A program made the translations under genes and the position numbers. From contig NZ_CP041743.1 of NCBI RefSeq assembly GCF_007556815.1, positions 744,001-808,000 of the forward strand: 64,000 nt of DNA, written 5' to 3'. The DNA is from Paraburkholderia megapolitana (lineage in GTDB: Bacteria > Pseudomonadota > Gammaproteobacteria > Burkholderiales > Burkholderiaceae). Positions 1-64,000 of the stretch are shown here, one piece after another. Numbering within the stretch: position 1 is the stretch's first letter; every line of letters starts with the position of its first letter. Under the pieces are notes generated by a model. It had not been told where the DNA came from. It made no database searches and worked only from the letters and a program-made list of their open reading frames with translations.

Positions 1-26
1 CAATCGTCTTCCGGAGAAAATTCCAT
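1..26 (-). CDS. Start of an unidentified gene cut by the window edge
   Basis: On the minus strand an ATG at 26 opens a frame reading MEFSPEDD before the window ends. It lies downstream of the marR gene on the same strand, and a GTGT/ACAC palindrome sits 21-34 nt upstream of the ATG, where an operator would act. No strong Shine-Dalgarno is visible. The product cannot be named from eight residues. Confidence 0.35.
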
Positions 27-46
27 GGCTTTTTGCTGAACTTAAA

Positions 47-60
47 GTGTATATGCACAC
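47..60. promoter_or_regulatory. Candidate MarR operator, site 1
   Basis: GTGTATATGCACAC is an imperfect palindrome with GTGT/ACAC arms, just upstream of the partial gene at 26. A closely related core, GTGTATGCACA, lies on the minus strand at 571-582 upstream of the marR start. MarR proteins commonly bind such short inverted repeats near their own and neighbouring genes. The binding protein is inferred from position only. Confidence 0.4.
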
Positions 61-126
61 AATATGCTGAAAAAAATCTCCGGGATAACCGTGTGCTGCT
101 CGATGCGGTCGACAATCGGGCGTCGT

Positions 127-555
127 TCATCCTTCTGCCGTAACGTCGAACAGTTCACTGCGCAGTGCCTTGGCCCGCGCCTTGCCGAACTTGCTCTCGA
201 ACTCGTCCTGCGCCTCGCGCCATGCAATAGCGGCCTGATCGAAGACCTGCTCGCCGCTTTTCGACAGATTGAACAGATACGTCCGGCCGTCGTGTTCCGA
301 TGCTTCGGCGACGACCCACCCGTCGCGTTGCATCGGCTTGAGCGCGCGCACGAGTGTCGTGCGGTCCATCACCATTGAGTCCGCCAGATCCATCATCGTC
401 AGATCCGGTGTGCGGGCCAGCTTGGCCAGAATCGTGAACTGCGCCGCCGTCACGCCCACCTGCGCCATATGGCGCTCGTAGATCTGCGTAACGAAACGCG
501 CCGCTTGGCGCAGCGCGAAGCAGTTGCACTCATCGTAGGAAAGAGGTCGATTCAT
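127..555 (-). CDS. MarR family transcriptional regulator
   Basis: This is a 142-aa winged-helix regulator, probably a ligand-responsive dimeric repressor. The start at 555 (MNRPLSYDECN) fits the family length better than an upstream ATG that would run through the operator-like region. The winged-helix segment is visible as TILAKLARTPDLTMMDLADSMVMDRTTLVRALKPMQRDGW, cited here only by its centre DLADSMVMDRTTLVRAL (about residues 60-76). An acidic Glu/Asp-rich wing and a C-terminal dimerisation helix follow. It is divergent from the MFS exporter at 724, the usual MarR/efflux arrangement, and is followed on its own strand by the partial gene at 26. Both flanks carry related GTGTAT-type motifs, which suggests autoregulation and control of the neighbours. 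Confidence 0.88.
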   Translation of the reverse strand: MNRPLSYDECNCFALRQAARFVTQIYERHMAQVGVTAAQFTILAKLARTPDLTMMDLADSMVMDRTTLVRALKPMQRDGWVVAEASEHDGRTYLFNLSKSGEQVFDQAAIAWREAQDEFESKFGKARAKALRSELFDVTAEG

Positions 556-570
556 GGCGGGCAGTTTATA

Positions 571-582
571 TGTGCATACACA
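571..582. promoter_or_regulatory. Candidate MarR operator, site 2
   Basis: TGTGCATACACA lies 16-27 nt upstream of the marR start, in the divergent marR/MFS promoter region. Its reverse complement shares GTGTAT and GCACA with the site at 47-60. This position would allow simultaneous control of marR and the MFS gene. Confidence 0.4.
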
Positions 583-723
583 CACTGTCAAGAAAAGTTG
601 CGCCCGTCATGCTGTTGGAGTAACTTCCCGCTCCGGGATAACCGAAGCCCAGCCTCGAAACCCAACTGATCCACGAGGGCGCCGCAAACTGTTTGCCGCG
701 CCGCCACGTATCGGAAGGGATTC

Positions 724-1907
724 ATGGACACACGCATCTACTGGCTGGCGGCAACGGTTTTTCTCGCAGGCATCGACGAAAACATCTGCATCGGCATACT
801 GCCCTCCATTGCGGCCAATCTGCACGTCTCGCTTGCATCCGCGGGGCAGCTCACCACGATCTTCTCCTGCGTTTTCGCGCTCACTGCGTTCGGCCTTTCT
901 ATGAGGTTCGCGCGATTCGAGCGCAAGCGCCTGTTGCTCATCGCTCTCGGCGTATTTGCGTGCAGCAACCTGCTTGCTTCACTGAGCCCGGCTATGCACT
1001 GCTGTTCGCCGCGCGCGTAGCAATGGCGGCCAGTTGCGCAACCGTGATCCTGCTGGCAACGCGTCTTGCTACGGAACTCGCGCCGCCGCGTTTGCACGGC
1101 CGCGCGATCGGTATCGTTTTCATGGGAATCAGCGGGTCGCTGGTGCTCGGTGTGCCAGTCGGCATGACGATCGCCGACTGGGCCGGCTGGCGCGCGGTTT
1201 TCGTGGCGATCGGGCTCGCGGTCGTGCCGCTCGGTTGCTACCTTGCGTACCGGCTGCCGGTCGCACCGCCGCACGCAGCTATCGCGTGGCGCACGTATCG
1301 CAGTCAGCTCGCGCATCCGGAAACGCTCTGCGCTCAGTTCGTTTCCATTGCGATGATCGGTGGTCACTTCACGCTGTTCGCGTACCTCAGCCCTTATCTG
1401 CAGACGTGGCTCGCGCCGCGGCCGGCTGAACTGACACTGCTATATGTCGCATTCGGTGTAGCGGGTGTGACCGGAGCGTGGCTCGGCGGCTGGCTGTCGG
1501 ATCGCGCCGGCGCATCGCGTGCGTTGCGGCTCTGCCCTGCGGCGTTTCTGCTGGCGATGGCCGCGCTACCGCTCAGCGGACACGCGCTCGCCCTGTTCGT
1601 CCCCGCGATGATGATCTGGGGCTGCCTTAGCTGGTCGATCTCGCCGATCGTGCAGAACTACCTGATTCGCAGCGCGCCCGCAGCAGCCGACGCGAACGTC
1701 GGCATCAACGTATCCGCGATGCATCTGGGCGTCGCGTTGGGCTCGGGATTCGGTGGATTGCTGGTGGAACGCGGCGCGCTACTCGCGACGCCGTGGGCCG
1801 GTAGCGGCCTCGTCGCACTTGCATTGTGTTTTGCATGGCGTTCGACACGCATGCCCGCACCGCAGCATGCGCGTGCATCCATAAAAGCTGAAGCCGCGGA
1901 CGCGTAA
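724..1907 (+). pseudogene. MFS drug/sugar efflux transporter, frameshifted
   Basis: The gene encodes a 12-helix major facilitator of the AraJ/DHA1 exporter type, but no single frame covers it. From the ATG at 724 (AAGGGA Shine-Dalgarno upstream) the first 90 residues read as transmembrane helices 1-2. That frame ends at 1020 after turning into non-membrane sequence near SPAMHCCSPRA. The rest of the transporter, from GYALLFAARVAM through the last helices to 1907, is in another frame. Adding one G at about 987-992 (GAGCCCGGC to GAGCCCGGGC) joins them into a protein of about 394 aa. Either the gene is inactivated or the sequence has a 1-nt deletion error. It is divergent from marR, so it was probably that repressor's target. 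Confidence 0.8.
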
Positions 1908-1936
1908 CTACACGTCAGGTCCGCGGCGCAAGACCG

Positions 1937-2359
1937 CTACTTCTTCTGCTGCAGGAGTGTCTTCAATTCCTCGACGTTTTCCTCGACGCGCTTCGCGATC
2001 ACCGCATACGACTCCGCCTGCGACTTGTAAGCCGCCTGCGCGAGCTGCTGCATGTCGGCGAGTGCCTTGTGCAGCGACTGCTGGACGAGTTCGGCGGTCT
2101 GCGCCGAGGGCGTGGCGCCTGCAGCGGACACCTTGGTCGCGAGCGATTGCAGTTCGCCCAGCGTGCTGCGCAACATCTCGGCCTGTTTCTGTGCCAGCGA
2201 CTGCATGCCTTGCAGCGCAGTCTGATTGGCCGTCACCAGCGCTTCGACGTCCTTGCGGCGCGCCTCCATGATGGCGGGCACATCGAAGCCCGGCAGCTTG
2301 AACTGCTCGAGCAGCTTGAAGACGTCTCCAAACGGATTGGCCGGGTTCGGTTGTTCCAT
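1937..2359 (-). CDS. phaP: Phasin family protein (PHA granule-associated)
   Basis: This 140-aa protein matches the small alpha-helical phasins that coat polyhydroxyalkanoate granules. The start MEQPNPANPFGD at 2359 has a clear AAGGAG Shine-Dalgarno. Residues about 10-25 carry the FKLLEQFKLPGFDVPAI segment, and residues 30-110 are amphipathic helix rich in Ala, Gln and Leu with ANQTALQGMQSLAQKQAE, both typical of the family. No signal peptide is present, so it is cytoplasmic. It is a single gene with its own 260-nt upstream region, which holds a CTGC-N3-GCAG element resembling PhaR sites. Burkholderiaceae usually carry several phasins, so the symbol is generic. Confidence 0.88.
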   Translation of the reverse strand: MEQPNPANPFGDVFKLLEQFKLPGFDVPAIMEARRKDVEALVTANQTALQGMQSLAQKQAEMLRSTLGELQSLATKVSAAGATPSAQTAELVQQSLHKALADMQQLAQAAYKSQAESYAVIAKRVEENVEELKTLLQQKK

Positions 2360-2494
2360 GCTCGATGCTCCTTGGCGTGTGCGCATGGCCTGCGCAATGG
2401 GCGCGCGCTGCCCGGGCGGCAGCGCGCCACACGATCATGCCCGTTACTGCCGTATTACGCCAGCAAACGATATTGGCGTCGTGATGTGCGAGTT

Positions 2495-2507
2495 GCTGCA
2501 CCGCAGC
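2495..2507. promoter_or_regulatory. Candidate PhaR-type operator upstream of phasin
   Basis: GCTGCACCGCAGC is a perfect inverted repeat with a 3-nt centre, 136 nt upstream of the phasin start. PhaR, the PHA-responsive repressor of phasin genes in Cupriavidus/Paracoccus-type bacteria, recognises TGC/GCA-rich inverted motifs. The assignment rests on motif resemblance and location. Confidence 0.35.
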
Positions 2508-2620
2508 TGACAGGTGCGTACGCACGACCAGACGCCGCAGGTGCGCAGCATGGGGAATTGCCTTGCGGTCGGGGCTTGTGGGTTTCGGAGGCGGGAGCGC
2601 TGTTCGCTGTTACCGACTGC

Positions 2621-3097
2621 TCACGCGAATGCAGGCTTCGTCACCATCAGGAAATAGACGACCACCATCGCGATGAACGCCGGATAACCAAGCCGCTCCC
2701 ATAACTTCGCATATCGCCAGTACCGCGGCGGCAGCGTGGTTTCTCCAGCAGACACGGCCACCTGTGCCATCCGCGCGAGGTCGACCTGCAACCACACGAC
2801 AGGCAGCCAGCAAACACCGGCGAGCGCATAAAGCGCAATCGAAGTAGCAAGCCACGGCGTGCTCCACGGCCAGCCTGCGCTATGTGCAAGCCATATACCC
2901 GAGAGCGGCTGAAAGATGACGGCAGGCGTGGTGAACCACCAGTCGGCGCGTACGACGAGTCGCGACACCGCTGCGATCGCCACGACCGATCGCGTACGGT
3001 TGATGAAGTACAGATAGAACGCAGTACCGAACCCCGTGCCGACCAGCAGTACCGAGGAAAGAATATGCAGCGTCTTGACGACGAGATAGAGGTTCAT
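2621..3097 (-). CDS. DUF2269 family integral membrane protein
   Basis: This is a 158-aa inner-membrane protein with four hydrophobic helices and no recognised catalytic motif. The start MNLYLVVKTLHILSSVLLVG is the conserved N-terminus of DUF2269, with the helix-1 His (KTLHILSS). Its ATG overlaps the stop of the SDR-DoxX gene (ATGA at 3094-3097), so the two are translationally coupled and form one operon. It is probably co-controlled through the TTTCTGT palindrome at 4386. Biochemical function is unknown for the family. Confidence 0.82.
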   Translation of the reverse strand: MNLYLVVKTLHILSSVLLVGTGFGTAFYLYFINRTRSVVAIAAVSRLVVRADWWFTTPAVIFQPLSGIWLAHSAGWPWSTPWLATSIALYALAGVCWLPVVWLQVDLARMAQVAVSAGETTLPPRYWRYAKLWERLGYPAFIAMVVVYFLMVTKPAFA

Positions 3098-4353
3098 GAT
3101 CTTGTCTCTTCGTTGAAGAGTACGCACAGGACAGCGAGGATCGGCAGATTCTTCAGCAGCGGTCCAAACGGATGAATCAGCATCTCCGGCAACGCGATTG
3201 CAACGACGATCGAGTACGCGCTCACGAGCAGGAACTGACTCGCCCATAAGCGACGGCCCGGTTTGCAGAGCGTGGCGAAACCCATTGCGGCATCGAGTGC
3301 TGCTGAACCGTATAACGCTGCATTTGCCACCGCCCCATCGAGGCCCGCGCGATGAAGCATCGCCAGGCTGTCAGCGTGTGGATAGAGAAACGCACTGACG
3401 AAGGCGGTCCAGAGCCAGACCGCGGCCAGTGCAATGCGCAACCATGCGGAGCGCCATGAGGACAACGCTTCGTTACGCAAAGCCGCCCCGTCCGCGCCGA
3501 TGAAATCGGCGATGCCTTTAGGTGGATGGCCAAGCACGGCGGTCGTTTCAGCGGCGTCGGCGGTATTGCCTGACTGCAGCATGTGCCAGGTATCGCGTGT
3601 CAGCATGGCGCCGGGAACGCGGTCGCATAACCACGCAGCGGCATCGACTGCGAAGCGCGGCACGCCGATTCGATACGCCGGCGCAAACCGCATCGACGCC
3701 CGGTAAATGGACAGCATCTCGCGGTATTCGATCTGCGTTGCGCCGGCGACATCGATACACCGATGATCCAGCGACGCAGCGGGCGCGCGCAGCAGACGAG
3801 CCACGACGTCCGCGAGATCGTCGATATGCACCGGCGATACGCGTTGACGGCCACCGGCGGGCAGCGCATGCACCGGCATGCTCGCCAGCATGCGGAAAAA
3901 CGCCGCGGATTTTCCGTCTCGCCCATATACGAGCGCCGGTCGAACTACATATGCATCAATCGGCAAATCGAGCAGGTACTCGTCGGCCGCGCACTTGCTG
4001 TCGAAGTAGGCCGTGTCGCGCCGCTGCGCGCCAAGTGCCGAGATCTGGATCACCTGACGCACGCCCGCTGCGACGCATGCCGAGAACAGCGCACACGGTG
4101 CGCGGCGATGGATCGCATCGAAGGTCTGCGCGCCGCGTTCGACGAGAATGCCCACCGCGTTGACGACGACATCGATCCCTGCGAGCTTCACGCGCCATGG
4201 CTCGTGATCGATGTCCGTCGAATAGTCGGCAGAAAGTTCGTCGGGACCCGACGCGTGTCGCCGCCCTCTGATCACGCGATGCCCTTCGCGCTCGATCCGC
4301 TCGCACAGCGCACGACCGATGAACCCGTCCGCCCCGCACACCAGTACCTTCAT
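3094..4353 (-). CDS. NAD(P)-binding SDR protein fused to a DoxX-like membrane domain
   Basis: The protein has 419 aa. Residues 1-300 are an extended/atypical SDR Rossmann domain: GADGFIG nucleotide-binding loop at 7-13, NAVGIL after beta-4, and a YFDSK catalytic-type YxxxK motif near residue 117. Residues about 300-419 form a four-helix DoxX-like membrane domain (WLRIALAAVWLWTAFVSAFL to the C-terminus). The ATG at 4353 has GGAG 8 nt upstream and is preferred over a GTG four codons earlier. It is the first gene of a two-gene operon with the DUF2269 protein. An 18-bp TTTCTGT-N4-ACAGAAA palindrome lies 33 nt upstream and matches one in front of the DCC-family gene. Substrate is unknown; family members act on quinone- or isoprenoid-like or nucleotide-sugar substrates. 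Confidence 0.83.
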   Translation of the reverse strand: MKVLVCGADGFIGRALCERIEREGHRVIRGRRHASGPDELSADYSTDIDHEPWRVKLAGIDVVVNAVGILVERGAQTFDAIHRRAPCALFSACVAAGVRQVIQISALGAQRRDTAYFDSKCAADEYLLDLPIDAYVVRPALVYGRDGKSAAFFRMLASMPVHALPAGGRQRVSPVHIDDLADVVARLLRAPAASLDHRCIDVAGATQIEYREMLSIYRASMRFAPAYRIGVPRFAVDAAAWLCDRVPGAMLTRDTWHMLQSGNTADAAETTAVLGHPPKGIADFIGADGAALRNEALSSWRSAWLRIALAAVWLWTAFVSAFLYPHADSLAMLHRAGLDGAVANAALYGSAALDAAMGFATLCKPGRRLWASQFLLVSAYSIVVAIALPEMLIHPFGPLLKNLPILAVLCVLFNEETRS

Positions 4354-4385
4354 GACGTGCTCCACGCTTCGCTTATCTACAGCAA

Positions 4386-4403
4386 TTTCTGTATAAACAG
4401 AAA
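4386..4403. promoter_or_regulatory. TTTCTGT-N4-ACAGAAA operator upstream of SDR operon
   Basis: TTTCTGTATAAACAGAAA is an inverted repeat with perfect 7-bp arms, 33 nt upstream of the SDR gene. The same arms and spacing recur at 5003-5020 beside the GbsR/MarR-type regulator gene. This strongly suggests both are sites for that regulator. Confidence 0.75.
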
Positions 4404-4413
4404 CAACCGGCTC

Positions 4414-4438
4414 AAAAAAAAGCGGGCATCGCCCGCTT
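4414..4438 (-). terminator. Rho-independent terminator of the GbsR/MarR-type gene
   Basis: Read on the minus strand, a 7-bp stem AGCGGGC/GCCCGCT with a 3-nt loop is followed directly by a run of seven T. It lies 10-30 nt after the regulator stop codon and ahead of the SDR operator, so the SDR operon must have its own promoter. Confidence 0.85.
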
Positions 4439-4446
4439 CGTCCGAT

Positions 4447-4977
4447 TTACGGTTTCTTCCGTCGCATCGTTTGACTGATCTTCGCTCCCACGCCCAGCGT
4501 CCGCATCAACGTTTCGGGTTTCAGACGTAGCATTTCGTCGGACCACGTCGTCAAGGTTTCGAGGAACACAAGCGTGTCGCGAATGCGTTGCTCCGTTTCC
4601 CTCTCCTCTTTGCTCATGTCCGTGCTCAACAGACTTTCGCGCAACATGCTCAGCGTCGGGTCGAGTTCGCGCTGACGGCGTCCTTCGACGATCAGTTTGA
4701 ACAGTTCCCAGACATCGGTGGAGGTTTCGAAGTGGTCACGCCGGTCGCCCATGACGTGCACGACACGCGCGAGGCGCCACCCCTGCAACTCTTTCAGGCT
4801 CGTGCTCACGTTGGAGCGAGCAACGCCCAGCGTGTCAGCAATTTCATCCGCAGCGACGGGACGCCCAAGCAGATACAGCAGCGCATGAATCTGCGCGACG
4901 GTACGGTTGACGCCCCACCGGGAGCCCATTTCGCCCCAGTGCAGGATGAATCGTTCAGCGATCGGTGTGAGTTCCAT
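4447..4977 (-). CDS. GbsR/MarR family transcriptional regulator
   Basis: This is a 176-aa DNA-binding protein. The N-terminus MELTPIAERFILHWGEMGSR and the following winged helix (VAADEIADTLGVARSNVSTSLKELQGW; recognition helix around residues 53-65) are characteristic of the GbsR-type branch of MarR regulators. The C-terminal half is helical and charged. It sits between the SDR-DoxX operon (same strand, separated by a terminator) and the divergent DCC-family gene. Identical-architecture palindromes lie upstream of both targets. The one at 5003-5027 overlaps its own promoter region, so negative autoregulation is likely. The inducing signal is unknown. Confidence 0.88.
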   Translation of the reverse strand: MELTPIAERFILHWGEMGSRWGVNRTVAQIHALLYLLGRPVAADEIADTLGVARSNVSTSLKELQGWRLARVVHVMGDRRDHFETSTDVWELFKLIVEGRRQRELDPTLSMLRESLLSTDMSKEERETEQRIRDTLVFLETLTTWSDEMLRLKPETLMRTLGVGAKISQTMRRKKP

Positions 4978-5002
4978 GGTCGAAGTTTATGGTTTTCTTA
5001 TA

Positions 5003-5027
5003 TTTCTGTCAATACAGAAATTTCTGT
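5003..5027. promoter_or_regulatory. Double TTTCTGT operator between regulator and DCC gene
   Basis: TTTCTGTCAATACAGAAA (5003-5020) has the same 7-bp arms and 4-nt spacer as the site at 4386. It is followed at once by a third half-site, TTTCTGT at 5021-5027, so that ACAGAAATTTCTGT is also a perfect palindrome. It lies 26 nt upstream of the regulator start and about 60 nt upstream of the DCC gene, where it can control both. Confidence 0.75.
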
Positions 5028-5088
5028 TGACTGGCTGCGATTGCGAGGCATCTAATGATTGCAACGACAAGACCCGGGGATCGAGATC

Positions 5089-5511
5089 ATGCAAGCGCCA
5101 AGACTCACACTCTACTTCGATGGCAACTGTCCGTTTTGCGTCGCGGAAATGCGGCGACTAAGAAGCTGGGACCATGCGGGGCGGCTCGGTTTCGTCGACA
5201 TTGCGCAAGAGGATTTCGACGCCGCCACATGCGGCGTCGATCTCGCCGAACTGAATCGCGAGTTGTATAGCTGGACGGACACAGGCGCGTGCCTGATCGG
5301 CATCGACAGCATGATCGCGGCTTACACGCTGGTCGGTCGCGGCTGGATCGTGCTGCCGTTGCGCATTGTCGTGACGAGACAGCTCTGCAAGCTGTTGTAT
5401 CGCCTGTTCGCGCGCAACAGGCGGCGCATCTCCCGGTGGCTCGGCTATACGTCCGCTACCGTCTGCGACGGCACGAGCTGTCGTCTCGACACTAATCCGT
5501 TTTTCAAATGA
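5089..5511 (+). CDS. Thiol-disulfide oxidoreductase DCC family protein (DUF393)
   Basis: This 140-aa protein has the family signature LYFDGNCPFC at residues 8-17, with a C14-P-F-C17 redox pair and thioredoxin-like surroundings. Later hydrophobic residues (WIVLPLRIVVTRQLCKLLYRL) suggest membrane association. The ATG at 5089 puts the signature at the expected distance from the N-terminus; an in-frame TTG at 5059 is less likely. It is a single gene, divergent from the GbsR/MarR-type regulator and preceded by its double operator. The redox partner is not evident from the sequence. Confidence 0.87.
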   Translation: MQAPRLTLYFDGNCPFCVAEMRRLRSWDHAGRLGFVDIAQEDFDAATCGVDLAELNRELYSWTDTGACLIGIDSMIAAYTLVGRGWIVLPLRIVVTRQLCKLLYRLFARNRRRISRWLGYTSATVCDGTSCRLDTNPFFK

Positions 5512-5538
5512 GCGGCAGCGCCGTAGCGTGACACCGGA

Positions 5539-6873
5539 TCATTTCGCAGTTGCGACAGCATCCGCATCGCCTTGCACGCGAGGGCCTTCACCGGGACGAA
5601 CCTGCAGCATGGCAAACACGCCCACCGCGGTGGCAACCGATGTGGCGATAAACATCGACGAGTAACCATAGCGCGCCGACAGGATGCCTGCGAGCGTAGG
5701 AGCCAGCACCGCTGCAATGTTGGCGATGAAATGCATGATGCCGCTGAAGGTGCCGACGCGCGAAGGTGCGGTGTCGATCACCACGGCCCAGTAGACGGAG
5801 TTCGGCAGCGCGTTCAAGGCATTGCCCAAGGTCATCAGCGCAATGACGGCCCACACGCTATGCGCCTGTGACACCGCCAGGAAGCACAGCGTTGTCAGCA
5901 GCAGCGAGCCCGCCGCAAACCAGCTTCTCGCAATAACGAGCTTGCCCGTGCGCTTGAGCAGCCAGTCGGAGATGCGGCCGCCCAGCAATACCGTGAAGCA
6001 CGCACCCACCCACGGAATCATCCCGACATACCAGAGCGACGAGAGCGTGAAGTTGAACTCGTCATGCAGGTACTTCGGGGTCCACGTCAGCAACATGAAG
6101 TTGACGTAAATAAACGCGAAGTATCCGATCGCGTTGAACATCAGCGTCCGGCTTTTGAAGAACGCCCACCACGGCAACGTCGCATTCGCGCTTGCCGCAT
6201 TCGGCGCTGCGTCGCGTTCGGCCCGGATCAGCGCGAGTTCCGCGGCATTGACCTTCGGATGATCTTCGGGACGATTGGCATACACGCGCGAAAACAGGGC
6301 GATCAGCACAAGGCCCAGCACACCGAGCACCACGTACATGGTGCGCCAGCTACCGGTCAGCAGGATCAGTCCGACGGCCACCGGAGCCGTGAGCAACGCA
6401 CCCAGCGGCGTGCTCAACAGGCCGATCGACACCGCGAACCCGCGCTCCGACGGCGCTGCCCACGCTGACATGGTCTTGTTGATGATCGAGTAGGCCGGCC
6501 CTTCGGAGAAACCGAAGAAGATGCGCACCAGCGCGAATCCACTCAACGCCGAGCCGCCAAAAACCGCGAGGCCGATGTCGCCGGCCCAGACCATGCAGAT
6601 GGCAAACAACGACCACGCTATGCCAGCGATCATCCAGACCCGCTTCGCGCCGAGCCGGTCCGCCAGCGCGCCGCCAATCAGCGCACCGAACATATAGCCG
6701 TAGCCGAAATAGCCCATCACCGCACCCCAGCCGGCGCGATCGAAACCGTACTCACCGATGATCTGCCCGGCCGCATACGCGATCGCGCCGCGGTCGATGT
6801 AGTTGATCAGAGCAATGACGACGATCAGGAAGAAGATCGTGAAGCGATATCGACTTGGCGGCGGGACATGCAT
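5539..6873 (-). CDS. MFS transporter, anion:cation symporter (ACS) family
   Basis: This is a 444-aa, 12-helix major facilitator. After a short N-terminus, helix 1 reads FTIFFLIVVIALINYIDRG, with the NYIDR signature of ACS-family symporters for organic acids and sugar acids. The helix 2-3 loop carries GALADRLGAKRVW, the MFS A-motif. The ATG at 6873 has a GGAG 8 nt upstream. It is divergent from asparaginase and the GntR regulator across about 120 nt holding a GCAC/TGC near-palindrome. The context suggests uptake of an amide or acidic nitrogen compound that feeds the asparaginase, but the substrate is not shown by sequence. Confidence 0.87.
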   Translation of the reverse strand: MHVPPPSRYRFTIFFLIVVIALINYIDRGAIAYAAGQIIGEYGFDRAGWGAVMGYFGYGYMFGALIGGALADRLGAKRVWMIAGIAWSLFAICMVWAGDIGLAVFGGSALSGFALVRIFFGFSEGPAYSIINKTMSAWAAPSERGFAVSIGLLSTPLGALLTAPVAVGLILLTGSWRTMYVVLGVLGLVLIALFSRVYANRPEDHPKVNAAELALIRAERDAAPNAASANATLPWWAFFKSRTLMFNAIGYFAFIYVNFMLLTWTPKYLHDEFNFTLSSLWYVGMIPWVGACFTVLLGGRISDWLLKRTGKLVIARSWFAAGSLLLTTLCFLAVSQAHSVWAVIALMTLGNALNALPNSVYWAVVIDTAPSRVGTFSGIMHFIANIAAVLAPTLAGILSARYGYSSMFIATSVATAVGVFAMLQVRPGEGPRVQGDADAVATAK

Positions 6874-6939
6874 GAAGCGACTCCGTAACGACTTAAGCGT
6901 GTTGAGCGGATTGAAGGAACCGGCAATGGGTTTGCCTAC

Positions 6940-6973
6940 TGTATATGCACTATATATAATGCACAATGTATAC
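6940..6973. promoter_or_regulatory. Candidate GntR operator/divergent promoter
   Basis: The AT-rich segment between the divergent MFS and asparaginase genes contains GCACTATATATAATGC at 6947-6962, palindromic except for one pair. It is flanked by GTATA (6941) and TATAC (6969), which are also inverted. Two direct ATGCAC copies overlap it. It is the best site for the adjacent GntR/FCD regulator and probably includes -10 elements. Confidence 0.45.
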
Positions 6974-6995
6974 TTTAACGCTACGGGAAAACCAT

Positions 6996-8024
6996 ATGAC
7001 GCGCCCACTGGTTGCGATCGCCTCCCTCGGGGGCACTATCAGCATGACGCCATCGGATGCCGCCGGCGGCGTCGTCCCCAGGCTGGACGCTGCCCAACTG
7101 GTTGCAGCCGTGCCAGGGCTGGGCGCGCTCGCCGAACTCTCCACGGAGTCGCTTTCCCAGCTGCCGAGCGCTTCGCTAGGCACCGAACAGCTGCTGGCAT
7201 GCCTCGCGTGGGCTGCGGAGAAGATCGCTGGAGGCGCGCGGGGCGTCGTCCTGACGCAAGGCACCGACACCATCGAAGAGACCGCGTTTTTTCTCGATCT
7301 GTACTGGCGACACCCCGAGCCGCTGGTCATTACAGGCGCGATGCGCACGCCGCTGTCGGCGGGGGCCGATGGGCCGGCCAATCTGCTGGCCGCCGTACAG
7401 GTAGCAATGGATGACGAAAGCCGTGGGCGCGGCGTGCTGGTGGTCATGAACGACACCGTGCACAGGGCGCGGTGGGTCTGCAAATCGGATTCCCTGGCGG
7501 TCCAGACCTTCGTGTCGCCAGACGGCGGGCCGGCGGGACGTGTCGTCGAAGGTCGGCCTGAGTATTTTCATGCGCAGGGCCACAGGCTGTTGGCCCCTTC
7601 ACCCACGCGAACGTTTCCGAAAGTGGCGATCATTCCTGCAATGCTCGGTGACGACGGCGATCTAGCCTCGGCCGCACTCGATCTCGGCTATGAAGCCATC
7701 GTGGTTTCCGCGTTTGGCGCCGGGCACGTGTCCTTCGGCTTCGCCGAGCAGATCGAGCGCGTGGCGAAAACGGTGCCGGTGGTAATCGCGAGTCGCACCG
7801 GCTCCGGCGCCACTGCATCCCGGACCTATGGTTTCGCAGGCTCCGAAGTCGATCTGGCGCGACGCGGCGCCATCCTCGCGAAGTGGCTCCATCCGTTGAA
7901 GGCACGGCTGCTGCTGGGCGCACTGCTGGCTGCCCAGACACCGCGCGAGCAGATCCCGGAGGCGTTCGCGAGGTGGAGTACACTGCCTCGCCACTCGTCC
8001 ATCAACCCACAGCCACAGCCTTGA
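6996..8024 (+). CDS. L-asparaginase family amidohydrolase
   Basis: This is a 342-aa enzyme of the bacterial type I/II asparaginase fold, converting L-asparagine (or a similar amide) to the acid and ammonia. The first active-site motif is ASLGGTISM, with nucleophile T14. The second, VLTQGTDTIEET near residue 85, supplies the Thr-Asp pair, and ITGAMRTP follows. A lysine expected about 75 residues further on is consistent with WVCKSDS. No signal peptide is seen, so it is probably cytoplasmic. The start at 6996 is chosen over an upstream in-frame ATG at 6966 that lies within the operator region. The GntR gene begins at its stop codon, so the two are cotranscribed. Isozyme type cannot be decided. 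Confidence 0.88.
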   Translation: MTRPLVAIASLGGTISMTPSDAAGGVVPRLDAAQLVAAVPGLGALAELSTESLSQLPSASLGTEQLLACLAWAAEKIAGGARGVVLTQGTDTIEETAFFLDLYWRHPEPLVITGAMRTPLSAGADGPANLLAAVQVAMDDESRGRGVLVVMNDTVHRARWVCKSDSLAVQTFVSPDGGPAGRVVEGRPEYFHAQGHRLLAPSPTRTFPKVAIIPAMLGDDGDLASAALDLGYEAIVVSAFGAGHVSFGFAEQIERVAKTVPVVIASRTGSGATASRTYGFAGSEVDLARRGAILAKWLHPLKARLLLGALLAAQTPREQIPEAFARWSTLPRHSSINPQPQP

Positions 8025-8728
8025 AAACTCCGTCGAACGCCCCGCCCAGAGTGCATGCCGCGCCGTCACGCCGGCTCACCGCGTATCAGTTTGCGGTGCA
8101 GACCTTGCGCGCAGACATCCTGCAAGGCCGGATGACGGCGGGCGAGCGTCTGCGTCAGGACGACCTGGCGAAGCGCCTGGAGATGAGTACGACGCCGGTA
8201 CGAGAGGCATTGCGTACGTTGATCTCGGAGGGGCTGGTGTTTTTCGACGCGCACCGGGGCGCGGTGGTGCGCGGACTGACGCTCGACGACGTGCAGGAAA
8301 TCTACCGGCTCAGGAAGGTGCTGGAGTCGATGATGGTCGACGAAGCGATGCAGAGCATTACCGCGGAAGATATCGCACAGGCCGAGGCGCTCCACGAAGA
8401 GATGCTGCAGACGCAGGACGTCACGCGCTGGACCGAGTTGAATCTGGAGTTTCACGCGGCGCTCTGGGCGTCCCAGGCGCACAGCAGGTTGGCCCACCTC
8501 GTCAAGGCACTGCGCGACGCGGCGGCCCCCTATATCACGCTGTCGCTCTATATGAGCCCGGAGCACATCGCGCACAGCAACGCCGAGCACGAGGACATCC
8601 TGGCCCAGTACAAAAAGCGCGACGCCGAAGTGGCCAAAGCCCAGACCATCCTTCATCTGAACGACACGCTCGAAACAATCGTGCGGGCGATCGACAGCGC
8701 CGAAGTTGTGGACGGCGGCGGCGCATAG
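8021..8728 (+). CDS. GntR family regulator, FadR/FCD subfamily
   Basis: The product is about 235 aa. The winged helix occupies roughly residues 18-85 (AYQFAVQTLRADILQGRM, then GERLRQDDLAKRLEMSTTPVREALRTL cited only by the core LAKRLEMSTTPVREAL). The C-terminal FCD ligand-binding helices include EIYRLRKVLESMM and HAALWASQAHSRL. The start is not certain. A TTG at 8021 overlaps the asparaginase stop and gives a coupled start; a GTG at 8051 would shorten the protein by 10 residues. It shares an operon with asparaginase and is divergent from the MFS gene, so it likely controls that uptake/deamidation module through the 6940-6973 region. Confidence 0.88.
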   Translation: MKTPSNAPPRVHAAPSRRLTAYQFAVQTLRADILQGRMTAGERLRQDDLAKRLEMSTTPVREALRTLISEGLVFFDAHRGAVVRGLTLDDVQEIYRLRKVLESMMVDEAMQSITAEDIAQAEALHEEMLQTQDVTRWTELNLEFHAALWASQAHSRLAHLVKALRDAAAPYITLSLYMSPEHIAHSNAEHEDILAQYKKRDAEVAKAQTILHLNDTLETIVRAIDSAEVVDGGGA

Positions 8729-8857
8729 CCGTCCTCGCGAAATCGACCCGACGCGGCCAGGCGCCCGCACAACCCACCCTTCGATACGCATCGAAACATC
8801 CGGCCGCTCCGCTACTCCACACTAGGAGTTCAACCATGAACCCATGGAGAACTTCCT

Positions 8858-9289
8858 GTGCCTGCCCATACCGACGCAGCAATCCGCCGTATTTACGAAC
8901 AGTGGCACCAGACGGTGGTGACACGCGACCTCGAAGGTCTGATCGCGTTATACGCCGACCACGCGATACTCGAAACACCGCTGATCCTGGTCACTCTGCC
9001 GAACCATAACGAAGGCATCCTGCGAGGCAAGCCGGCGATCCATGCATTTTTCGAAGCGGGCTTACGCAAGCTGTCGGGCGACCTCGGCCGGTGGTTCCGA
9101 ACCGACACGTTCTTCTCGAACGACACACGCGTCACGTGGGAATATCCACGCGATACACCGCACGGCGATCAGGTCGATCTCGTCGAAGTGATGGACGTGG
9201 CAGACGGGTTGATTACCCATCACCGCGTCTACTGGGGATGGGTCGGTTTCAAGTCGCTCGTCGCCGCGATGGATCGGTTGCACGTATAA
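8858..9289 (+). CDS. NTF2-like/SnoaL-like domain protein
   Basis: This 143-aa protein has the alpha+beta NTF2-like cone fold. An N-terminal helix IRRIYEQWHQTVVTRD is followed by LEGLIALYADHAILETP, the usual entry to the ligand pocket. Later strands include TWEYPRDTP and DLVEVMDVADGLITHHRVYWG. The GTG at 8858 is preceded by GGAGA at 7-nt spacing. ATGs at 8836 and 8844 are out of frame. Members of this fold include isomerases, hydrolases and binding proteins; specificity cannot be read from the sequence. It stands alone between the GntR gene and the convergent bamA paralogue. Confidence 0.75.
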   Translation: MPAHTDAAIRRIYEQWHQTVVTRDLEGLIALYADHAILETPLILVTLPNHNEGILRGKPAIHAFFEAGLRKLSGDLGRWFRTDTFFSNDTRVTWEYPRDTPHGDQVDLVEVMDVADGLITHHRVYWGWVGFKSLVAAMDRLHV

Positions 9290-11605
9290 CTAGAAAGAAG
9301 TCCCGATCTGAAACTGGAACTTCTGGTACTGGTCGCCGGCGTGCTTCACGATCGGCAGAGCGAAGTCCAGCTTGAGCGGACCGATCGGCGAAATCCATTC
9401 GAGACCCACGCCATAGCTGTAACGCAAGCCGTTTGCGCCCACGCTGTTGCCTTCGGTACCCCAGACATTGCCGGCATCCGTGAACGTGAACACGCGCAAC
9501 GTACGGTCGTAGCCGGTGCCCGGCAGCGGGAAGGTCAGTTCAACGTTGGCGACCACCATCTTCGAACCGCCGATCGGGTCGCCGGTCGTGGCATCGCGCG
9601 GACCCAGCGAGCCTGGCTCGTAGCCGCGCACCGAACCGATCCCACCCGCAAAGTAATTCTTGAAGATGGGGAACGGTTCGCCGCTGAGGCCGTTGCCGTA
9701 ACCGCCCTGGAAATTGAGCCCCAGCACGAAGCCACGCGAAAACGAGTAGTAATACTGCGACTGCAGGTCCGTCTTGTAGTACTTGGTGGTGGCGATCGGT
9801 GTGCCGTATTCCGCGTTGAACTGCGTGAAGTAGCCCCTGCTCGGTACCAGCGCACTATCGCGGTTATCGCGCGACCAGCCGACGGTGATCGGCACGTTGT
9901 TCGACACGCGGCCGAAACTGTTCACGTAGTCGATATAGCTTTGCGGTGTACTCGAATCGACGTCCAGCCGGTTCTGCTCGAGCCCCGTCCCGAAGTACAC
10001 CGTGTCGGATTCCGAGAACGGTACGCCGAACTTCAGGTCGCCGCCCAGCGTCACGATGCGAAAGCTCGTGTCGCTGACGTTCGAGTAATAGAGCGGATAG
10101 GTAGTACGGTAATAGACGTCGGTAATGCGCTTGATGCCGTCTATCGTGAAGTACGGGTCGACCTGCGTGACGCTCAGCGTGCGACCGGTCGACGATGTGT
10201 TCACGTTGAGCGAAAGCGTCGTGCCCGAGCCGAACACGTTGTCCTGCGTGACGCCCGCAGAAATGATCGGCCCTTCGCCGGACCCGTAGCCGAGCCCGAG
10301 CGTGATCGAGCCGGTCGGCTTCTCGGTGACCTTCACGTCCACATCGACCTGGTCGGTCGAGCCTTCCACCGGTACTGTCGTCACATCCACGTCGGTAAAG
10401 TAGCCGAGACGGTTGATCCGGTCCTTCGACAGCGCAAGCCGCCCCGAATCGAACCACGCACTCTCGAACTGGCGCATCTCGCGGCGGATGACCTCGTCGC
10501 GCGTGCGCGTATTGCCTTCGATATTCACGCGCCGCACATACACTCGCTTGCTCGGATCGACTTGCAGTATCAGCGCGACCTTGTGATGCTCCTGGTCGAT
10601 ATCGGGTACCGCGTTCACCGTGGCGAACGCATAACCGTACTCGCCCAGCTTGTCGACGATCGTCTTCGTTACAGCCTTCAGCTTGTCCGCCGAAAACCGC
10701 TCGCCCGGCTTGATCTTGATCAGCTTCGTGAGTTCCGCCTCGCGGTCCAGCAGGTTGCCGCCCAGCTTGATGCTCGAAATCGTATACGGCTCGCCTTCGT
10801 GCAGCGTCACCGTCAGGTACATGTCCTTCTTGTCCGGCGAGAGAGACACCTGCGTCGAGTCGATGTTGAACTCGAGATAGCCGCGATTCAGGTAGTACGA
10901 GCGAACGTTTTCAAGGTCGCCAGTGAGCTTTTCCTTCGAGTACAGATCGTTCTTCGTGTACCACGAGAACCAGTTCGGCGTGGACAACTGCATCTCGTCA
11001 CGCAGCGTGTCCTCGCTGAACACCTTGTTGCCGATAAAGTTGACCTGGCGAATCTTCGCGTTCGGTCCTTCGATCACCGAGAACAACAGCCCCACACGGT
11101 TGCGGTCGATCGGTGTGACCGTGGTCGTGACTTCGGCAGCGTAGTAACCGCGCGTCAGATACTGGCGCTTCAGTTCCTGCTCGGCCTTGTCGACGAGCGC
11201 CTTGTCGTAATACCGGCCCTGCGACAGGCCGACCGAGTGCAGCGCCTTGGTCAGGTTGTCCTTGTCGAATTCGTGGATGCCGGAGAAGTCGATCGTGCCG
11301 ATCGCAGGACGTTCCTGCACCTGCACGACTACGACGTCGCCGTCCGCCTCGATCTTGACGTCGTTGAAGAAGCCCGTCGTGTAGAGCGCGCGGATCGCTT
11401 CGGAAGCCTTGTCGTCGTTGAATGTGTCGCCCTGCTTGATCGGCAGGTACGAGAACACGGTCCCTGCTTCGAGTCGATGCAGCCCTTCGATACGGATGTC
11501 GCGAACGACGAACGGCTCGATGGCGTAAGCCGGCAGCGCGAGCGTACTCACGCCGATCAAGGTCAATGCCGAGGCGCAGCGCGCCGAAAATTTCTCAAAC
11601 GTCAT
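9290..11605 (-). CDS. bamA: BamA-like outer membrane protein assembly factor (paralogue)
   Basis: This is a 771-aa Omp85 protein. A signal peptide (cleavage near residue 28, LPAYA-IEP) precedes five POTRA domains (about 29-430); POTRA 1 opens with FVVRDIRIEGLHRLEAGTVF. A 16-strand barrel (about 435-771) carries the lid-loop motif GSVRGYEPGSLGPRD and ends in FQIGTSF with a C-terminal Phe. This is the full BamA architecture and length. The canonical Burkholderia bamA lies in the rseP-bamA-skp-lpxD-fabZ-lpxA cluster; none of those genes is here, so this looks like a second copy. No Shine-Dalgarno precedes the ATG; the upstream mRNA reads CCTCCTCCAC, and an in-frame stop lies 18 nt further up, which rules out an earlier start. 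The neighbours suggest service to the large autotransporter. Confidence 0.9.
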   Translation of the reverse strand: MTFEKFSARCASALTLIGVSTLALPAYAIEPFVVRDIRIEGLHRLEAGTVFSYLPIKQGDTFNDDKASEAIRALYTTGFFNDVKIEADGDVVVVQVQERPAIGTIDFSGIHEFDKDNLTKALHSVGLSQGRYYDKALVDKAEQELKRQYLTRGYYAAEVTTTVTPIDRNRVGLLFSVIEGPNAKIRQVNFIGNKVFSEDTLRDEMQLSTPNWFSWYTKNDLYSKEKLTGDLENVRSYYLNRGYLEFNIDSTQVSLSPDKKDMYLTVTLHEGEPYTISSIKLGGNLLDREAELTKLIKIKPGERFSADKLKAVTKTIVDKLGEYGYAFATVNAVPDIDQEHHKVALILQVDPSKRVYVRRVNIEGNTRTRDEVIRREMRQFESAWFDSGRLALSKDRINRLGYFTDVDVTTVPVEGSTDQVDVDVKVTEKPTGSITLGLGYGSGEGPIISAGVTQDNVFGSGTTLSLNVNTSSTGRTLSVTQVDPYFTIDGIKRITDVYYRTTYPLYYSNVSDTSFRIVTLGGDLKFGVPFSESDTVYFGTGLEQNRLDVDSSTPQSYIDYVNSFGRVSNNVPITVGWSRDNRDSALVPSRGYFTQFNAEYGTPIATTKYYKTDLQSQYYYSFSRGFVLGLNFQGGYGNGLSGEPFPIFKNYFAGGIGSVRGYEPGSLGPRDATTGDPIGGSKMVVANVELTFPLPGTGYDRTLRVFTFTDAGNVWGTEGNSVGANGLRYSYGVGLEWISPIGPLKLDFALPIVKHAGDQYQKFQFQIGTSF

Positions 11606-11702
11606 GCAGGAGTGTGGAGGAGGTTACGACGCAAACACGAAGACGAAGGACGTCCCCGTGGGCACTGCGGCTCACGCCGCGCTTGCACGACGGTGCGCAT
11701 CG

Positions 11703-12101
11703 CTACTGCATCCGGACGCCGGCAGGTTTTCGTGGCTGACTCAGCCCAGTGGTCATCGCCAGTACTTCAGTCATATGTGCGGCCTGCGTGCGATGCATGC
11801 GAAACGACAGTTCGGCACCGCCGGGCAAACGGAACGACAGCACCAGATGCCGGTCGCTGCGCACATCGCCGGCCACCTGCCATGCTTCGCAGGGCATCGC
11901 GAACTTCAGGCTCTGCTGGTGCTGACGAATCCGCTCGGAGCGCGCAATCGCATTGGCCAGCGCGGCCAGCAGTTCATGCATGACCGAGCAATGCAGTGCG
12001 ATGCAATCGGGCTGGTTGCTCCTCAACATCAGGTACTGACCGTCTGCGGTAATTTCGAAACCGTTGAGGGAGTCGATGGCGAGTGCGACTTGCGATGACA
12101 T
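11703..12101 (-). CDS. Hypothetical protein, about 132 aa
   Basis: This protein is not recognised. The ATG at 12101 (MSSQVALAIDSLNGFEITADGQ) has GGAG upstream and is chosen over an in-frame ATG 14 codons earlier. It appears to be a soluble alpha/beta protein without signal peptide or membrane helix. Visible segments are YLMLRSNQPDCIALHCSVMHELLAALANAIA (cited by its core MHELLAALANAIA) and HLVLSFRLPGGAELSFRM. Codon use matches its neighbours, which supports a real gene. It lies 97 nt upstream of bamA on the same strand, so cotranscription is possible. Confidence 0.6.
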   Translation of the reverse strand: MSSQVALAIDSLNGFEITADGQYLMLRSNQPDCIALHCSVMHELLAALANAIARSERIRQHQQSLKFAMPCEAWQVAGDVRSDRHLVLSFRLPGGAELSFRMHRTQAAHMTEVLAMTTGLSQPRKPAGVRMQ

Positions 12102-12659
12102 GAGGACACTCCGGGTTCGATGCCGAAATGCGAATGTAGGCAATCGCAGCGTGTCGATGTTTACCTACGGATTACTGATTTTTTCTTTCAACCCGGTGAG
12201 GTTTTCATCGCTGCATCGACGGTTCGTTACGGTGCCTTACCGAGGCCATCGTCATGAACAGGACGCACAGGGCGTAGATGTCCGGTGGCTAATGTTTCGT
12301 CGTGAATCCGTCGAGTAGTTGCAGGAAACAACTGGTAAGAACCTGCGCAATCTGCGCGACGGATGAACAACGATCATTGCGAATCTGCTGTGCGCAGCGA
12401 ACGTTCGTGCCTCGATTCGTGCGTTTTTTCGGCGGTGATGGTGTGTCGTGAACACGACAGTACGAAGGGACGTTTCTGCTGCGTCGAATGATCGGACACT
12501 GAATTCGTGTATCGGCGCGACAACATCGCGAACAGAACGACGCTGGCAGATTCGTCAGGCCCCTGATAGAATCCTTACGTGGGCGCCAGTCCACTTTGTT
12601 TTTTCCGCACCACTTTCCGGCTTCAATCACTTCATCTCAACGTTTTAGGGAGGCGTCAA
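12102..12659. other. Non-coding stretch upstream of the ABC exporter
   Basis: About 560 nt without a credible coding frame on either strand. It must hold the promoter of the hypothetical protein (minus) and that of the ABC exporter (plus). A TAGAAT box at 12567-12572 is a possible -10 for the plus-strand transcript, with a weak -35. Nothing else is recognised. Confidence 0.5.
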
Positions 12660-12710
12660 ATGCAAATTATGTCTAGCGCTCACCCAAACGTGCCTGCGCG
12701 ACACCTTTAG
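12660..12710 (+). CDS. Putative 16-aa leader peptide
   Basis: A strong AGGGAGG (12647-12653) precedes ATG at 12660, and the frame MQIMSSAHPNVPARHL ends in TAG at 12710. The stop codon lies inside a hairpin: arms about 12699-12705 and 12710-12717, with a bulged C. A second hairpin, TGGGCG/CGCCCA, lies at 12724-12741. The ABC exporter starts 150 nt later. The layout is that of a regulatory leader peptide whose translation could alter downstream folding. The inducing condition is unknown. Confidence 0.4.
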   Translation: MQIMSSAHPNVPARHL

Positions 12711-12741
12711 GTCGTCGTCCGCCTGGGCGACACACCGCCCA
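12699..12741 (+). promoter_or_regulatory. Two hairpins in the 5' region of the ABC exporter
   Basis: Hairpin 1 (12699-12717) has a seven-pair stem with one bulge and a TTTA loop and includes the leader stop codon. Hairpin 2 (12724-12741) has a perfect 6-bp stem TGGGCG/CGCCCA with a 6-nt loop. There is no clear T-run directly after, so this is not a plain terminator. It fits a structured leader. Confidence 0.4.
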
Positions 12742-12862
12742 CGCTACTTCCAGACAGTCTGTTTTCCGTTTCACCAGCAAAGCCTGGTCTGTTTCGACTG
12801 TCGGTTTCTATTTCTCTTGATGGGATAGCCCTCCTGGCGCACCGCGTCATCGGCTATGGAAC

Positions 12863-14728
12863 ATGACTAACAAAAAACTCGATCTTGGTGGACAGGCGTT
12901 CAAGAACGTCCTGGGTTTCACTTTCCTTCACTGGCGCAGACAGCCCGCGCGCATCGCCGCCGTTGCCGGGCTCGCGCTGCTGGCGGCGATCGCCGACGTA
13001 CTGACGCCGCTCTTCGCCGGGCGGCTCGTCGACGCGCTGGCCAGCGGCGTATCGAGCAAGGCGCTCGCGTGGCAGGCCGCGATCTCGGCGTTCACCACAC
13101 TGGTCGTGCTCGGTGTGGCCGGCACCGTGCTGCGTCAGTTCACCTTCCAGAACATCATCGCGTTGACGCTGAGGATGATGAGCGAGATTGCCGCCAACGC
13201 GTTTCATCGCGTGCAGCGCTTCTCCACCGACTGGCACGCCAACAGCTTCGCCGGTTCGACCGTGCGCAAGATCACGCGCGGCATGTGGGCACTCGATCTG
13301 CTGAACGACACGCTGCTGGTGGCGCTGCTGCCGTCGGTGGTTATGCTGGTCGGCGCAACCGTGTTGCTGGGCGTGCACTGGCCGGTGATGGGCGTCGTCG
13401 TGGGTCTCGGCTCCGTGCTGTATATCGCGGTGACGGTCACCCTGTCGGTCGGCTTTGTCGCGCCGGCTGCCCGCCTCGGCAACGCGTGGGACACGCGCAT
13501 GGGCGGCGCACTGGCCGATGCGGTGAGCTGCAACGCGGTGGTCAAGGCGTTCGGCGCGGAAACCCGCGAGGAAACGCGCCTCGCCCGTGTGATCGCCAAG
13601 TGGAACAAGCGCACGCGGCGTACGTGGATTCGCGGCACGCTCAACGGCGGTGTACAGGGCGCCATGCTGGTGCTGATGCAGGCAGCAATGCTCGGCGCGG
13701 CGCTAATGCTGTGGGCCAAAGACAAGGCGAGCGTCGGCGACATCACGTTTGCGCTGACGATGTTCTTCATGCTGCAAGGCTATCTGCGCGAAGTCGGCAT
13801 GCACGTACGCAACCTGCAGCGCTCGGTCAACGACATGGAAGAACTCGTGTCGCTCGAACGCGAACCGCTCGGTATCGAAGACAAACCCGGCGCGCGCAAG
13901 ATTGCGATCGACAAGGGCGAGATCCGCTTCGAGCACGTCACGTTCCGCTACGGCGCGCAAGCGACGCCGCTCTATGCCGATTTCTCGGTGCGCGTCGCGC
14001 CGGGCGAGCGCATCGGGCTGGTCGGCCACTCGGGCTCCGGCAAGACGACGTTCATCAAGCTGATCCAGCGGCTGTACGACATCGACGAAGGCCGCATCAC
14101 GATCGATGGGCAGAACATCGCCGACGTGCAGCAGGCTTCGTTGCGTGCGCAACTGGCGATCGTCCAGCAGGAACCGGTGCTGTTCCACCGGTCGCTGGCG
14201 GAGAACATCGCGTATGCACGGCCGGGCGCGAGCCAGGCGGAGATCGAGCGGGCCGCCCGCCAGGCGAGCGCGCACGAGTTCATCGCCGCACTGCCGCAGG
14301 GCTATGACACGCTGGTCGGAGAGCGCGGCGTCAAGCTGTCGGGCGGCGAGCGTCAGCGGGTCGCGATCGCGCGGGCGTTCCTCGCGGATGCGCCGGTGCT
14401 GATTCTCGACGAAGCAACGTCGAGCCTCGACAGCGAAAGCGAGGTGTTGATCCAGCAGGCGATGGAACGGCTGATGGTGGGCCGCACCACGCTGGTCGTG
14501 GCGCACCGGCTGTCCACGGTACGCGCGCTGGACCGGCTGCTCGTGATGGATCGCGGCCGGATTATCGAGGAAGGCAGCCACGACAGACTGATCCGCATCG
14601 AGAACGGCCTGTACCGGCGGCTCTTCGAACGCCAGGCGCTGGAGCTGACGAAAGGTCTTGTCGATGGAGCCGACGTGTCGGCGCCGAAACGCGCCACGCG
14701 AGAAGCGGATCTGCTGACCGGAGAGTAA
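12863..14728 (+). CDS. ABC exporter, fused membrane and ATPase domains
   Basis: This 621-aa protein is a half-transporter. A six-helix type I exporter membrane domain spans about residues 25-340, and the nucleotide-binding domain about 365-600. Visible motifs are Walker A GHSGSGKTT (about 389), Q-loop IVQQEPVLF, signature LSGGERQRVAIARA (about 492), Walker B VLILDEATSSLD (about 512) and switch His in VVAHRLS. It would function as a homodimer exporting lipid, drug or peptide. No periplasmic adaptor or peptidase domain is encoded with it, so substrate is unknown. It is convergent with the giant autotransporter gene and is preceded by a structured leader with a short peptide frame. Confidence 0.9.
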   Translation: MTNKKLDLGGQAFKNVLGFTFLHWRRQPARIAAVAGLALLAAIADVLTPLFAGRLVDALASGVSSKALAWQAAISAFTTLVVLGVAGTVLRQFTFQNIIALTLRMMSEIAANAFHRVQRFSTDWHANSFAGSTVRKITRGMWALDLLNDTLLVALLPSVVMLVGATVLLGVHWPVMGVVVGLGSVLYIAVTVTLSVGFVAPAARLGNAWDTRMGGALADAVSCNAVVKAFGAETREETRLARVIAKWNKRTRRTWIRGTLNGGVQGAMLVLMQAAMLGAALMLWAKDKASVGDITFALTMFFMLQGYLREVGMHVRNLQRSVNDMEELVSLEREPLGIEDKPGARKIAIDKGEIRFEHVTFRYGAQATPLYADFSVRVAPGERIGLVGHSGSGKTTFIKLIQRLYDIDEGRITIDGQNIADVQQASLRAQLAIVQQEPVLFHRSLAENIAYARPGASQAEIERAARQASAHEFIAALPQGYDTLVGERGVKLSGGERQRVAIARAFLADAPVLILDEATSSLDSESEVLIQQAMERLMVGRTTLVVAHRLSTVRALDRLLVMDRGRIIEEGSHDRLIRIENGLYRRLFERQALELTKGLVDGADVSAPKRATREADLLTGE

Positions 14729-14748
14729 GCACAGCACAAGCTTGCAGC

Positions 14749-14788
14749 AAAAAAGCAGGGGCGACGCATGCAAATGCGCCGCCCCTGT
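14749..14788 (-). terminator. Terminator between ABC exporter and autotransporter
   Basis: A long hairpin (GCAGGGGCGACGCAT paired with ATGCGCCGCCCCTGT around a GCAA loop, one mismatch) is followed on the minus strand by six T. It ends the autotransporter transcript about 36 nt after its stop. On the plus strand the stem is followed only by GTTTC, so it may also weakly stop the ABC exporter mRNA. Confidence 0.8.
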
Positions 14789-14823
14789 TTCACATCCACA
14801 TCTCTGGCGATACCCCGCCAGCT

Positions 14824-17800
14824 TTAGAACTTCCACCACAAGCTGCCGATAATCGCGTTGTCATGGTACCCGCCACCATACTGACCGCTATACGACAACC
14901 CGAGCGTGATGTTGTGGAAGATGTTCGCATCGACGCCCACTTCGGCCACCGCGGCATCGCGGGCAATCGGCACACCGGCCACCTGGAAGCCCGTCCCGCC
15001 GCCGACAAACGCCAGGTTCGCACCCGGCTGCACGTTGCCGATCGCGTGACGCCAGCCGGCCATCACGTGTCCGCTGAACCACTGCTGCGGGCTCGAACCA
15101 AACCGCGTCGACAGGCGCAGACCCAAGGTCGAGAAGCCGATGTTCTGCGAACTGGAGTTGGCCTGCAGTGCGGCCGCGCCGCCGTCTTCGCTGAAGCCGT
15201 TGGTATGCAGGTTCTCGAACGCGATAGCGGCGAACGGTTCGACCGCGATGCGTTCCCACAACGGGATCTTGTAGCCGACCTCGCCGAAGATCTGCGCGAG
15301 TCCCGCGTCGTAGCTCGAGCTATCGTGGTCCGTGAAGCCGCTGAAGTTCTGGTAGCGGTCCGTCTTGATGTCGTTCCACGAATACGACGTACCCAACCGC
15401 ACGCCGAGCGGACCGTACTCCGCGCCGCCGTACAGCGCGACGTGGTAGCTGTCGATCCCAGCGGACGAGCTCAGGCTATTGTCGAGCGAGCTATGCGACA
15501 CCCCGCCCGCCACACCGACGCGCCAGTGGTTGTTGATCGACATGTCCGCACCGCCGATGAACCCCGTTGTGGTCTGGTCGATACCCGACACGTTGCTGTT
15601 GCCGTTCAGCTTGCCATCCGAGCCGAACGCCCGCGCCCACACAACCGGCCGGTAGAGACGATTGTCGTAGCAGGCGTCGCGCGTGCCGCGGTGACCCGGG
15701 TTCGGATCATCGAACTGATTCCTCGGCAGCACACCTTGCGCGAGACTGCTATCGCACATCGCCTGTCCTGTCGATCCGGTCGACGCGAGCGGCCCTTCGG
15801 TCGGCGCCATACTGTCTTGCAGCCGGTCCATCACAGCATCGCGCAGATAGTGACCGTCGAGCAGCAGCGCGGTCTTCGTGCTTGCATACAGCTCGCCATC
15901 GAGCGTGTTGAACGCTTGACGCGCCGTCGGCGCATCAGACGAGAACAGCGCCTGGAACACCGCGTTGGTCGCCGGCAGATTGCCGGCCGCGATGGCGACG
16001 GCGCGCTGGTTCGGCGTCACCGCAACCTGCTGGAACAGCACGCCGTTCGGCACCAGCGAGAGGAACACCGCGGTCGGGCTGTAGCTGAGCGTCGGCGTCA
16101 GGAACGCGAGGTTCGACGTCACGCCGGCGAAGGTACCGTTCACGCCCTGGTTCGCGCTCAGGATCTGATACTTGCTCGACGGCGCGTATTTGCCCTGACC
16201 GGCCAGCACCTGCACATCGCCGCCGCTCAGCGTCGCGGTGCCGGTTGCGTCCACCGCTCCGCTCTGCTGCTGGGCGTTGGCAGGTACGCTGAATATCGAA
16301 CCCGACGCAAACGACACGTTGCCCGCTACGTTCAGTGTTTGTCCAGGCGACGGTGCCGCCGCGGTACCGCCGCTGCCCACCGTCAGGCTACCGACCGTCC
16401 CGGTACCCGTCACCGTCGCGCCGTTCTGCACGGTCACCGCCGAGTTCGCCACCGAGCCCGTCACCGCGAGCGTGCCCGCCGAAACCGTGGTCGGACCGCT
16501 GTAGGTGTTCGTGCCGGCAAGCGTCAACGTATCGCCGCCCTGCTTGATGACCGCTCCAGTGCCCGCCAGCACGCCGCCGTAGTTGCCGCCGTTCACTGTC
16601 AGGTTGCCCGAGCCGAGATTCAACGTACCGCCTGTCGTGCCGTTCAACGAAGGCAGTGTCAGGTTCGTGTTGTTCCCGTTCAACGTGCCGCCGTTCAACG
16701 TCAGACCGCCGGTGCCCAGCGCGTTGGCGCTACCCAGCGTCAGCGTGCCGTTGTTGAGCGTGGTGCCGCCTGCGAACGTGTTGTTGCCGGTCAGTGTCAG
16801 GTCCGCGCCACCATTCTTGACGAGACTGCCGGTGCCCGACACGGTGCCTGACAGCGTCAGATCCTGACTACCGCCGATCGTCGCCGCCGAGCCCAGGTTC
16901 AGCGCGTTGCCGAGGTTCAGCGCCGTGGTGGAATCGAGCGTTGCCGGTGCGCTTACCGTGATGGCTCCGCTACCGAGCGACTGGTTGTTGCCGAGCACTG
17001 TCGTACCGCCCGCGAGCGTCGTACCTCCGGTGTAGGTGTTCGGGCCGGTCAACGTCTGCGTGCCCGGACCATCCTTGATGAGGCCACCCGTGCCCGCGAT
17101 CGTGCCGCTAAAGGTACCGTTCGAACCGCCACCGAGCGTGAGCGAATTGCCGCCCAGCGTCACGTTCGTACCCGCTCCGCCGGTCAGCGAACCGACTGTC
17201 GGTGTGCCGGTCGCGCCGGTTACATCGAGCGTCGTGCCCGGGTTCGCGAGGTTCACGTTGGTGCCGGTCGACAGCGTGCCCGCACCGCTCAGCGCGAGGG
17301 TGCCGTTGTTGACCGTCGTCGGTCCGGTGAAGGTGCTCGCGCCTGTCAGCGTCTGCGTGCCCGTGCCTTGCTTGACGATACCGCCCGTGCCCGTGATGCC
17401 ACCGCCGAAGGTCTGGTTGGTGCCGTCGCCGAAGGTCAGGTTGTTCGCGCCGAGAGCAACGGTGCCTGCCGTACCGGACAACGTGCCGAGCGTCGTACCG
17501 CCGCCCGTCGCTGCGCTGATATCGAAGGTGCCGGTGCCGCCGAGCGTCACGCCGCTACCCGCGGCAAGACTGCCGCCTGCGCCGATCGCAAGCGTGCCGC
17601 CGTCGATCGTCGTACCGCCGGTGAACGTATTCGCGCCCGTCAGTGTTTGCGTGCCGGCACCGTTCTTGAGGATGCCGCCCGTGCCCGCGATCACGCCGCC
17701 GAAGTTGCCGCTTGCGCCGCCACCGAGCGTCAGCGTATTGCCGCCCAGCGTCACGTTAGCTCCCGCGACACCGGACAGCGCACCGACCGTCGGCGTGCTG

Positions 17801-20800
17801 CCGGCAGTCACACCGGTGATATCGAGCGACGTACCGGCACTGGCGAGATTCACGTTCGTTCCCGCCGACAACGTGCCCGCACCGGTCAGTGCGATGGTGC
17901 CGTCGTTGATCGTCGTGTTGCCGGTGAAGGTGCTCGCACCTGTCAGCGTCTGCGTGCCGCCGCCGTTCTTCGTGATACCGCCCGTGCCCGTGATAGCGCC
18001 GCCGAAGGTCTGGTTCGTAGCATCGCCGAACGCCAGCGTATTACCGCCGAGACCGATGGTGCTACCCGCAACACCGGACAGCGCACCGATCGTTTGCGGC
18101 GTAGTCGCACCGCCGATGTTAAAGGCACCTGTAGCGCCGAGCGTGACCGCACCGGTCGACAGCAGGCTGCCGCCCGCGCCGATCGCGAGCGTGCCATCAC
18201 CGACCGTCGTGCCGCCTGTGAACGTATTCGCGCCCGTCAACGTTTCGGTGCCGGTCCCGCTCTTCGTAATGCCACCGCTGCCCGTGATAGCGCCGCCGAA
18301 GGTCTGGTTGCTGCCGTCGCCGAACGTCAACGGGTTCGCACCGAGTGCCAGCGTACCGGCGGTGCCGGAGAGCGCGCCGATGATTTGCGGGCCAGCGGCC
18401 GCGCTCAGGTCGAGCGTGGCGCCCGTGCCGGCGAGTGTCACAGCGCCGCCAGCCGCAAGACTGCCACCCGCACCGATGGCGAGCGTACCGTTGCCGACCG
18501 TCGTGCCGCCGGTGTAGGTATTCGCGCCGGTCAGCGTTTCCGTGCCGGTGCCCTGCTTGACGATGCCGCCCGTACCGCCGATCGTGCCGGCGAACGTCCC
18601 GTTCCCCGAACCGCCGAGCGTCAGGTTATTAGCACCAAGCGCCACCGTGCTGCCCAGCGCGCCGGTCAGCGTACCGATCGTCGGCGTACCGCCGGCGGTG
18701 ACGCCGCTGATGTCGAGCGACGTGCCGGCATTCGCGAGATTGACGCCGGTGCCCGCGGACAGCGAACCCGAACCAGCCAACGCCAGCGTGCCCGCATTGA
18801 CCGTTGCGCCGCCGGTGAAGGTACTCGTGCCCGTCAGCGTTTCAGTACCGGTACCTTGTTTGACGATCCCACCGGTGCCCGTGATGCCGCCGCCGAAGGT
18901 CTGGTTCGTCGCATCGCCGAAGGTCAGGTTGTTCGCGCCGAGGGCAACGGTACCCGCCGTACCCGACAGCGCACCGATGATCTGCGGCGTAGTCGCGCCA
19001 CTGATATCGAAGCTTGCTCCAGTACCGCCCAGCGTCACCGCACCGGTCGCCGCGAGGCTACCGCCCGCGCCGATCGCGAGTGTGCCGCTGTTGACCGTCG
19101 TGCCACCGGTGTAGGTGTTCGCACCGGTCAGCGTTTCCTTGCCGGTGCCCTGCATCGTCAGGCCGCCCGTGCCCGCGATCGTGCCGCCGAAGATCTGGCT
19201 CGTCGCATCGCCGATCGACAGGTTGTTCGCACCGAGTGTCACCGTGCCGCCCGTGCCGTTCAGTGCGCCGATGGTCTGGTTACCCGTCGCCGCGCTGATA
19301 TCGAAGCCCGTGCCGATGCCACCGAGCGTCACGCCGCCGGTTGCCGCGAGGCTGCCACCGGCACCAAGCGCAAGCGTGCCGCCGTTGATCGTCGTACCGC
19401 CGGTGTAGGTGTTCGCGCCTGTCAGCGTTTCCGTGCCGGTGCCGACCTTGACGAGACTACCCGTGCCCGCAACCGCGCCGCTAAACGTGCCGTTGTTCGC
19501 ATCGCCGACCTGCAGCGCGTTGGAACCGAGATTCACCGTGCCGCCGCCGGTCAGCGTACCGAACACCTGCTGACCGTTGCCGGCCGACAGATCGAAGGTT
19601 GCGCCGGTCGCTACGTCCACGATGCCGCTCGCCGCCAGACTCGCATTCGCACCGAGCGCGAGCGTGCCCTGGTTGATGTTCGTGCCGCCCGTGTAGGTGT
19701 TGGTGCCGTTCAAGGTCAGCGTCGCGCTGCCGTCCTTGGTCAGGCTACCGGTACCGGACAGCGAGCCGTTCAACGTCAGGTTGTTCGTGCCCAGAACCGT
19801 CAGCCCGGCGTTCAGCAGGATGTCGTTGCCGAGCGTCGTCGCGGTGCTGCTGTCCAGTGTCGAGTTGCCGCCTACCGTCAACGCGCCGGTACCGAGCGCC
19901 GTATTGCTGCCGACGACCAGGCCACCCGCGTTCAGCACCGTCCCACCGCTATACGTATTGTTGCCGGTCAGCGTTTCGACGCCGCTGCCCTGCTTCACGA
20001 GGCCGCCCGTGCCACTGACGTTGCTCGCGAGCGTCTGGTTCGTCGAGTCGCCGAAACTCAGCGACTTCGTACCGAGGTTCACCGTCGAGCCCGCCGCACC
20101 CGACAGCGCACCGACCGTCTGGTTGCCCGTCGATCCGCTGATGTCGAGACCCGCGCCCGCACCGCCGGCCAGATTCACTGCACTGCCCGCCGCGAGACTG
20201 CCGCCACCGCTGATCGCGAGCGTGCCCTGGTTGATCGTCGTCGGACCGGTGTAGGTATTCGCGCCGGTCAGTGTCTGCGTGCCGGTGCCGTTCTTGGTAA
20301 TGCCGCCCGTGCCGCCGATCGTGCCGCTAAACAGGCCGGCCGACGTGCCGCCCATGTTCAGCGTGTTCGCGCCGAGCGTCACGATGCTGCCCAGTGCGCC
20401 GTTCAACGCGCCGATCGTCGGAGCGGCAGTTGCACCACTGATGTCGAGCGTCGCACCGAGGTTCGCCAGGTTGACGTCGGTACCCGCCGACAGCGAGCCC
20501 GTGCCCGACAACGCCAGCGTGCCGGCATTGACCGTTGCGCCACCGGTGAACGTGCTGGCACCGGTCAGCGTTTCGATGCCGGTACCGCTCTTGATGATGC
20601 CGCCGCTACCGGTGATGCTGCCGCCGAACGTCTGGTTGGTCGCGTCGCCGAAGGTCAGGTTGTTCGCCCCGAGCGCAACGGTACCCGCCGTACCCGACAG
20701 CGCGCCGATGATCTGCGGTGTAGTCGCGCCGCTGATGTCGAAGCTTCCGCCGCCCAGCGTCACCGCACCGGTCGCCGCGAGGCTGCCGCCTGCGCCGATC

Positions 20801-23800
20801 GCGAGCGTGCCGCTGTTGATCGTCGTGCCGCCGGTGAAGGTGTTCGGGCCGGTCAGCGTTTCCTTGCCGCTGCCCGCCATCACGAGGCCACCCGCGCCTG
20901 CAATCGCGCCGCCGAAGATCTGGCTCGTGGCATCGCCGATCGTCAGGTTGTTCGCGCCGAGCGTCACGGTGCTGCCTGCTACGCCATTTAGTGCGCCGAT
21001 CGTTTGGTTGCCGGTCGCTGTGCTGATGTCGAAGCCCGCGCCGAGACCACCAAGCGTCACGCCGCCGGTTGCCGCGAGGCTGCCGCCCGGGCCGATCGCG
21101 AGCGTGCCCGCGTTGATCGTCGTACCGCCTGTGAACGTATTCGCGCCGGTCAGCGTTTCAGTGCCTGTGCCGACCTTGAGGAGACTGCCTGTGCCTGCAA
21201 TAGCGCCGCTAAACGTCCCGTTGGTCGCAGAGCCGAGTGTCAGCCCATTGGCACCCAGATTCACGGTACCGTTGCCGATCAGCGTGCCGAATACCTGCTG
21301 ACCGTTGCCGGCCGACAGATCGAAGGTCGCGCCGGTCGCGAGGTTCACGGTACCGCCCGCGGACAGACTCGCACTGGCACCGAGCGCCAGCGTGCCCGAG
21401 TTGATGTTGGTGCCACCGGTGTAAGTATTCGTGCCGCCCAATGTCAGCACCCCGGTGCCGCCCATGGTCAGCCCGCCGATGCCGGACAGTGTGCCGTTCA
21501 ACGTCAAGTTGTTGGTGCCCTGTACGGTCAGCCCGGCGTTGAGGACGATGGCATTACCGAGCGTCGTCGCGGCAGTACTGGCCAGCGTCGCCGCACCGCC
21601 TACCGTCAGCGCGCCGGTACCGAGCGCCGTGTTGTTGCCGACGTTGAGACCGCCCGCGTTCAGGTTGAAGCCGCCGGTGAACGTATTCGCGCCGGTCAGG
21701 GTCGCTACACCCGCGCCCTGCTTGGTGACGCTACCCGTGCCGCCGATAATGCCGCCGAACGCCGTGCTCGCGCCATCGCCGAAGGTCAGGTTGTTCGCGC
21801 CGAGCGCGAGGTTACCTGCCGCGCCGGACAGCGCGCCGATCGTCACGGGACCGGTTGCTGCGCTGAGGTCGAACGTTGCGCCCGCGCCTCCCAGACTCAC
21901 GGCGCCCGTTGCTGCCAGCGAACCGCCCGCGCCGATCGCAAGCGTGCCGTTGCCGATCGTCGTACCGCCCGTGAACGTGTTCGCGCCGGTCAGCGTTTGC
22001 GTCAGCGGTTGCGTGGCGTTGCCATTCACGTTGAGACCACCGGTGCCGCTGATCACGCCACCGAAGGTCTCGCTCCCCGAGCCGCCGAGGTTCAGCGTGT
22101 TCGCGCCGAGCGTCACGGCGGTGCCCGCCAGGCCGTCCAGCGCGCCGATGGTCGGCGTACCGGTAGCAGCGGTGATGTCGAACGTGGTACCGGGGCTCAG
22201 GAGATTGACGGTCGTGCCCGCGGACAGCGAGCCCGCACCCGACAATGCCAGCGTGCCGGCGTTGATCGCCGCGTTGGCCAACGTGCTTGCACCGGTCAGC
22301 GTTTCGATGCCCGCACCGTTCTTGATGATGGCGCCCGAGCCCGTGAAGCTGCCGCCGAAGGTCTGGTTGCTGGCGTCACCGAAGGTCAGTTCCTTCGCGC
22401 CCAGTGAGACCGTACCCGCCGTACCCGACAACGCACCGATGGTCAGGCCGCTGAACCCACTGCCGCTAATGTCGAGGCTCGCTCCCGCACCGCCCAACGT
22501 CACCGCGCCGGTTGCCGCAAGCGCGCCAGCTCCACTGAGCGCGAGCGTGCCGTTGTTGATGTTGGTGCCGCCGCTAAAGGTATTCGCGGCCGTCAGCGTC
22601 ACTGCGCCGGCGCCGTTCTTCACGAGGTTGCCCGCACCGCTGATCACGCCGCCGAGGCTCAGCGCATTGCTGCCGCCCAGCGTCAGCGCATTGCCCGGAG
22701 CACCGAGGTTGATGTTGTTGCCGATCGACAGACCGCCGACGTTCGTATCGAGTGTCGCCGAGCCGCCGAGCGTCAAGCCGCCCGTTCCGAGCGCCGCGTT
22801 TGCGCCTAGTGTGAGACCGCCGGCATTCAGCGTTACACCGCCGCTAAACGTATTCGCACCGTTCAGCGTTTCCGTGCCGGTGCCCTGCTTGACGAGCCCA
22901 CCCGCGCCGGCAATCGTGCCGCCGAAGGTCTGGTTCGAGCCGTCGCCGAAGGTCAGGTTGTTCGCACCGAGCGCCACGTTGCCCGCTGCGCCGATCAGCG
23001 CGCCGATCGTTTGCGGACCCGTCGCTGCGCTGAGGTCGAAGGTTGCGCCCGCACCGCCCAGATTCACCGAGCCCGTCGCAGCGAGACTGCCTCCCGCGCC
23101 GAGCGCAAGCGTGCCGCCGGCACCGATCGTCGTACCGCCTGTGAACGTATTCGCACCGGTCAGCGTTTGCGTGCCGGTGCCAGTCAGGTTAAGACCGCCG
23201 GTACCGCCGATCACACCGCCGAAAATTCCACCGCCCGTGCCGCCGAGATTCAGCGTGTTCGCACCAAGCGCGACCGTGGTCCCCGCGAGACCGGAGAGCG
23301 CGCCGATGGTCTGCGCACCCGTCGCCGCGCTGATGTCGAAGCCCGCACCCGCGCCGCTGAGATTAACCGAGCCACCCGCCGCCAGGCTGCCGCCTGCGCC
23401 GAGCGCGAGCGTGCCGGCACCGATCGTCAAACCGCCAGTGAACGTGTTCGCGCCGGTCAGCGTTTCCGTACCGGTACCGAGCTTGGTGACGCCGCCCGTA
23501 CCTGTGATCGCGCCGCCGAAGGACAGGCTGCCCGCACCGCCGAAGCTCAGGTTGTTTCCGCCGAGTGCCAGCGTACCGCCGATGCCAGACAGCGCACCGA
23601 TGACTTGCGGGCCGCTCGCTGCGCTCAGGTCGAGCGTCGCGCCCGCACCGCCGAGCGTGACTGCGCCGCCCGCGGCAAGACTGCCGCCCGCGCCGAGTGC
23701 CAGCGTCCCGGCGTTGACCGTCGTGCCGCCAGTGAATGTGTTCGCACCGGTCAGCGTTTGCGTGCCGGTGCCCGCCATCACGAGACCGCCGGTACCGCCG

Positions 23801-26800
23801 ATCGTGCCGCCGAAGCTGCTGCTTCCGGTGGTGCCCAGCGTCAGCGAGTTAGCACCCAGCGTTACCGCACCGCCCGTGCCGGCCAGTGAGCCGATCGTCT
23901 GATTGCCCGTCGCTCCGCTGATATCGAAGCCCGTGCCGAGGCCGCCGAGCGTCACGGCGCCGGTTGCCGCGAGGCTACCGCCCGCGCCGAGCGCCAGTGT
24001 GCCGGCGCTGATCGTCGTACCACCGGTGAACGTGTTCGCGCCGGTCAGCGTTTCGATACCGGCGCCGACCTTGAGAAGGCCACCGGTACCGCCCACCGAG
24101 CCGCTAAACGTTCCGTTGAGCGCAGAACCAAGCGTCAGGGAATTCGAACCCAGATTCACGTTACCGTTGCCGACCAGCGTGCCGAACACCTGCTGGCCGT
24201 TACCGGCCGACAGATCGAAGGTCGCACCGGTTGCGAGGTTCACGGTACCGGTCGCCGCCAGACTCGCGTTGGCGCCGAGCGCCACCGTGCCCGAGTTGAT
24301 GTTGGTGCCGCCCGTGTAGGTGTTCGCGCCGTTCAGTGTCAACGCGCCCGTGCCGTTCATCGTCAGCCCACCGATGCCGGACAGTACGCCGTTCAGCGTG
24401 ACTGCATTGGCACCCGTCACGGTCAGTCCGGCGTTCAGTACCACGTTGTTGCCGAGCGTCGCCGCGCCGGTGCTGGACAGTGTCGCCGCGCCGCCGACGG
24501 TGAACGTGCCGGTACCGAGCGCGGCGCTGCCGCCGATCGACAGACCGCCCGCGTTCAGGTTGAAGCCGCCGCTAAACGTATTCGCGCCACTCAGCGTCGC
24601 CGTGCCGCTGCCCTGCTTGGTGAGCCCACCCGTACCGCCGATCACGCCCCCGAACGACGTGTTCGTGCCATCGCCGAAGGTCAGGTTGTTCGCGCCGAGC
24701 GAGAGGGTGCCGCCTGTGCCGGACAACGCGCCAATTGTCAGCGGGCCGGTCGCTGCACTGATGTCGAAGCCCGCATTCGCGCCCGTCAGATTCACACCGC
24801 CGGTGACCGCCAGCGAACCGCCTGCGCCAAGCGCGAGCGTGCCGTTACCGCTAATGGTCGTGCCGCCGGTGAAGGTGTTTGCGCCGCTCAGCGTGAGCGT
24901 ACCGGTACCGCCCAGGTTGATGCCACCCGTACCGCCGATCGCGCCCGCGAAGATACCGCTCGTCGCGCTACCCAGATTCAGCGTGTTCGCGCCGAGCGTC
25001 ACGGTGCTGCCCACCACACCGGTCAACGCACCGATCGCCGCAGTGCCGGTGGCACCGCTGATGTTGAGACCGGTGCCGAGACCGGCCAGATTGACATCGG
25101 CGGACAACGAGCCCGCACCCGACAGTGCCAGCGTGCCGGCATTGATCGTCGCGGCGCCGGTGAAGGTGTTCGCGCCCGAGAAGGTCTGCGTGCCCGTGCC
25201 GTTCTTGGTGATGCCGCCTGTGCCACTGATGCTGCCGCCGAAGGTCTGAGCCGTCGCGTTGCCGAAGGTCAGGTTGTTGGCGCCGAGCTTCAACGCGCTG
25301 CCTGCGAGACCGGAAAGCGCGCCGATGGTCTGCGCGCCCGTGGCCCCAGTGAGGTCGAACACTGCGCCCCCCGCGCCGAGCGTCACCGAGCCGGTTGCGG
25401 CGAGGCTGCCGCCTGCGCCGATCGCGAGTGTGCCAGCGTTGATCGTCGTGCCGCCGGTGTAGGTGTTCGCGCCGGTCAACGTTTGCGTGTCGGTGCCTGC
25501 CATCGTGAGACCGCCGGTACCGGAGATCACACCACCGAAGTTGGCGTCCGCGAATCCGGACAGCGTCAGGTTGTGCGCACCGAGCGTCACGCCGGTGCCC
25601 GCGGCACCGGTCAGCGTGCCGATTACCGGGACGCCGGTGGCGCCGCTCACGTCGAGCGTTGCACCGGTGTTACCGAGAACCAGATTGGTACCGCCCGACA
25701 GCGTACCCGCACCGGACAGTGCCAGCGTGCCGCCGTTGATCGTTGCTGTGCCGGTGAAGTTGCTTGCGCCGGTGAATGTCTGAATACCGGTGCCGTTCTT
25801 GGTGATACCGCCCGTACCCGTAATCGCACCACCGAAGGTCTGCGCAGTCCCATCGCCGAACGTCAGGTTATTCGCGCCGAGCGTGACCGTGCCACCCGTG
25901 CCCGACAGCTCGCCGATGGTCTGTGCGCCGGTCGCGGCGCTGATATCGAAGCCCGCGGTCGCACCGCCCAGCGTCACGTTGGTGCTCGCCAGCAGGCTGC
26001 CGGCTGCGCCGAGCGCGAGCGTGCCGGCATTGATCGCGAGACCGCCGCCAAAGGTATTCGCGCCGCCCAGCGTCACAGTCGCCGTGCCGATTTTCGTGAG
26101 CCCGCCCGCGCCGCCGATGATGCCGTTCAGACCGAGCGCGTTGCTGCCGCCAAGCGTTAGCGTGTTGCCCGTACCGATGCTGATCCCAGTGCCGACAGAC
26201 AGACCGGCGACACTCGCATCGAGCGTTGCCGAGCCGGTCACGTTCAATGCGCCGTTGCCCAGTGCTGTGGCCGTACCGAGCAGCAGCGAGCCGCCGCCCA
26301 GGGTCGTGCCGCCGCTAAACGTGTTCAGGCCACCTAGTGTGAGACCGCCGGTGACATTCGAGATCAATGCGCCGGTGCCGCTCAGAATGCCGCCCAGCGT
26401 GAAGGCACTCGTCCCTCCTGCCGTCAAGCCGCCGGCACCCAGCGTGAATGCATTGGCAAGACTAATTCCGGCAAGCGAGGACTGCAGCCCGCCCCCGTTG
26501 CTGGTAACCAGTCCGGTGCCAAGCCCTGCGCCGCTGTTGATAATCGCCACACCGCCGAGCGTCGCATTCGACACCGTCGATGCGCCGGTCAACGTCCACG
26601 TGCCGCCGCTGAGATTCAGGTTCTGGAAATTGAGGAAGTTCGTATTGGTGATCGCGCCGGTCGTGGAGCTGCCGGCGCCCTGCTGCAGGGTGATCGTGTT
26701 GTTGGTGCCGACGCCGGCATCGACGGTGTTTGTTGCCGCGAAGGACAGCGTGCCACCCGTCAGTCCCGTGACCGGGAGCACAGCTCCGGTGCCGGCGTTG

Positions 26801-27579
26801 GTAGAAAACGTCGAACCTGTGTTAGCGATAAACTGGTTGTTACCGCCCCCGCCGAGCGACACGCTGCCATTAAGCGTCCCAGAGTTGGTGAACGTGTTGC
26901 CGCCCGCGGAGCCCTGAAAAGCAACGCGGCCATTGATAGTGCCGCCGACAGCATTGTTGAAGGTCACCTGCCCGCCGCCGTACACACCGACCACAGGCGC
27001 GTCGCCGGTTCCGAGCACGGCGCCGAGGATACTCGCCGCACTGATGGTGCCGCTGTTGGTAATGTTCGTTGTGCCGGTGGCAGCGGTCTGCACCGCTAGC
27101 GCCAACCCGGTCACACCGCTAAAGTTCAGGCTCAGCGCCCCAGACGTCCCCCTCATTAAGCCGCCGCTGGCGTTGGTGACCGACACGCTGGTAGCTGCCG
27201 CATTGCCGATAATCGCGCCGCTCGCCAGTACACCGCCTATCCCGAGAAACGAAGGATCGATCGTGCCCGCGTTGACCAACGTCACGTTGCTGCCGGTCAG
27301 CGTCATCGCAGTGCCAACTCCAAGCAGTGTGTCCACAGTAGCGCCCGCGTCGACGTTGACTGTGACGGGGCTGGAGCTGTTTGTATAGGCCGCCGACGGG
27401 ATGCCAGTCGAGCATTCCACAGTCGTGGTGCCGGTACACGTTGCCTGTGCCGTCCCAATGCCAGCGCTCAGCAGCGCCAGAAAAACACCTGTAAAAGGGA
27501 CAATTGTTTGCCGATCGCGGCTGCGTTTTTGGCCGGTAGTTTTCACTATTTTCTTCCCCCAGAAACCTGAATTGGACAT
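14824..27579 (-). CDS. Giant autotransporter (type V secretion) with PATR repeats, 4251 aa
   Basis: A basic N-terminus precedes a signal peptide core PFTGVFLALLSAGIG ending at TAQA-TC near residue 47. Residues about 50-410 are a Gly/Ser/Thr/Asn-rich beta-helix start with a CTGTTTVEC cysteine pair. Residues about 410-3700 hold 35 copies of a repeat of about 97 aa, each containing a version of LTGANTFTGGTTINAGTLAL. This is the autotransporter-associated beta-strand (PATR) motif. A linker/autochaperone-like region follows, then a C-terminal beta-barrel (about 3980-4251, from VWARAFGSDG) ending in LWWKF. The product should be a very long surface beta-helix, probably adhesive or self-associating. 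Cys is almost absent and no protease triad was recognised. It uses its own promoter region (27580-28186) and terminator (14749-14788). Confidence 0.93.
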   Translation of the reverse strand: MSNSGFWGKKIVKTTGQKRSRDRQTIVPFTGVFLALLSAGIGTAQATCTGTTTVECSTGIPSAAYTNSSSPVTVNVDAGATVDTLLGVGTAMTLTGSNVTLVNAGTIDPSFLGIGGVLASGAIIGNAAATSVSVTNASGGLMRGTSGALSLNFSGVTGLALAVQTAATGTTNITNSGTISAASILGAVLGTGDAPVVGVYGGGQVTFNNAVGGTINGRVAFQGSAGGNTFTNSGTLNGSVSLGGGGNNQFIANTGSTFSTNAGTGAVLPVTGLTGGTLSFAATNTVDAGVGTNNTITLQQGAGSSTTGAITNTNFLNFQNLNLSGGTWTLTGASTVSNATLGGVAIINSGAGLGTGLVTSNGGGLQSSLAGISLANAFTLGAGGLTAGGTSAFTLGGILSGTGALISNVTGGLTLGGLNTFSGGTTLGGGSLLLGTATALGNGALNVTGSATLDASVAGLSVGTGISIGTGNTLTLGGSNALGLNGIIGGAGGLTKIGTATVTLGGANTFGGGLAINAGTLALGAAGSLLASTNVTLGGATAGFDISAATGAQTIGELSGTGGTVTLGANNLTFGDGTAQTFGGAITGTGGITKNGTGIQTFTGASNFTGTATINGGTLALSGAGTLSGGTNLVLGNTGATLDVSGATGVPVIGTLTGAAGTGVTLGAHNLTLSGFADANFGGVISGTGGLTMAGTDTQTLTGANTYTGGTTINAGTLAIGAGGSLAATGSVTLGAGGAVFDLTGATGAQTIGALSGLAGSALKLGANNLTFGNATAQTFGGSISGTGGITKNGTGTQTFSGANTFTGAATINAGTLALSGAGSLSADVNLAGLGTGLNISGATGTAAIGALTGVVGSTVTLGANTLNLGSATSGIFAGAIGGTGGINLGGTGTLTLSGANTFTGGTTISGNGTLALGAGGSLAVTGGVNLTGANAGFDISAATGPLTIGALSGTGGTLSLGANNLTFGDGTNTSFGGVIGGTGGLTKQGSGTATLSGANTFSGGFNLNAGGLSIGGSAALGTGTFTVGGAATLSSTGAATLGNNVVLNAGLTVTGANAVTLNGVLSGIGGLTMNGTGALTLNGANTYTGGTNINSGTVALGANASLAATGTVNLATGATFDLSAGNGQQVFGTLVGNGNVNLGSNSLTLGSALNGTFSGSVGGTGGLLKVGAGIETLTGANTFTGGTTISAGTLALGAGGSLAATGAVTLGGLGTGFDISGATGNQTIGSLAGTGGAVTLGANSLTLGTTGSSSFGGTIGGTGGLVMAGTGTQTLTGANTFTGGTTVNAGTLALGAGGSLAAGGAVTLGGAGATLDLSAASGPQVIGALSGIGGTLALGGNNLSFGGAGSLSFGGAITGTGGVTKLGTGTETLTGANTFTGGLTIGAGTLALGAGGSLAAGGSVNLSGAGAGFDISAATGAQTIGALSGLAGTTVALGANTLNLGGTGGGIFGGVIGGTGGLNLTGTGTQTLTGANTFTGGTTIGAGGTLALGAGGSLAATGSVNLGGAGATFDLSAATGPQTIGALIGAAGNVALGANNLTFGDGSNQTFGGTIAGAGGLVKQGTGTETLNGANTFSGGVTLNAGGLTLGANAALGTGGLTLGGSATLDTNVGGLSIGNNINLGAPGNALTLGGSNALSLGGVISGAGNLVKNGAGAVTLTAANTFSGGTNINNGTLALSGAGALAATGAVTLGGAGASLDISGSGFSGLTIGALSGTAGTVSLGAKELTFGDASNQTFGGSFTGSGAIIKNGAGIETLTGASTLANAAINAGTLALSGAGSLSAGTTVNLLSPGTTFDITAATGTPTIGALDGLAGTAVTLGANTLNLGGSGSETFGGVISGTGGLNVNGNATQPLTQTLTGANTFTGGTTIGNGTLAIGAGGSLAATGAVSLGGAGATFDLSAATGPVTIGALSGAAGNLALGANNLTFGDGASTAFGGIIGGTGSVTKQGAGVATLTGANTFTGGFNLNAGGLNVGNNTALGTGALTVGGAATLASTAATTLGNAIVLNAGLTVQGTNNLTLNGTLSGIGGLTMGGTGVLTLGGTNTYTGGTNINSGTLALGASASLSAGGTVNLATGATFDLSAGNGQQVFGTLIGNGTVNLGANGLTLGSATNGTFSGAIAGTGSLLKVGTGTETLTGANTFTGGTTINAGTLAIGPGGSLAATGGVTLGGLGAGFDISTATGNQTIGALNGVAGSTVTLGANNLTIGDATSQIFGGAIAGAGGLVMAGSGKETLTGPNTFTGGTTINSGTLAIGAGGSLAATGAVTLGGGSFDISGATTPQIIGALSGTAGTVALGANNLTFGDATNQTFGGSITGSGGIIKSGTGIETLTGASTFTGGATVNAGTLALSGTGSLSAGTDVNLANLGATLDISGATAAPTIGALNGALGSIVTLGANTLNMGGTSAGLFSGTIGGTGGITKNGTGTQTLTGANTYTGPTTINQGTLAISGGGSLAAGSAVNLAGGAGAGLDISGSTGNQTVGALSGAAGSTVNLGTKSLSFGDSTNQTLASNVSGTGGLVKQGSGVETLTGNNTYSGGTVLNAGGLVVGSNTALGTGALTVGGNSTLDSSTATTLGNDILLNAGLTVLGTNNLTLNGSLSGTGSLTKDGSATLTLNGTNTYTGGTNINQGTLALGANASLAASGIVDVATGATFDLSAGNGQQVFGTLTGGGTVNLGSNALQVGDANNGTFSGAVAGTGSLVKVGTGTETLTGANTYTGGTTINGGTLALGAGGSLAATGGVTLGGIGTGFDISAATGNQTIGALNGTGGTVTLGANNLSIGDATSQIFGGTIAGTGGLTMQGTGKETLTGANTYTGGTTVNSGTLAIGAGGSLAATGAVTLGGTGASFDISGATTPQIIGALSGTAGTVALGANNLTFGDATNQTFGGGITGTGGIVKQGTGTETLTGTSTFTGGATVNAGTLALAGSGSLSAGTGVNLANAGTSLDISGVTAGGTPTIGTLTGALGSTVALGANNLTLGGSGNGTFAGTIGGTGGIVKQGTGTETLTGANTYTGGTTVGNGTLAIGAGGSLAAGGAVTLAGTGATLDLSAAAGPQIIGALSGTAGTLALGANPLTFGDGSNQTFGGAITGSGGITKSGTGTETLTGANTFTGGTTVGDGTLAIGAGGSLLSTGAVTLGATGAFNIGGATTPQTIGALSGVAGSTIGLGGNTLAFGDATNQTFGGAITGTGGITKNGGGTQTLTGASTFTGNTTINDGTIALTGAGTLSAGTNVNLASAGTSLDITGVTAGSTPTVGALSGVAGANVTLGGNTLTLGGGASGNFGGVIAGTGGILKNGAGTQTLTGANTFTGGTTIDGGTLAIGAGGSLAAGSGVTLGGTGTFDISAATGGGTTLGTLSGTAGTVALGANNLTFGDGTNQTFGGGITGTGGIVKQGTGTQTLTGASTFTGPTTVNNGTLALSGAGTLSTGTNVNLANPGTTLDVTGATGTPTVGSLTGGAGTNVTLGGNSLTLGGGSNGTFSGTIAGTGGLIKDGPGTQTLTGPNTYTGGTTLAGGTTVLGNNQSLGSGAITVSAPATLDSTTALNLGNALNLGSAATIGGSQDLTLSGTVSGTGSLVKNGGADLTLTGNNTFAGGTTLNNGTLTLGSANALGTGGLTLNGGTLNGNNTNLTLPSLNGTTGGTLNLGSGNLTVNGGNYGGVLAGTGAVIKQGGDTLTLAGTNTYSGPTTVSAGTLAVTGSVANSAVTVQNGATVTGTGTVGSLTVGSGGTAAAPSPGQTLNVAGNVSFASGSIFSVPANAQQQSGAVDATGTATLSGGDVQVLAGQGKYAPSSKYQILSANQGVNGTFAGVTSNLAFLTPTLSYSPTAVFLSLVPNGVLFQQVAVTPNQRAVAIAAGNLPATNAVFQALFSSDAPTARQAFNTLDGELYASTKTALLLDGHYLRDAVMDRLQDSMAPTEGPLASTGSTGQAMCDSSLAQGVLPRNQFDDPNPGHRGTRDACYDNRLYRPVVWARAFGSDGKLNGNSNVSGIDQTTTGFIGGADMSINNHWRVGVAGGVSHSSLDNSLSSSAGIDSYHVALYGGAEYGPLGVRLGTSYSWNDIKTDRYQNFSGFTDHDSSSYDAGLAQIFGEVGYKIPLWERIAVEPFAAIAFENLHTNGFSEDGGAAALQANSSSQNIGFSTLGLRLSTRFGSSPQQWFSGHVMAGWRHAIGNVQPGANLAFVGGGTGFQVAGVPIARDAAVAEVGVDANIFHNITLGLSYSGQYGGGYHDNAIIGSLWWKF
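19405..19965 (-). repeat. Passenger super-repeat, copy A
   Basis: This is the most C-terminal of three copies of a higher-order block, repeat units 23-25. It is recognised by ALGTGALTVGG, then LNAGLTV, then GATFDLSAGNGQQVFGTL. Its QQVFGTL anchor lies 1740 nt from that of copy B, exactly six units of 290 nt. Confidence 0.8.
21128..21695 (-). repeat. Passenger super-repeat, copy B
   Basis: This is the middle copy, repeat units 17-19, with the same anchors ALGTGALTVGG, LNAGLTV and GATFDLSAGNGQQVFGTL. The following units 20-22 also match units 26-28, so the duplicated block is about 580 aa. Confidence 0.8.
24020..24595 (-). repeat. Passenger super-repeat, copy C
   Basis: This is the N-terminal copy, repeat units 7-9, carrying ALGTGTFTVGG, LNAGLTV and GATFDLSAGNGQQVFGTL. 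Its anchor is about 2900 nt (ten units) from that of copy B, so copies B and C are in register with the 290-nt period. Confidence 0.75.
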
Positions 27580-28186
27580 TACTCAAAGACCGCAAATCAG
27601 ATTAAAACGGCAATATGAAACACTCACCGTGGTTCAGATCGAACCGGCGATTCTCTTTCTAGATATCAGGCACAGCCTGTATATCGGGCACAGCCGTTAC
27701 CGCGGTGCAGGCAGGTAATTAAACGCAGGGCGCAAAAAGCCCCAGCGCGTTACCCAACGCACCGAACAGCACAGCCAGCACATTAAAATGAGGCGCGACC
27801 CCGCGCGATCAGGACTTGATCATTTATTCCATGCCCTCCGGATCATTTTCCGTTTCTCTCAGTCAGTCGTTTTCATTGTTGCCTTGGCGGCACTCATCAG
27901 CTTATATCAACTTCACGCCATTGCAAGAAGCAAACCATCAGATTTTTGCAGTGCACGCAAAAGGCATGGCAAACCGATTAAAGTATGTCGGCTGAATGCA
28001 GTATTAGTCGATTTAATGCGGGAAGTGGCAATGCGGCAGCGGAATAAATTGCTGGAGAGTCGTTCGTGTATCCGGAACGGTTTGTTTCTGCGTGATGCGA
28101 TTTGTCGGGCAGCGGCGTGCAAAGTAGATCGTCGGGTCACATCCTCACGACGTATGACCCGAGACCTGGAAGCATCACGACGCCGA
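27580..28186. other. Non-coding promoter region of the autotransporter
   Basis: About 600 nt between the autotransporter start and the 3' end of the HAD gene, both on the minus strand. Base composition is visibly more AT-rich than the flanks. A 142-codon plus-strand frame at 27788-28216 has no family resemblance and is judged non-coding. The start at 27579 has only a weak GAG upstream. No firm promoter could be assigned. Confidence 0.5.
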
Positions 28187-28843
28187 CTACATCAGCCGCA
28201 GAATATCGGCGGGTAGATCATCGAGCGTAGGCCGCGTCGCGAACGGAGCGGGCGCTCCATCCGGAGCGGACAGACCGATGCGGTTGTGCCAGTAAGTCGG
28301 CAGCCCGACCTGCGCGGTTCCGAACAGGTCGTAGGCCGAGCCCGCGACAAACACCGTGTTCTCCGGGCGCGCGCCTAGTCTGTCGAGCGCCAGCAGATAA
28401 GGTGCGGGATCGGGCTTATAGAAGCCGGCTTCCTCCGACGTCACCACCACATCGAAAGCGACGCCAGGAATTGTCGCCGCGAGATGGCCGAGCGCCACCG
28501 AACAGTTCGTGACGACGCCGAGCTTGTAGTGCTGCTTCAGATCCGCAAGCACGGCGCCCGCTTCCGGCCATGCCCGCAGTTCGTTCCAGCGCCGCTCGAG
28601 TTCGCTCGCACAGCCTGAGTCGAGACCGACACTTGCCGCCGCCTGCGCAACCAGCGACTCGTAACGAACATAGCGGCCGCATCCATAAGTCAGCTTCAGA
28701 TACGCCATGCGCCATTGCGAGCCGAGTTCTGCCGATCCGGCCACCGCATTCCAGAGCGTCCACGAATCGAGCACGGCGGTCAGCAGATCGAACAGCACAA
28801 ACTGAATGCGCGGTCGATCCGCAGGCGGTTGCAGAACGGTCAT
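28187..28843 (-). CDS. HAD-superfamily hydrolase, haloacid dehalogenase-like
   Basis: This is a 218-aa HAD hydrolase. The four motifs are visible: nucleophile Asp in FVLFDLLTAVLDSW (residue 19), motif II Asn/Ser in VVTNCS, motif III Lys in YKPDPAPY, and motif IV in FVAGSAYDLFG. A helical cap domain lies between motifs I and II, as in type II 2-haloacid dehalogenases and related phosphatases. Motif I has Leu-Leu instead of the DxD pair of phosphatases, favouring dehalogenase-like chemistry. It starts 3 nt after the ridA stop and is the last gene of the DSD1-RidA-HAD operon. Physiological substrate is unknown. Confidence 0.85.
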   Translation of the reverse strand: MTVLQPPADRPRIQFVLFDLLTAVLDSWTLWNAVAGSAELGSQWRMAYLKLTYGCGRYVRYESLVAQAAASVGLDSGCASELERRWNELRAWPEAGAVLADLKQHYKLGVVTNCSVALGHLAATIPGVAFDVVVTSEEAGFYKPDPAPYLLALDRLGARPENTVFVAGSAYDLFGTAQVGLPTYWHNRIGLSAPDGAPAPFATRPTLDDLPADILRLM

Positions 28844-28846
28844 CGG

Positions 28847-29242
28847 TCAGCCCTCGCGGGGCGGCGTGCCGACTTCGGCCACCGCGTTGATCTCGATCAG
28901 CACGCCGTGATGCAGCGGGCCGACCGGCACCACCGTGCGCGCGGGTCGATGCTCGCCCATGAAGGCGGCATAGACGCGGTTGATCTCCGGCCACAACTCG
29001 ACGCTCGTGATGAAGAGCTGCACGCTCACGAGCCCAGCCACCGACACCCCACCGGCTTCGAGAATCGCCTGTACGTTTTTCAGCGCGCGCTCGGCCTGCT
29101 CGGCGATGCCATCGGGGATCGAGCCGGTGACCGGATCGATGGGAAGCTGTCCGGCAACGTATATGAAGCCGCCCGATACGATGCCCTGCGAGTAGTGTCC
29201 GGCGGGTTTCGGTGCGTGTTCGGTGAAGATGGTTTGCATCAT
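28847..29242 (-). CDS. RidA family enamine/imine deaminase
   Basis: This is a 131-aa YjgF/YER057c/UK114 protein. RidA proteins hydrolyse reactive enamine/imine intermediates such as 2-aminoacrylate made by PLP enzymes. Visible family marks are GHYSQGIVSGGFIYVAGQLP near residues 15-34, AEQAERALKNVQAILEAGG, and a late PARTVVPVGPLHHGVLIEINAVA region with the active-site Arg. Two adjacent ATG codons follow AGGAG; the first (29242) is used. Its position between a D-amino-acid PLP enzyme and a HAD hydrolase fits clearance of the imine released by its neighbour. Confidence 0.9.
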   Translation of the reverse strand: MMQTIFTEHAPKPAGHYSQGIVSGGFIYVAGQLPIDPVTGSIPDGIAEQAERALKNVQAILEAGGVSVAGLVSVQLFITSVELWPEINRVYAAFMGEHRPARTVVPVGPLHHGVLIEINAVAEVGTPPREG

Positions 29243-29267
29243 TACGTCTCCTGTAGATCGGTTCAGA

Positions 29268-30407
29268 TTACCAGCCGGCGATGCGCGGCCAGTATTCATG
29301 CGCACCTGATTCGTCGAGCACACGATACCCGGCGTGCTGCGCCGAGGTCGCGCAGGCGTGATTCGGCAGAATACGCAGTTGCGTGCCGACCGGCAGGTGC
29401 AACGCGTGCGCCTGTCGCGCGTCCGGGTCGCGCAGTGCGACGATGCCGTGCTCCTGGTTCGCGGCGATCACGATCAGGTCGTCGAGCGGTTTGCCGTTCG
29501 CATCGCACACCACGCCGTAGCCCTGATCGACCGCCTGCGCCGCCGTGCCACGGTCGCGCGACAACGCCATCCACCCGGCGTCGACGATCGTCCAGCCCTT
29601 TTGCGGTTGATGTCCGATGACGGTGGTCAGCACGGACACCGCGATATCCGCTTGCGTACACACACCGAGCCCCGCCATGACGAGATCGAAAAAGATGAAT
29701 ACGCCGGCGCGGACTTCGGTCACGCCGCTCAGATCGTCGGCGAACAACGCGGTCGGCGTCGAACCGACGCTGACGACCGGCGCAGCGAAGCCTGCTTCGC
29801 GCAACCGCCGCGCGGCAACAACGACCGCATCGCGCTCCTGATGCGCATAGCGAACAATCTCGTCGACGGAACGGCTGTCGTAGGAATTCCCCGCATGCGT
29901 CATCACGCCCTGTACGTCGATGCCGGCGGCGCGCAGGAGTTGCGCGATCTCGACGATTAATGGCGAGTCCGGCGGCAGACCAGAACGGTGTCCATCGCAG
30001 TCGATTTCCAGCAGCACATCGAACGCCTGACGATGCGTACGCGCATATTCGGCAAGCAAACTCGCGGTTTCCAGACTGTCGAGCACGAGCTTGAGCGACA
30101 CACCTGCGCGGATCAGATCCGCGGTGGCCTCGAAACGGTTCGGCGCGATGGCCACGCCATACAGAATGTCCGTGAAGCCGTGCTCGAAGAAAAACTGCGC
30201 TTCGCGCAGCGTCGATACGGTAATCGGACCGACGCCCGTATCGAACAGCCGTCGTGTTGCTTCGATGCATTTGCTGGTTTTCACGTGCGGACGCATCGGT
30301 ACGCCGAGCCTCGCCAGATGCGTACGCATCCGTGCGATGTTGGCATCCATGCGGGAGTGATCCAGCAGTAACGCCGGGGTTTCAATCGATGACAGTGCAG
30401 CGGGCAT
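29268..30407 (-). CDS. DSD1-family PLP enzyme (D-serine dehydratase / D-threonine aldolase type)
   Basis: This is a 379-aa fold-type III PLP enzyme. The alanine-racemase-like barrel starts with IETPALLLDHSRMDANI, and the PLP lysine is in RPHVKTSKC (K43). The C-terminal D-serine dehydratase-like domain ends in RILPNHACATSAQHAGY, whose His and Cys are metal ligands in this family. The ATG at 30407 has GGAGACG upstream. It heads the operon with ridA and the HAD gene and is divergent from a LysR regulator. The expected activity is cleavage of D-threonine or another D-3-hydroxyamino acid, or dehydration of D-serine; the two cannot be separated by reading. Confidence 0.87.
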   Translation of the reverse strand: MPAALSSIETPALLLDHSRMDANIARMRTHLARLGVPMRPHVKTSKCIEATRRLFDTGVGPITVSTLREAQFFFEHGFTDILYGVAIAPNRFEATADLIRAGVSLKLVLDSLETASLLAEYARTHRQAFDVLLEIDCDGHRSGLPPDSPLIVEIAQLLRAAGIDVQGVMTHAGNSYDSRSVDEIVRYAHQERDAVVVAARRLREAGFAAPVVSVGSTPTALFADDLSGVTEVRAGVFIFFDLVMAGLGVCTQADIAVSVLTTVIGHQPQKGWTIVDAGWMALSRDRGTAAQAVDQGYGVVCDANGKPLDDLIVIAANQEHGIVALRDPDARQAHALHLPVGTQLRILPNHACATSAQHAGYRVLDESGAHEYWPRIAGW

Positions 30408-30494
30408 GCTCGTCTCCAGAAGAGCATCTAGGATAAACGCGATTGCCTGCCCTACAATTTAGCGTCGCTTATTCATAGATTTAGTGAGACTGAA

Positions 30495-31403
30495 ATGAAA
30501 GACTCCGCCGACCTGCGCTTTCTGCTCACCATCCGCGCCAGCGAGAACCTGCTTGCCGCCGCCCGTACGCTCGGCCTGACGCCGTCGGCGGTGACGCAGC
30601 GGCTGCAGCAGATCGAACGGCGGCTCGATGTACGGCTCGTCGATCGTTCCGCGCGCCGGTTGCGCTTTACCGAAGAAGGCGAATTGCTCTGCACGCGCGG
30701 CGCTGTGCTGATCGAACAGTTCGATGCGCTGCTCGACGATCTCCACGCGCGTCGCGGCGGCATGGTCGGCACGTTGAAGATCAATGCGCCGCTTGGTTTC
30801 GGCAGGCGCTATGTGGCGCCCGCGGCGGCGCACTTCCAGGAGCTGCACCCGGAAGTGGATATCGCGCTCACGCTGTCGGACGAGCCGCTCACCGAAATCG
30901 CGGACCGCTTCGATGTCGTCGTGCATATCGGCGAACTGCGGCTGTCGAACCTGATCGGTTACGCAGTCGCGCCGAACGCACGGTGGGCGTGCGCGTCGCC
31001 CGCGTTCGTGAAGCGATACGGCATGCCCGCCACGCCGGAAGCGCTGGCGGCATTGCCCTGCATCGCACTGCCTGAAAACAACGAGGACGTGACGCTATGG
31101 CATTTCAGCAAAGGTCGCACCACGCGCAGCGTGCGCGTGCCGGGCCGGTTGAGTTGCAATGACGGCGATGTGATCCGTCGCTGGGCGCTCGAAGGGCGCG
31201 GTGTGATCGTGCGATCGGAGTGGGATGTCGCCGATGACGTCGCACGCGGCACGCTGGTGCGGCTGTTGCCTGCGTGGAAGCTGCCCGATGCGAACGTGAT
31301 CGCGCTGACGCATCAGCGCACCGGCCTGCCGATGCGTACGACGATGTTCATGCGGCATTTGCAGGCGCGGTTTCGGCCGGTTGCGCCGTGGCGTGTGCGG
31401 TGA
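30495..31403 (+). CDS. LysR family transcriptional regulator
   Basis: This is a 302-aa LysR regulator. The N-terminal helix-turn-helix reads LLAAARTLGLTPSAVTQRLQ, and the substrate-binding domain starts near residue 90 (TLKINAPLGFGRRYVAPA). The domain order and length are standard. It is divergent from the DSD1 gene with only 87 nt between starts, so shared regulation is likely. Its co-inducer may be a D-amino acid or its product. A simple T-N11-A box could not be fixed with confidence. Confidence 0.9.
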   Translation: MKDSADLRFLLTIRASENLLAAARTLGLTPSAVTQRLQQIERRLDVRLVDRSARRLRFTEEGELLCTRGAVLIEQFDALLDDLHARRGGMVGTLKINAPLGFGRRYVAPAAAHFQELHPEVDIALTLSDEPLTEIADRFDVVVHIGELRLSNLIGYAVAPNARWACASPAFVKRYGMPATPEALAALPCIALPENNEDVTLWHFSKGRTTRSVRVPGRLSCNDGDVIRRWALEGRGVIVRSEWDVADDVARGTLVRLLPAWKLPDANVIALTHQRTGLPMRTTMFMRHLQARFRPVAPWRVR

Positions 31404-31541
31404 AACACGTAAAACTGCCAGAAGCAAAATAGAACTATCCGCTTTGGGGCTGCGGCAGAAAGGTAGGCCAAACGGCCATTGAACGCCAAAACGCACCGAC
31501 GGCCGGTATCCTACGACGCTTCTGCGCGAGCAATAGTTAAC

Positions 31542-31584
31542 GTAGTTACAAAAACATGTTGCCGCGGTTAATTTATGTAACTAC
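31542..31584. promoter_or_regulatory. Inverted repeat operator upstream of brnTA
   Basis: GTAGTTACA at 31542-31550 and its exact reverse complement TGTAACTAC at 31576-31584 flank 25 nt, ending 8 nt before the brnT start. The half-site centres are 34 nt apart, near three helical turns. BrnT-BrnA complexes are known to repress their own promoter, and this is the obvious site. Confidence 0.65.
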
Positions 31585-31592
31585 AATAACCG

Positions 31593-31874
31593 ATGAAAAC
31601 GACTCACGACCGCACAAAGAGTGAGGTTAACGAAGCAAAGCACAGCGTTTCACTGGGACTCGCCGAAGCTATCGACTGGTCGTCCGTATGGTGCGCGCCC
31701 GACATCCGGAGGGACTACGGCGAGTTGCGCGAGATTGGCTATGCGGTGATCGGTGCACGCCTGTACTGCGTCGTGTTCACGCAGCGTGGCGAAACCTTCA
31801 GGGTAATCAGCCTGCGCAAAGCCAATAACCGGGAAATCGAACGCTATGAAGAAGCGACCTGCACTGATCCGTAA
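31593..31874 (+). CDS. brnT: BrnT family toxin
   Basis: This is a 93-aa toxin of the type II BrnT/BrnA system; BrnT is a RelE-fold ribonuclease that stops translation. Family marks are the NEAKHSVSLGLAEAI segment (N..KH.V) near residues 14-28, RRDYGELREIGYAVIGARL in the middle and the C-terminal RVISLRKANNREIERYEE. The N-terminus lacks the usual FEWD start but is otherwise complete. The brnA gene overlaps its 3' end by 29 nt in another frame, as in known brnTA operons. An exact 9-bp inverted repeat lies directly upstream. Confidence 0.87.
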   Translation: MKTTHDRTKSEVNEAKHSVSLGLAEAIDWSSVWCAPDIRRDYGELREIGYAVIGARLYCVVFTQRGETFRVISLRKANNREIERYEEATCTDP

Positions 31875-32121
31875 CACACCCGAGGAAGAAGCCGCAATCG
31901 CACGCGGCATCGAGGCTGACCCCGACACGTTCGAACCCAGCGACGAGCAGTTCGCGCAGATGAGAAAACGTGGCGGCCGCCCGAAGATCGCCAATCCCAA
32001 GGTCGCGGTTACCGTTCGATACGATGCGGAGGTTATCGAGCGATTCAGAGAAAGCGGCGAAGGCTGGCAGACGCGAATGAATGACGCGTTGCGCGAGTGG
32101 CTCGAAACCCATCACGCGTGA
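31846..32121 (+). CDS. brnA: BrnA family antitoxin
   Basis: This is a 91-aa antitoxin. The N-terminal half (TPEEEAAIARGIEADPDTFE) binds and neutralises toxin in the family. The C-terminal half, KVAVTVRYDAEVIERFRESGEGWQTRMNDALREWL (core VTVRYDAEVIERFR), is a ribbon-helix-helix DNA-binding domain. It overlaps brnT by 29 nt and is probably translated by coupling. It likely represses the operon at the 31542-31584 inverted repeat. Confidence 0.88.
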   Translation: MKKRPALIRNTPEEEAAIARGIEADPDTFEPSDEQFAQMRKRGGRPKIANPKVAVTVRYDAEVIERFRESGEGWQTRMNDALREWLETHHA

Positions 32122-32189
32122 CGGTCGTCACTGTCACGCTTTAGCCAGAAGCCGAGGGCAATTGCGCCCAGCGCGAAAACACGCAAAAC

Positions 32190-32218
32190 TTGACGCATCT
32201 CAAAACATGTGATTTTAT
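32190..32218 (+). promoter_or_regulatory. Sigma-70-like promoter of the leuA leader
   Basis: TTGACG (32190-32195) and TTTTAT (32213-32218) are separated by 17 nt. Transcription would start near 32225, almost at the ATG of the leucine-rich leader peptide at 32227. Confidence 0.5.
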
Positions 32219-32226
32219 GTCGCACC

Positions 32227-32322
32227 ATGTACGCGCCGATTACCTCCCTATCGCTAGACCTACTAGCCCGCTCCACCGGGCCAGGTCTGCTGCTGCGCGC
32301 GTACAACATCTGTTTCTGCTGA
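32227..32322 (+). CDS. leuL: Leucine-rich leader peptide of leuA
   Basis: This is a 31-codon frame whose first part is MYAPITSLSLDLLARSTG, followed by three more leucines (GLLL). Four of the seven Leu codons are CTA, rare in this GC-rich genome (two adjacent), and three CTG codons are consecutive. The stop is at 32322 and leuA begins 252 nt later. A hairpin and T-run follow at 32357-32386. This is the classical design of a leucine attenuation leader. No Shine-Dalgarno is seen, so initiation may be near-leaderless. Confidence 0.55.
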   Translation: MYAPITSLSLDLLARSTGPGLLLRAYNICFC

Positions 32323-32356
32323 AGCGCCGCTAAATCCCCAGTTTGCTGACCTTGCC

Positions 32357-32386
32357 CCGGTTTCCGACCGGAGGCGATGCTTTTTC
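32357..32386 (+). terminator. Candidate attenuator hairpin before leuA
   Basis: A CCGGT/ACCGG stem with a TTCCG loop, extended by one more pair beyond a mismatch, is followed by GGCGATGC and TTTTT at 32380-32384. It lies between the leucine-rich leader frame and leuA, where an attenuation terminator is expected. The anti-terminator pairing was not resolved. Confidence 0.4.
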
Positions 32387-32574
32387 GTTTGCTCATCCGG
32401 TCGACACCCAACCTGTCGAACCCACGGATGACCACGATGAAACCCTCCTACCCCAGCTGTCCCGCCTCCTTCGCCCGAGCTATTACGCGAAGCGCCCGCC
32501 TACGTCCGCTATATCGCGCGACCTGACCGATTGCGACCCAGCCATTCATTCACATCCATTGAGCGAGACCCATC

Positions 32575-34290
32575 ATGTTGAAGAACCCTGCCACCAAGTA
32601 CCGCCCCTTTACGCCCGTCAACTTGCCGGACCGCGCCTGGCCTTCGCGCACCATCACGCACGCGCCGATCTGGATGAGCACCGATCTGCGCGACGGCAAC
32701 CAGGCGCTGTTCGAACCGATGGATGCGCAGCGCAAGATGCGCATGTTCAAGACGCTGGTCGCGATCGGTTTCAAGGAAATCGAAGTCGCGTTTCCGTCCG
32801 CGTCGCAGACCGACTTCAATTTCGTGCGCGAGCTGATCGAAGGCGGTCACATTCCTGATGACGTAACGATCGAAGTCCTCACGCAGGCACGCGACGATCT
32901 GATCGAGCGCACGTTCGAATCGCTGCGCGGCGTGCCGCGTGCGATCGTTCACCTGTACAACGCGACCGCGCCCGAATTCCGCAAGTGGGTGTTCGGACTG
33001 GACCGCGACGGCGTGAAGACGCTGGCGCAGAACGCAGCGCGTACGATCAAGCGCTTCGCCGATGCGGCGACAGACACGCATTTCACCCTGCAATACAGCC
33101 CTGAAACCTTCACCGGCACCGAACTCGATTTCGCCAAGGAAGTGTGCGACGCCGTCTTCGACATCTGGCAACCGACGCCGCAGCACAAGGCCATCGTCAA
33201 TCTGCCCGCCACGGTCGAGATCGGTACGCCGAACTTCTACGCGGACCAGATCGAATGGATGCACCGCAATCTCGCGCGACGCGATTCGCTGATCCTGTCG
33301 GTGCATCCGCATAACGATCGGGGCACCGCGGTCGCCGCAGCGGAACTCGCGGTGATGGCAGGCGCCGATCGTATCGAAGGATGTCTGTTCGGCAACGGCG
33401 AGCGCACCGGCAACGTCGACCTCGTCACACTCGCGTTGAACCTGTACACGCAAGGCGTCGACCCGGGCCTCGATTTCTCGAACATCAACGAAGTGGCGCG
33501 TACGGCCGAGGAATGCACGCAATTGCCGATTCATCCGCGCCATCCGTATGTCGGCGATCTGGTGTTCACGGCGTTCTCGGGCTCGCACCAGGATGCGATC
33601 AAGAAAGGCTTCACGATGCAGAAGCCCGACGCGATCTGGGAAATGCCGTACCTGCCGGTCGACCCGAACGACCTCGGCCGCACGTACGACTCGATCATCC
33701 GCGTGAACAGCCAGTCGGGCAAAGGCGGCATCGCCTATCTGCTCGAACAGTCGTACGGCGTCGTCTTGCCGCGCCGCCTGCAGGTCGATTTCAGCGCGGC
33801 CGTGCAACAGCTCACTGACGACAGCGGCCACGAAGTCACACCGCAGCAGATCTTTACGCTGTTCGAGCAGGAATACGTCGACAGCCAGGCGCCGCTGCAC
33901 TATGTCGGCCATAGTCTGAGCGAGCGCGGCGAGCGCGAGCACATCCAGCTGACGGTCGATATTCACGGCAAGCGCACCGTCGTGAGCGGCGCAGGCAATG
34001 GCCCGCTGGATGCGTTGATGCATGCGCTGCGTACTCCCGTGCGCATCCAGCATTACGAAGAACGCGCGCTGACGCAGGGCGCCGACGCGCGCGCGATCGC
34101 GATTGCGGAGATGGCCGGAACGGACGTAGTGGGCAACGCGTTCGGCGTCGGGATCGATGCGAATCTGGTGACGGCATCGATCCGCGCGGTGATCAGCGGG
34201 ATCAATCGTGCGTATGCGCGTTGCGGCGATGACGCGCAGCAGCGTTTCTTCGACGCGGTGTTGCGTGAGGCGGATCACGCTGCGGTGTAG
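32575..34290 (+). CDS. leuA: 2-isopropylmalate synthase (type 2 LeuA)
   Basis: This 571-aa enzyme catalyses the first committed step of leucine synthesis, condensing acetyl-CoA with 2-oxoisovalerate. The N-terminal flap [12 protein letters not shown] and length are those of the longer LeuA form found in Burkholderia and actinobacteria. The catalytic barrel begins with STDLRDGNQ (residues 35-43, metal Asp). HPHNDRGTA near residue 243 gives the metal His pair, and GNGERTGN follows. The C-terminal regulatory domain (about 430-571) should mediate leucine feedback inhibition. It is a single gene, followed by a strong terminator. A leucine-rich leader upstream suggests attenuation. Confidence 0.95.
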
Positions 34291-34320
34291 AACCCGGCTG
34301 CGATCAATTACCGGAGTGAA

Positions 34321-34357
34321 AGGGGTGTCCGCGCTTGCAGGTGGGCATCCCTTTTTT
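34321..34357 (+). terminator. Rho-independent terminator of leuA
   Basis: AGGGGTGTCC pairs with GGGCATCCCT (10 bp, two wobbles) around a 12-nt loop and is followed by six T. It lies 30 nt after the leuA stop. Confidence 0.88.
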
Positions 34358-34644
34358 ACGCTCCGACGATATGTCTTGCGTGGACGTACCACGCCTGCAC
34401 ATAGCATCGAGCCTTAAGTTATCGACCGCCACACAGAAAACTTTAGCCCTGTATCGCAGTTTTTTTGCATCACATCGCGTACCTGAAAAAAAGCACCTCA
34501 CATCGCGCGATTCACCAATTCCATTAACGATTCTGTCATGCGTCAGCGCTAATTTCGCGGGCACTGCGTTTCTTTTGCCGAACACGACGACGTGGCGCAA
34601 AAGCAGCCAGCACCTCCGACTTCCGCGTTGCAACGAGATCCTTC

Positions 34645-35931
34645 ATGGCAAGTATCGAACAGCTGTACAGCGCACTGGCTACCGCCAGTTCCGATCAACA
34701 GGACGCGACGCAACCGGCGCTCGTCGTACACGCAGGCCAGATCGCCGTCGACACGCCCGCCGTCGCGTCGGACATGAGCAACGCCGATCTGCAGAACTGG
34801 TTTCTCGACGCACCCGACGTTGAAGCCGTTGCGGTGGTCAAGAACGGCGCACCTGTCGCGCTCGTGAACCGCAACGTGTTCATGGAGCAGTACGGCCGGC
34901 CGTTTAGCCGCGAGGTGTTCGGTAAGCGCAGTTGCCTGTCGTTTGCGAATCAGGAACCGTTGATGGTCGGTGCCGATACGCCGATCGAAGTCGTCGTGCG
35001 CAATGCCGTCGAGCCCGAATCCCGCGTGATGAAAGACGGCTTCATCTGCACGCGCGATGGCCAGTACTTCGGCATCGGCAGCGGCATGGCGCTGATCCGC
35101 GCGATGTCGGATATCGAAGCCGCCAAAACGCGCCAGTTGTTGTCGAGCATCGAGTATGCGTCAGCGATCCAGCAATCGAACCTGCGGCATTCGCAGACGG
35201 AACTCGCCGCGTGCCTGCCGTCCGCGCGGCTCGAATGGCTGCCGCGCGATGTCGTCGGTGGCGACTGCTACTTCTTTCGCGCGACACGCAACGGCATGTT
35301 CGGCGCACTGATCGACTGCACCGGGCACGGTGTGCCGGGCGCGTTCATGACGCTGATCACGTTGTCGTTCCTCGAAAACCGCGTCGCGACCGGTTGCGAA
35401 GAACCCGATCCGGCACAGGTGCTGTCGGAACTGAACCGCTACATCAAGAAGGTACTCGGCCAGCACGCAACGGGCGGTGAAGCGCACGTCGTGCACGAAG
35501 GCAAATCCGACGATGGCCTCGATGCTTTCATGTTCGTGCTCACCGGCAACGGTCTCGACTTGCAGTATGCGAGCGCACGTCTCGAACTGGCGGTGCTCGA
35601 TGCACAACAACCCGAGGTGCTGCTGCTCGAAGGCGACCGGATGGGCGTCGGCTACAGCGACACCCCCGATGACTTTGCCTTCACCACGCGCCGCCATACG
35701 TTGCAGACCGGCTACCGCGCGTTCGTCACGACCGACGGCATCATCGATCAGGTCGGCGGCCCGAAACAGATCGCGCACGGCCGCAAGCGTCTGTACAAGC
35801 TGTTTGCCGACCACCGCGACGAGCGTCCTCAGCAGTTCGGCGACACGCTGCTTGCAAGCTTCGCCGAATGGCAAGGCCAGCAACATCGGCGCGACGACGT
35901 GTGTTTCTTCGCTTTCACGAACGAGGCATAA
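34645..35931 (+). CDS. siaA: SiaA-like PP2C/SpoIIE family serine/threonine phosphatase
   Basis: This is a 428-aa cytoplasmic protein. Residues about 20-170 form a CBS-like/sensor region (DLQNWFLDAPDVEAVAVVKN, then VALVNRNVFMEQY). Residues 205-425 are a SpoIIE-type PP2C phosphatase with metal-binding GDCYFFRA, DCTGHGVPGAFMT and FVTTDGIIDQ. The next two genes encode SiaB-like and SiaC-like proteins. In Pseudomonas, SiaA dephosphorylates SiaC and SiaB phosphorylates it. Unlike the Pseudomonas protein, no transmembrane or HAMP region is visible here, so the signal is probably cytoplasmic. It ends 2 nt before the siaB-like start. Confidence 0.83.
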   Translation: MASIEQLYSALATASSDQQDATQPALVVHAGQIAVDTPAVASDMSNADLQNWFLDAPDVEAVAVVKNGAPVALVNRNVFMEQYGRPFSREVFGKRSCLSFANQEPLMVGADTPIEVVVRNAVEPESRVMKDGFICTRDGQYFGIGSGMALIRAMSDIEAAKTRQLLSSIEYASAIQQSNLRHSQTELAACLPSARLEWLPRDVVGGDCYFFRATRNGMFGALIDCTGHGVPGAFMTLITLSFLENRVATGCEEPDPAQVLSELNRYIKKVLGQHATGGEAHVVHEGKSDDGLDAFMFVLTGNGLDLQYASARLELAVLDAQQPEVLLLEGDRMGVGYSDTPDDFAFTTRRHTLQTGYRAFVTTDGIIDQVGGPKQIAHGRKRLYKLFADHRDERPQQFGDTLLASFAEWQGQQHRRDDVCFFAFTNEA

Positions 35932-35933
35932 CG

Positions 35934-36497
35934 ATGGATTTCCGCGCGTTCGAAAGCTTTCGCGATGCAGCCGGCGACGCCGGTCTCGTGTACTACTACG
36001 CCGGCCACTTCGATGAAGAAGTGCGGCGTTCGCTGTCGGCCAATCTGAAGAGTCGGCTTGAACTGGAAAGTGTGGGCGGTGCCGCCAAGCGCAAGCTGTT
36101 TTCGACTTTCATGGAAATGGCGCAGAACGTGCTGCACTACGGCGGCTGCGTCGAAACGCCTAGCGATACCGAGGCACGACCGGGCGCCATCGCAGTAGGC
36201 CGCGACGCAACGTCGTACTGGATCGTGTGCGGCAACCTGGTGCCGGTCGAGCACGTTGCACGCATCGCCGGCAGGCTCGACCAGCTGAAGCAGATGTCGC
36301 TCGACGAGATCAAGGCCGCCTATCGCGAGCAACTCGCCAACGACGACCACGCGAACACCGACACGATCAGCAAAGGCGCCGGTCTCGGCCTGCTGACGAT
36401 CGCACGCGACAGCATCCAGCCGGTCGAGTACGCGTTTTACGACGACGAAGCGTCGGCTGGACGCTTCTCGCGTTTTTATATCAAGGCTTTTGTCTAA
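35934..36497 (+). CDS. siaB: SiaB-like protein kinase (GHKL fold)
   Basis: This 187-aa protein has the SiaB-family pattern. The opening RDAAGDAGLVYYYAGHFDEEV is followed by FSTFMEMAQNVLHYGG, an ATP-binding N-box-like helix. Late in the protein ISKGAGLGLLTIARDS resembles a GHKL G2 box. It should phosphorylate the following SiaC-like protein. The ATG at 35934 follows the siaA stop by 2 nt. siaC begins 15 nt after its stop, so the three genes form a tight operon. Confidence 0.8.
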   Translation: MDFRAFESFRDAAGDAGLVYYYAGHFDEEVRRSLSANLKSRLELESVGGAAKRKLFSTFMEMAQNVLHYGGCVETPSDTEARPGAIAVGRDATSYWIVCGNLVPVEHVARIAGRLDQLKQMSLDEIKAAYREQLANDDHANTDTISKGAGLGLLTIARDSIQPVEYAFYDDEASAGRFSRFYIKAFV

Positions 36498-36512
36498 CCC
36501 CGAGGCTGCATC

Positions 36513-36905
36513 ATGACGCCGATCAAACTTCCCCGTACCGACTTCACCCCGGAGATCGAGTTTTCCCCCGCTGACCAGCGTCTTTCGGTCGAAGGAGAAT
36601 GTCACCCGGAAAATCCGAATACTTTCTTCGGTCCGATCCTGCAACTGATCGGCCAGTACCTGCAGACCGCGCAACCGCCGCATTTCGTCATGCGTGTGCG
36701 TCTGACGTATATCAACAGCGCGTCGACGAAAGCGATGCGGCAGCTCTTCATGGTACTGAGCGATGCCTCGAAGCGCGGCTGCAATGTCGACATCGACTGG
36801 GAGTTCGATCCGGATGACGACGCGATCCAGGAACTCGGTCAGGATCTGCTCTACGGAATCGGCGCGACCCACGTGGTGTTCAACGAAGTGCTGATCGAGA
36901 CGTAA
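36513..36905 (+). CDS. siaC: SiaC-like regulatory phosphoprotein (DUF1987)
   Basis: This is a 130-aa DUF1987 protein. The N-terminus TDFTPEIEFSPADQRLSVEGECHPEN carries the family E-G-x-C/S-x-P-E-N pattern. MRVRLTYINSASTKAM near residues 60-75 holds the Ser/Thr residues that align with the SiaC phosphorylation region. In P. aeruginosa, unphosphorylated SiaC binds and activates the diguanylate cyclase SiaD. No cyclase gene follows here; pobA is convergent 36 nt away. The output partner therefore lies elsewhere or is different. Confidence 0.83.
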   Translation: MTPIKLPRTDFTPEIEFSPADQRLSVEGECHPENPNTFFGPILQLIGQYLQTAQPPHFVMRVRLTYINSASTKAMRQLFMVLSDASKRGCNVDIDWEFDPDDDAIQELGQDLLYGIGATHVVFNEVLIET

Positions 36906-36941
36906 CGCGCCGGTGCTCAGGCAGCGTACGCGAATCGTGTA

Positions 36942-38198
<1,257 letters not shown>

Positions 38199-38359
38199 CT
38201 ATCTCGATATCGAATAGCCGCAGTCGTTGCTGCGCGACCGAGAGAAGAGGAAATCCCGTTAATTCACAGGACCTTACAGTCAGGCGTTCTTATTGCGAAC
38301 GAACCGCCCGCTGTGTTTAAATCGTTGACCATAAGTTTTACCGTCCCGGGGAAGTCTCC

Positions 38360-40252
38360 ATGCATTACCTGATTCGCGTGATATCCGCAGCACTGATTTT
38401 TGCCACCTCATACGGCGCTGTACAAGCCGCCAACACCGCAAAACCTGCCGATTTCCAGCCCAACATCACGATCCTCGTCGACGACACCGTCTACAACGTC
38501 AACGCAGACGGCACCTACACGAAAGACATCACCGAGAGCTTTCGCATCAATACGGACCAGGGCGTCCAGCAACGCGGACAGGTATCGCTGCGCTACAGCA
38601 CGTCGCTCGAAGAACTGAACATCGAGCAGGCGTACACGACCACCCAGGACGGCCGCCGCATCGACGTCACGCCGGACAAGATTCTCGAGCAGCAAAGCGC
38701 GGAAGGCGCCCAGGCGCCGATGTTCGACGACAACAAGGTCAAAGTCGTGGTCTTCCCGAGCGTCGCAATCGGCACGACGCTCACGCTGCGTTATAAAAGC
38801 ACGCAGAAAAAGCCCATGTTTCCGGGGCAATTCTCGACTCTTGAGTATTACGGCGTCGGGACGCCCAGAGAGTCAATGCATCTGACAATCCGCGCGCCGG
38901 CTTCGATGAAACTGTATGTCGATGCAATCGATCTCGGCGGTGGCCGCGCTACTGCGGACAAACCGGATACGCAGCTCTGGAAATGGTCGCTGACGAATCG
39001 TCCGGCGCGGCCGCCCGAACTGGGCTCGGTCAGCAGCGTCGACTACAGCCCGCGCGTGGCGGTGAGCACATTCCCGAATTTCGCAACTGCCGGTGCGGCC
39101 TATCTCGATCGGGCAGCGCCGAAGGCTGCGGTGACACCGGCTGTCCAGGCGCTCGCGGACAAGCTCACCCAGGGCGTCACGGACCCGCGGCAACAAGCCG
39201 AGATCCTTTATAACTGGGTCAGCACGAACATTCGTTATGTGGCGATCTATCTTGGCTTCGGCGGTGTCGTGCCGCACGATGCCGGCGCGATTCTCGACGC
39301 GGCATACGGCGACTGCAAGGACCACGTGACCTTGCTCGAAGCGCTGCTCGCGGCGAAGGGCATCAAGAGCGCGCCCGTACTGGTCAACGCGTACGACAGC
39401 TACTGGGTGCCGAAAGCCGCCATGCCGGTTGGCGTGTTCAATCACGCAATCACCTACCTGCCCGCCTTCAATCTGTTTGTCGATTCGACTGCGGGGCTCG
39501 CGCGTTTCGGCACACTACCCGATTCCGAACTCGGCAAACCCGCCCTGGTGACCGACGACGGCAGCGGCACCGCGCGTCTCGTGACGCTGCCCGTCGCCAA
39601 CCCTGACAGCGCCCGCGTGAAGGTCACGACGCAACTCACGATCGATCGCACAGGCAACGTGCTCGGCACCAGTCAGATCGACAATCAGGGCGCCTTCGAT
39701 CTGCTGTCGCGACAACTCTTCTCGTCCATTCGTCCTGGCCTTGAAACGCAGATTGCCGCACGGGTCCTGACGATGACCGGTCAGGACGGCACGGGCGGCT
39801 ACACCCACGGCGAGGTACGCGACCTGACGAAGCCGTTCAATTACGAAACGCGGTTTACGTTGCCCGATTACGCGCTGTTCCCCGGACCAGGCGCGATCCA
39901 GGTACCGGCGGGGCTGGGTAGCTTCAGCAACATCAGCTCGACGTTCGAGCAGACTTCTCAGGACAAGCGCGAATACGCGATGCCCATGGCTGGGCGACAT
40001 GTGACGGAGACGACAACCATTACGCTGCCGGACGGTGTCAAGATTCCCGTCTTGCCCAAACCGGCCAACATCGCCTCGCAATGGGGAACGTATACGTCGG
40101 CGTACCAAGTCGACGGCCAGACCATCACCGTGACGCGCAATCTGGATATCACCTTGCCCGGTGGACTGATCGAGCCCGATCAATATCCGGAGTTCAGAAA
40201 GATGGGACGCGCAGTGAAGCGCGATCTGCGAACCCAGCTGGTTTACTACTAG
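38360..40252 (+). CDS. DUF3857 and transglutaminase-like domain protein
   Basis: This is a 630-aa periplasmic protein. A signal peptide ends near residue 23 (YGAVQAA). DUF3857 covers about 45-230. A transglutaminase-like core (about 265-400) shows the full triad: Cys in AAYGDCKDHVTLLEALL, His in GVFNHAITY, Asp in LFVDSTAG. A beta-rich C-terminal domain completes it. Family members probably act as cysteine peptidases or cross-linkers in the envelope; the substrate is unknown. It stands alone, divergent from pobA with no functional link apparent. Confidence 0.85.
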   Translation: MHYLIRVISAALIFATSYGAVQAANTAKPADFQPNITILVDDTVYNVNADGTYTKDITESFRINTDQGVQQRGQVSLRYSTSLEELNIEQAYTTTQDGRRIDVTPDKILEQQSAEGAQAPMFDDNKVKVVVFPSVAIGTTLTLRYKSTQKKPMFPGQFSTLEYYGVGTPRESMHLTIRAPASMKLYVDAIDLGGGRATADKPDTQLWKWSLTNRPARPPELGSVSSVDYSPRVAVSTFPNFATAGAAYLDRAAPKAAVTPAVQALADKLTQGVTDPRQQAEILYNWVSTNIRYVAIYLGFGGVVPHDAGAILDAAYGDCKDHVTLLEALLAAKGIKSAPVLVNAYDSYWVPKAAMPVGVFNHAITYLPAFNLFVDSTAGLARFGTLPDSELGKPALVTDDGSGTARLVTLPVANPDSARVKVTTQLTIDRTGNVLGTSQIDNQGAFDLLSRQLFSSIRPGLETQIAARVLTMTGQDGTGGYTHGEVRDLTKPFNYETRFTLPDYALFPGPGAIQVPAGLGSFSNISSTFEQTSQDKREYAMPMAGRHVTETTTITLPDGVKIPVLPKPANIASQWGTYTSAYQVDGQTITVTRNLDITLPGGLIEPDQYPEFRKMGRAVKRDLRTQLVYY

Positions 40253-40284
40253 GCAAACCCGCCTTCGATTAAAGGAAGCGTCCA

Positions 40285-40430
40285 TGCCCGGCGAGCGCAC
40301 CCCGGCTTCGATGAAGCCGGACCTCGCTCGCATCGCCGCCCACGGTAAAGGCGGCGTAACACCCGGGCACAGCTTGTGGCTGTGGCGAACCGCCGCCGCA
40401 GGTAAGCGGCCTGCGAAGCGTTTCCGGGCA
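40285..40430 (+). ncRNA. Multibranched structured intergenic element
   Basis: In the gap between the DUF3857 gene and lrp, TGCCCGG (40285-40291) pairs with CCGGGCA (40424-40430). Inside lie four GC-rich arms: 40291-40331 (GCGAGCG/CGCTCGC with inner CCGGCTTC/GAAGCCGG), 40334-40356 (CGCCGCC/GGCGGCG), 40368-40384 (CACAGC/GCTGTG) and 40398-40414 (GCAGG/CCTGC). A second CCGGGCA at 40363-40369 could compete for the first strand. This supports a structured RNA or a folded intergenic repeat. It matches no riboswitch class I recognise, and the transcribed strand is not proven. Confidence 0.5.
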
Positions 40431-40558
40431 CGGAAGCGTGATGTAAATATACCCAGCTTCCGCCTGTAAGGGCTTCCTGTTTTCCGCCAGACATCAGTGT
40501 TTTGCAGAAGCTTCTTCCGGTATCATCGTCATTAAATTGATAATGTTCCGGAGCCTCC

Positions 40559-41032
40559 ATGACCTCGCGTAATCGCCCGCTCGACCCGCAGGATCTCAAG
40601 ATCATGCGCGAGCTGCAAACCAATGCGCGCGTCAGCAATGCCGATCTCGCCGAGCGCGTCGGCATGTCGACCACCGCGTGCTGGAACCGGACGCGGCAAC
40701 TGGAAAGCGATGGTTATATCCGCGGTTATGTCGCGCTGCTCGACCACCAGAAGCTCGGGCTCGCCGATATCGTGCTCCTCGAAGTCACGCTCGATCGTCA
40801 CGACGACAATGCGCTCGCGCGCTTCGGCGCGGAACTGGCCGAGCTGCCCGAAGTGCTGGAGGCGTACCTGGTATCGGGCGAATACGACTATCTGGTGAAA
40901 GTCGCGGTGGACGGCACCGCGGGGTACGAGCGTTTTCTACGCGAGAAGCTCTACAAGATCGCCGGTATTCGCCACAGCCGCTCGATGTTCACCCTGCGCT
41001 GCATGAAGAGCATCCCGTCCGTGCAGGTTTAA
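40559..41032 (+). CDS. Lrp/AsnC family transcriptional regulator
   Basis: This is a 157-aa regulator. The N-terminal helix-turn-helix is clear: LDPQDLKIMRELQTNARVSN, then LAERVGMSTTACWNRTRQLE (residues 28-47). The C-terminal RAM/AsnC domain has VLLEVTLDRHDDNALARF and the ligand-loop SGEYDYLVKVAV. It is downstream of the structured element at 40285-40430 and convergent with the ABC binding-protein gene. It probably senses an amino acid; the target genes are unknown. Confidence 0.92.
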   Translation: MTSRNRPLDPQDLKIMRELQTNARVSNADLAERVGMSTTACWNRTRQLESDGYIRGYVALLDHQKLGLADIVLLEVTLDRHDDNALARFGAELAELPEVLEAYLVSGEYDYLVKVAVDGTAGYERFLREKLYKIAGIRHSRSMFTLRCMKSIPSVQV

Positions 41033-41041
41033 GTCCGCTTA

Positions 41042-42298
41042 CTACTGCGCAGGCGGCTTCACCAGCGGACACGCACTTTCGGCAAGCGGTCGGAACGCCT
41101 TGTCGGCGGGAATCGTCGCCTTGATGGTGTAGTAATCCCAGGGGTATTTCGACTCGGACGGCTTCTTCACCTGCACGAGGTACATGTCGTGCACCATACG
41201 GCCGTCTTCGCGAATCCGGCCGTTCTTCGCGAAGAAATCGTTGATCGGCAGTTCCTTCATCTTCTTCATGACGGCAGCGGTATCGTCGGTGCCGGCCGCC
41301 TTCACCGCGTTCAGATAATGCATCGTCGACGAGTAGTCGCCAGCCTCGATCTGGGTCGGCATCTTCTTCGTGCGCGCATAGATCCGCTTGGCCCACGCAC
41401 GGGTTTCGTCGTTGCGATCCCAGTAGAACGCCGTAGAGAATTGCAGACCCTGCGCGGTCTGCAAGCCGAGCGCGTGAATATCCGACAGAAACACCAGCAA
41501 CCCGGCCAGTTGCTGTTTGCCGCCACGTGTAACGCCGAATTCATTTGCGCTCTTGACCGCGTTGATGAAATCGCCGCCGGCGTTTGCGAGGCCGATTACT
41601 TTCGCGCCCGAGCTCTGCGCCTGCAGCATATACGACGAGAAATCAGAAGCGTTCAGCGGAGCGCGCACCGTGCCGATCACCTTGCCGCCGTCGGCCTTGA
41701 TGGCCTCCGAGGTGTCCTTCACGAGTGCCTGGCCGAACGCGTAGTCGGCGGCGAGAAAGAACCAGCTGTCGCCGCCCTGCTTCGCCATTGCATCGCCGGT
41801 TGCATGGCCTAGCGCGTACGTGTCGTAGACGTAGTGAATACTGACCGGCGAACACTTCGCTCCGGTGATGTCCGAGCTCGCCGGCCCGGTGGCAATAACA
41901 ATCTTGTTCTTCTGCTTCGCGATGTCAATGACCGCGAACGCAGCACCCGACGAAGCGAGGTCGGTGATCATGTCGACGTGCTGCACGTCGAACCACTCGC
42001 GAGCGCGTGTCGCTGCGATGTCGGCCTTGTTCTGGTGATCGGCGGCGACTACTTCGACCTTGATGCCGGGGTTCGCCTTCATGAAGTCTTCCGCGGCCAT
42101 GCGCACCGCCTCGACTGCGCTCTGTCCAGCCACCGATGCATACACGCTCGACAGATCGGTCAGCACGCCGATCTTCACAACGCCGTCCGACAGCTGCGGA
42201 GTCTGCGCATGCGCGGGCAGCGAAGCGAGCGCCATGGCGGCGGTGGCGAATGCCGCAAGCGTTCGGGCTGTTCGACGTGTTCTAGCGGTCATGTGCAT
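41042..42298 (-). CDS. ABC transporter substrate-binding protein, branched-chain amino acid type
   Basis: This is a 418-aa periplasmic binding protein of the LivJ/LivK type. The signal peptide ends at LASLPAHAQ (about residue 31), and the mature protein starts with VVKIGVLTDLSSVYASVAGQ. The two-lobed Peripla_BP_6 fold continues with WFFLAADYAFGQALV and AGGDFINAVKSANEFG. In aromatic-degrading bacteria such proteins often bind aromatic acids. It is the last gene of the minus-strand catabolic operon, and no permease or ATPase genes are present. Two in-frame ATGs (42298 and 42292) follow AAGGAG; either is possible. Confidence 0.88.
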   Translation of the reverse strand: MHMTARTRRTARTLAAFATAAMALASLPAHAQTPQLSDGVVKIGVLTDLSSVYASVAGQSAVEAVRMAAEDFMKANPGIKVEVVAADHQNKADIAATRAREWFDVQHVDMITDLASSGAAFAVIDIAKQKNKIVIATGPASSDITGAKCSPVSIHYVYDTYALGHATGDAMAKQGGDSWFFLAADYAFGQALVKDTSEAIKADGGKVIGTVRAPLNASDFSSYMLQAQSSGAKVIGLANAGGDFINAVKSANEFGVTRGGKQQLAGLLVFLSDIHALGLQTAQGLQFSTAFYWDRNDETRAWAKRIYARTKKMPTQIEAGDYSSTMHYLNAVKAAGTDDTAAVMKKMKELPINDFFAKNGRIREDGRMVHDMYLVQVKKPSESKYPWDYYTIKATIPADKAFRPLAESACPLVKPPAQ

Positions 42299-42358
42299 GG
42301 TCTCCTTAATGGTTTCATTTTTGCCGGCGCGCTCGGGCGCCTGGCTTATTGCTAGCGG

Positions 42359-43882
42359 CTAACGGTTCCACGGCGACGTCGCATACGCATCGCGCAGCCG
42401 CCGCTTCGCGATCTTGCCGTTGTCGTCGCGCGGCAGATGCGCGACGAACGCAATCTCGCGAGGGATCTTGTAGCCCGCAATCAGCGGACGCAAAAAGTCG
42501 ATCAACGCTTCCGCCGAAAGACCGCTCGCAGCCGCATCGCATTCGATCGCCGCGACGAGCCGCTCGCCATACTCGGCATCGGGCACACCGAACACCGCGA
42601 CGTCGCCGAGCGCCGGATGCCGCGCAAGCGCATTCTCGATTTCAACCGGATAGATATTGACGCCACCCGAGATGACCATGTCCGACGCACGGTCGCAGAC
42701 GTACAGATAGCCGTCGGCGTCGAGATAGCCCATGTCGCCGAGCGTGACGAGCCCGTCGCGCTCGATCCGCTCGCGCGCCGCGTGGTTGTTGCGGTAAGTG
42801 AAGTCCGGATAGGCGGGCTGGCGCGCATAGATCAAGCCGATTTCGCCGACATCGCACGATTCGCCCGACTCGCGGCGAATCCGCACCTGCGCGTCACCGA
42901 CCGGGCGCCCAGCGCTGCCTGGGCGTGCCAGTGCATCGCGCGAATCGATCACAGTGACCATCCCAACTTCGCTCGACGCATAGGTCTCGTAGACGATCGG
43001 GCCGAGCCATTCGATCATCGCGCGCTTCACATCCGGCGAGCACGGTGCGCCCGTAGATGCGATGAAGCGCAGCGACGACAGATCGTAACGCGCACGTTCA
43101 GCGGCGGACAGCTTCAGCAGACGCACATACATGATCGGCACGAGATAAAGCGTGTCGATCCGGTGGCGCTCGATCAACTCCAGTACACGCAACGCATCGA
43201 AGCGCGGCATCAGCACCAGCAGCGCGGCGGTTTGCATCGCGCTGCGTGCGAATAGCGTCGGCGCGCTGTGATACAGCGGCGCGGGTAACAATACGCGGCA
43301 ACCGGGCACGATCCCAAAGGTGCTCGCGATCACCGTTTGCGACTGTTGATCGCGTGCCTGCAATTGATCGAGCGGCACCGCATCGCGCACGACGCCTTTC
43401 GGCCGGCCGGTCGTGCCCGACGTGTACACGAGATGTCCGCGCGGTGCGACGGTCGGCCCGTCGTAAGGCGCCTGGCTGGCAAGCCAGCTTTCGTAGCGCA
43501 GCGCGGCTTCGCTGCGCACCGGTACGTAATGACCGGAGACCGGATTCGCATCGACGGCGAGCAACAGCGTGTCTCGCGGCACCACGTGCAGACACGCTGC
43601 TAGCAGCTCGGCATCGGCGATCAATACCTTCGCAGCGGAATCGACCAGCAGGTATTCGATCTCCGCAGGCGTGAAGTGCCAGTTGATCGGGCAGTACATG
43701 CAGCCCGCTATGCGGCACGCCTGGATCACGTCGAGATATTCAGGGAGATTGCCCATCAGGACCGCGACCGTGTCGCCTTCGCGGATGCCGAGCCGGTACA
43801 GGCCGCCCGCCAGACGCTGGCCGCGCGCGAGCAGTTCGTCGCCGGGCCGCAGGCGGTCTTCGAAGATCAGATCAGCGGGCAT
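42359..43882 (-). CDS. Acyl-CoA synthetase (AMP-dependent ligase)
   Basis: This 507-aa ANL-superfamily enzyme activates a carboxylic acid with ATP and CoA. Visible motifs are the P-loop YTSGTTGRPKG near residue 155, A5-type YETYASSEVG, A8 YVCDRASDMVISGGVNIYP (hinge) and the C-terminal catalytic Lys in DDNGKIAKRRL. The N-terminus is a little short for the family but the start at 43882 has a Shine-Dalgarno-like AAGGGTG. The neighbouring flavin monooxygenase and binding protein suggest an aromatic or phenylalkanoic acid substrate, which remains inference. Confidence 0.88.
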   Translation of the reverse strand: MPADLIFEDRLRPGDELLARGQRLAGGLYRLGIREGDTVAVLMGNLPEYLDVIQACRIAGCMYCPINWHFTPAEIEYLLVDSAAKVLIADAELLAACLHVVPRDTLLLAVDANPVSGHYVPVRSEAALRYESWLASQAPYDGPTVAPRGHLVYTSGTTGRPKGVVRDAVPLDQLQARDQQSQTVIASTFGIVPGCRVLLPAPLYHSAPTLFARSAMQTAALLVLMPRFDALRVLELIERHRIDTLYLVPIMYVRLLKLSAAERARYDLSSLRFIASTGAPCSPDVKRAMIEWLGPIVYETYASSEVGMVTVIDSRDALARPGSAGRPVGDAQVRIRRESGESCDVGEIGLIYARQPAYPDFTYRNNHAARERIERDGLVTLGDMGYLDADGYLYVCDRASDMVISGGVNIYPVEIENALARHPALGDVAVFGVPDAEYGERLVAAIECDAAASGLSAEALIDFLRPLIAGYKIPREIAFVAHLPRDDNGKIAKRRLRDAYATSPWNR

Positions 43883-44096
43883 GGGCGGTCACCCTTGACA
43901 GACTGCGGGAGCACAGCGGCGTATGGAAGCGTGGTATCGGCATAGGCGTCTCCATCGTGGATCGTTCGGTTCGGGGCTTGCCCCGTCACGCGTGTCGACG
44001 ACTATGCTTGACTATCGGTCTTGCGACAATCCCGTTGATTCCCCTGGTTAGCCGGGTTAGTCAGGTTTATCGATCAGCGTGCGCCGCTTCCAGCTG

Positions 44097-44300
44097 CTAC
44101 GTCCGACGCGTCGCCCCATTACGTGCGATTTGCATCGCTTCGAGCAGCGTCGCGTGGTCGCCGATGTGATTCGCCAGCAGCAGGATCAACTGCGCATTCG
44201 TCGACTGGCTTTGGGCATCGTCCAGATCGCGATGCATGTCGATCAGCGCTTCGTAGAAATCGTCGGGGCGCGCGAGATTTGGTTCGGTGTTGAGCGGCAT
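44097..44300 (-). CDS. DUF2783 domain-containing protein
   Basis: This is a 67-aa protein: MPLNTEPNLARPDDFYEALI, then SQSTNAQLILLLANHIGDHATLLEAM. This is the DUF2783 pattern of one compact helical domain. The start at 44300 follows GGAGAGG. DUF2783 genes commonly sit beside FAD monooxygenases of aromatic catabolism, as here (20 nt after the monooxygenase stop). This suggests an accessory role for that enzyme, but no biochemical function is established to my knowledge. Confidence 0.82.
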   Translation of the reverse strand: MPLNTEPNLARPDDFYEALIDMHRDLDDAQSQSTNAQLILLLANHIGDHATLLEAMQIARNGATRRT

Positions 44301-44320
44301 ACTTGTCCTCTCCTTGTGTG

Positions 44321-46048
44321 CTACTGCGCGCTGTTCTCTAGACAAAGCGCGCGTCCGAGTGCCTCTTCGATGCGGCGTGCGTCGATATTTCTCCAGCGTG
44401 CGCAGACATGCTGGTCGGGCCGCACCAGGTAGAACGCGCCAGCTGTTGCGTCGTAACGCGCCGCCGCGAGTCCTTCGCTATCGATCGCCACGGTTGCGTA
44501 AGGAAAGCGGCGCGTGAGTGTCGTAGCGAGATCGTGTGAGTCCGCGCTCACGATCAGCACGAACCGTAAAGGCACGCTCGCATTCGCGAGCGCCTGCAAG
44601 ACATTTTGCGTGTCGTCGTCGATACCGTCCGCACCGCAGAACAGCAACCCGGTGAACTGCTGGCCTAGTTGCGGTAACAACCACGCCGGCTGTCCAGCGT
44701 GCTCGAGCGGCGCATCGCAACACGCGGCGCCCGGCACCATCCGACCATCGAAAGCGTCGCTGTCCGGTGTGTTGAGTATGGAATCGCCCAGCACCGTCGG
44801 CACCGACAACCGCCCGCTATTGACAAGCTGCCGCGCAAACACATGCTCGCCTGCAAGCGTCAGCACGGCATCGCGAAACACGCGGCTGACCGCACTCTTC
44901 GGCGTGATGAAATCGGTCGAGTGCGTGGAATGGCGGATATTCTCGTCGGCTGCGTATTCGCGCTCGGCCGCATAGCTGTCGAGCAGCGCATCGGGCGCAC
45001 GGCCAGTCACCACCATCGCGAGCTTCCACGCAAGATTCTCCGCGTCCTGCACACCGCTGTTCGCGCCGCGCGCGCCGAACGGCGACACACCGTGCGCGGC
45101 ATCGCCGGCGAACAGCACGATGCCGTGACGAAAGCGTTCCATCCGCAGACACGAGAATGTGTACACACTGACCCACTGCAGTTCGAATTTCGCGTCCGCG
45201 CCGAGCAGCGCGCGCACGCGAGGAATCACACGCTCGGGGGTTTTCTCGAGCACAGGGTCCGCGTCCCAGCCCAGTTGAAAGTCGATCCGCCACACGTTGT
45301 CGGGCTGACGATGCAACAGCACCGACTGGTTCGGATGAAACGGCGGATCGAACCAGAACCAGCGCTCGGTTGGAAAATCCGCTTCCATTTTCACGTCGGC
45401 GATCAGAAAGCGGTCCTTGAACGTGCGTCCGCGGCTGTCGAGTCCCATCAGTGCGCGCAACGGGCTACGCGAGCCGTCGGCCGCGACGACATAGCGACCT
45501 CGCAGCGCATACGGACCATCGGGTGTGTCGACTGTCAGCGTCACGCTGGCATCCGGCGCACCGGGCGCGCCTGCCTGCTGCAAACCGGTCACGCGATTTT
45601 TCCAGCGGATTTCAAGGTTCGGCAGTTCGCTCGCGCGCTCGAGCAGATAGCCTTCGACGTAGTACTGCTGCAAGTTAATGAACGCAGGCCGGTGATGACC
45701 GCTTTCCGGCAGCAGATTGAACGTGTAGACGAGATCGTCGCGCAGGAACACCTTGCCGACGTTCCAGCTCACGCCCTTGTCGACCATGCGCTGGCCGCAG
45801 CCGAGCCGGTCGAAGATATCGAGCGTGCGTTTCGCGAAGCAGATCGCGCGCGAACCTGTAGACAGCGTGCAGTCGTCGTCCACCAGCACGACCGGCACGC
45901 CCTGCTGCGCAATATCGATTGCGGTTGCGAGGCCCACCGGCCCCGCGCCAACCACGATCACCGGATGCACGCTCGCCTCATCCACGCCGTGCCGCTGCTC
46001 GCGGCACGGCCGGTAGTCGAACGACAGCGCCTGGTAGTCGATGCTCAT
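44321..46048 (-). CDS. FAD-dependent monooxygenase (aromatic hydroxylase, MhpA-like)
   Basis: This 575-aa class A flavoprotein hydroxylase has the PHBH fold: VIVVGAGPVGLATAIDIAQQ (Rossmann, about residues 30-49), DG motif YVVAADGSRSPLRALMG, and GD motif IVLFAGDAAHGVSPFGARGAN. The long C-terminal region (about 390-575) resembles the thioredoxin-like extension of phenol and 3-(3-hydroxyphenyl)propionate hydroxylases. It is the central enzyme of the operon with an MBL-fold protein, DUF2783, acyl-CoA ligase and binding protein. The substrate is probably a hydroxylated aromatic compound, but no close functional match can be named. Confidence 0.87.
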   Translation of the reverse strand: MSIDYQALSFDYRPCREQRHGVDEASVHPVIVVGAGPVGLATAIDIAQQGVPVVLVDDDCTLSTGSRAICFAKRTLDIFDRLGCGQRMVDKGVSWNVGKVFLRDDLVYTFNLLPESGHHRPAFINLQQYYVEGYLLERASELPNLEIRWKNRVTGLQQAGAPGAPDASVTLTVDTPDGPYALRGRYVVAADGSRSPLRALMGLDSRGRTFKDRFLIADVKMEADFPTERWFWFDPPFHPNQSVLLHRQPDNVWRIDFQLGWDADPVLEKTPERVIPRVRALLGADAKFELQWVSVYTFSCLRMERFRHGIVLFAGDAAHGVSPFGARGANSGVQDAENLAWKLAMVVTGRAPDALLDSYAAEREYAADENIRHSTHSTDFITPKSAVSRVFRDAVLTLAGEHVFARQLVNSGRLSVPTVLGDSILNTPDSDAFDGRMVPGAACCDAPLEHAGQPAWLLPQLGQQFTGLLFCGADGIDDDTQNVLQALANASVPLRFVLIVSADSHDLATTLTRRFPYATVAIDSEGLAAARYDATAGAFYLVRPDQHVCARWRNIDARRIEEALGRALCLENSAQ

Positions 46049-46099
46049 TTACAGTGTCTCCATCCGTCTCCCGCGCGCCTTCTCGGCGCTGCGCATTGC

Positions 46100-47059
46100 C
46101 TAGCCCTGCAGAGCGCTCCACATGTCCTTGTCGCGCTGCGCGGTCCAGATGCGCGGATGTTTGATACCGCTCGCTTCGTCAAACGCGCGCGACACATCGA
46201 ACGGCAGACAGTGTTCGTAGATGAAGACCTGGCCGAACTTCGGATCCATTGCCTTGCGCGTATGCGCCATCGCCGCCTTCAGATCGAGCTGTTGCTCGAC
46301 CGCTTCGCGGCCGCTTTGCAGCAGCGTCGTGACGAAATCCTTCGTGTAATCGATACCCTTGTGAACGTCCTGCGGCGTAGTCAGCGCGGGGCCGCGGCCC
46401 GGCACGAGCTTGTCCGCACCGAGTGCGCGCAGCGCTTCGAGCGTGGCAGGCCACTGTTCGAGCTGCGCGTCGCCGCAGTAGCACGCAGCGTCGTACTCGA
46501 CGAGATCGCCCGAGAACAGCACCTTCTGCGACGGCAACCAGACGATCGTGTCGCCCTTCGTATGACCGGCGCCCAGGTGCTCGATGCGCACTTCCAGCTT
46601 GCCGAGAAACAGCGTGATCTCGCGTTCGAACACGAGGGTCGGCCACGTCAAACCCGGCACCGTTTCGACACCCGCGAACAGACGCGGAAAGCGCTCGATT
46701 TCCGACTTCATGTCCGCTTCGCCACGCTCGACGATCATTTCGTAGGTGCCGCGACTCGCGATCACCTGCTGCGCGCCCTCGGCGAAATATGCCGATGCGC
46801 CCAGCACGCGCACCGCGTGGTAGTGCGACAGCACGACGTACTTGATCGGTTTGTCGGTGACGGTGCGGATCCTTGCGATCAGGTCCTGCGCCATCGCGGG
46901 CGTCGCGGTCGTATCGACGATCAGCACACCATCGTCGCCGACGATCACGCCCGAGTTCGGATCGCCCTCGGCCGTATAGGCGTAGGCGTTCTCGGACAGT
47001 TGTGTGAACGTGATTTTCTTTTCCTCGAGATCGGCCTGCGATGCAAATGCTTTTGTCAT
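46100..47059 (-). CDS. MBL-fold protein with altered metal motif
   Basis: This is a 319-aa metallo-beta-lactamase-fold protein. The strand-turn motif that is normally HxHxDH reads SHYHAVRVLG, keeping the two His but replacing Asp and the third His by Val and Arg. Later ligands are kept: GAGHTKGDTIVWLP and LFSGDLVEYDAACY. The start MTKAFASQADLEEKK at 47059 has GGAGG 7 nt upstream. It is the first gene of the catabolic operon, facing the IclR pair across a long palindrome. It may bind one metal or use an altered site. Confidence 0.83.
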   Translation of the reverse strand: MTKAFASQADLEEKKITFTQLSENAYAYTAEGDPNSGVIVGDDGVLIVDTTATPAMAQDLIARIRTVTDKPIKYVVLSHYHAVRVLGASAYFAEGAQQVIASRGTYEMIVERGEADMKSEIERFPRLFAGVETVPGLTWPTLVFEREITLFLGKLEVRIEHLGAGHTKGDTIVWLPSQKVLFSGDLVEYDAACYCGDAQLEQWPATLEALRALGADKLVPGRGPALTTPQDVHKGIDYTKDFVTTLLQSGREAVEQQLDLKAAMAHTRKAMDPKFGQVFIYEHCLPFDVSRAFDEASGIKHPRIWTAQRDKDMWSALQG

Positions 47060-47216
47060 GTCTGCCTCCAGTGGAACTGTGACGGGCGGGACGAGACGAT
47101 GTGGCCGGTGGAACGGCAGGCAAGCGGCCTGCGGCATGGCGGGGAGTGTCTCGCCCCGCATTGATTGTTTGCTGCTCGGATAGCGGGGTGAAGCCATCTT
47201 AGGGCGGCCCAAGATT

Positions 47217-47252
47217 ATTTGTCAATAGCGAAATGTATCGCTATATACAAAT
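47217..47252. promoter_or_regulatory. 36-bp palindrome, probable IclR operator
   Basis: ATTTGT...ACAAAT outer arms and ATAGCGA-N6-TCGCTAT inner arms are nested on one centre; 14 of 18 positions per half are symmetric. The site lies between the divergent MBL-fold gene (start 47059) and the tandem IclR genes (start 47330). It overlaps likely -10 sequences (TATCGC/CTATAT). Confidence 0.7.
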
Positions 47253-47329
47253 CTTAAGCGGCGTACGATGATGGTCAGGAAGCCGGTCGGCTTCGGCTAA
47301 CATGGGCGTTTTTTCGAACGGCTGGATGT

Positions 47330-48205
47330 ATGGGCACAGCGGTGGGTACAGCAGTGGGCACAGCGACGAGACAGATGACGCAACGTACAGACAAAGCAGC
47401 AGCTACTGCACAGAAACCGCAGCGCGGCATCCAGAGCGTGGAAGTCGGCGGCCGGTTACTTGCCGCGCTGGCGCACGCCCGCGCGCCGCTCGCGCTGTCC
47501 GATCTCGCCGCGAGCGCGGCGCTCCCGCCGGGTCAGGCGCATGCGTACGCCGTCAGTCTCGCGCGGCTCGGGCTCATCAAGCGCGACGCCGTATCGGGGC
47601 GCTACGAACCCGGGCCGCTGGCGTTGCGGCTCGGTCTGCTGCATCTCGAACGGCAACCGGCGTTTCGCGTCGCGGTGCCGCGTGTCGCAGCGCTCGCCGA
47701 AGCAGTCGGTTTTAGCATCGCGATCTGCATCGCGGGGCCGCAAGGCCCGACGATCGTTCGCTACGAACACGCAGGGTTTCCGTTGCACGTGAACCTGCAT
47801 GTAGGCACCGTGATGTCGCTGACGACCACATCGACGGGACGCGTGTTCTGCGCCTGGCTGCCGCCATCCAAACTACACGCGATGCTGGCAAACCAGACCG
47901 GGCTCACCGATTACCCGGTTCCCACCGCAGAACGCGATGCGTTCGACGCAACGCTCGCAGCGATCCGCCGGCGCGGTATCGAGCGCGGCATCGATGCGCC
48001 GAGCCCAGGTATCAGCAGCCTGAGCGCGCCTGTCTGCGACGCCGCCGGTTGCCTGCAACTTGCATTGACCGCCATCGGCCCCACCGGCGCAATCGACGTC
48101 ACATGGAACGGCGCGCTTGCTCGCGCGTTGCTCGACACCACGCGGGCGATCGGCGCGGATCTCGCCGCGCTATCACTATCGCCGACGCTGGAGGCGACGC
48201 CATGA
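47330..48205 (+). CDS. IclR family transcriptional regulator, first of a tandem pair
   Basis: The product is up to 291 aa. Winged helix: PQRGIQSVEVGGRLLAALA, then LALSDLAASAALPPGQAHAYAVSL (core LSDLAASAALPPGQA). The effector domain (about 110-285) has HVNLHVGTVMSLTTTSTGRVF and SLSAPVCDAAGCLQLALT. The first 45 nt contain three 12-nt repeats encoding GTAV-GTAV-GTAT, so the true start may be the ATG at 47375. It overlaps the second iclR gene by ATGA and is divergent from the catabolic operon. Confidence 0.88.
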   Translation: MGTAVGTAVGTATRQMTQRTDKAAATAQKPQRGIQSVEVGGRLLAALAHARAPLALSDLAASAALPPGQAHAYAVSLARLGLIKRDAVSGRYEPGPLALRLGLLHLERQPAFRVAVPRVAALAEAVGFSIAICIAGPQGPTIVRYEHAGFPLHVNLHVGTVMSLTTTSTGRVFCAWLPPSKLHAMLANQTGLTDYPVPTAERDAFDATLAAIRRRGIERGIDAPSPGISSLSAPVCDAAGCLQLALTAIGPTGAIDVTWNGALARALLDTTRAIGADLAALSLSPTLEATP

Positions 48206-49062
48206 CGACCGAAACGCTCGACCCATCCGCCGCCGATACCAAACCGCAGCGCGGTATCCAGTCGCTCGACAGCACCGGCGAACTGCTCGCCGCGCTTGTT
48301 GCAGCAGGTGTCCCGCTCACGCTACGCGATCTCGCGGCGGCCGCCGGGATGCCGCCGGCGAAGGCCTTCCCGCACCTCGTGAGCCTGCAGAAGATCGGCT
48401 TGCTGAGTCGTGACGCCGACGGTTGCTTCGCAGCCGGCCCGCTTGCGCTCGAACTCGGGCTGATCGGCCTGCAACGTCTGTCGCCAACCCGCGAAGCCGA
48501 GGCCGAAGTCGTCGAACTCGCGGCGTCGACTGACATGAGCGTCGCCATGGCCGTGCTCGGGCCGCTCGGGCCGACCGTCGTGCGGCTCGAAGAATCGCCG
48601 CGACCGCTACACGTGAGCCTGCGGGTCGGCACCGTGATGTCGCTCGTCAACACCGCGATCGGCCGCGTGTTCGCCGCTTACATTGCCGACGACGTGCGGC
48701 GCGATCTGCTTGGGCAAGATGGTTTGCGGCTGGCCGGCGCCGAACCCGCGGAGATCTTCGCGCAATCATCGTCCACGCGCGGCGCAGCCGCGGCGCGCCT
48801 CCAGCCCGGCTATCTGCAACGGCTTGCGCAGATCCGTGCGAACGGCATCGACACCGCGTTGAACAAGCCGATCCCCGGCATCAATACGCTGGCCGCGCCG
48901 GTGTTCGATCACACCGGCAGCATCTGTGTGGTGATCGCCGTAATGGGGCCGGCGGGTAGTTTCGATAGCGATACGGCGGGGCATCCTGCGTTGACGCTGC
49001 TTGCCGCGACTCAACGTCTGTCGCACCGGTTTGGTTATATGGCGGTACCGGCCGGTAGCTAG
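48202..49062 (+). CDS. IclR family transcriptional regulator, second of a tandem pair
   Basis: This 286-aa regulator is paralogous to the preceding one. Both share KPQRGIQS, PLALxLGL and HVxLxVGTVMSL at equivalent positions. The DNA-binding helix is LRDLAAAAGMPPAKAFPHLV and the effector domain ends with INTLAAPVFDHTGSICVVIAVM. Start ATG at 48202 overlaps the upstream stop (ATGA) and has GGAGG, so translation is coupled. The pair may form heteromers or sense two related ligands. It precedes an exported MBL hydrolase and a CobW GTPase on the same strand. Confidence 0.9.
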   Translation: MTTETLDPSAADTKPQRGIQSLDSTGELLAALVAAGVPLTLRDLAAAAGMPPAKAFPHLVSLQKIGLLSRDADGCFAAGPLALELGLIGLQRLSPTREAEAEVVELAASTDMSVAMAVLGPLGPTVVRLEESPRPLHVSLRVGTVMSLVNTAIGRVFAAYIADDVRRDLLGQDGLRLAGAEPAEIFAQSSSTRGAAAARLQPGYLQRLAQIRANGIDTALNKPIPGINTLAAPVFDHTGSICVVIAVMGPAGSFDSDTAGHPALTLLAATQRLSHRFGYMAVPAGS

Positions 49063-49116
49063 CGAGGCCGAACAAGACAAGACCCACAACTTCGACGAAG
49101 AGAAAGAGACCCACAC

Positions 49117-50100
49117 ATGAGCGATCAACCCTTCGGACGCAACCGCCGCGACTTCATGCGCCTCGCCGTCACCGCCGGCGCCACTGCATCGCTGCCGTGG
49201 ATGCAGCAGGCCGACGCGCAAACGCCCGCTGCATCGACCACCACGCTGTCGTCCAAAGGCACGCAGCTGGTCCTGCTCGGCACGAAAGGCGGCCCGACGC
49301 CGTCCGATCTGCGCGCAGCACCGGCGAACGTGCTCCTCGTCGATGGTCAGCCGTATGTGGTCGACTGCGGCAACGGCGTCGCATTGCAGCTAACCAAGGC
49401 GGGTATCAAGCTGCCGAAGCTGCGCGACATTTTCATCACGCATCACCACTCGGATCACAACGCCGATCTCGGCAACCTCGTGTTTCTCGCGTGGGCCACC
49501 GGGCTGCATACGCCGGTCCATCTGTACGGACCGCCGCGCATCGCGAAGATGATCGACGACTTCGTCGACATGAACGCAATCGATCTCGACGTGCGCATGC
49601 GCGAGGAAGGTCGTCCGCCGTTGCGGCCGCTGATCAACATTCACGAGTTCGATGGGCCGCGCCTCGTGATGGAAGACGAGCGCGTGCGCGTGACGTCGAC
49701 CCTCGTCGATCACTACACGATCAAACCCGCATTCGCGTACCGCTTCGAAACCCGTGACCGCACAGTCGTGTTCTCCGGCGATACGACCTACTATCCAGCG
49801 CTCGCCGATTTCGCCAAAGGCGCGGATGTGCTCGTGCACGAAGTAATGTATCTGCCTGCGCTAGCCAAGCTGATGAAGAGCGTCGACAACGCACCGACGC
49901 TGCTCGACCATCTCGTGAAGAGCCACACATCGACTGAACAGGTCGGCAAGATCGCGGCCGCTGCCGGCGTGAAAACACTGGTGCTGAGTCATTTCGTGCC
50001 CGGCGGCGACCCCGCAATCACCGACGACATGTGGGCCGCCGACGCGCGCCGTCACTTCGATGGCGAAGTGATCGTCGGGCGCGACCTGCAGATCATCTGA
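49117..50100 (+). CDS. Tat-exported MBL-fold metallo-hydrolase
   Basis: This is a 327-aa enzyme with a twin-arginine signal (GRNRRDFMRLAVTAG) and likely cleavage after ADA near residue 35. The metal motif is intact: FITHHHSDHNADLGNLVF, then the Asp of VFSGDTTYYPALADF and the final His of LVLSHFVPGGD. The order resembles RNase Z/arylsulfatase-type periplasmic hydrolases (lactonase- or sulfatase-like). It is 54 nt downstream of the second iclR and 12 nt upstream of the CobW gene. Its export suggests processing of an external ester or lactone before uptake. Confidence 0.87.
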   Translation: MSDQPFGRNRRDFMRLAVTAGATASLPWMQQADAQTPAASTTTLSSKGTQLVLLGTKGGPTPSDLRAAPANVLLVDGQPYVVDCGNGVALQLTKAGIKLPKLRDIFITHHHSDHNADLGNLVFLAWATGLHTPVHLYGPPRIAKMIDDFVDMNAIDLDVRMREEGRPPLRPLINIHEFDGPRLVMEDERVRVTSTLVDHYTIKPAFAYRFETRDRTVVFSGDTTYYPALADFAKGADVLVHEVMYLPALAKLMKSVDNAPTLLDHLVKSHTSTEQVGKIAAAAGVKTLVLSHFVPGGDPAITDDMWAADARRHFDGEVIVGRDLQII

Positions 50101-50112
50101 GTTCGAGTGCAC

Positions 50113-51165
50113 ATGACGCAGGCAACGCATGACGCAGCAGTTCCGGTCACGCTGCTCACCGGCTTTCTCGGCTCGGGCAAAACGACGCTGCTCAACCGGT
50201 TGCTGCCGCAACCAGCGCTCGGCCGTTGCGCGGTGGTTGTCAACGAGCTCGGTGCGATCGGTCTCGACCATCTGCTCGTCGGCGCGAACCGCGACGACAC
50301 CGTTGCGCTGATGGCAAACGGTTGTTTGTGCTGCGGTGTGCGCGACAGTCTCGCTTCCACGGTCGCGGATCTGCTCGAGCGGCGTGCGCGCGGCGAAATC
50401 CCGGCATTCGAGCGCCTGTTGATCGAAACCACCGGCCTCGCGCGGCCGGGGCCCGTCATCTCGCTGCTGCTCGGCGACGAGGCGCTGAGCGAACGCGTGC
50501 GGCTCGACGGCATCGTCGCGACCGTCGATGCGAAACACGGTGCGGCGCAACTTGCAAAGCACGAAGAATCGCGTGAGCAGGTTGCCGTCGCCGACCGCCT
50601 GCTGCTTACCAAGGCCGATCTCGTCGACGCAGGGACACTTGCTGCGCTCGAGATCGCGCTCGCTGCACTGAACCCCGGCGCGCCGCGTATCGCAGTACGC
50701 AACGGCGAGATCGACGCCGCGCAATTGCTCGACATCCTGACGCCGCGCGCGCTGCGCCCATGGCTGCGTACCGAGGCCGCGCCACGCAAACTGATGCGCG
50801 GTGCCGCAACGCCTCGTGCAATCCACACGGCCCATCCGGACATCGCGAGCTTCTGCCTGAGCTACGCGCAGCCACTGCCGATGCAGGCGCTTGAAAGCGC
50901 GCTGACCGTACTGCTCGGCTATCACGGCGAGCGGATTCTGCGCATGAAGGGCATCGGCAATTTCATCGGCGAAACGCGGCCTGTCGTATTGCATGGCGTG
51001 CAGCAGTGGCTGCACGAGCCGCTACAACTCGACCGCTGGCCCGACGACGACCGCAGGACGCGGCTCGTCTTTATCGTGCAGAACCTGGACGCATCGATCG
51101 TCGAGGCAACCATCGCGCATTTTCTGCGCGAGGCGGGCATGGAGTGCGTGGCGACCGTCGATTGA
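50113..51165 (+). CDS. CobW/YjiA family metal-chaperone GTPase
   Basis: This is a 350-aa G3E-family P-loop GTPase. Visible motifs are Walker A LTGFLGSGKTTLLNRLL (about residues 14-30), NELG switch, the metal-binding GCLCC (about 74-78), Walker B-like RLLIETTGLARPGP and LTKADLV as the guanine-specific motif. The C-terminal CobW_C domain follows (about 235-345). The ATG at 50113 is used rather than the GTG two codons earlier. Such GTPases insert or deliver metals. Its place beside metallo-hydrolase genes suggests it may serve the exported MBL enzyme. Confidence 0.9.
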   Translation: MTQATHDAAVPVTLLTGFLGSGKTTLLNRLLPQPALGRCAVVVNELGAIGLDHLLVGANRDDTVALMANGCLCCGVRDSLASTVADLLERRARGEIPAFERLLIETTGLARPGPVISLLLGDEALSERVRLDGIVATVDAKHGAAQLAKHEESREQVAVADRLLLTKADLVDAGTLAALEIALAALNPGAPRIAVRNGEIDAAQLLDILTPRALRPWLRTEAAPRKLMRGAATPRAIHTAHPDIASFCLSYAQPLPMQALESALTVLLGYHGERILRMKGIGNFIGETRPVVLHGVQQWLHEPLQLDRWPDDDRRTRLVFIVQNLDASIVEATIAHFLREAGMECVATVD

Positions 51166-51558
51166 ACGCGAGTCGTAGGCGCATCGCAGGCATTTCGCAA
51201 CCGCGCAGCCAGGTACCAATACCCCCTACCGCCAGATCGGGCTTTATCAACCATGACAAAAGCGTGTAAGTTTGCGGTTACGCCGTATTACACTCGCTCG
51301 CGCCGACCCGGCGGTGTTTGACGCGAAATCCGCGTTTTCCACCGTCAACCTTTGGTAAGGGGTGCCGTTATATATTATCGACCCGGTTGTGGAGTCCCGT
51401 TCCCGTACACCCGGCGCCACGTGTCGCAGATTCAGCGCGCCGGCGCGCAAATGCAGGAATCCGGACAAGTTGCGAATGATTCGCGATCCAGAACCGCTCG
51501 CTTAAACCGGCCGCACGTCGCATCGTCTTTAACCGGACCGGTCAAACAAAAGAATTTT
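51166..51558. other. Non-coding stretch before the DUF4118 gene
   Basis: About 390 nt with no credible coding frame. An AT-rich GTTATATATTATCG at about 51366-51379 is the best promoter-like segment for the downstream operon. Earlier in-frame starts for the DUF4118 protein exist here but give a charged, low-complexity N-terminus and are not favoured. Confidence 0.4.
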
Positions 51559-52338
51559 ATGCATGTTCAAAACGCCCGACGCTGGGCACCGCGGGGAACC
51601 CGCCCATGGATCGCCGTGGCGGCCGCGGTCGTCATTGCCGCTGTCGTACGGCTGTTGCTCCACCCGCTGATCGGTCCGGTCATGCCGAGCGCCACGTTCG
51701 GTGTCGCCGCCGCGCTGATCGAATACTACTTTGGGCTCGCGCCCGCGGCGACTGTGATGGTGCTCGGCCTCGGCATCGCCGATTACCTGTTCGTGCCGCC
51801 CTACGCGCAAATCGACGTGTTCGACCGCCGGGACCTGATCCTCGTGATCTCGTACCCGCTCATCACGCTGATCATCATCACGCTGATCGAGCGCCTGCGC
51901 CGGGCGCAGTTCCGCGCGGAGCTGATTGCGTCGGTCGCGCAGTCGCGCTACGAAATGCTGCTGCGGCACGACAACGAGCGCGCCATCGCGCGTCGTGCCG
52001 TCGATGAAACCCATCGCCTGCTCCGTCATCTCGCGCAGCACAACAAGGCGTTCATCCTGATCCAGGCGCTCGAACGCAACGGGGCGGTAGCGATCAACGG
52101 TGCCAGCGCGCCGGGTATTGCGGGCGTGCGGCTCGCACTGCCGAGCGAAATCGCGCCGGGGCCTCGCTATGCCGACGTGCATCCCGAAGACATTCAGCGC
52201 TTCTGGAACGGCCTGTGGCCCGGTAGCCATCGGGTGCGCATCGCCTCGAGCAACGGCCCGTCGAAACTGGTGGATTGCATCTGCGAACGCTTCACGACGC
52301 ACGCGGGGGATTTCCTCGTGCTGCGCATCGGAGACTGA
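51559..52338 (+). CDS. DUF4118 (KdpD-like) membrane protein without kinase domain
   Basis: This is a 259-aa protein. Four transmembrane helices (about residues 20-115: WIAVAAAVVIAAVVRLLLHP to YPLITLIIITLIERL) form the DUF4118 module seen in KdpD-like sensor kinases. A coiled segment and a soluble tail follow, but no histidine-kinase or GAF motif is evident, so signalling is uncertain. The start MHVQNARRW at 51559 lacks a good Shine-Dalgarno. The esterase gene overlaps or abuts its 3' end. Confidence 0.7.
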   Translation: MHVQNARRWAPRGTRPWIAVAAAVVIAAVVRLLLHPLIGPVMPSATFGVAAALIEYYFGLAPAATVMVLGLGIADYLFVPPYAQIDVFDRRDLILVISYPLITLIIITLIERLRRAQFRAELIASVAQSRYEMLLRHDNERAIARRAVDETHRLLRHLAQHNKAFILIQALERNGAVAINGASAPGIAGVRLALPSEIAPGPRYADVHPEDIQRFWNGLWPGSHRVRIASSNGPSKLVDCICERFTTHAGDFLVLRIGD

Positions 52339-53225
52339 TCATCGACAGGGCTTCTACTATTTTCAATGCCGGCGACCAGCACGCCGTGCTTCTGCTGCAC
52401 GGCCTGTCGAGCTCGCCGCTCGAACTACGCTTTCTCGCGCGATTTCTGCATAACGAAGGATTCACGACCTGCGCGCCTGTGCTCGACGGCTATAGCGCAG
52501 GCATGCCGGAGCAGCAGATGGAGCGCTGGCTCGACGCCGCCGTCGCCGAATACGATGCGCTCGCGAGTCGCTATGCGCGCGTCTCGATCTGCGGGCTGTC
52601 GATCGGCTCGACGCTCGCACTGGCGCTTGCACGCCGCCGGCCGACCGCGCAGGCACTCGTGCTGCTGTCAATCACGCTCGCCTACGACGGCTGGTCGATG
52701 CCGTGGTATCGCTTTCTGCTCGACTGGGCCTACTTCACGCCGTTGCGCAAACACTGGCGTTATCGCGAAGCAGCGCCGTTCGGCCTGCGCAATGAAGCGC
52801 TGCGCGCCAAGATCGCGCGGGCGATGCAACGCAGCGACTTCAGCGAAGTAGGGCCGTCTACGATCTCGCTGCCCGCATTGCACGAAGCAAGCCGCCTGGT
52901 GCGTTGGGTGCGCCCGCAACTAGGCGAGATCCGCAACGACTGCCTGATCATTCACGCCATCGACGACGAAACGTCGAGCCCGCGTAACGCGCTTCTCGTG
53001 GCCGACGAAATCGATACGAGCTTTCTGCGCACGATCTGGCTCGACGACTCTTATCACATGATCACCTCCGACAACGAACGCGAAGTCGTTGCGCGCGAAA
53101 CCGCTGCGTTTCTGCGCGAAAGCGAAATGGCGAGCACCGGCGACCATACGAAGACGCCTGTCGTCTCGAAGGCGCTGGCGCGGCGGCTGCGTCAGTTGTC
53201 GGCGCTTAGCAAGGAACGCGCATGA
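52275..53225 (+). CDS. Alpha/beta hydrolase, carboxylesterase Est30-like
   Basis: The product is about 316 aa. The oxyanion segment is VLLLHGLSSSPLELRFLARFL (core LLLHGLSSSPLE). The nucleophile elbow is CGLSIGSTLAL (Ser in GLSIG). The acid lies in IIHAIDDETSSP and the catalytic His in WLDDSYHMITSD. The last is typical of Est30/monoacylglycerol lipase-like carboxylesterases. The start is unclear. A TTG at 52275 overlaps the DUF4118 gene by 64 nt; no ATG exists before the HG motif. A GGAG at 52329 points to a start near 52335 with an unusual codon. The stop overlaps the MipA start (ATGA). Confidence 0.82.
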   Translation: MHLRTLHDARGGFPRAAHRRLIIDRASTIFNAGDQHAVLLLHGLSSSPLELRFLARFLHNEGFTTCAPVLDGYSAGMPEQQMERWLDAAVAEYDALASRYARVSICGLSIGSTLALALARRRPTAQALVLLSITLAYDGWSMPWYRFLLDWAYFTPLRKHWRYREAAPFGLRNEALRAKIARAMQRSDFSEVGPSTISLPALHEASRLVRWVRPQLGEIRNDCLIIHAIDDETSSPRNALLVADEIDTSFLRTIWLDDSYHMITSDNEREVVARETAAFLRESEMASTGDHTKTPVVSKALARRLRQLSALSKERA

Positions 53226-54112
53226 TCGTTGCACGCACTACTTTTTCCGCTTTACTGCTTGTTGCGCTTACGGGGATTGCCTGCGGCGCGTACGCGGACG
53301 AGCCGGCAGCGGCTGCGGCGCCTATGGCCAATGCCATTGGGACAACGTCCACGACAACCGCTGCGACGGCCGATGTTCCCGCAACTGCGGACACAAGTAC
53401 GACCACTGCGAGTACTACCTCGCCCAGTAAATGGAAGATCGCATTCGGCCCCGGCGTGATTGTCTCCCCCGCGTATCCAGGCTCGAGCAAACTGAAGGTC
53501 TATCCGTTCCCCGCACTCGATATTTCATACGACGACCGGTTCTTCTCGCAAGGCCCCGATGTGCTCGGTGTGAACGTGGTGCGCGACCCGAACTACCACC
53601 TGGGCGCCGCGTTGAGCCTCGACTTCCAGTCGCGCAGCGAATCGGACGACCCACGGCTGCGCGGTCTCGGCGACGTGCACTGGACCCCGAAACTGAAACT
53701 GTTCGGCGATTACACGTGGTGGGCGTTTACCGGTTCCGTCGCGATGTATCAGGATATCGGCGGCAACAGGCAGGGCAAGACGATCGTGAGCGATCTGTAC
53801 GCGTCGCTGCCGCTCGACAACTGGCTCTTCTCAGTCGGGCCAGGTTTCACATGGGCCGATGCCGAGTACACGCGCACCTTCTTCGGCGTGTCGCAGCAGC
53901 AAAGCGCTGCATCGAAACTGCCGACCTTCGATACCGGCTCCGGCATCCGCGACATCCATATGAATTTCTACGTGAGCCACGATTTCTCGAAGCACTGGAC
54001 GAGTTCGATCTCGATCGTAGCGGGCCGCCTGCAGCACTACGCCGCCGACAGCCCGATTACTTCGCGTCGCTTCGAGCTTAATTCGCTTGCGTCGGTGAAC
54101 TACCGCTATTGA
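53222..54112 (+). CDS. MipA/OmpV family outer membrane protein
   Basis: This is a 296-aa barrel protein. The signal peptide ends near residue 25 (ACGAYADE). A low-complexity Ala/Thr-rich linker (about 26-68) follows, and the barrel starts with WKIAFGPGVIVSPAYPGSSK, the characteristic MipA/OmpV opening, with the aligned YPFPALDISYDDRFF. It ends in ASVNYRY with a C-terminal aromatic. Family members are outer-membrane scaffold or antigen proteins. It is coupled to the esterase (ATGA overlap), so envelope location is likely for the operon. Confidence 0.9.
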   Translation: MIVARTTFSALLLVALTGIACGAYADEPAAAAAPMANAIGTTSTTTAATADVPATADTSTTTASTTSPSKWKIAFGPGVIVSPAYPGSSKLKVYPFPALDISYDDRFFSQGPDVLGVNVVRDPNYHLGAALSLDFQSRSESDDPRLRGLGDVHWTPKLKLFGDYTWWAFTGSVAMYQDIGGNRQGKTIVSDLYASLPLDNWLFSVGPGFTWADAEYTRTFFGVSQQQSAASKLPTFDTGSGIRDIHMNFYVSHDFSKHWTSSISIVAGRLQHYAADSPITSRRFELNSLASVNYRY

Positions 54113-54202
54113 TGCGAGCAAAAAGTGCATCGCGCAGTCACTGCGTCATGCACGACGGAAAACGGGTGCGCATGAAATCGACACATGCCTGATCGTCGAA
54201 CG

Positions 54203-54236
54203 TGCGGCGCGCCCGGTTGCCGGGCGCCGCGCCGTA
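54203..54236. terminator. GC-rich hairpin between convergent genes
   Basis: A CCCGG/CCGGG stem with TTG loop, extended by further GC pairs, lies between the convergent MipA and ChaC genes. No T-run follows on either strand, so it is at best a weak bidirectional stop. Confidence 0.3.
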
Positions 54237-54254
54237 CAACAGCATCCTGCGGGA

Positions 54255-54965
54255 TCACGCTAACGGAACATCCGATGACGTTTCCCTCGCAGACATGCAG
54301 CGCCTGATGCGCTCCAGCCCGACATCCCGTAGCCCCAGCGCCTCGAGATGTCCGATCGTGTTCATGAAGTACTCCTGGCAGGTACCGAGCGGACCGCGCG
54401 CCGCAGCAATACGTCGCGCAATCTCGTCATCCGAGAGCTGATCGGTGAATCTGTCATGACTTCGATTGGCGACGAAGGTGATGGCCCTCGCCTTTTGCAC
54501 TATCGTTTTCTCGTTCTCGACCTTGATGTCGACCCAGCGCGCTTCATAGACACCGCTCACCATCTCACGTCGCCACAGAATGAAGAGTTCCTCATCGACC
54601 TGCTTCGGGTCGAGCCGGAACGCGATGCCCCTACAGGAACCGCCGCGGTCGAGCGCTAACGTGAGACCGGGGGCGTCAGGCGAGCCTCGACCGCCCTTCG
54701 TCCACACACAGAAGCGTCGATGCCAACCCTGTAGCAACGCGGTGCGTTGCTCGACAAACTCGAACGTAGGGTTCCAGATCAATGAGCCATAGCCGAAGAC
54801 CCAGACGTCGCCTTCGTCGGGCCGCTCCGCCAGCGCCGCTTTCAGCGAAGCTGCGATCTCTTCATCGGAACGCACCGGCGAACCCGCAGGGGCAGTCGCC
54901 CGCCACTCTGCGAGTAGTGAGCCATCTTTTAGCCGCTCGCGGGTAATCACATTGTTCGTCGCCAT
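54255..54965 (-). CDS. Glutathione-specific gamma-glutamylcyclotransferase (ChaC-like)
   Basis: This is a 236-aa enzyme. The substrate-binding VWVFGYGSLIWNPTFEFVE (about residues 54-72) and LQGWHRRFCVWTKGGRGSPDAPGL are ChaC signatures. The later CQEYFMNTIGHLEALGLRD is close to the family consensus. It would cleave glutathione to 5-oxoproline and Cys-Gly. The start MATNNVITRERL at 54965 follows AGGAAG. It lies 25 nt after the flavoprotein stop on the same strand, so the two are probably cotranscribed. The pair links glutathione/cysteine turnover with a cysteine-decarboxylase-like fold. Confidence 0.88.
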   Translation of the reverse strand: MATNNVITRERLKDGSLLAEWRATAPAGSPVRSDEEIAASLKAALAERPDEGDVWVFGYGSLIWNPTFEFVEQRTALLQGWHRRFCVWTKGGRGSPDAPGLTLALDRGGSCRGIAFRLDPKQVDEELFILWRREMVSGVYEARWVDIKVENEKTIVQKARAITFVANRSHDRFTDQLSDDEIARRIAAARGPLGTCQEYFMNTIGHLEALGLRDVGLERIRRCMSARETSSDVPLA

Positions 54966-54990
54966 ACGCTTCCTGTGCGGTTCGATATCA

Positions 54991-55581
54991 CTACGATGCC
55001 GACCGGGTAATGCCCAATTTACGCTTGATGTGTGCGAGCACAACGTCCGGATCAGGTAGCGTGTAGTGACCGTACATACGGCGATAGTGAGGTTCGTACT
55101 GCTCGCGCCACGCGGGCTCGATAACCTCGTGTCCGTCCTCGCGAATTCTCGCGACATTGCGGCGAACCACAGGCTTCTCCCACATCGTCGGGCCCATGAC
55201 GGGGAAGAACATGATGGGGAAAACGCCCACGAGAATCAGCATCGTCAAGCGGTTCTGGGATGTGCCGCTCGCGGCAGCGGCGAGCGTATTGGCCGTCGCC
55301 GGCAGTACGATCATCAGGTCGTGGTCCCCGGCGATGCGACCAGGCCGGTCAGTGGGCCAGTCCTTCGGACTCTCGCCACTGATGACGCGCTCGACGATGA
55401 GTCCAATGCTGTCCGCATTGACGAAGTCGGCGGCGTCCGGCGTCAGGATCACACTCATGGAACAGTCAAGACCCGCCCTGATGGCGCGGATGTACTGCGG
55501 CAGGAGCATGGCATCGACAGAGCCCGTTACTCCAATCAGTATTCTCGGCTTCTGTGTCTCGGTGGTCGTAGTACTAGTCAT
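54991..55581 (-). CDS. LanD/Dfp-like flavoprotein
   Basis: This is a 196-aa PF02441-type flavoprotein. The FMN-binding start is ILIGVTGSVDAMLLPQYIRA. The substrate motif LPATANTLAAAASG corresponds to the PASANT motif, and FPVMGPTMWEKP to PxMNxxMW, of cysteine decarboxylases such as EpiD and PPC decarboxylase. Two changes stand out: Asn of the latter motif is Gly, and the active-site His expected about 19 residues before PATANT seems to be missing. Decarboxylase activity is therefore doubtful. The ATG at 55581 overlaps the stop of a 29-codon frame (55578-55667). A ChaC gene follows. Confidence 0.78.
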   Translation of the reverse strand: MTSTTTTETQKPRILIGVTGSVDAMLLPQYIRAIRAGLDCSMSVILTPDAADFVNADSIGLIVERVISGESPKDWPTDRPGRIAGDHDLMIVLPATANTLAAAASGTSQNRLTMLILVGVFPIMFFPVMGPTMWEKPVVRRNVARIREDGHEVIEPAWREQYEPHYRRMYGHYTLPDPDVVLAHIKRKLGITRSAS

Positions 55582-55667
55582 CGCAAATTGGCCCTCAAGA
55601 GCTCGATCAGGCAGACCATGGGTTTCACCAGCTCGATTCGAGGCTGCTGCGTCGCCCACCGGTCCAT
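55578..55667 (-). CDS. Possible 29-aa coupled small frame upstream of the flavoprotein
   Basis: ATG at 55667 opens MDRWATQQPRIELVKPMVCL and nine more residues, ending in TGA that overlaps the flavoprotein ATG (ATGA). No Shine-Dalgarno is visible and no family is recognised. It may be a small coupled protein, a leader, or chance. It is listed because the neighbour belongs to a family that can modify peptides. Confidence 0.2.
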   Translation of the reverse strand: MDRWATQQPRIELVKPMVCLIELLRANLR

Positions 55668-55788
55668 CACACACGATTCAAATCCGTAAGACCAGCATGT
55701 CGGAACCGCCTCGCGCAATCGCAACGTTCAACTTGCACGCCGACATATCCGGTCTGTACGAAGGAATGGTTTCAGCCGAAGCTACCGC

Positions 55789-56580
55789 TCATTTCGCCGT
55801 CGCATTGTCCGTCGGCGAAGTGGGCCATGTCGTGGCGTTGGCTCTTCGTTCGAGTGCTGCTTCGTAGGAATAGATATAACCGCCGAGCAGCTTCTTCACG
55901 TCCGGCATATTCCCCTTTAGCGTCACGGCAACCCATTTCTGGTTGAACGGGTGCGCCCAGTCGAAATGCTGGCACTCCAGACCTGCGCCTTCCACGAACG
56001 ACGTAATGGTCGATTTGCGGAACCGCACGATATCTGGATACAGCCACTCTTCACCGGTGTAGTCGGTGCCGTCCAGGCTCTCGAAGAAAGTCGCCAGGAA
56101 GATCGTTTCAGGCGCCATCACCTTGGCAGCTTCCGACAGGCAAAGCCTGATCTGCTTTTCCGGCGCGTGGGTAAAGATGGAATGCGCCATCAGGTAGTCG
56201 AACTTACGCTCGAATTTCGTGAACGTGTAGTTGCTGTCGTACACGAACGTCGGCTGCTTGCGCTCCGCGAACTCCTTGCCGAAGTGGCTCTGCAAGCCGT
56301 CCTGCACAGCCCATTCTTCCGGTTCCAGGCCGAAGTACTTGCCGGGACGGAGATACATGATCGAAAACCGCCCGCCGCGCAGAGAGCCGCAGCCGATGTC
56401 GAGCAACGTCGACGTTTCGCGCATGCCGAACAACGTGAGCAGGTTAAATTGGGTGGCGCCGATCAGGTCATAGTAGTTCGGCGGCCCGACCCACGACCGA
56501 TAGTGATTACCGCCAATCTCTTCCTTTTCTCCGAACTGCTCATGCAATCCCTGCTTTTCCGACAAGATGAGTTTGGACAT
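55789..56580 (-). CDS. Class I SAM-dependent methyltransferase
   Basis: This is a 263-aa methyltransferase. The SAM-binding motif I is TLLDIGCGSLRGGRFSIMYL (about residues 58-77), motif II is KYFGLEPEEW with the acidic residue, and FDYLMAHSIFTHAPEKQIR forms motif III/IV. The N-terminal MSKLILSEKQGLHEQFGEKEE is not a signal. The family resembles small-molecule or glycan-related methyltransferases often seen near surface polysaccharide genes, but no partner is near. It is about 210 nt upstream of the flavoprotein on the same strand, so cotranscription is possible but not shown. Confidence 0.83.
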   Translation of the reverse strand: MSKLILSEKQGLHEQFGEKEEIGGNHYRSWVGPPNYYDLIGATQFNLLTLFGMRETSTLLDIGCGSLRGGRFSIMYLRPGKYFGLEPEEWAVQDGLQSHFGKEFAERKQPTFVYDSNYTFTKFERKFDYLMAHSIFTHAPEKQIRLCLSEAAKVMAPETIFLATFFESLDGTDYTGEEWLYPDIVRFRKSTITSFVEGAGLECQHFDWAHPFNQKWVAVTLKGNMPDVKKLLGGYIYSYEAALERRANATTWPTSPTDNATAK

Positions 56581-57224
56581 TCATGTATCTCCTGTTTCTC
56601 GACAGATGGTGCGGTTATAAGGTTGAACTCGCGCCAGAGATGCCTCTCGCAGTTCACGCTATAGAGCCACGAAGGACACACCTCATGAAATTCTGCCTTC
56701 GTGAAGGTCGTGCATTTATTCACATCCGGGGAAGCAAAAAATCTGTGTCCAAGCCACCGATGAAAAATTACCCGACGGAGGCCAGAGCGATGTGCCGATG
56801 AAACGCCTGAAGAACGAATGAGTGTCGCGTCGCGCCGTCGCACATGCCAGGACGCGGTTGCAGAAGGAAGACCGCTTGAAGAAAAAGCCGGGTGGACCGC
56901 AAAAGAACGGCGCGCAGACAGACATAACGCACCAGTTACTTTTATTCATCTATTACCCGCGCCCTCTTTTCCACATTTCGGAATGATCTTATCGTCGATG
57001 GGAATAAGCGGCAAATCACAAATCCTGAATACAGCCCTCAGCATTCGCGATGCAGCACACGGGAATTAGTTGGGCGTGCCCGTCGATATGGATCCGGCAT
57101 CGTACGGTCGGATATGGCGTCAGGCGCACAAAGTAAGTGCAGATGAAGCGTCTTCCGCCGTATCAGGCGCAGCGCTATGCTCCCGGTCAAGGCTCGGCCT
57201 CAGGAACCACTATATGCGGGAGGT
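56581..57224. other. Non-coding, relatively AT-rich intergenic region
   Basis: About 640 nt between the methyltransferase (minus) and DHA2 exporter (plus). No frame has coding character. It must hold both divergent promoters. The interval 56930-57060 is AT-rich for this genome, but no operator-like palindrome or recognised element was found. Confidence 0.5.
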
Positions 57225-58700
57225 ATGTTGAAACCAGTCAATGCAGAAGGAACACAAGCAATCGAGGGTGGCGCCGTCGCGGGAAGTTCGGCAAAAACGC
57301 ATTCGGTTCGATGGGTGCTCGTCGCGCTTGCGCTTTCCATGTTGTTGTCGTCGCTCGGAATCAGTAGTCCAAACGTTGCATTGCCGACAATAGCCCTGGC
57401 ATTCAACGCCTCTTTCCCCGAAGTTCAGTGGATCGTCGTCTCCTACCTGCTCGCGATCACCATCATGATCGTGGGCGTCGGACGACTAGGCGACATCATG
57501 GGTCATCGTCGGGTGCTGCTGGCTGGCATCGCCGTGTTCACTCTGGCTTCGGTCCTGTGCGGTGTGGCACCCACGTTATGGGCATTGATTGCCGCGCGCG
57601 TGGTGCAAGGCATCGGAGCAGCGATCCTGATGGCACTCACCCTCGCCATGGTCCGCGAGACCGTTCCGAAAGAACGGACCGGCAGCGCGATGGGATTGCT
57701 CGGTACGATGTCCGCGATCGGCACCGCGCTCGGCCCGTCGCTCGGCGGCGTGCTGGTTGCCGGGCCCGGCTGGCAATCGATCTTTCTGGCCATGGTGCCA
57801 TTGGGTATCCTCAATTTTGTCTTCGCGCGGCGCTTCCTGCCTGAGGGTAAGCCGAAGGCGGCGACGAACGGAAACCGCTTCGACAAACTGGGCACGCTGC
57901 TGCTCGGCGTGACGCTCGCGGCCTACGCACTCGCCGTAACGATCGGGGGTGGCCATTTTGCGCGGATCAACCAGATACTGCTGATCGCTGCGGTCGTCGG
58001 CGCCGGTCTCTTTCTGTTCGTGCAGGCAAGAGTGGCATCCCCGCTGATCAAGCTGGCGGCGTTCCGCAATGTCGTGCTGAGTTCCAGCCTCGCCATGAAC
58101 GTACTCGTCGCGACCGTGATGATGACGACGCTGGTAGTCGGGCCGTTCTTCCTGTCCCGTGCACTCGGGCTCAGCAATGCGATGGTTGGGGCCGTGATGG
58201 CAGTGGGCCCGATCATCTCCACGCTGACCGGGATTCCAGCCGGCCGCATCGTCGATCGCCTCGGTGCGACGGCGATCATCTTTATTGGACTGCTCGCACT
58301 GGCAATCGGCGCATTCGCAATCGCCCTGCTTCCGTCGATGATCGGCGTAGCAGGCTACATCGTCGGGATCTTCATCCTGACGCCGGGTTACCAGTTGTTT
58401 CAGGCATCTAACAACACGGCTGTCATGATCGACGTCAACCCGGACCAGCGCGGCGTCATTTCCGGCATGCTCAGCCTGTCGCGCAATCTCGGGCTCATCA
58501 CCGGCGCGTCCGTCATGGGCGCGGTGTTCGCGTTCGCGTCGAAGACGACCGACATCACCACTGCGCATCCCGAAGCGATCGCCATCGGCATGCGGACTAC
58601 GTTTAGTGTCTCGGCGGTACTCCTTGTCATCGCGCTCCTGATCGCCCTCGCCAGCCGCGGCGCCCTTGCCGATGCAGAGGCACGCGCAGGCAAAAAATAA
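57225..58700 (+). CDS. DHA2 family (EmrB/QacA) multidrug MFS exporter
   Basis: This is a 491-aa, 14-helix proton-driven drug exporter. Helix 1 carries LGISSPNVALPTIALAF. The helix 2-3 loop has GRLGDIMGHRRVLLAG (A-motif), and GTALGPSLGGVL is the exporter-specific C-motif. The start is ambiguous: ATG 57225 lies only 1 nt after GGGAGG, while an in-frame ATG at 57177 gives 16 more residues. It precedes a methyltransferase and an RND operon on the same strand with short gaps, suggesting a multi-efflux cluster. Confidence 0.87.
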   Translation: MLKPVNAEGTQAIEGGAVAGSSAKTHSVRWVLVALALSMLLSSLGISSPNVALPTIALAFNASFPEVQWIVVSYLLAITIMIVGVGRLGDIMGHRRVLLAGIAVFTLASVLCGVAPTLWALIAARVVQGIGAAILMALTLAMVRETVPKERTGSAMGLLGTMSAIGTALGPSLGGVLVAGPGWQSIFLAMVPLGILNFVFARRFLPEGKPKAATNGNRFDKLGTLLLGVTLAAYALAVTIGGGHFARINQILLIAAVVGAGLFLFVQARVASPLIKLAAFRNVVLSSSLAMNVLVATVMMTTLVVGPFFLSRALGLSNAMVGAVMAVGPIISTLTGIPAGRIVDRLGATAIIFIGLLALAIGAFAIALLPSMIGVAGYIVGIFILTPGYQLFQASNNTAVMIDVNPDQRGVISGMLSLSRNLGLITGASVMGAVFAFASKTTDITTAHPEAIAIGMRTTFSVSAVLLVIALLIALASRGALADAEARAGKK

Positions 58701-58719
58701 GCGCTCTGGAATCCCAACG

Positions 58720-59418
58720 ATGACCTCGACGCCACTACCGGCCGCCGCCGACGCAAGCAACGCAGCGAATGCAGCCAGCGCGACTGCGGGAACCCACGCA
58801 ATGCCGTGGACCATGGGATCCGATGACTGGAACCGACGCTACGCCACGAAGGATTTCATCTGGACGGTCGAGGCAAACGACTGCCTGCTGGCGGAGACCG
58901 CGAACCTGCCGCCCGGCCGCGCGCTCGACCTGGCCGCCGGCGAAGCGCGCAACGCCGTGTGGCTCGCGGGACAAGGCTGGACCGTGCACGCCGTCGATTT
59001 CTCCGACGTGGCAATCGGCAAGGCAAAGGAGCTGGCCGCCGCACGAAAGGTGGACGGCAGGATCAGTTTCGAGGTCGCGGACCTGACGCGCTACGAGCCC
59101 GAGGGCCGCAGCTACGATCTGGTCGTGCTGTTCTACCTGCAACTTCCGTTCGCCGAGCTCGCCCCCATCCTCGCGCGCGCGGCGAAAGCGGTGGCGCCTG
59201 GCGGCACGTTCCTGCTCGTCGCGCACGATTCCTCGAACCTGACACACGGCTATGGCGGCCCGCAACATCCCGAGGTGCTCTACGCCGCGGAACAGGTGGT
59301 CGCAGCGCTCGGTGGCGAGCTGGAGATAGAAAGGGCACTACCTGTCGAGCGGTTGGTCAAGACCCGCGAACGCACCGGGATCGCGATCGATTGCCTCGTG
59401 CGAGGCCGTCGCGCATGA
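58720..59418 (+). CDS. SAM-dependent methyltransferase (TehB/UbiE-like)
   Basis: This is a 232-aa protein. After an Ala-rich leader, WNRRYATKDFIWTVEANDCL opens the domain. Motif I is ALDLAAGEARNAVWLAGQG (about residues 69-87) and the acidic motif II is VHAVDFSDVAIGKAKEL. Motif III/IV is YDLVVLFYLQLPF. It resembles tellurite-resistance TehB-like and other small-molecule methyltransferases. The start at 58720 lies 19 nt after the DHA2 stop, and the RND permease begins 60 nt after its end. It may modify a toxic compound also handled by the efflux pumps. Confidence 0.85.
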   Translation: MTSTPLPAAADASNAANAASATAGTHAMPWTMGSDDWNRRYATKDFIWTVEANDCLLAETANLPPGRALDLAAGEARNAVWLAGQGWTVHAVDFSDVAIGKAKELAAARKVDGRISFEVADLTRYEPEGRSYDLVVLFYLQLPFAELAPILARAAKAVAPGGTFLLVAHDSSNLTHGYGGPQHPEVLYAAEQVVAALGGELEIERALPVERLVKTRERTGIAIDCLVRGRRA

Positions 59419-59478
59419 CGGCTCGATCCGGGCGGTGGGTGAACAGATGCGCAACCGGGTCACATCAGGAAACCTTCG

Positions 59479-62400
59479 ATGAATGCCATCGTCCGCATCG
59501 CGCTCGCCCGGCCGTATACGTTCGTGGTCATGGCGCTGCTGATCATGATAGCCGGTGGCCTCGCCGCGTTTCGAACCCCGACCGATATCTTCCCCAACAT
59601 CCGCATCCCGGTCATCGCCGTCGCGTGGACTTACCCGGGCCTTTCTCCGGAAGACATGTCTGGCCGCATAGAGCTGCCGTTCCAACGCTCGCTCACCACG
59701 ACGGTCAACGACATCGAGCATATCGAGGGTCTCTCGCTGACCGGCATCGGTATCACGAAGATCTACTTCCAGCCCGGCGCCGACATCCGCATGTCGAACG
59801 CCCAGGTCACCGCGATCGCACAGACGATGCTGCGCCAGTTGCCGCCCGGCACCGTGCCACCGTTCATCCTGAACTACAGCGCGTCGACGGTGCCTATCGT
59901 CCAGCTCGCCATCTCGGGCACCCGGCTGAGCGAACAGCAGCTATACGACTACGGCCTGAACTTCGTTCGCTCGCGGCTGGTAACCGTGCCCGGCGCGGCC
60001 ATCCCTTACCCCTATGGCGGACGGGTCAGACAGATTCAGATGGACCTCGACCCGCACGCCCTTCAGTCGAGCGGAGTCTCCGCGAACGACGTCGCCGCTG
60101 CGCTTTCCAACCAGACGCAGATCACGCCCGCGGGGTTTGTGAAAATCGACGAGTATCAGTACAACTTCCGGCTGAACAATGCGCCGCCGTCGGTCGAGCA
60201 GCTCAACCTGCTGCCGATCCGCACGGTAAACGGCGCCGTGATCCGGATGGGTGACGTCGCCCATGTTCGCGACGGCTCGGCGCCGCAGCAGAACATCGTG
60301 CACGTGGACGGCCAGCGCTCGACGCTGCTGACCGTGCTGAAGTCCGGCGCGGCATCCACCATTGCGATCGTGAACGGCGTCAAGGCAATGCTGCCGGACG
60401 TGTTGAAGGGACTGCCCAAAGCGCTAACCGTCACGCCGATCAACGATCAGTCGATCTTCGTCAAGTCGGCTGTCGCGGACGTGGCGCGCGAAGGCGCGAT
60501 CGCCGCGGCACTGACCAGCCTGATGATCCTGCTGTTCCTCGGATCGTGGCGCTCGACGCTGATCGTCGCCACCTCGATCCCGCTGTCCGTGCTCGGCGCG
60601 GTCGCTGCCCTGTCCGCGTTCGGCCAGACGTTCAACGTGATGACGCTCGGTGGACTGGCCCTCGCAGTCGGTATCCTGGTCGACGAGGCGACCGTCACCA
60701 TCGAAAACATCGAGTGGCATCTGGAACAGGGTAAGGACGTCCGCACCGCGATTCTCGACGGCGCGCAGCAGATCGTCGTTCCTGCCTTTCTTTCGCTCGC
60801 CTGTATCTGCATCGTCTTCGTGCCGATGTTCTATCTGCCAGGGGTGTCGGGGTTCCTGTTCGTCCCGATGGCGCTATCGGTGATCTTCGCGATGGTCACG
60901 TCGTTCCTGCTGTCGCGTACCCTCGTCCCCACGATGGCGATGTATCTGTTGCGGCACCACGCGAAGGACGACGCGCACCCCGACAGCTTGCGTGGCGGTG
61001 GCCGTCTCGCCAGATTCCAGCGCGGCTTCGAGCGACGCTTCGAGACCTTTCGTGCACGCTACGGACAGCTGCTGCAAACCATCCTCGGCAACCGGCGCAT
61101 CTTCGTCCTTGGCTTTCTCGGCTTCACGCTCGCCAGCCTGCTGATCGCCCCGTTTCTCGGACGCAACTTCTTCCCGCAGGTGGATGGGGGGTCGTTCACG
61201 CTCCACGTCCGGGGACCGATCGGCATGCGCATCGAGGAAACCTCCGCGCTGTTCCAGCGAATCGAGCGACAGATCGCGCAGGAGATTCCCGCAGCGGAAC
61301 TGGCTTCCGTCACCGACAACATCGGTCTGCCCAACAGCCCCACCAACACCGTCTACGATTCGTCCGGAACCATCGGCCCACAGGACGGCAACATCATCGT
61401 CGCGCTCAGGCATGGACACGAGCCGACAGCGCGCTATGTCCACGCGCTGCGCGCAGCACTTCCGGCACAGTTCCCGGAAGCGACCTTCGCGTTCCTGCCC
61501 TCCGACATCACGAGCCAGATCCTGAATTTCGGCGCGCCCGCACCGATCGACATTCAGATCACCAGCATGCGAACCGACGTGGCGCGGCAATACGCGGAGA
61601 AGGTGTTGCGCGAGATCCGTCGCATCGATGGACTCGTCGATGCGCGGATCCAGCAGCCCGCGAGCTACCCCGAACTGCGGTTCGATGCCGATCGCACCCG
61701 GATCAACCAGCTCGGGCTCGATGAAGTCGACGTCACGAACAGCATCGCGACCTCGATCGCGGGCACGTCGCAAACCGCGCCGATCTACTGGCTGAATCCA
61801 CAGAACAAGGTCACCTACCCCGTCGTGATCCAGATGCCGGAATACCGTGTGAATTCGCTCAACGATATCGCCGACCTTCCGGTCACTGCGAACGGCACCG
61901 CACAACCCCAGGTTCTTGGCGCGCTGGGCACCATCAAGCGTGGCACTACTTCCGCCGTGGAGACGCAGTACAACATCCGGCCGCTCATCGATGTCTACGC
62001 CGGTGTCGATGGGCGTGACCTGGGCGCGGTAGCCGACGATGTACGGAACGCGTTGCAGCGGCTCGACAAGGACCGGCCGGAAACCGTCACCGTGACGCTG
62101 CGCGGCCAGTACGAGTCGATGAACACCGCCTTCTCGGGAATGGGCTATGGCCTGTTGGGCGCCGTGGTGCTCATCTACCTGTTGATCGTGATCAACTTCC
62201 AGAGCTGGGTCGACCCGTTCATCATCGTCTCGGCGCTGCCGGCGGCGCTCGCCGGCATTTGCTGGATGCTGTTCGCGACCGGCACTCCGCTGTCCGTCCC
62301 CGCACTCACCGGCGCGATCATGTGCATGGGAGTCGCCACCGCCAACTCGATCCTCGTCGTCAGCTTCGCCCGCGAACGGCTGGCCGAGCACGGCAACCCT

Positions 62401-62664
62401 GCCAGGGCCGCGCTCGAGGCCGGCATGACCCGACTGAGGCCGGTCCTGATGACAGCGCTCGCCATGATTATCGGCATGGCGCCGATGGCACTCGGCCTCG
62501 GCGAAGGCGGCGAGCAAAATGCGCCGCTCGGCCGCGCCGTAATTGGCGGCCTTGCGTTTGCAACCTGGGCGACGACCCTGTTCGTGCCTACCCTCTTCGC
62601 CATTCTTCACGGCCGGCCGTTGGGTCGCCGCTCCGACTTCGAAGGAGCCCTCACCAATGTCTGA
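59479..62664 (+). CDS. RND family efflux permease
   Basis: This is a 1061-aa inner-membrane resistance-nodulation-division pump. Two copies of the helix/periplasmic-loop architecture are visible: helix 1 FVVMALLIMIAGGLAAF, large loops at about 40-330 and 550-870, and 12 helices in all. The proton-relay segment of helix 4 reads GLALAVGILVDEATVTIEN, where the usual AcrB Asp-Asp pair is Asp-Glu. The fusion protein start overlaps its 3' end by 8 nt. It belongs to a permease-MFP-OMF operon, here in the order permease first. Substrates are unknown. Confidence 0.92.
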   Translation: MNAIVRIALARPYTFVVMALLIMIAGGLAAFRTPTDIFPNIRIPVIAVAWTYPGLSPEDMSGRIELPFQRSLTTTVNDIEHIEGLSLTGIGITKIYFQPGADIRMSNAQVTAIAQTMLRQLPPGTVPPFILNYSASTVPIVQLAISGTRLSEQQLYDYGLNFVRSRLVTVPGAAIPYPYGGRVRQIQMDLDPHALQSSGVSANDVAAALSNQTQITPAGFVKIDEYQYNFRLNNAPPSVEQLNLLPIRTVNGAVIRMGDVAHVRDGSAPQQNIVHVDGQRSTLLTVLKSGAASTIAIVNGVKAMLPDVLKGLPKALTVTPINDQSIFVKSAVADVAREGAIAAALTSLMILLFLGSWRSTLIVATSIPLSVLGAVAALSAFGQTFNVMTLGGLALAVGILVDEATVTIENIEWHLEQGKDVRTAILDGAQQIVVPAFLSLACICIVFVPMFYLPGVSGFLFVPMALSVIFAMVTSFLLSRTLVPTMAMYLLRHHAKDDAHPDSLRGGGRLARFQRGFERRFETFRARYGQLLQTILGNRRIFVLGFLGFTLASLLIAPFLGRNFFPQVDGGSFTLHVRGPIGMRIEETSALFQRIERQIAQEIPAAELASVTDNIGLPNSPTNTVYDSSGTIGPQDGNIIVALRHGHEPTARYVHALRAALPAQFPEATFAFLPSDITSQILNFGAPAPIDIQITSMRTDVARQYAEKVLREIRRIDGLVDARIQQPASYPELRFDADRTRINQLGLDEVDVTNSIATSIAGTSQTAPIYWLNPQNKVTYPVVIQMPEYRVNSLNDIADLPVTANGTAQPQVLGALGTIKRGTTSAVETQYNIRPLIDVYAGVDGRDLGAVADDVRNALQRLDKDRPETVTVTLRGQYESMNTAFSGMGYGLLGAVVLIYLLIVINFQSWVDPFIIVSALPAALAGICWMLFATGTPLSVPALTGAIMCMGVATANSILVVSFARERLAEHGNPARAALEAGMTRLRPVLMTALAMIIGMAPMALGLGEGGEQNAPLGRAVIGGLAFATWATTLFVPTLFAILHGRPLGRRSDFEGALTNV

Positions 62665-63832
62665 CACAGATCGGTTCCCCACCCAGGGCTCCACGTCGCT
62701 CAGAACGTACACGATCGTCGCCGCCATCGGCTTCATCGCGATCCTCGCCGTGGGCACAGCGATCCGTCTCGCCGCGCGCGACGATCTGCACAAGCAGACC
62801 ATCGCGAACCAGACGCTGACCGTGAACGTGATCAGGCCCGGCGGCAGCGCGGCCGATGCCCTCGTGTTGCCGGGCCGCCTGCAGGCCTGGAACCAGGCGC
62901 CCGTCTATTCGCGGACCAATGGCTATCTGCGCCGCTGGTATGTGGACATTGGGCAGCCCGTGCGCGCAGGCCAGCTCCTCGCCGAGGTCGACACGCCGGA
63001 AGTAGACCAGCAGTTGAACGCTGCGCGCGCGGCACTGGCGACCGCCGACGCCCAGCTCGACCTGGCCCGCTCGACCAGCGCGCGCTGGGGTCGCCTGCTG
63101 GCCCAGGAAGCGGTCTCTCAACAGGATGCGGACGAGCGCCGCGGCGATTTCGCTGCGCGCGTGGCCATGCGCAACGAAGCAGCGGCCAATGTCCAGCGCC
63201 TGCAAACGCTGACAAGCTTCAAGCGGATCGTCGCGCCCTTCGACGGAATAGTAACCAGTCGCTCGACGGACATCGGTGCACTGATTGTCGCGGGCACAAC
63301 GACAACCCAGCCGCTCTTCACGATCTCCGACGTATCGCATCTGCGGATCTACGTGAGCGTGCCCGAAGCCTATGCGTCGACGATGCGCGATGGACTCACT
63401 GCGCGGTTTGCAGTCTCGGATCATCCGCATCGGACCTTCGAGGCCGCGCTCGCGCGCTCGGCGGATTCGGTGGACCCCGCGTCCGGTTCGATGCTGGTAC
63501 AGCTCGTCTACGACAACAGCGCCGGTCTCCTGAAACCCGGTGCCTATGCGCAGGTGACGTTCGATCTGAACCGTGACAAGCACCGCGCGGTCGGCGCCGT
63601 CCGCATTCCGGTGAGCAGCCTGTTGTTTCGGCGGGAAGGGACAGCCGTTGCGATCGCGAACCCGCAAGGTCGCGTGAAGGTTCAGCCTATCGTCATCCAG
63701 ACGGACTTCGGCAGTGAGCTCGAAGTCACCGGACTGAAGCCGGACGACAACGTGATCGACAATCCTCCTGAAGACATCCGCACCGACGACCAGGTGAAGA
63801 TCGTCCGCGCAGGGAGACCGGGTCATGCGTGA
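62657..63832 (+). CDS. RND periplasmic adaptor (membrane fusion protein)
   Basis: This is a 391-aa HlyD-family adaptor. An N-terminal anchor helix (TYTIVAAIGFIAILAVGTAI, about residues 17-36) is followed by a beta-barrel/lipoyl half (APVYSRTNGYLRRWYVDIGQ, QLLAEVDTPEV), an alpha hairpin (about 120-190) and the second lipoyl strand APFDGIVTSRSTDIGALI. The start at 62657 overlaps the permease stop (8 nt) and has GAAGGAG upstream. Its stop overlaps the outer-membrane-factor start (ATGCGTGA). It should bridge the permease and the outer-membrane channel. Confidence 0.92.
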   Translation: MSDTDRFPTQGSTSLRTYTIVAAIGFIAILAVGTAIRLAARDDLHKQTIANQTLTVNVIRPGGSAADALVLPGRLQAWNQAPVYSRTNGYLRRWYVDIGQPVRAGQLLAEVDTPEVDQQLNAARAALATADAQLDLARSTSARWGRLLAQEAVSQQDADERRGDFAARVAMRNEAAANVQRLQTLTSFKRIVAPFDGIVTSRSTDIGALIVAGTTTTQPLFTISDVSHLRIYVSVPEAYASTMRDGLTARFAVSDHPHRTFEAALARSADSVDPASGSMLVQLVYDNSAGLLKPGAYAQVTFDLNRDKHRAVGAVRIPVSSLLFRREGTAVAIANPQGRVKVQPIVIQTDFGSELEVTGLKPDDNVIDNPPEDIRTDDQVKIVRAGRPGHA

Positions 63833-64000
63833 ATGCTGCTGGCCGGTTTGCGTGATGTTGCTGTTGCTGTCGGGTTGCGATCTCGCGCCACGCTACACGC
63901 AACCGTCGATCGCGGCCGCGCCGACGACATTCAAGGAGAGCGGACCATGGACGCCCGCGCAGCCCGATGACGGTGCCTATCGCGGAGCATGGTGGAAGAT
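63825..64000 (+). CDS. Outer-membrane efflux factor (OprM/NodT type), partial
   Basis: Only the first 58 residues lie in the window. They form a lipoprotein signal, VCVMLLLLSGC, followed by DLAPRYTQPSIAAAPTTFKE. This is typical of NodT/OprM-type TolC-like lipoproteins. The reading frame begins at 63825 within the fusion-protein stop, so the operon is complete in order up to this gene. The remainder lies beyond the window. Confidence 0.85.
   Translation, partial: MRECCWPVCVMLLLLSGCDLAPRYTQPSIAAAPTTFKESGPWTPAQPDDGAYRGAWWK

Follow-up and report, generated by a model that had tools for sequence, protein, structure and literature searches.

Divergent pairs of a regulator gene and a small RNA gene are known from GcvA/GcvB, SgrR/SgrS and OxyR/OxyS, and riboswitches and attenuators stand before exporter genes. 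The locus described here resembles both. It lies in the window, i.e. the whole stretch of 64,000 nucleotides that was analysed, whose source genus is Paraburkholderia; the Lrp protein encoded there and its counterpart in P. acidicola ATCC 31363 are 100% identical. As in the GcvA/GcvB-type pairs, the RNA gene is located beside and divergent from the regulator gene, and the two are inherited together; the regulator gene (lrp) starts 102-111 nt from the conserved block in 87 of 93 loci, and the wobble pairs place the RNA on the divergent strand. The differences are that the regulator is of the Lrp/AsnC type, that the RNA is larger and multibranched and that it is also an exporter leader in many species. 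With the exporter riboswitches and attenuators the locus shares a conserved complex leader before a LysE-family gene, with an intrinsic terminator in some loci, whereas here the RNA is kept where the gene is gone and the window's copy has no Rfam match. In divergent lrp-exporter loci an Lrp-type gene likewise stands opposite a LysE exporter (EamA in three loci of a distant clade). Here, however, the RNA lies between the promoter and the exporter, and it outlives the exporter. The biofilm small RNAs of B. cenocepacia (PMC5688073) come from the same bacterial family and are transcribed independently; the main text of that article mentions neither Lrp nor AsnC. A search of open-access literature by titles and the starts of abstracts found no paper on this element.

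Comparative analysis established the homology, structure and strand of the RNA, its place by lrp, the lysE gene behind it in 50 of 118 loci and its retention after lysE loss. In the reading that we consider narrowly probable, minus-strand positions 40439-40278 encode a conserved structured RNA, divergent from the Lrp/AsnC-type gene, that would be a lysE leader and also a stand-alone RNA. The significance of the locus lies in a compact covarying RNA, without an Rfam match for the window's copy, in a regulator-RNA-exporter logic. The species with and without lysE are natural loss experiments separating leader from stand-alone function, and the stand-alone role, if true, would mean that a leader RNA had become a regulator in its own right.

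Fold and strand of the RNA

The element reported in the earlier note (40258-40475) sits between a DUF3857/transglutaminase-like gene and the Lrp/AsnC-type gene. The flanking genes, the RNA and its helices are positioned as follows.

38360-40252, plus strand: convergent DUF3857/transglutaminase-like gene, with 25 nt from its end to the 3' stem arm of the RNA
40278-40439, minus strand: structured RNA, ~160 nt long, with its 5' end predicted near 40438-40440 and the conserved arm of its 3' stem ending at 40278 (homologues, covariation, G.U asymmetry, fold z -4.5)
40424-40437, minus strand: 5' arm of the closing helix P1, pairing with 40278-40291 (helix 1, 96.3% of cells paired)
40387-40412, minus strand: hairpin P5, the lowest-pairing helix (helix 2, 83.8% of cells paired, two-sided change in 7 of 10 pairs)
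40369-40383, minus strand: hairpin P4 with the loop GCCACAAGC (helix 3, 98.6% of cells paired)
40334-40355, minus strand: hairpin P3 (helix 4, 92.3% of cells paired, two-sided change in 6 of 9 pairs)
40292-40330, minus strand: two-part hairpin P2a/P2b (helices 5 and 6, 86.5% and 92.2% of cells paired)
40278-40291, minus strand: 3' arm of P1, containing TGCCCGG in plus-strand letters (consensus structure and window pairs)
40559-41032, plus strand: Lrp/AsnC-family regulator gene, the divergent partner of the RNA (PF01037 and HTH matches)

A 4-hydroxybenzoate 3-monooxygenase-like gene is also located near the locus (window 36942-38114, minus strand).

Several strong hairpins, homologues and compensatory changes confirm the multibranch structured element of the earlier note, which had named the lack of both homologous copies and compensatory base changes as one outcome that would speak against it; both were clearly found. 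The piece 40258-40475 folds better than its shuffles on both strands (z -4.5 for plus, z -3.9 for minus). Folding of the RNA alone gave z -4.5 (40278-40439, minus strand) and z -5.5 (LB400 copy), and five pieces without part of the RNA gave values from -3.95 to +0.10. The folds of the window RNA and the LB400 RNA have the same plan, composed of the closing stem P1, P5, P4, P3 and the two-part P2. In 29 nonredundant rows, which were drawn from the 77 better-matching copies with the short and the long diverged forms left out, 91.6% of the cells of a 51-pair structure are paired, vs. 86.8% in shuffles and 38-43% when the structure is slid. Two-sided changes were found in 25 of the 51 pairs of these rows (shuffled mean 12.7, with 25 reached in 0 of 500 shuffles), and the covariation score is 0.272 vs. 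0.189. The prediction made by RNAalifold itself has most helices in common with this structure. In the window copy, 44 of the 51 consensus pairs form, five do not and two have a gap. A further helix (P6, A6 columns 32-39 with 97-104) appears in the folds of the window RNA and the LB400 RNA and is paired in 80.6% of cells, with covariation not above shuffles. By eye, the P4 loop is recognisable in loci of Chitinimonas and Silvimonas, and it is absent from short forms, e.g. L234 and L240.

The earlier note had also proposed two exclusive folds of the element. TGCCCGG at 40285-40291 indeed has exact partners at 40363-40369 and 40424-40430, and the stem with 40363-40369 is present in the minimum-energy fold of the window's plus strand. 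However, only the stem with 40424-40430, which belongs to helix 1, is conserved; the alternative stem is paired in 51.8% of cells, vs. 51.5% in shuffles. Non-Watson-Crick cells indicate that the RNA is the minus strand, because an A.C mismatch on one strand reads as G.U on its complement. In plus-strand letters, the 57 best rows show 250 A.C, 41 G.U and 93 other cells in an alignment to a model built for the plus strand. In minus-strand letters, a MAFFT alignment shows 161 G.U, 43 A.C and 80 other cells with a structure hand-drawn on one MAFFT row, which gives a bias opposite to that of the plus-strand model, and both counts agree. The evidence thus favours the minus strand over the plus-strand reading of the earlier note. 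Comparison of the window with Rfam 15, in which this family was represented by the window's copy only, gave no hit above gathering; one sub-threshold hit (16 of 45 bits) is located at 40206-40287 on the plus strand.

Homologues and the proposed control region shared with lrp

Matches by blastn (E ≤ 0.001) were found in 8 of 58 other genomes, seven of which belong to the same genus, the remaining match being a discounted 39-nt piece. A first covariance model of seven copies gave exactly one match each in 98 of 144 same-genus genomes (E ≤ 0.01), in a scan that scored 18 candidates per genome and could miss diverged extra copies. The window's own genome has one full copy, the other hits being short or weak (E 0.007 to 0.6). 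The single matches per genome contradict the dispersed family suggested in the earlier note, and a dispersed repeat, REP or MITE was rejected on these counts. Phage or plasmid DNA was rejected as well: the window's copy had no match there, and the peptide of the earlier note, after extension, matched no phage record. Annotated peptides had been said to recur, but a query from the LB400 copy returned a single annotated 55-aa protein, and a query in the frame of the noted peptide matched no annotated protein. The protein returned, the hypothetical B0G76_4004 (P0001, Paraburkholderia sp. BL23I1N1), lies on the RNA strand and is probably spurious. A conserved protein-coding gene was rejected, as 77 copies have no conserved reading frame.

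A second model, built from 29 nonredundant minus-strand copies, matched 21 of 22 regions upstream of lrp in genomes with lrp but no first-model hit (E ≤ 0.02), and with both models the RNA is found in at least 119 of the 144 Paraburkholderia genomes. Among the named loci (the best 80 of 172 by Lrp), 76 match the first model; in the other four, the motifs were seen by eye in L160, L171 and L173 and not in L119. For lrp, the identity of the matches is 68-83% in further families of the order, and one genome of another genus of the family (G427) has a match of 78%. Beside lrp, matches to the second model were obtained in Silvimonas, several Chitinimonas-type loci and G427 (E 3.6e-5 to 0.02), and the loop and the promoter motif were seen by eye in part of these loci. 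An lrp-RNA pair with a diverged RNA occurs in patchy distribution at L160, L161, L162, L164, L183 and L270 (Chitinimonas, Silvimonas and another genus of the family), L270 being the diverged match beside lrp in G427. In the Lrp tree, Paraburkholderia shows no clean separation from the Silvimonas, Chitinimonas and G427 groups. The distribution beyond Paraburkholderia may reflect transfer or old inheritance.

The 93 loci in which the distance to lrp was taken represent 93 of the 98 first-model hits. The six outside the 102-111 nt range have no lrp hit (L012, L033, L058 and L069) or lrp fragments (L056 and L086), and L034, among the 87, has a partial lrp match only. In the window, lrp starts at 40559, 128 nt beyond 40430, as the earlier note had it. 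An lrp match at E ≤ 1e-62 was found in 117 of the 144 genus genomes. RNA and lrp match occur together in 116 genomes, the RNA only in three (G103, G032 and G141), lrp only in one (G095) and neither in 24, a co-occurrence that is biased towards lrp because the re-examination with the second model was limited to genomes with an lrp match. In G148, the match to lrp lies on a different contig and is another protein (75%). The lrp match is far from the RNA in G066 and G152 (~10 kb) and in G014 (~1.2 kb); at L254 (G066) and L255 (G152), part of the intergenic region is kept on each side.

The intergenic region contains three motifs.

40446-40451, minus strand: TATATT, a putative -10-like motif for the RNA, unchanged in 29 of 29 rows and at the end of the conserved block
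40471-40475, minus strand: AAGCC box, 18 nt upstream of GTATATTT (fixed TATA offset, pattern hits)
40521-40526, plus strand: probable lrp -10, TATCAT (consensus TAnAAT), flanked by two GGAA..TTCC-like repeats (consensus of 92 intergenic regions)

The TATA motif and the AAGCC box were both matched in 117 of 139 distinct upstream sequences, and their offset is 25 nt in 116 of these; the 22 without a match include several of the more distant families. On the lrp side, the first GGAA..TTCC-like site is 35 or 36 nt from the AAGCC box in all 107 sequences matched (of 117, within a limited search window), and much of the sequence between the two is poorly conserved. The -35 region of the putative RNA promoter is not canonical, and a sigma-70 scan of 40000-40700 gave no promoter-like site. 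The promoter pattern matched 26 of 299 family genomes, all in the window's genus, and 15 of 399 order genomes; of the latter, those in the window's genus together with g22 and g134 seem to be related cases, and the remaining nine seem random. A further search of the 399 order genomes (R2) matched in three, with six candidates scored per genome among the matches listed. These spacings suggest a shared, phased control region between the RNA and lrp, and from position and spacing we infer control of the RNA by Lrp. The Lrp-type protein would bind phased sites between both promoters and control its own gene and the RNA, whose transcription would start near TATATT. Complementarity between the RNA loops and the lrp start region is below that of random stretches in 22 loci.

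The lysE gene behind the RNA and the competing readings

A LysE-family protein (PF01810) of one locus, used as a tblastn query, revealed the gene divergent from lrp and behind the RNA. In 118 genus loci (all RNA- or lrp-positive genomes minus G032 and G010), the RNA strand carries a lysE match from the first residues in 50, a C-terminal remnant in eight and no lysE that could be found in 60. Presence is defined here by a match beginning at the first residues, whatever its length: L034 matches over no more than 37 residues and L018, where the contig ends, over 97. The L253 sequence is not long enough for lysE to be seen. In the 50 loci, the RNA is a conserved structured 5' leader of the lysE reading frame, 51-189 nt away in 20 model-aligned loci, an association that is not maintained in the loci with a remnant or without lysE. 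A leader beside an Lrp-type gene, as the switch upstream of that gene in the earlier note implied, was a reasonable guess. However, the RNA points away from lrp, and in these 50 loci the gene that it leads is an exporter gene. The remnants stand behind a well-conserved RNA at L015, L017, L042, L046, L055, L056, L059 and L064. No lysE was found at the window locus, and the window genome has no lysE ortholog, the best of 14 matches being 33% identical. The locus of P. xenovorans LB400 likewise showed no lysE, and P. ginsengisoli has the gene.

An alignment of 71 rows, fitted to the model, gave a paired fraction of 0.955 for the 20 rows with lysE, 0.966 for the 8 with a remnant and 0.901 for the 43 without lysE. 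The 43 lysE-less rows show two-sided change in 27 pairs, vs. a mean of 15.1 and a maximum of 22 in 200 shuffles. The lysE-less graminis-type clade has two-sided change in seven pairs and some unpaired cell in 20 of 51 pairs, the LB400-like set (one member with a remnant) has two-sided change in seven pairs, and two-sided change is absent from the saeva clade and from the comparison of the window with P. acidicola. The covarying changes in the lysE-less rows may predate the lysE losses; selection on the RNA after lysE loss is likely, although not proved. A LacI-type gene stands further downstream whether or not lysE is present, suggesting that lysE was removed more than once from the stretch between the RNA and LacI. 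Behind the RNA, terminator-like sites occur on its own strand in 9 of 92 loci and on the opposite strand in just as many, and 11 of 274 control windows have them. A strong intrinsic terminator, a GCGC hairpin with a T run on the RNA strand, is located just behind P1 and before lysE in six lysE-bearing loci of the unamae/tropica type (L092, L099, L102, L103, L104 and L105). Terminator-like sites are found at other places in L057, L061 and L065.

A purely cis-acting lysE leader (riboswitch, attenuator or translational control, e.g. with amino-acid sensing), whose lysE-less copies would be leftovers, is consistent with the short distance to lysE on the RNA strand, the 50 loci that have the gene and the unamae/tropica-type terminators. 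However, in the loci with a remnant or without lysE the structure is about as complete and still covaries, and the window genome is among those without an ortholog, so that we consider this reading rather unlikely. A structured RNA without base-pairing targets that is bound by a protein, which could be the Lrp-type regulator or some RNA-binding protein, would agree with the close co-occurrence with lrp and the compact, heavily paired fold, but RNA binding by this Lrp-type protein is a supposition, and this explanation has a small chance of being correct. A plus-strand leader or switch before lrp, or a dispersed repeat, is very improbable. Its position before lrp and the good fold of its plus strand are in keeping with this reading, but the wobble asymmetry, the unconserved alternative stem and the one match per genome argue against it, as do the probable lrp promoter between the element and lrp and the presence of lysE behind the RNA on the minus strand. 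That the element is a small protein gene, or a structure arising by chance in GC-rich DNA, is scarcely credible: reading frames on the RNA strand are open in 56-59 of 77 copies and one 55-aa protein is annotated, but every frame is interrupted in some copies, the lengths modulo 3 are distributed as 35, 24 and 18 of 77, and paired positions covary.

The reading of the RNA as both a leader and a stand-alone RNA is preferred because the tie to lrp is close and the tie to lysE is looser. The older transcript would have served lysE as a structured 5' leader, and its RNA part would also work alone as a small RNA, acting in trans, perhaps via conserved loops such as the P4 loop CCACAAG; the window would hold the stand-alone form only. 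A stand-alone small-RNA role would explain the loss of lysE with the RNA kept. More tentatively, and with some doubt, we propose that the leader RNA of an amino-acid exporter gene, in a locus under Lrp control, became an independent partner RNA of the Lrp regulator, trans-acting or ligand-sensing, whose fold and place were kept after repeated exporter loss, and that this is common to Paraburkholderia, Silvimonas and Chitinimonas. In the more distant Lrp clade, L279, L283 and L284 have an EamA exporter divergent from lrp, and a similar box was seen by eye upstream of lrp.
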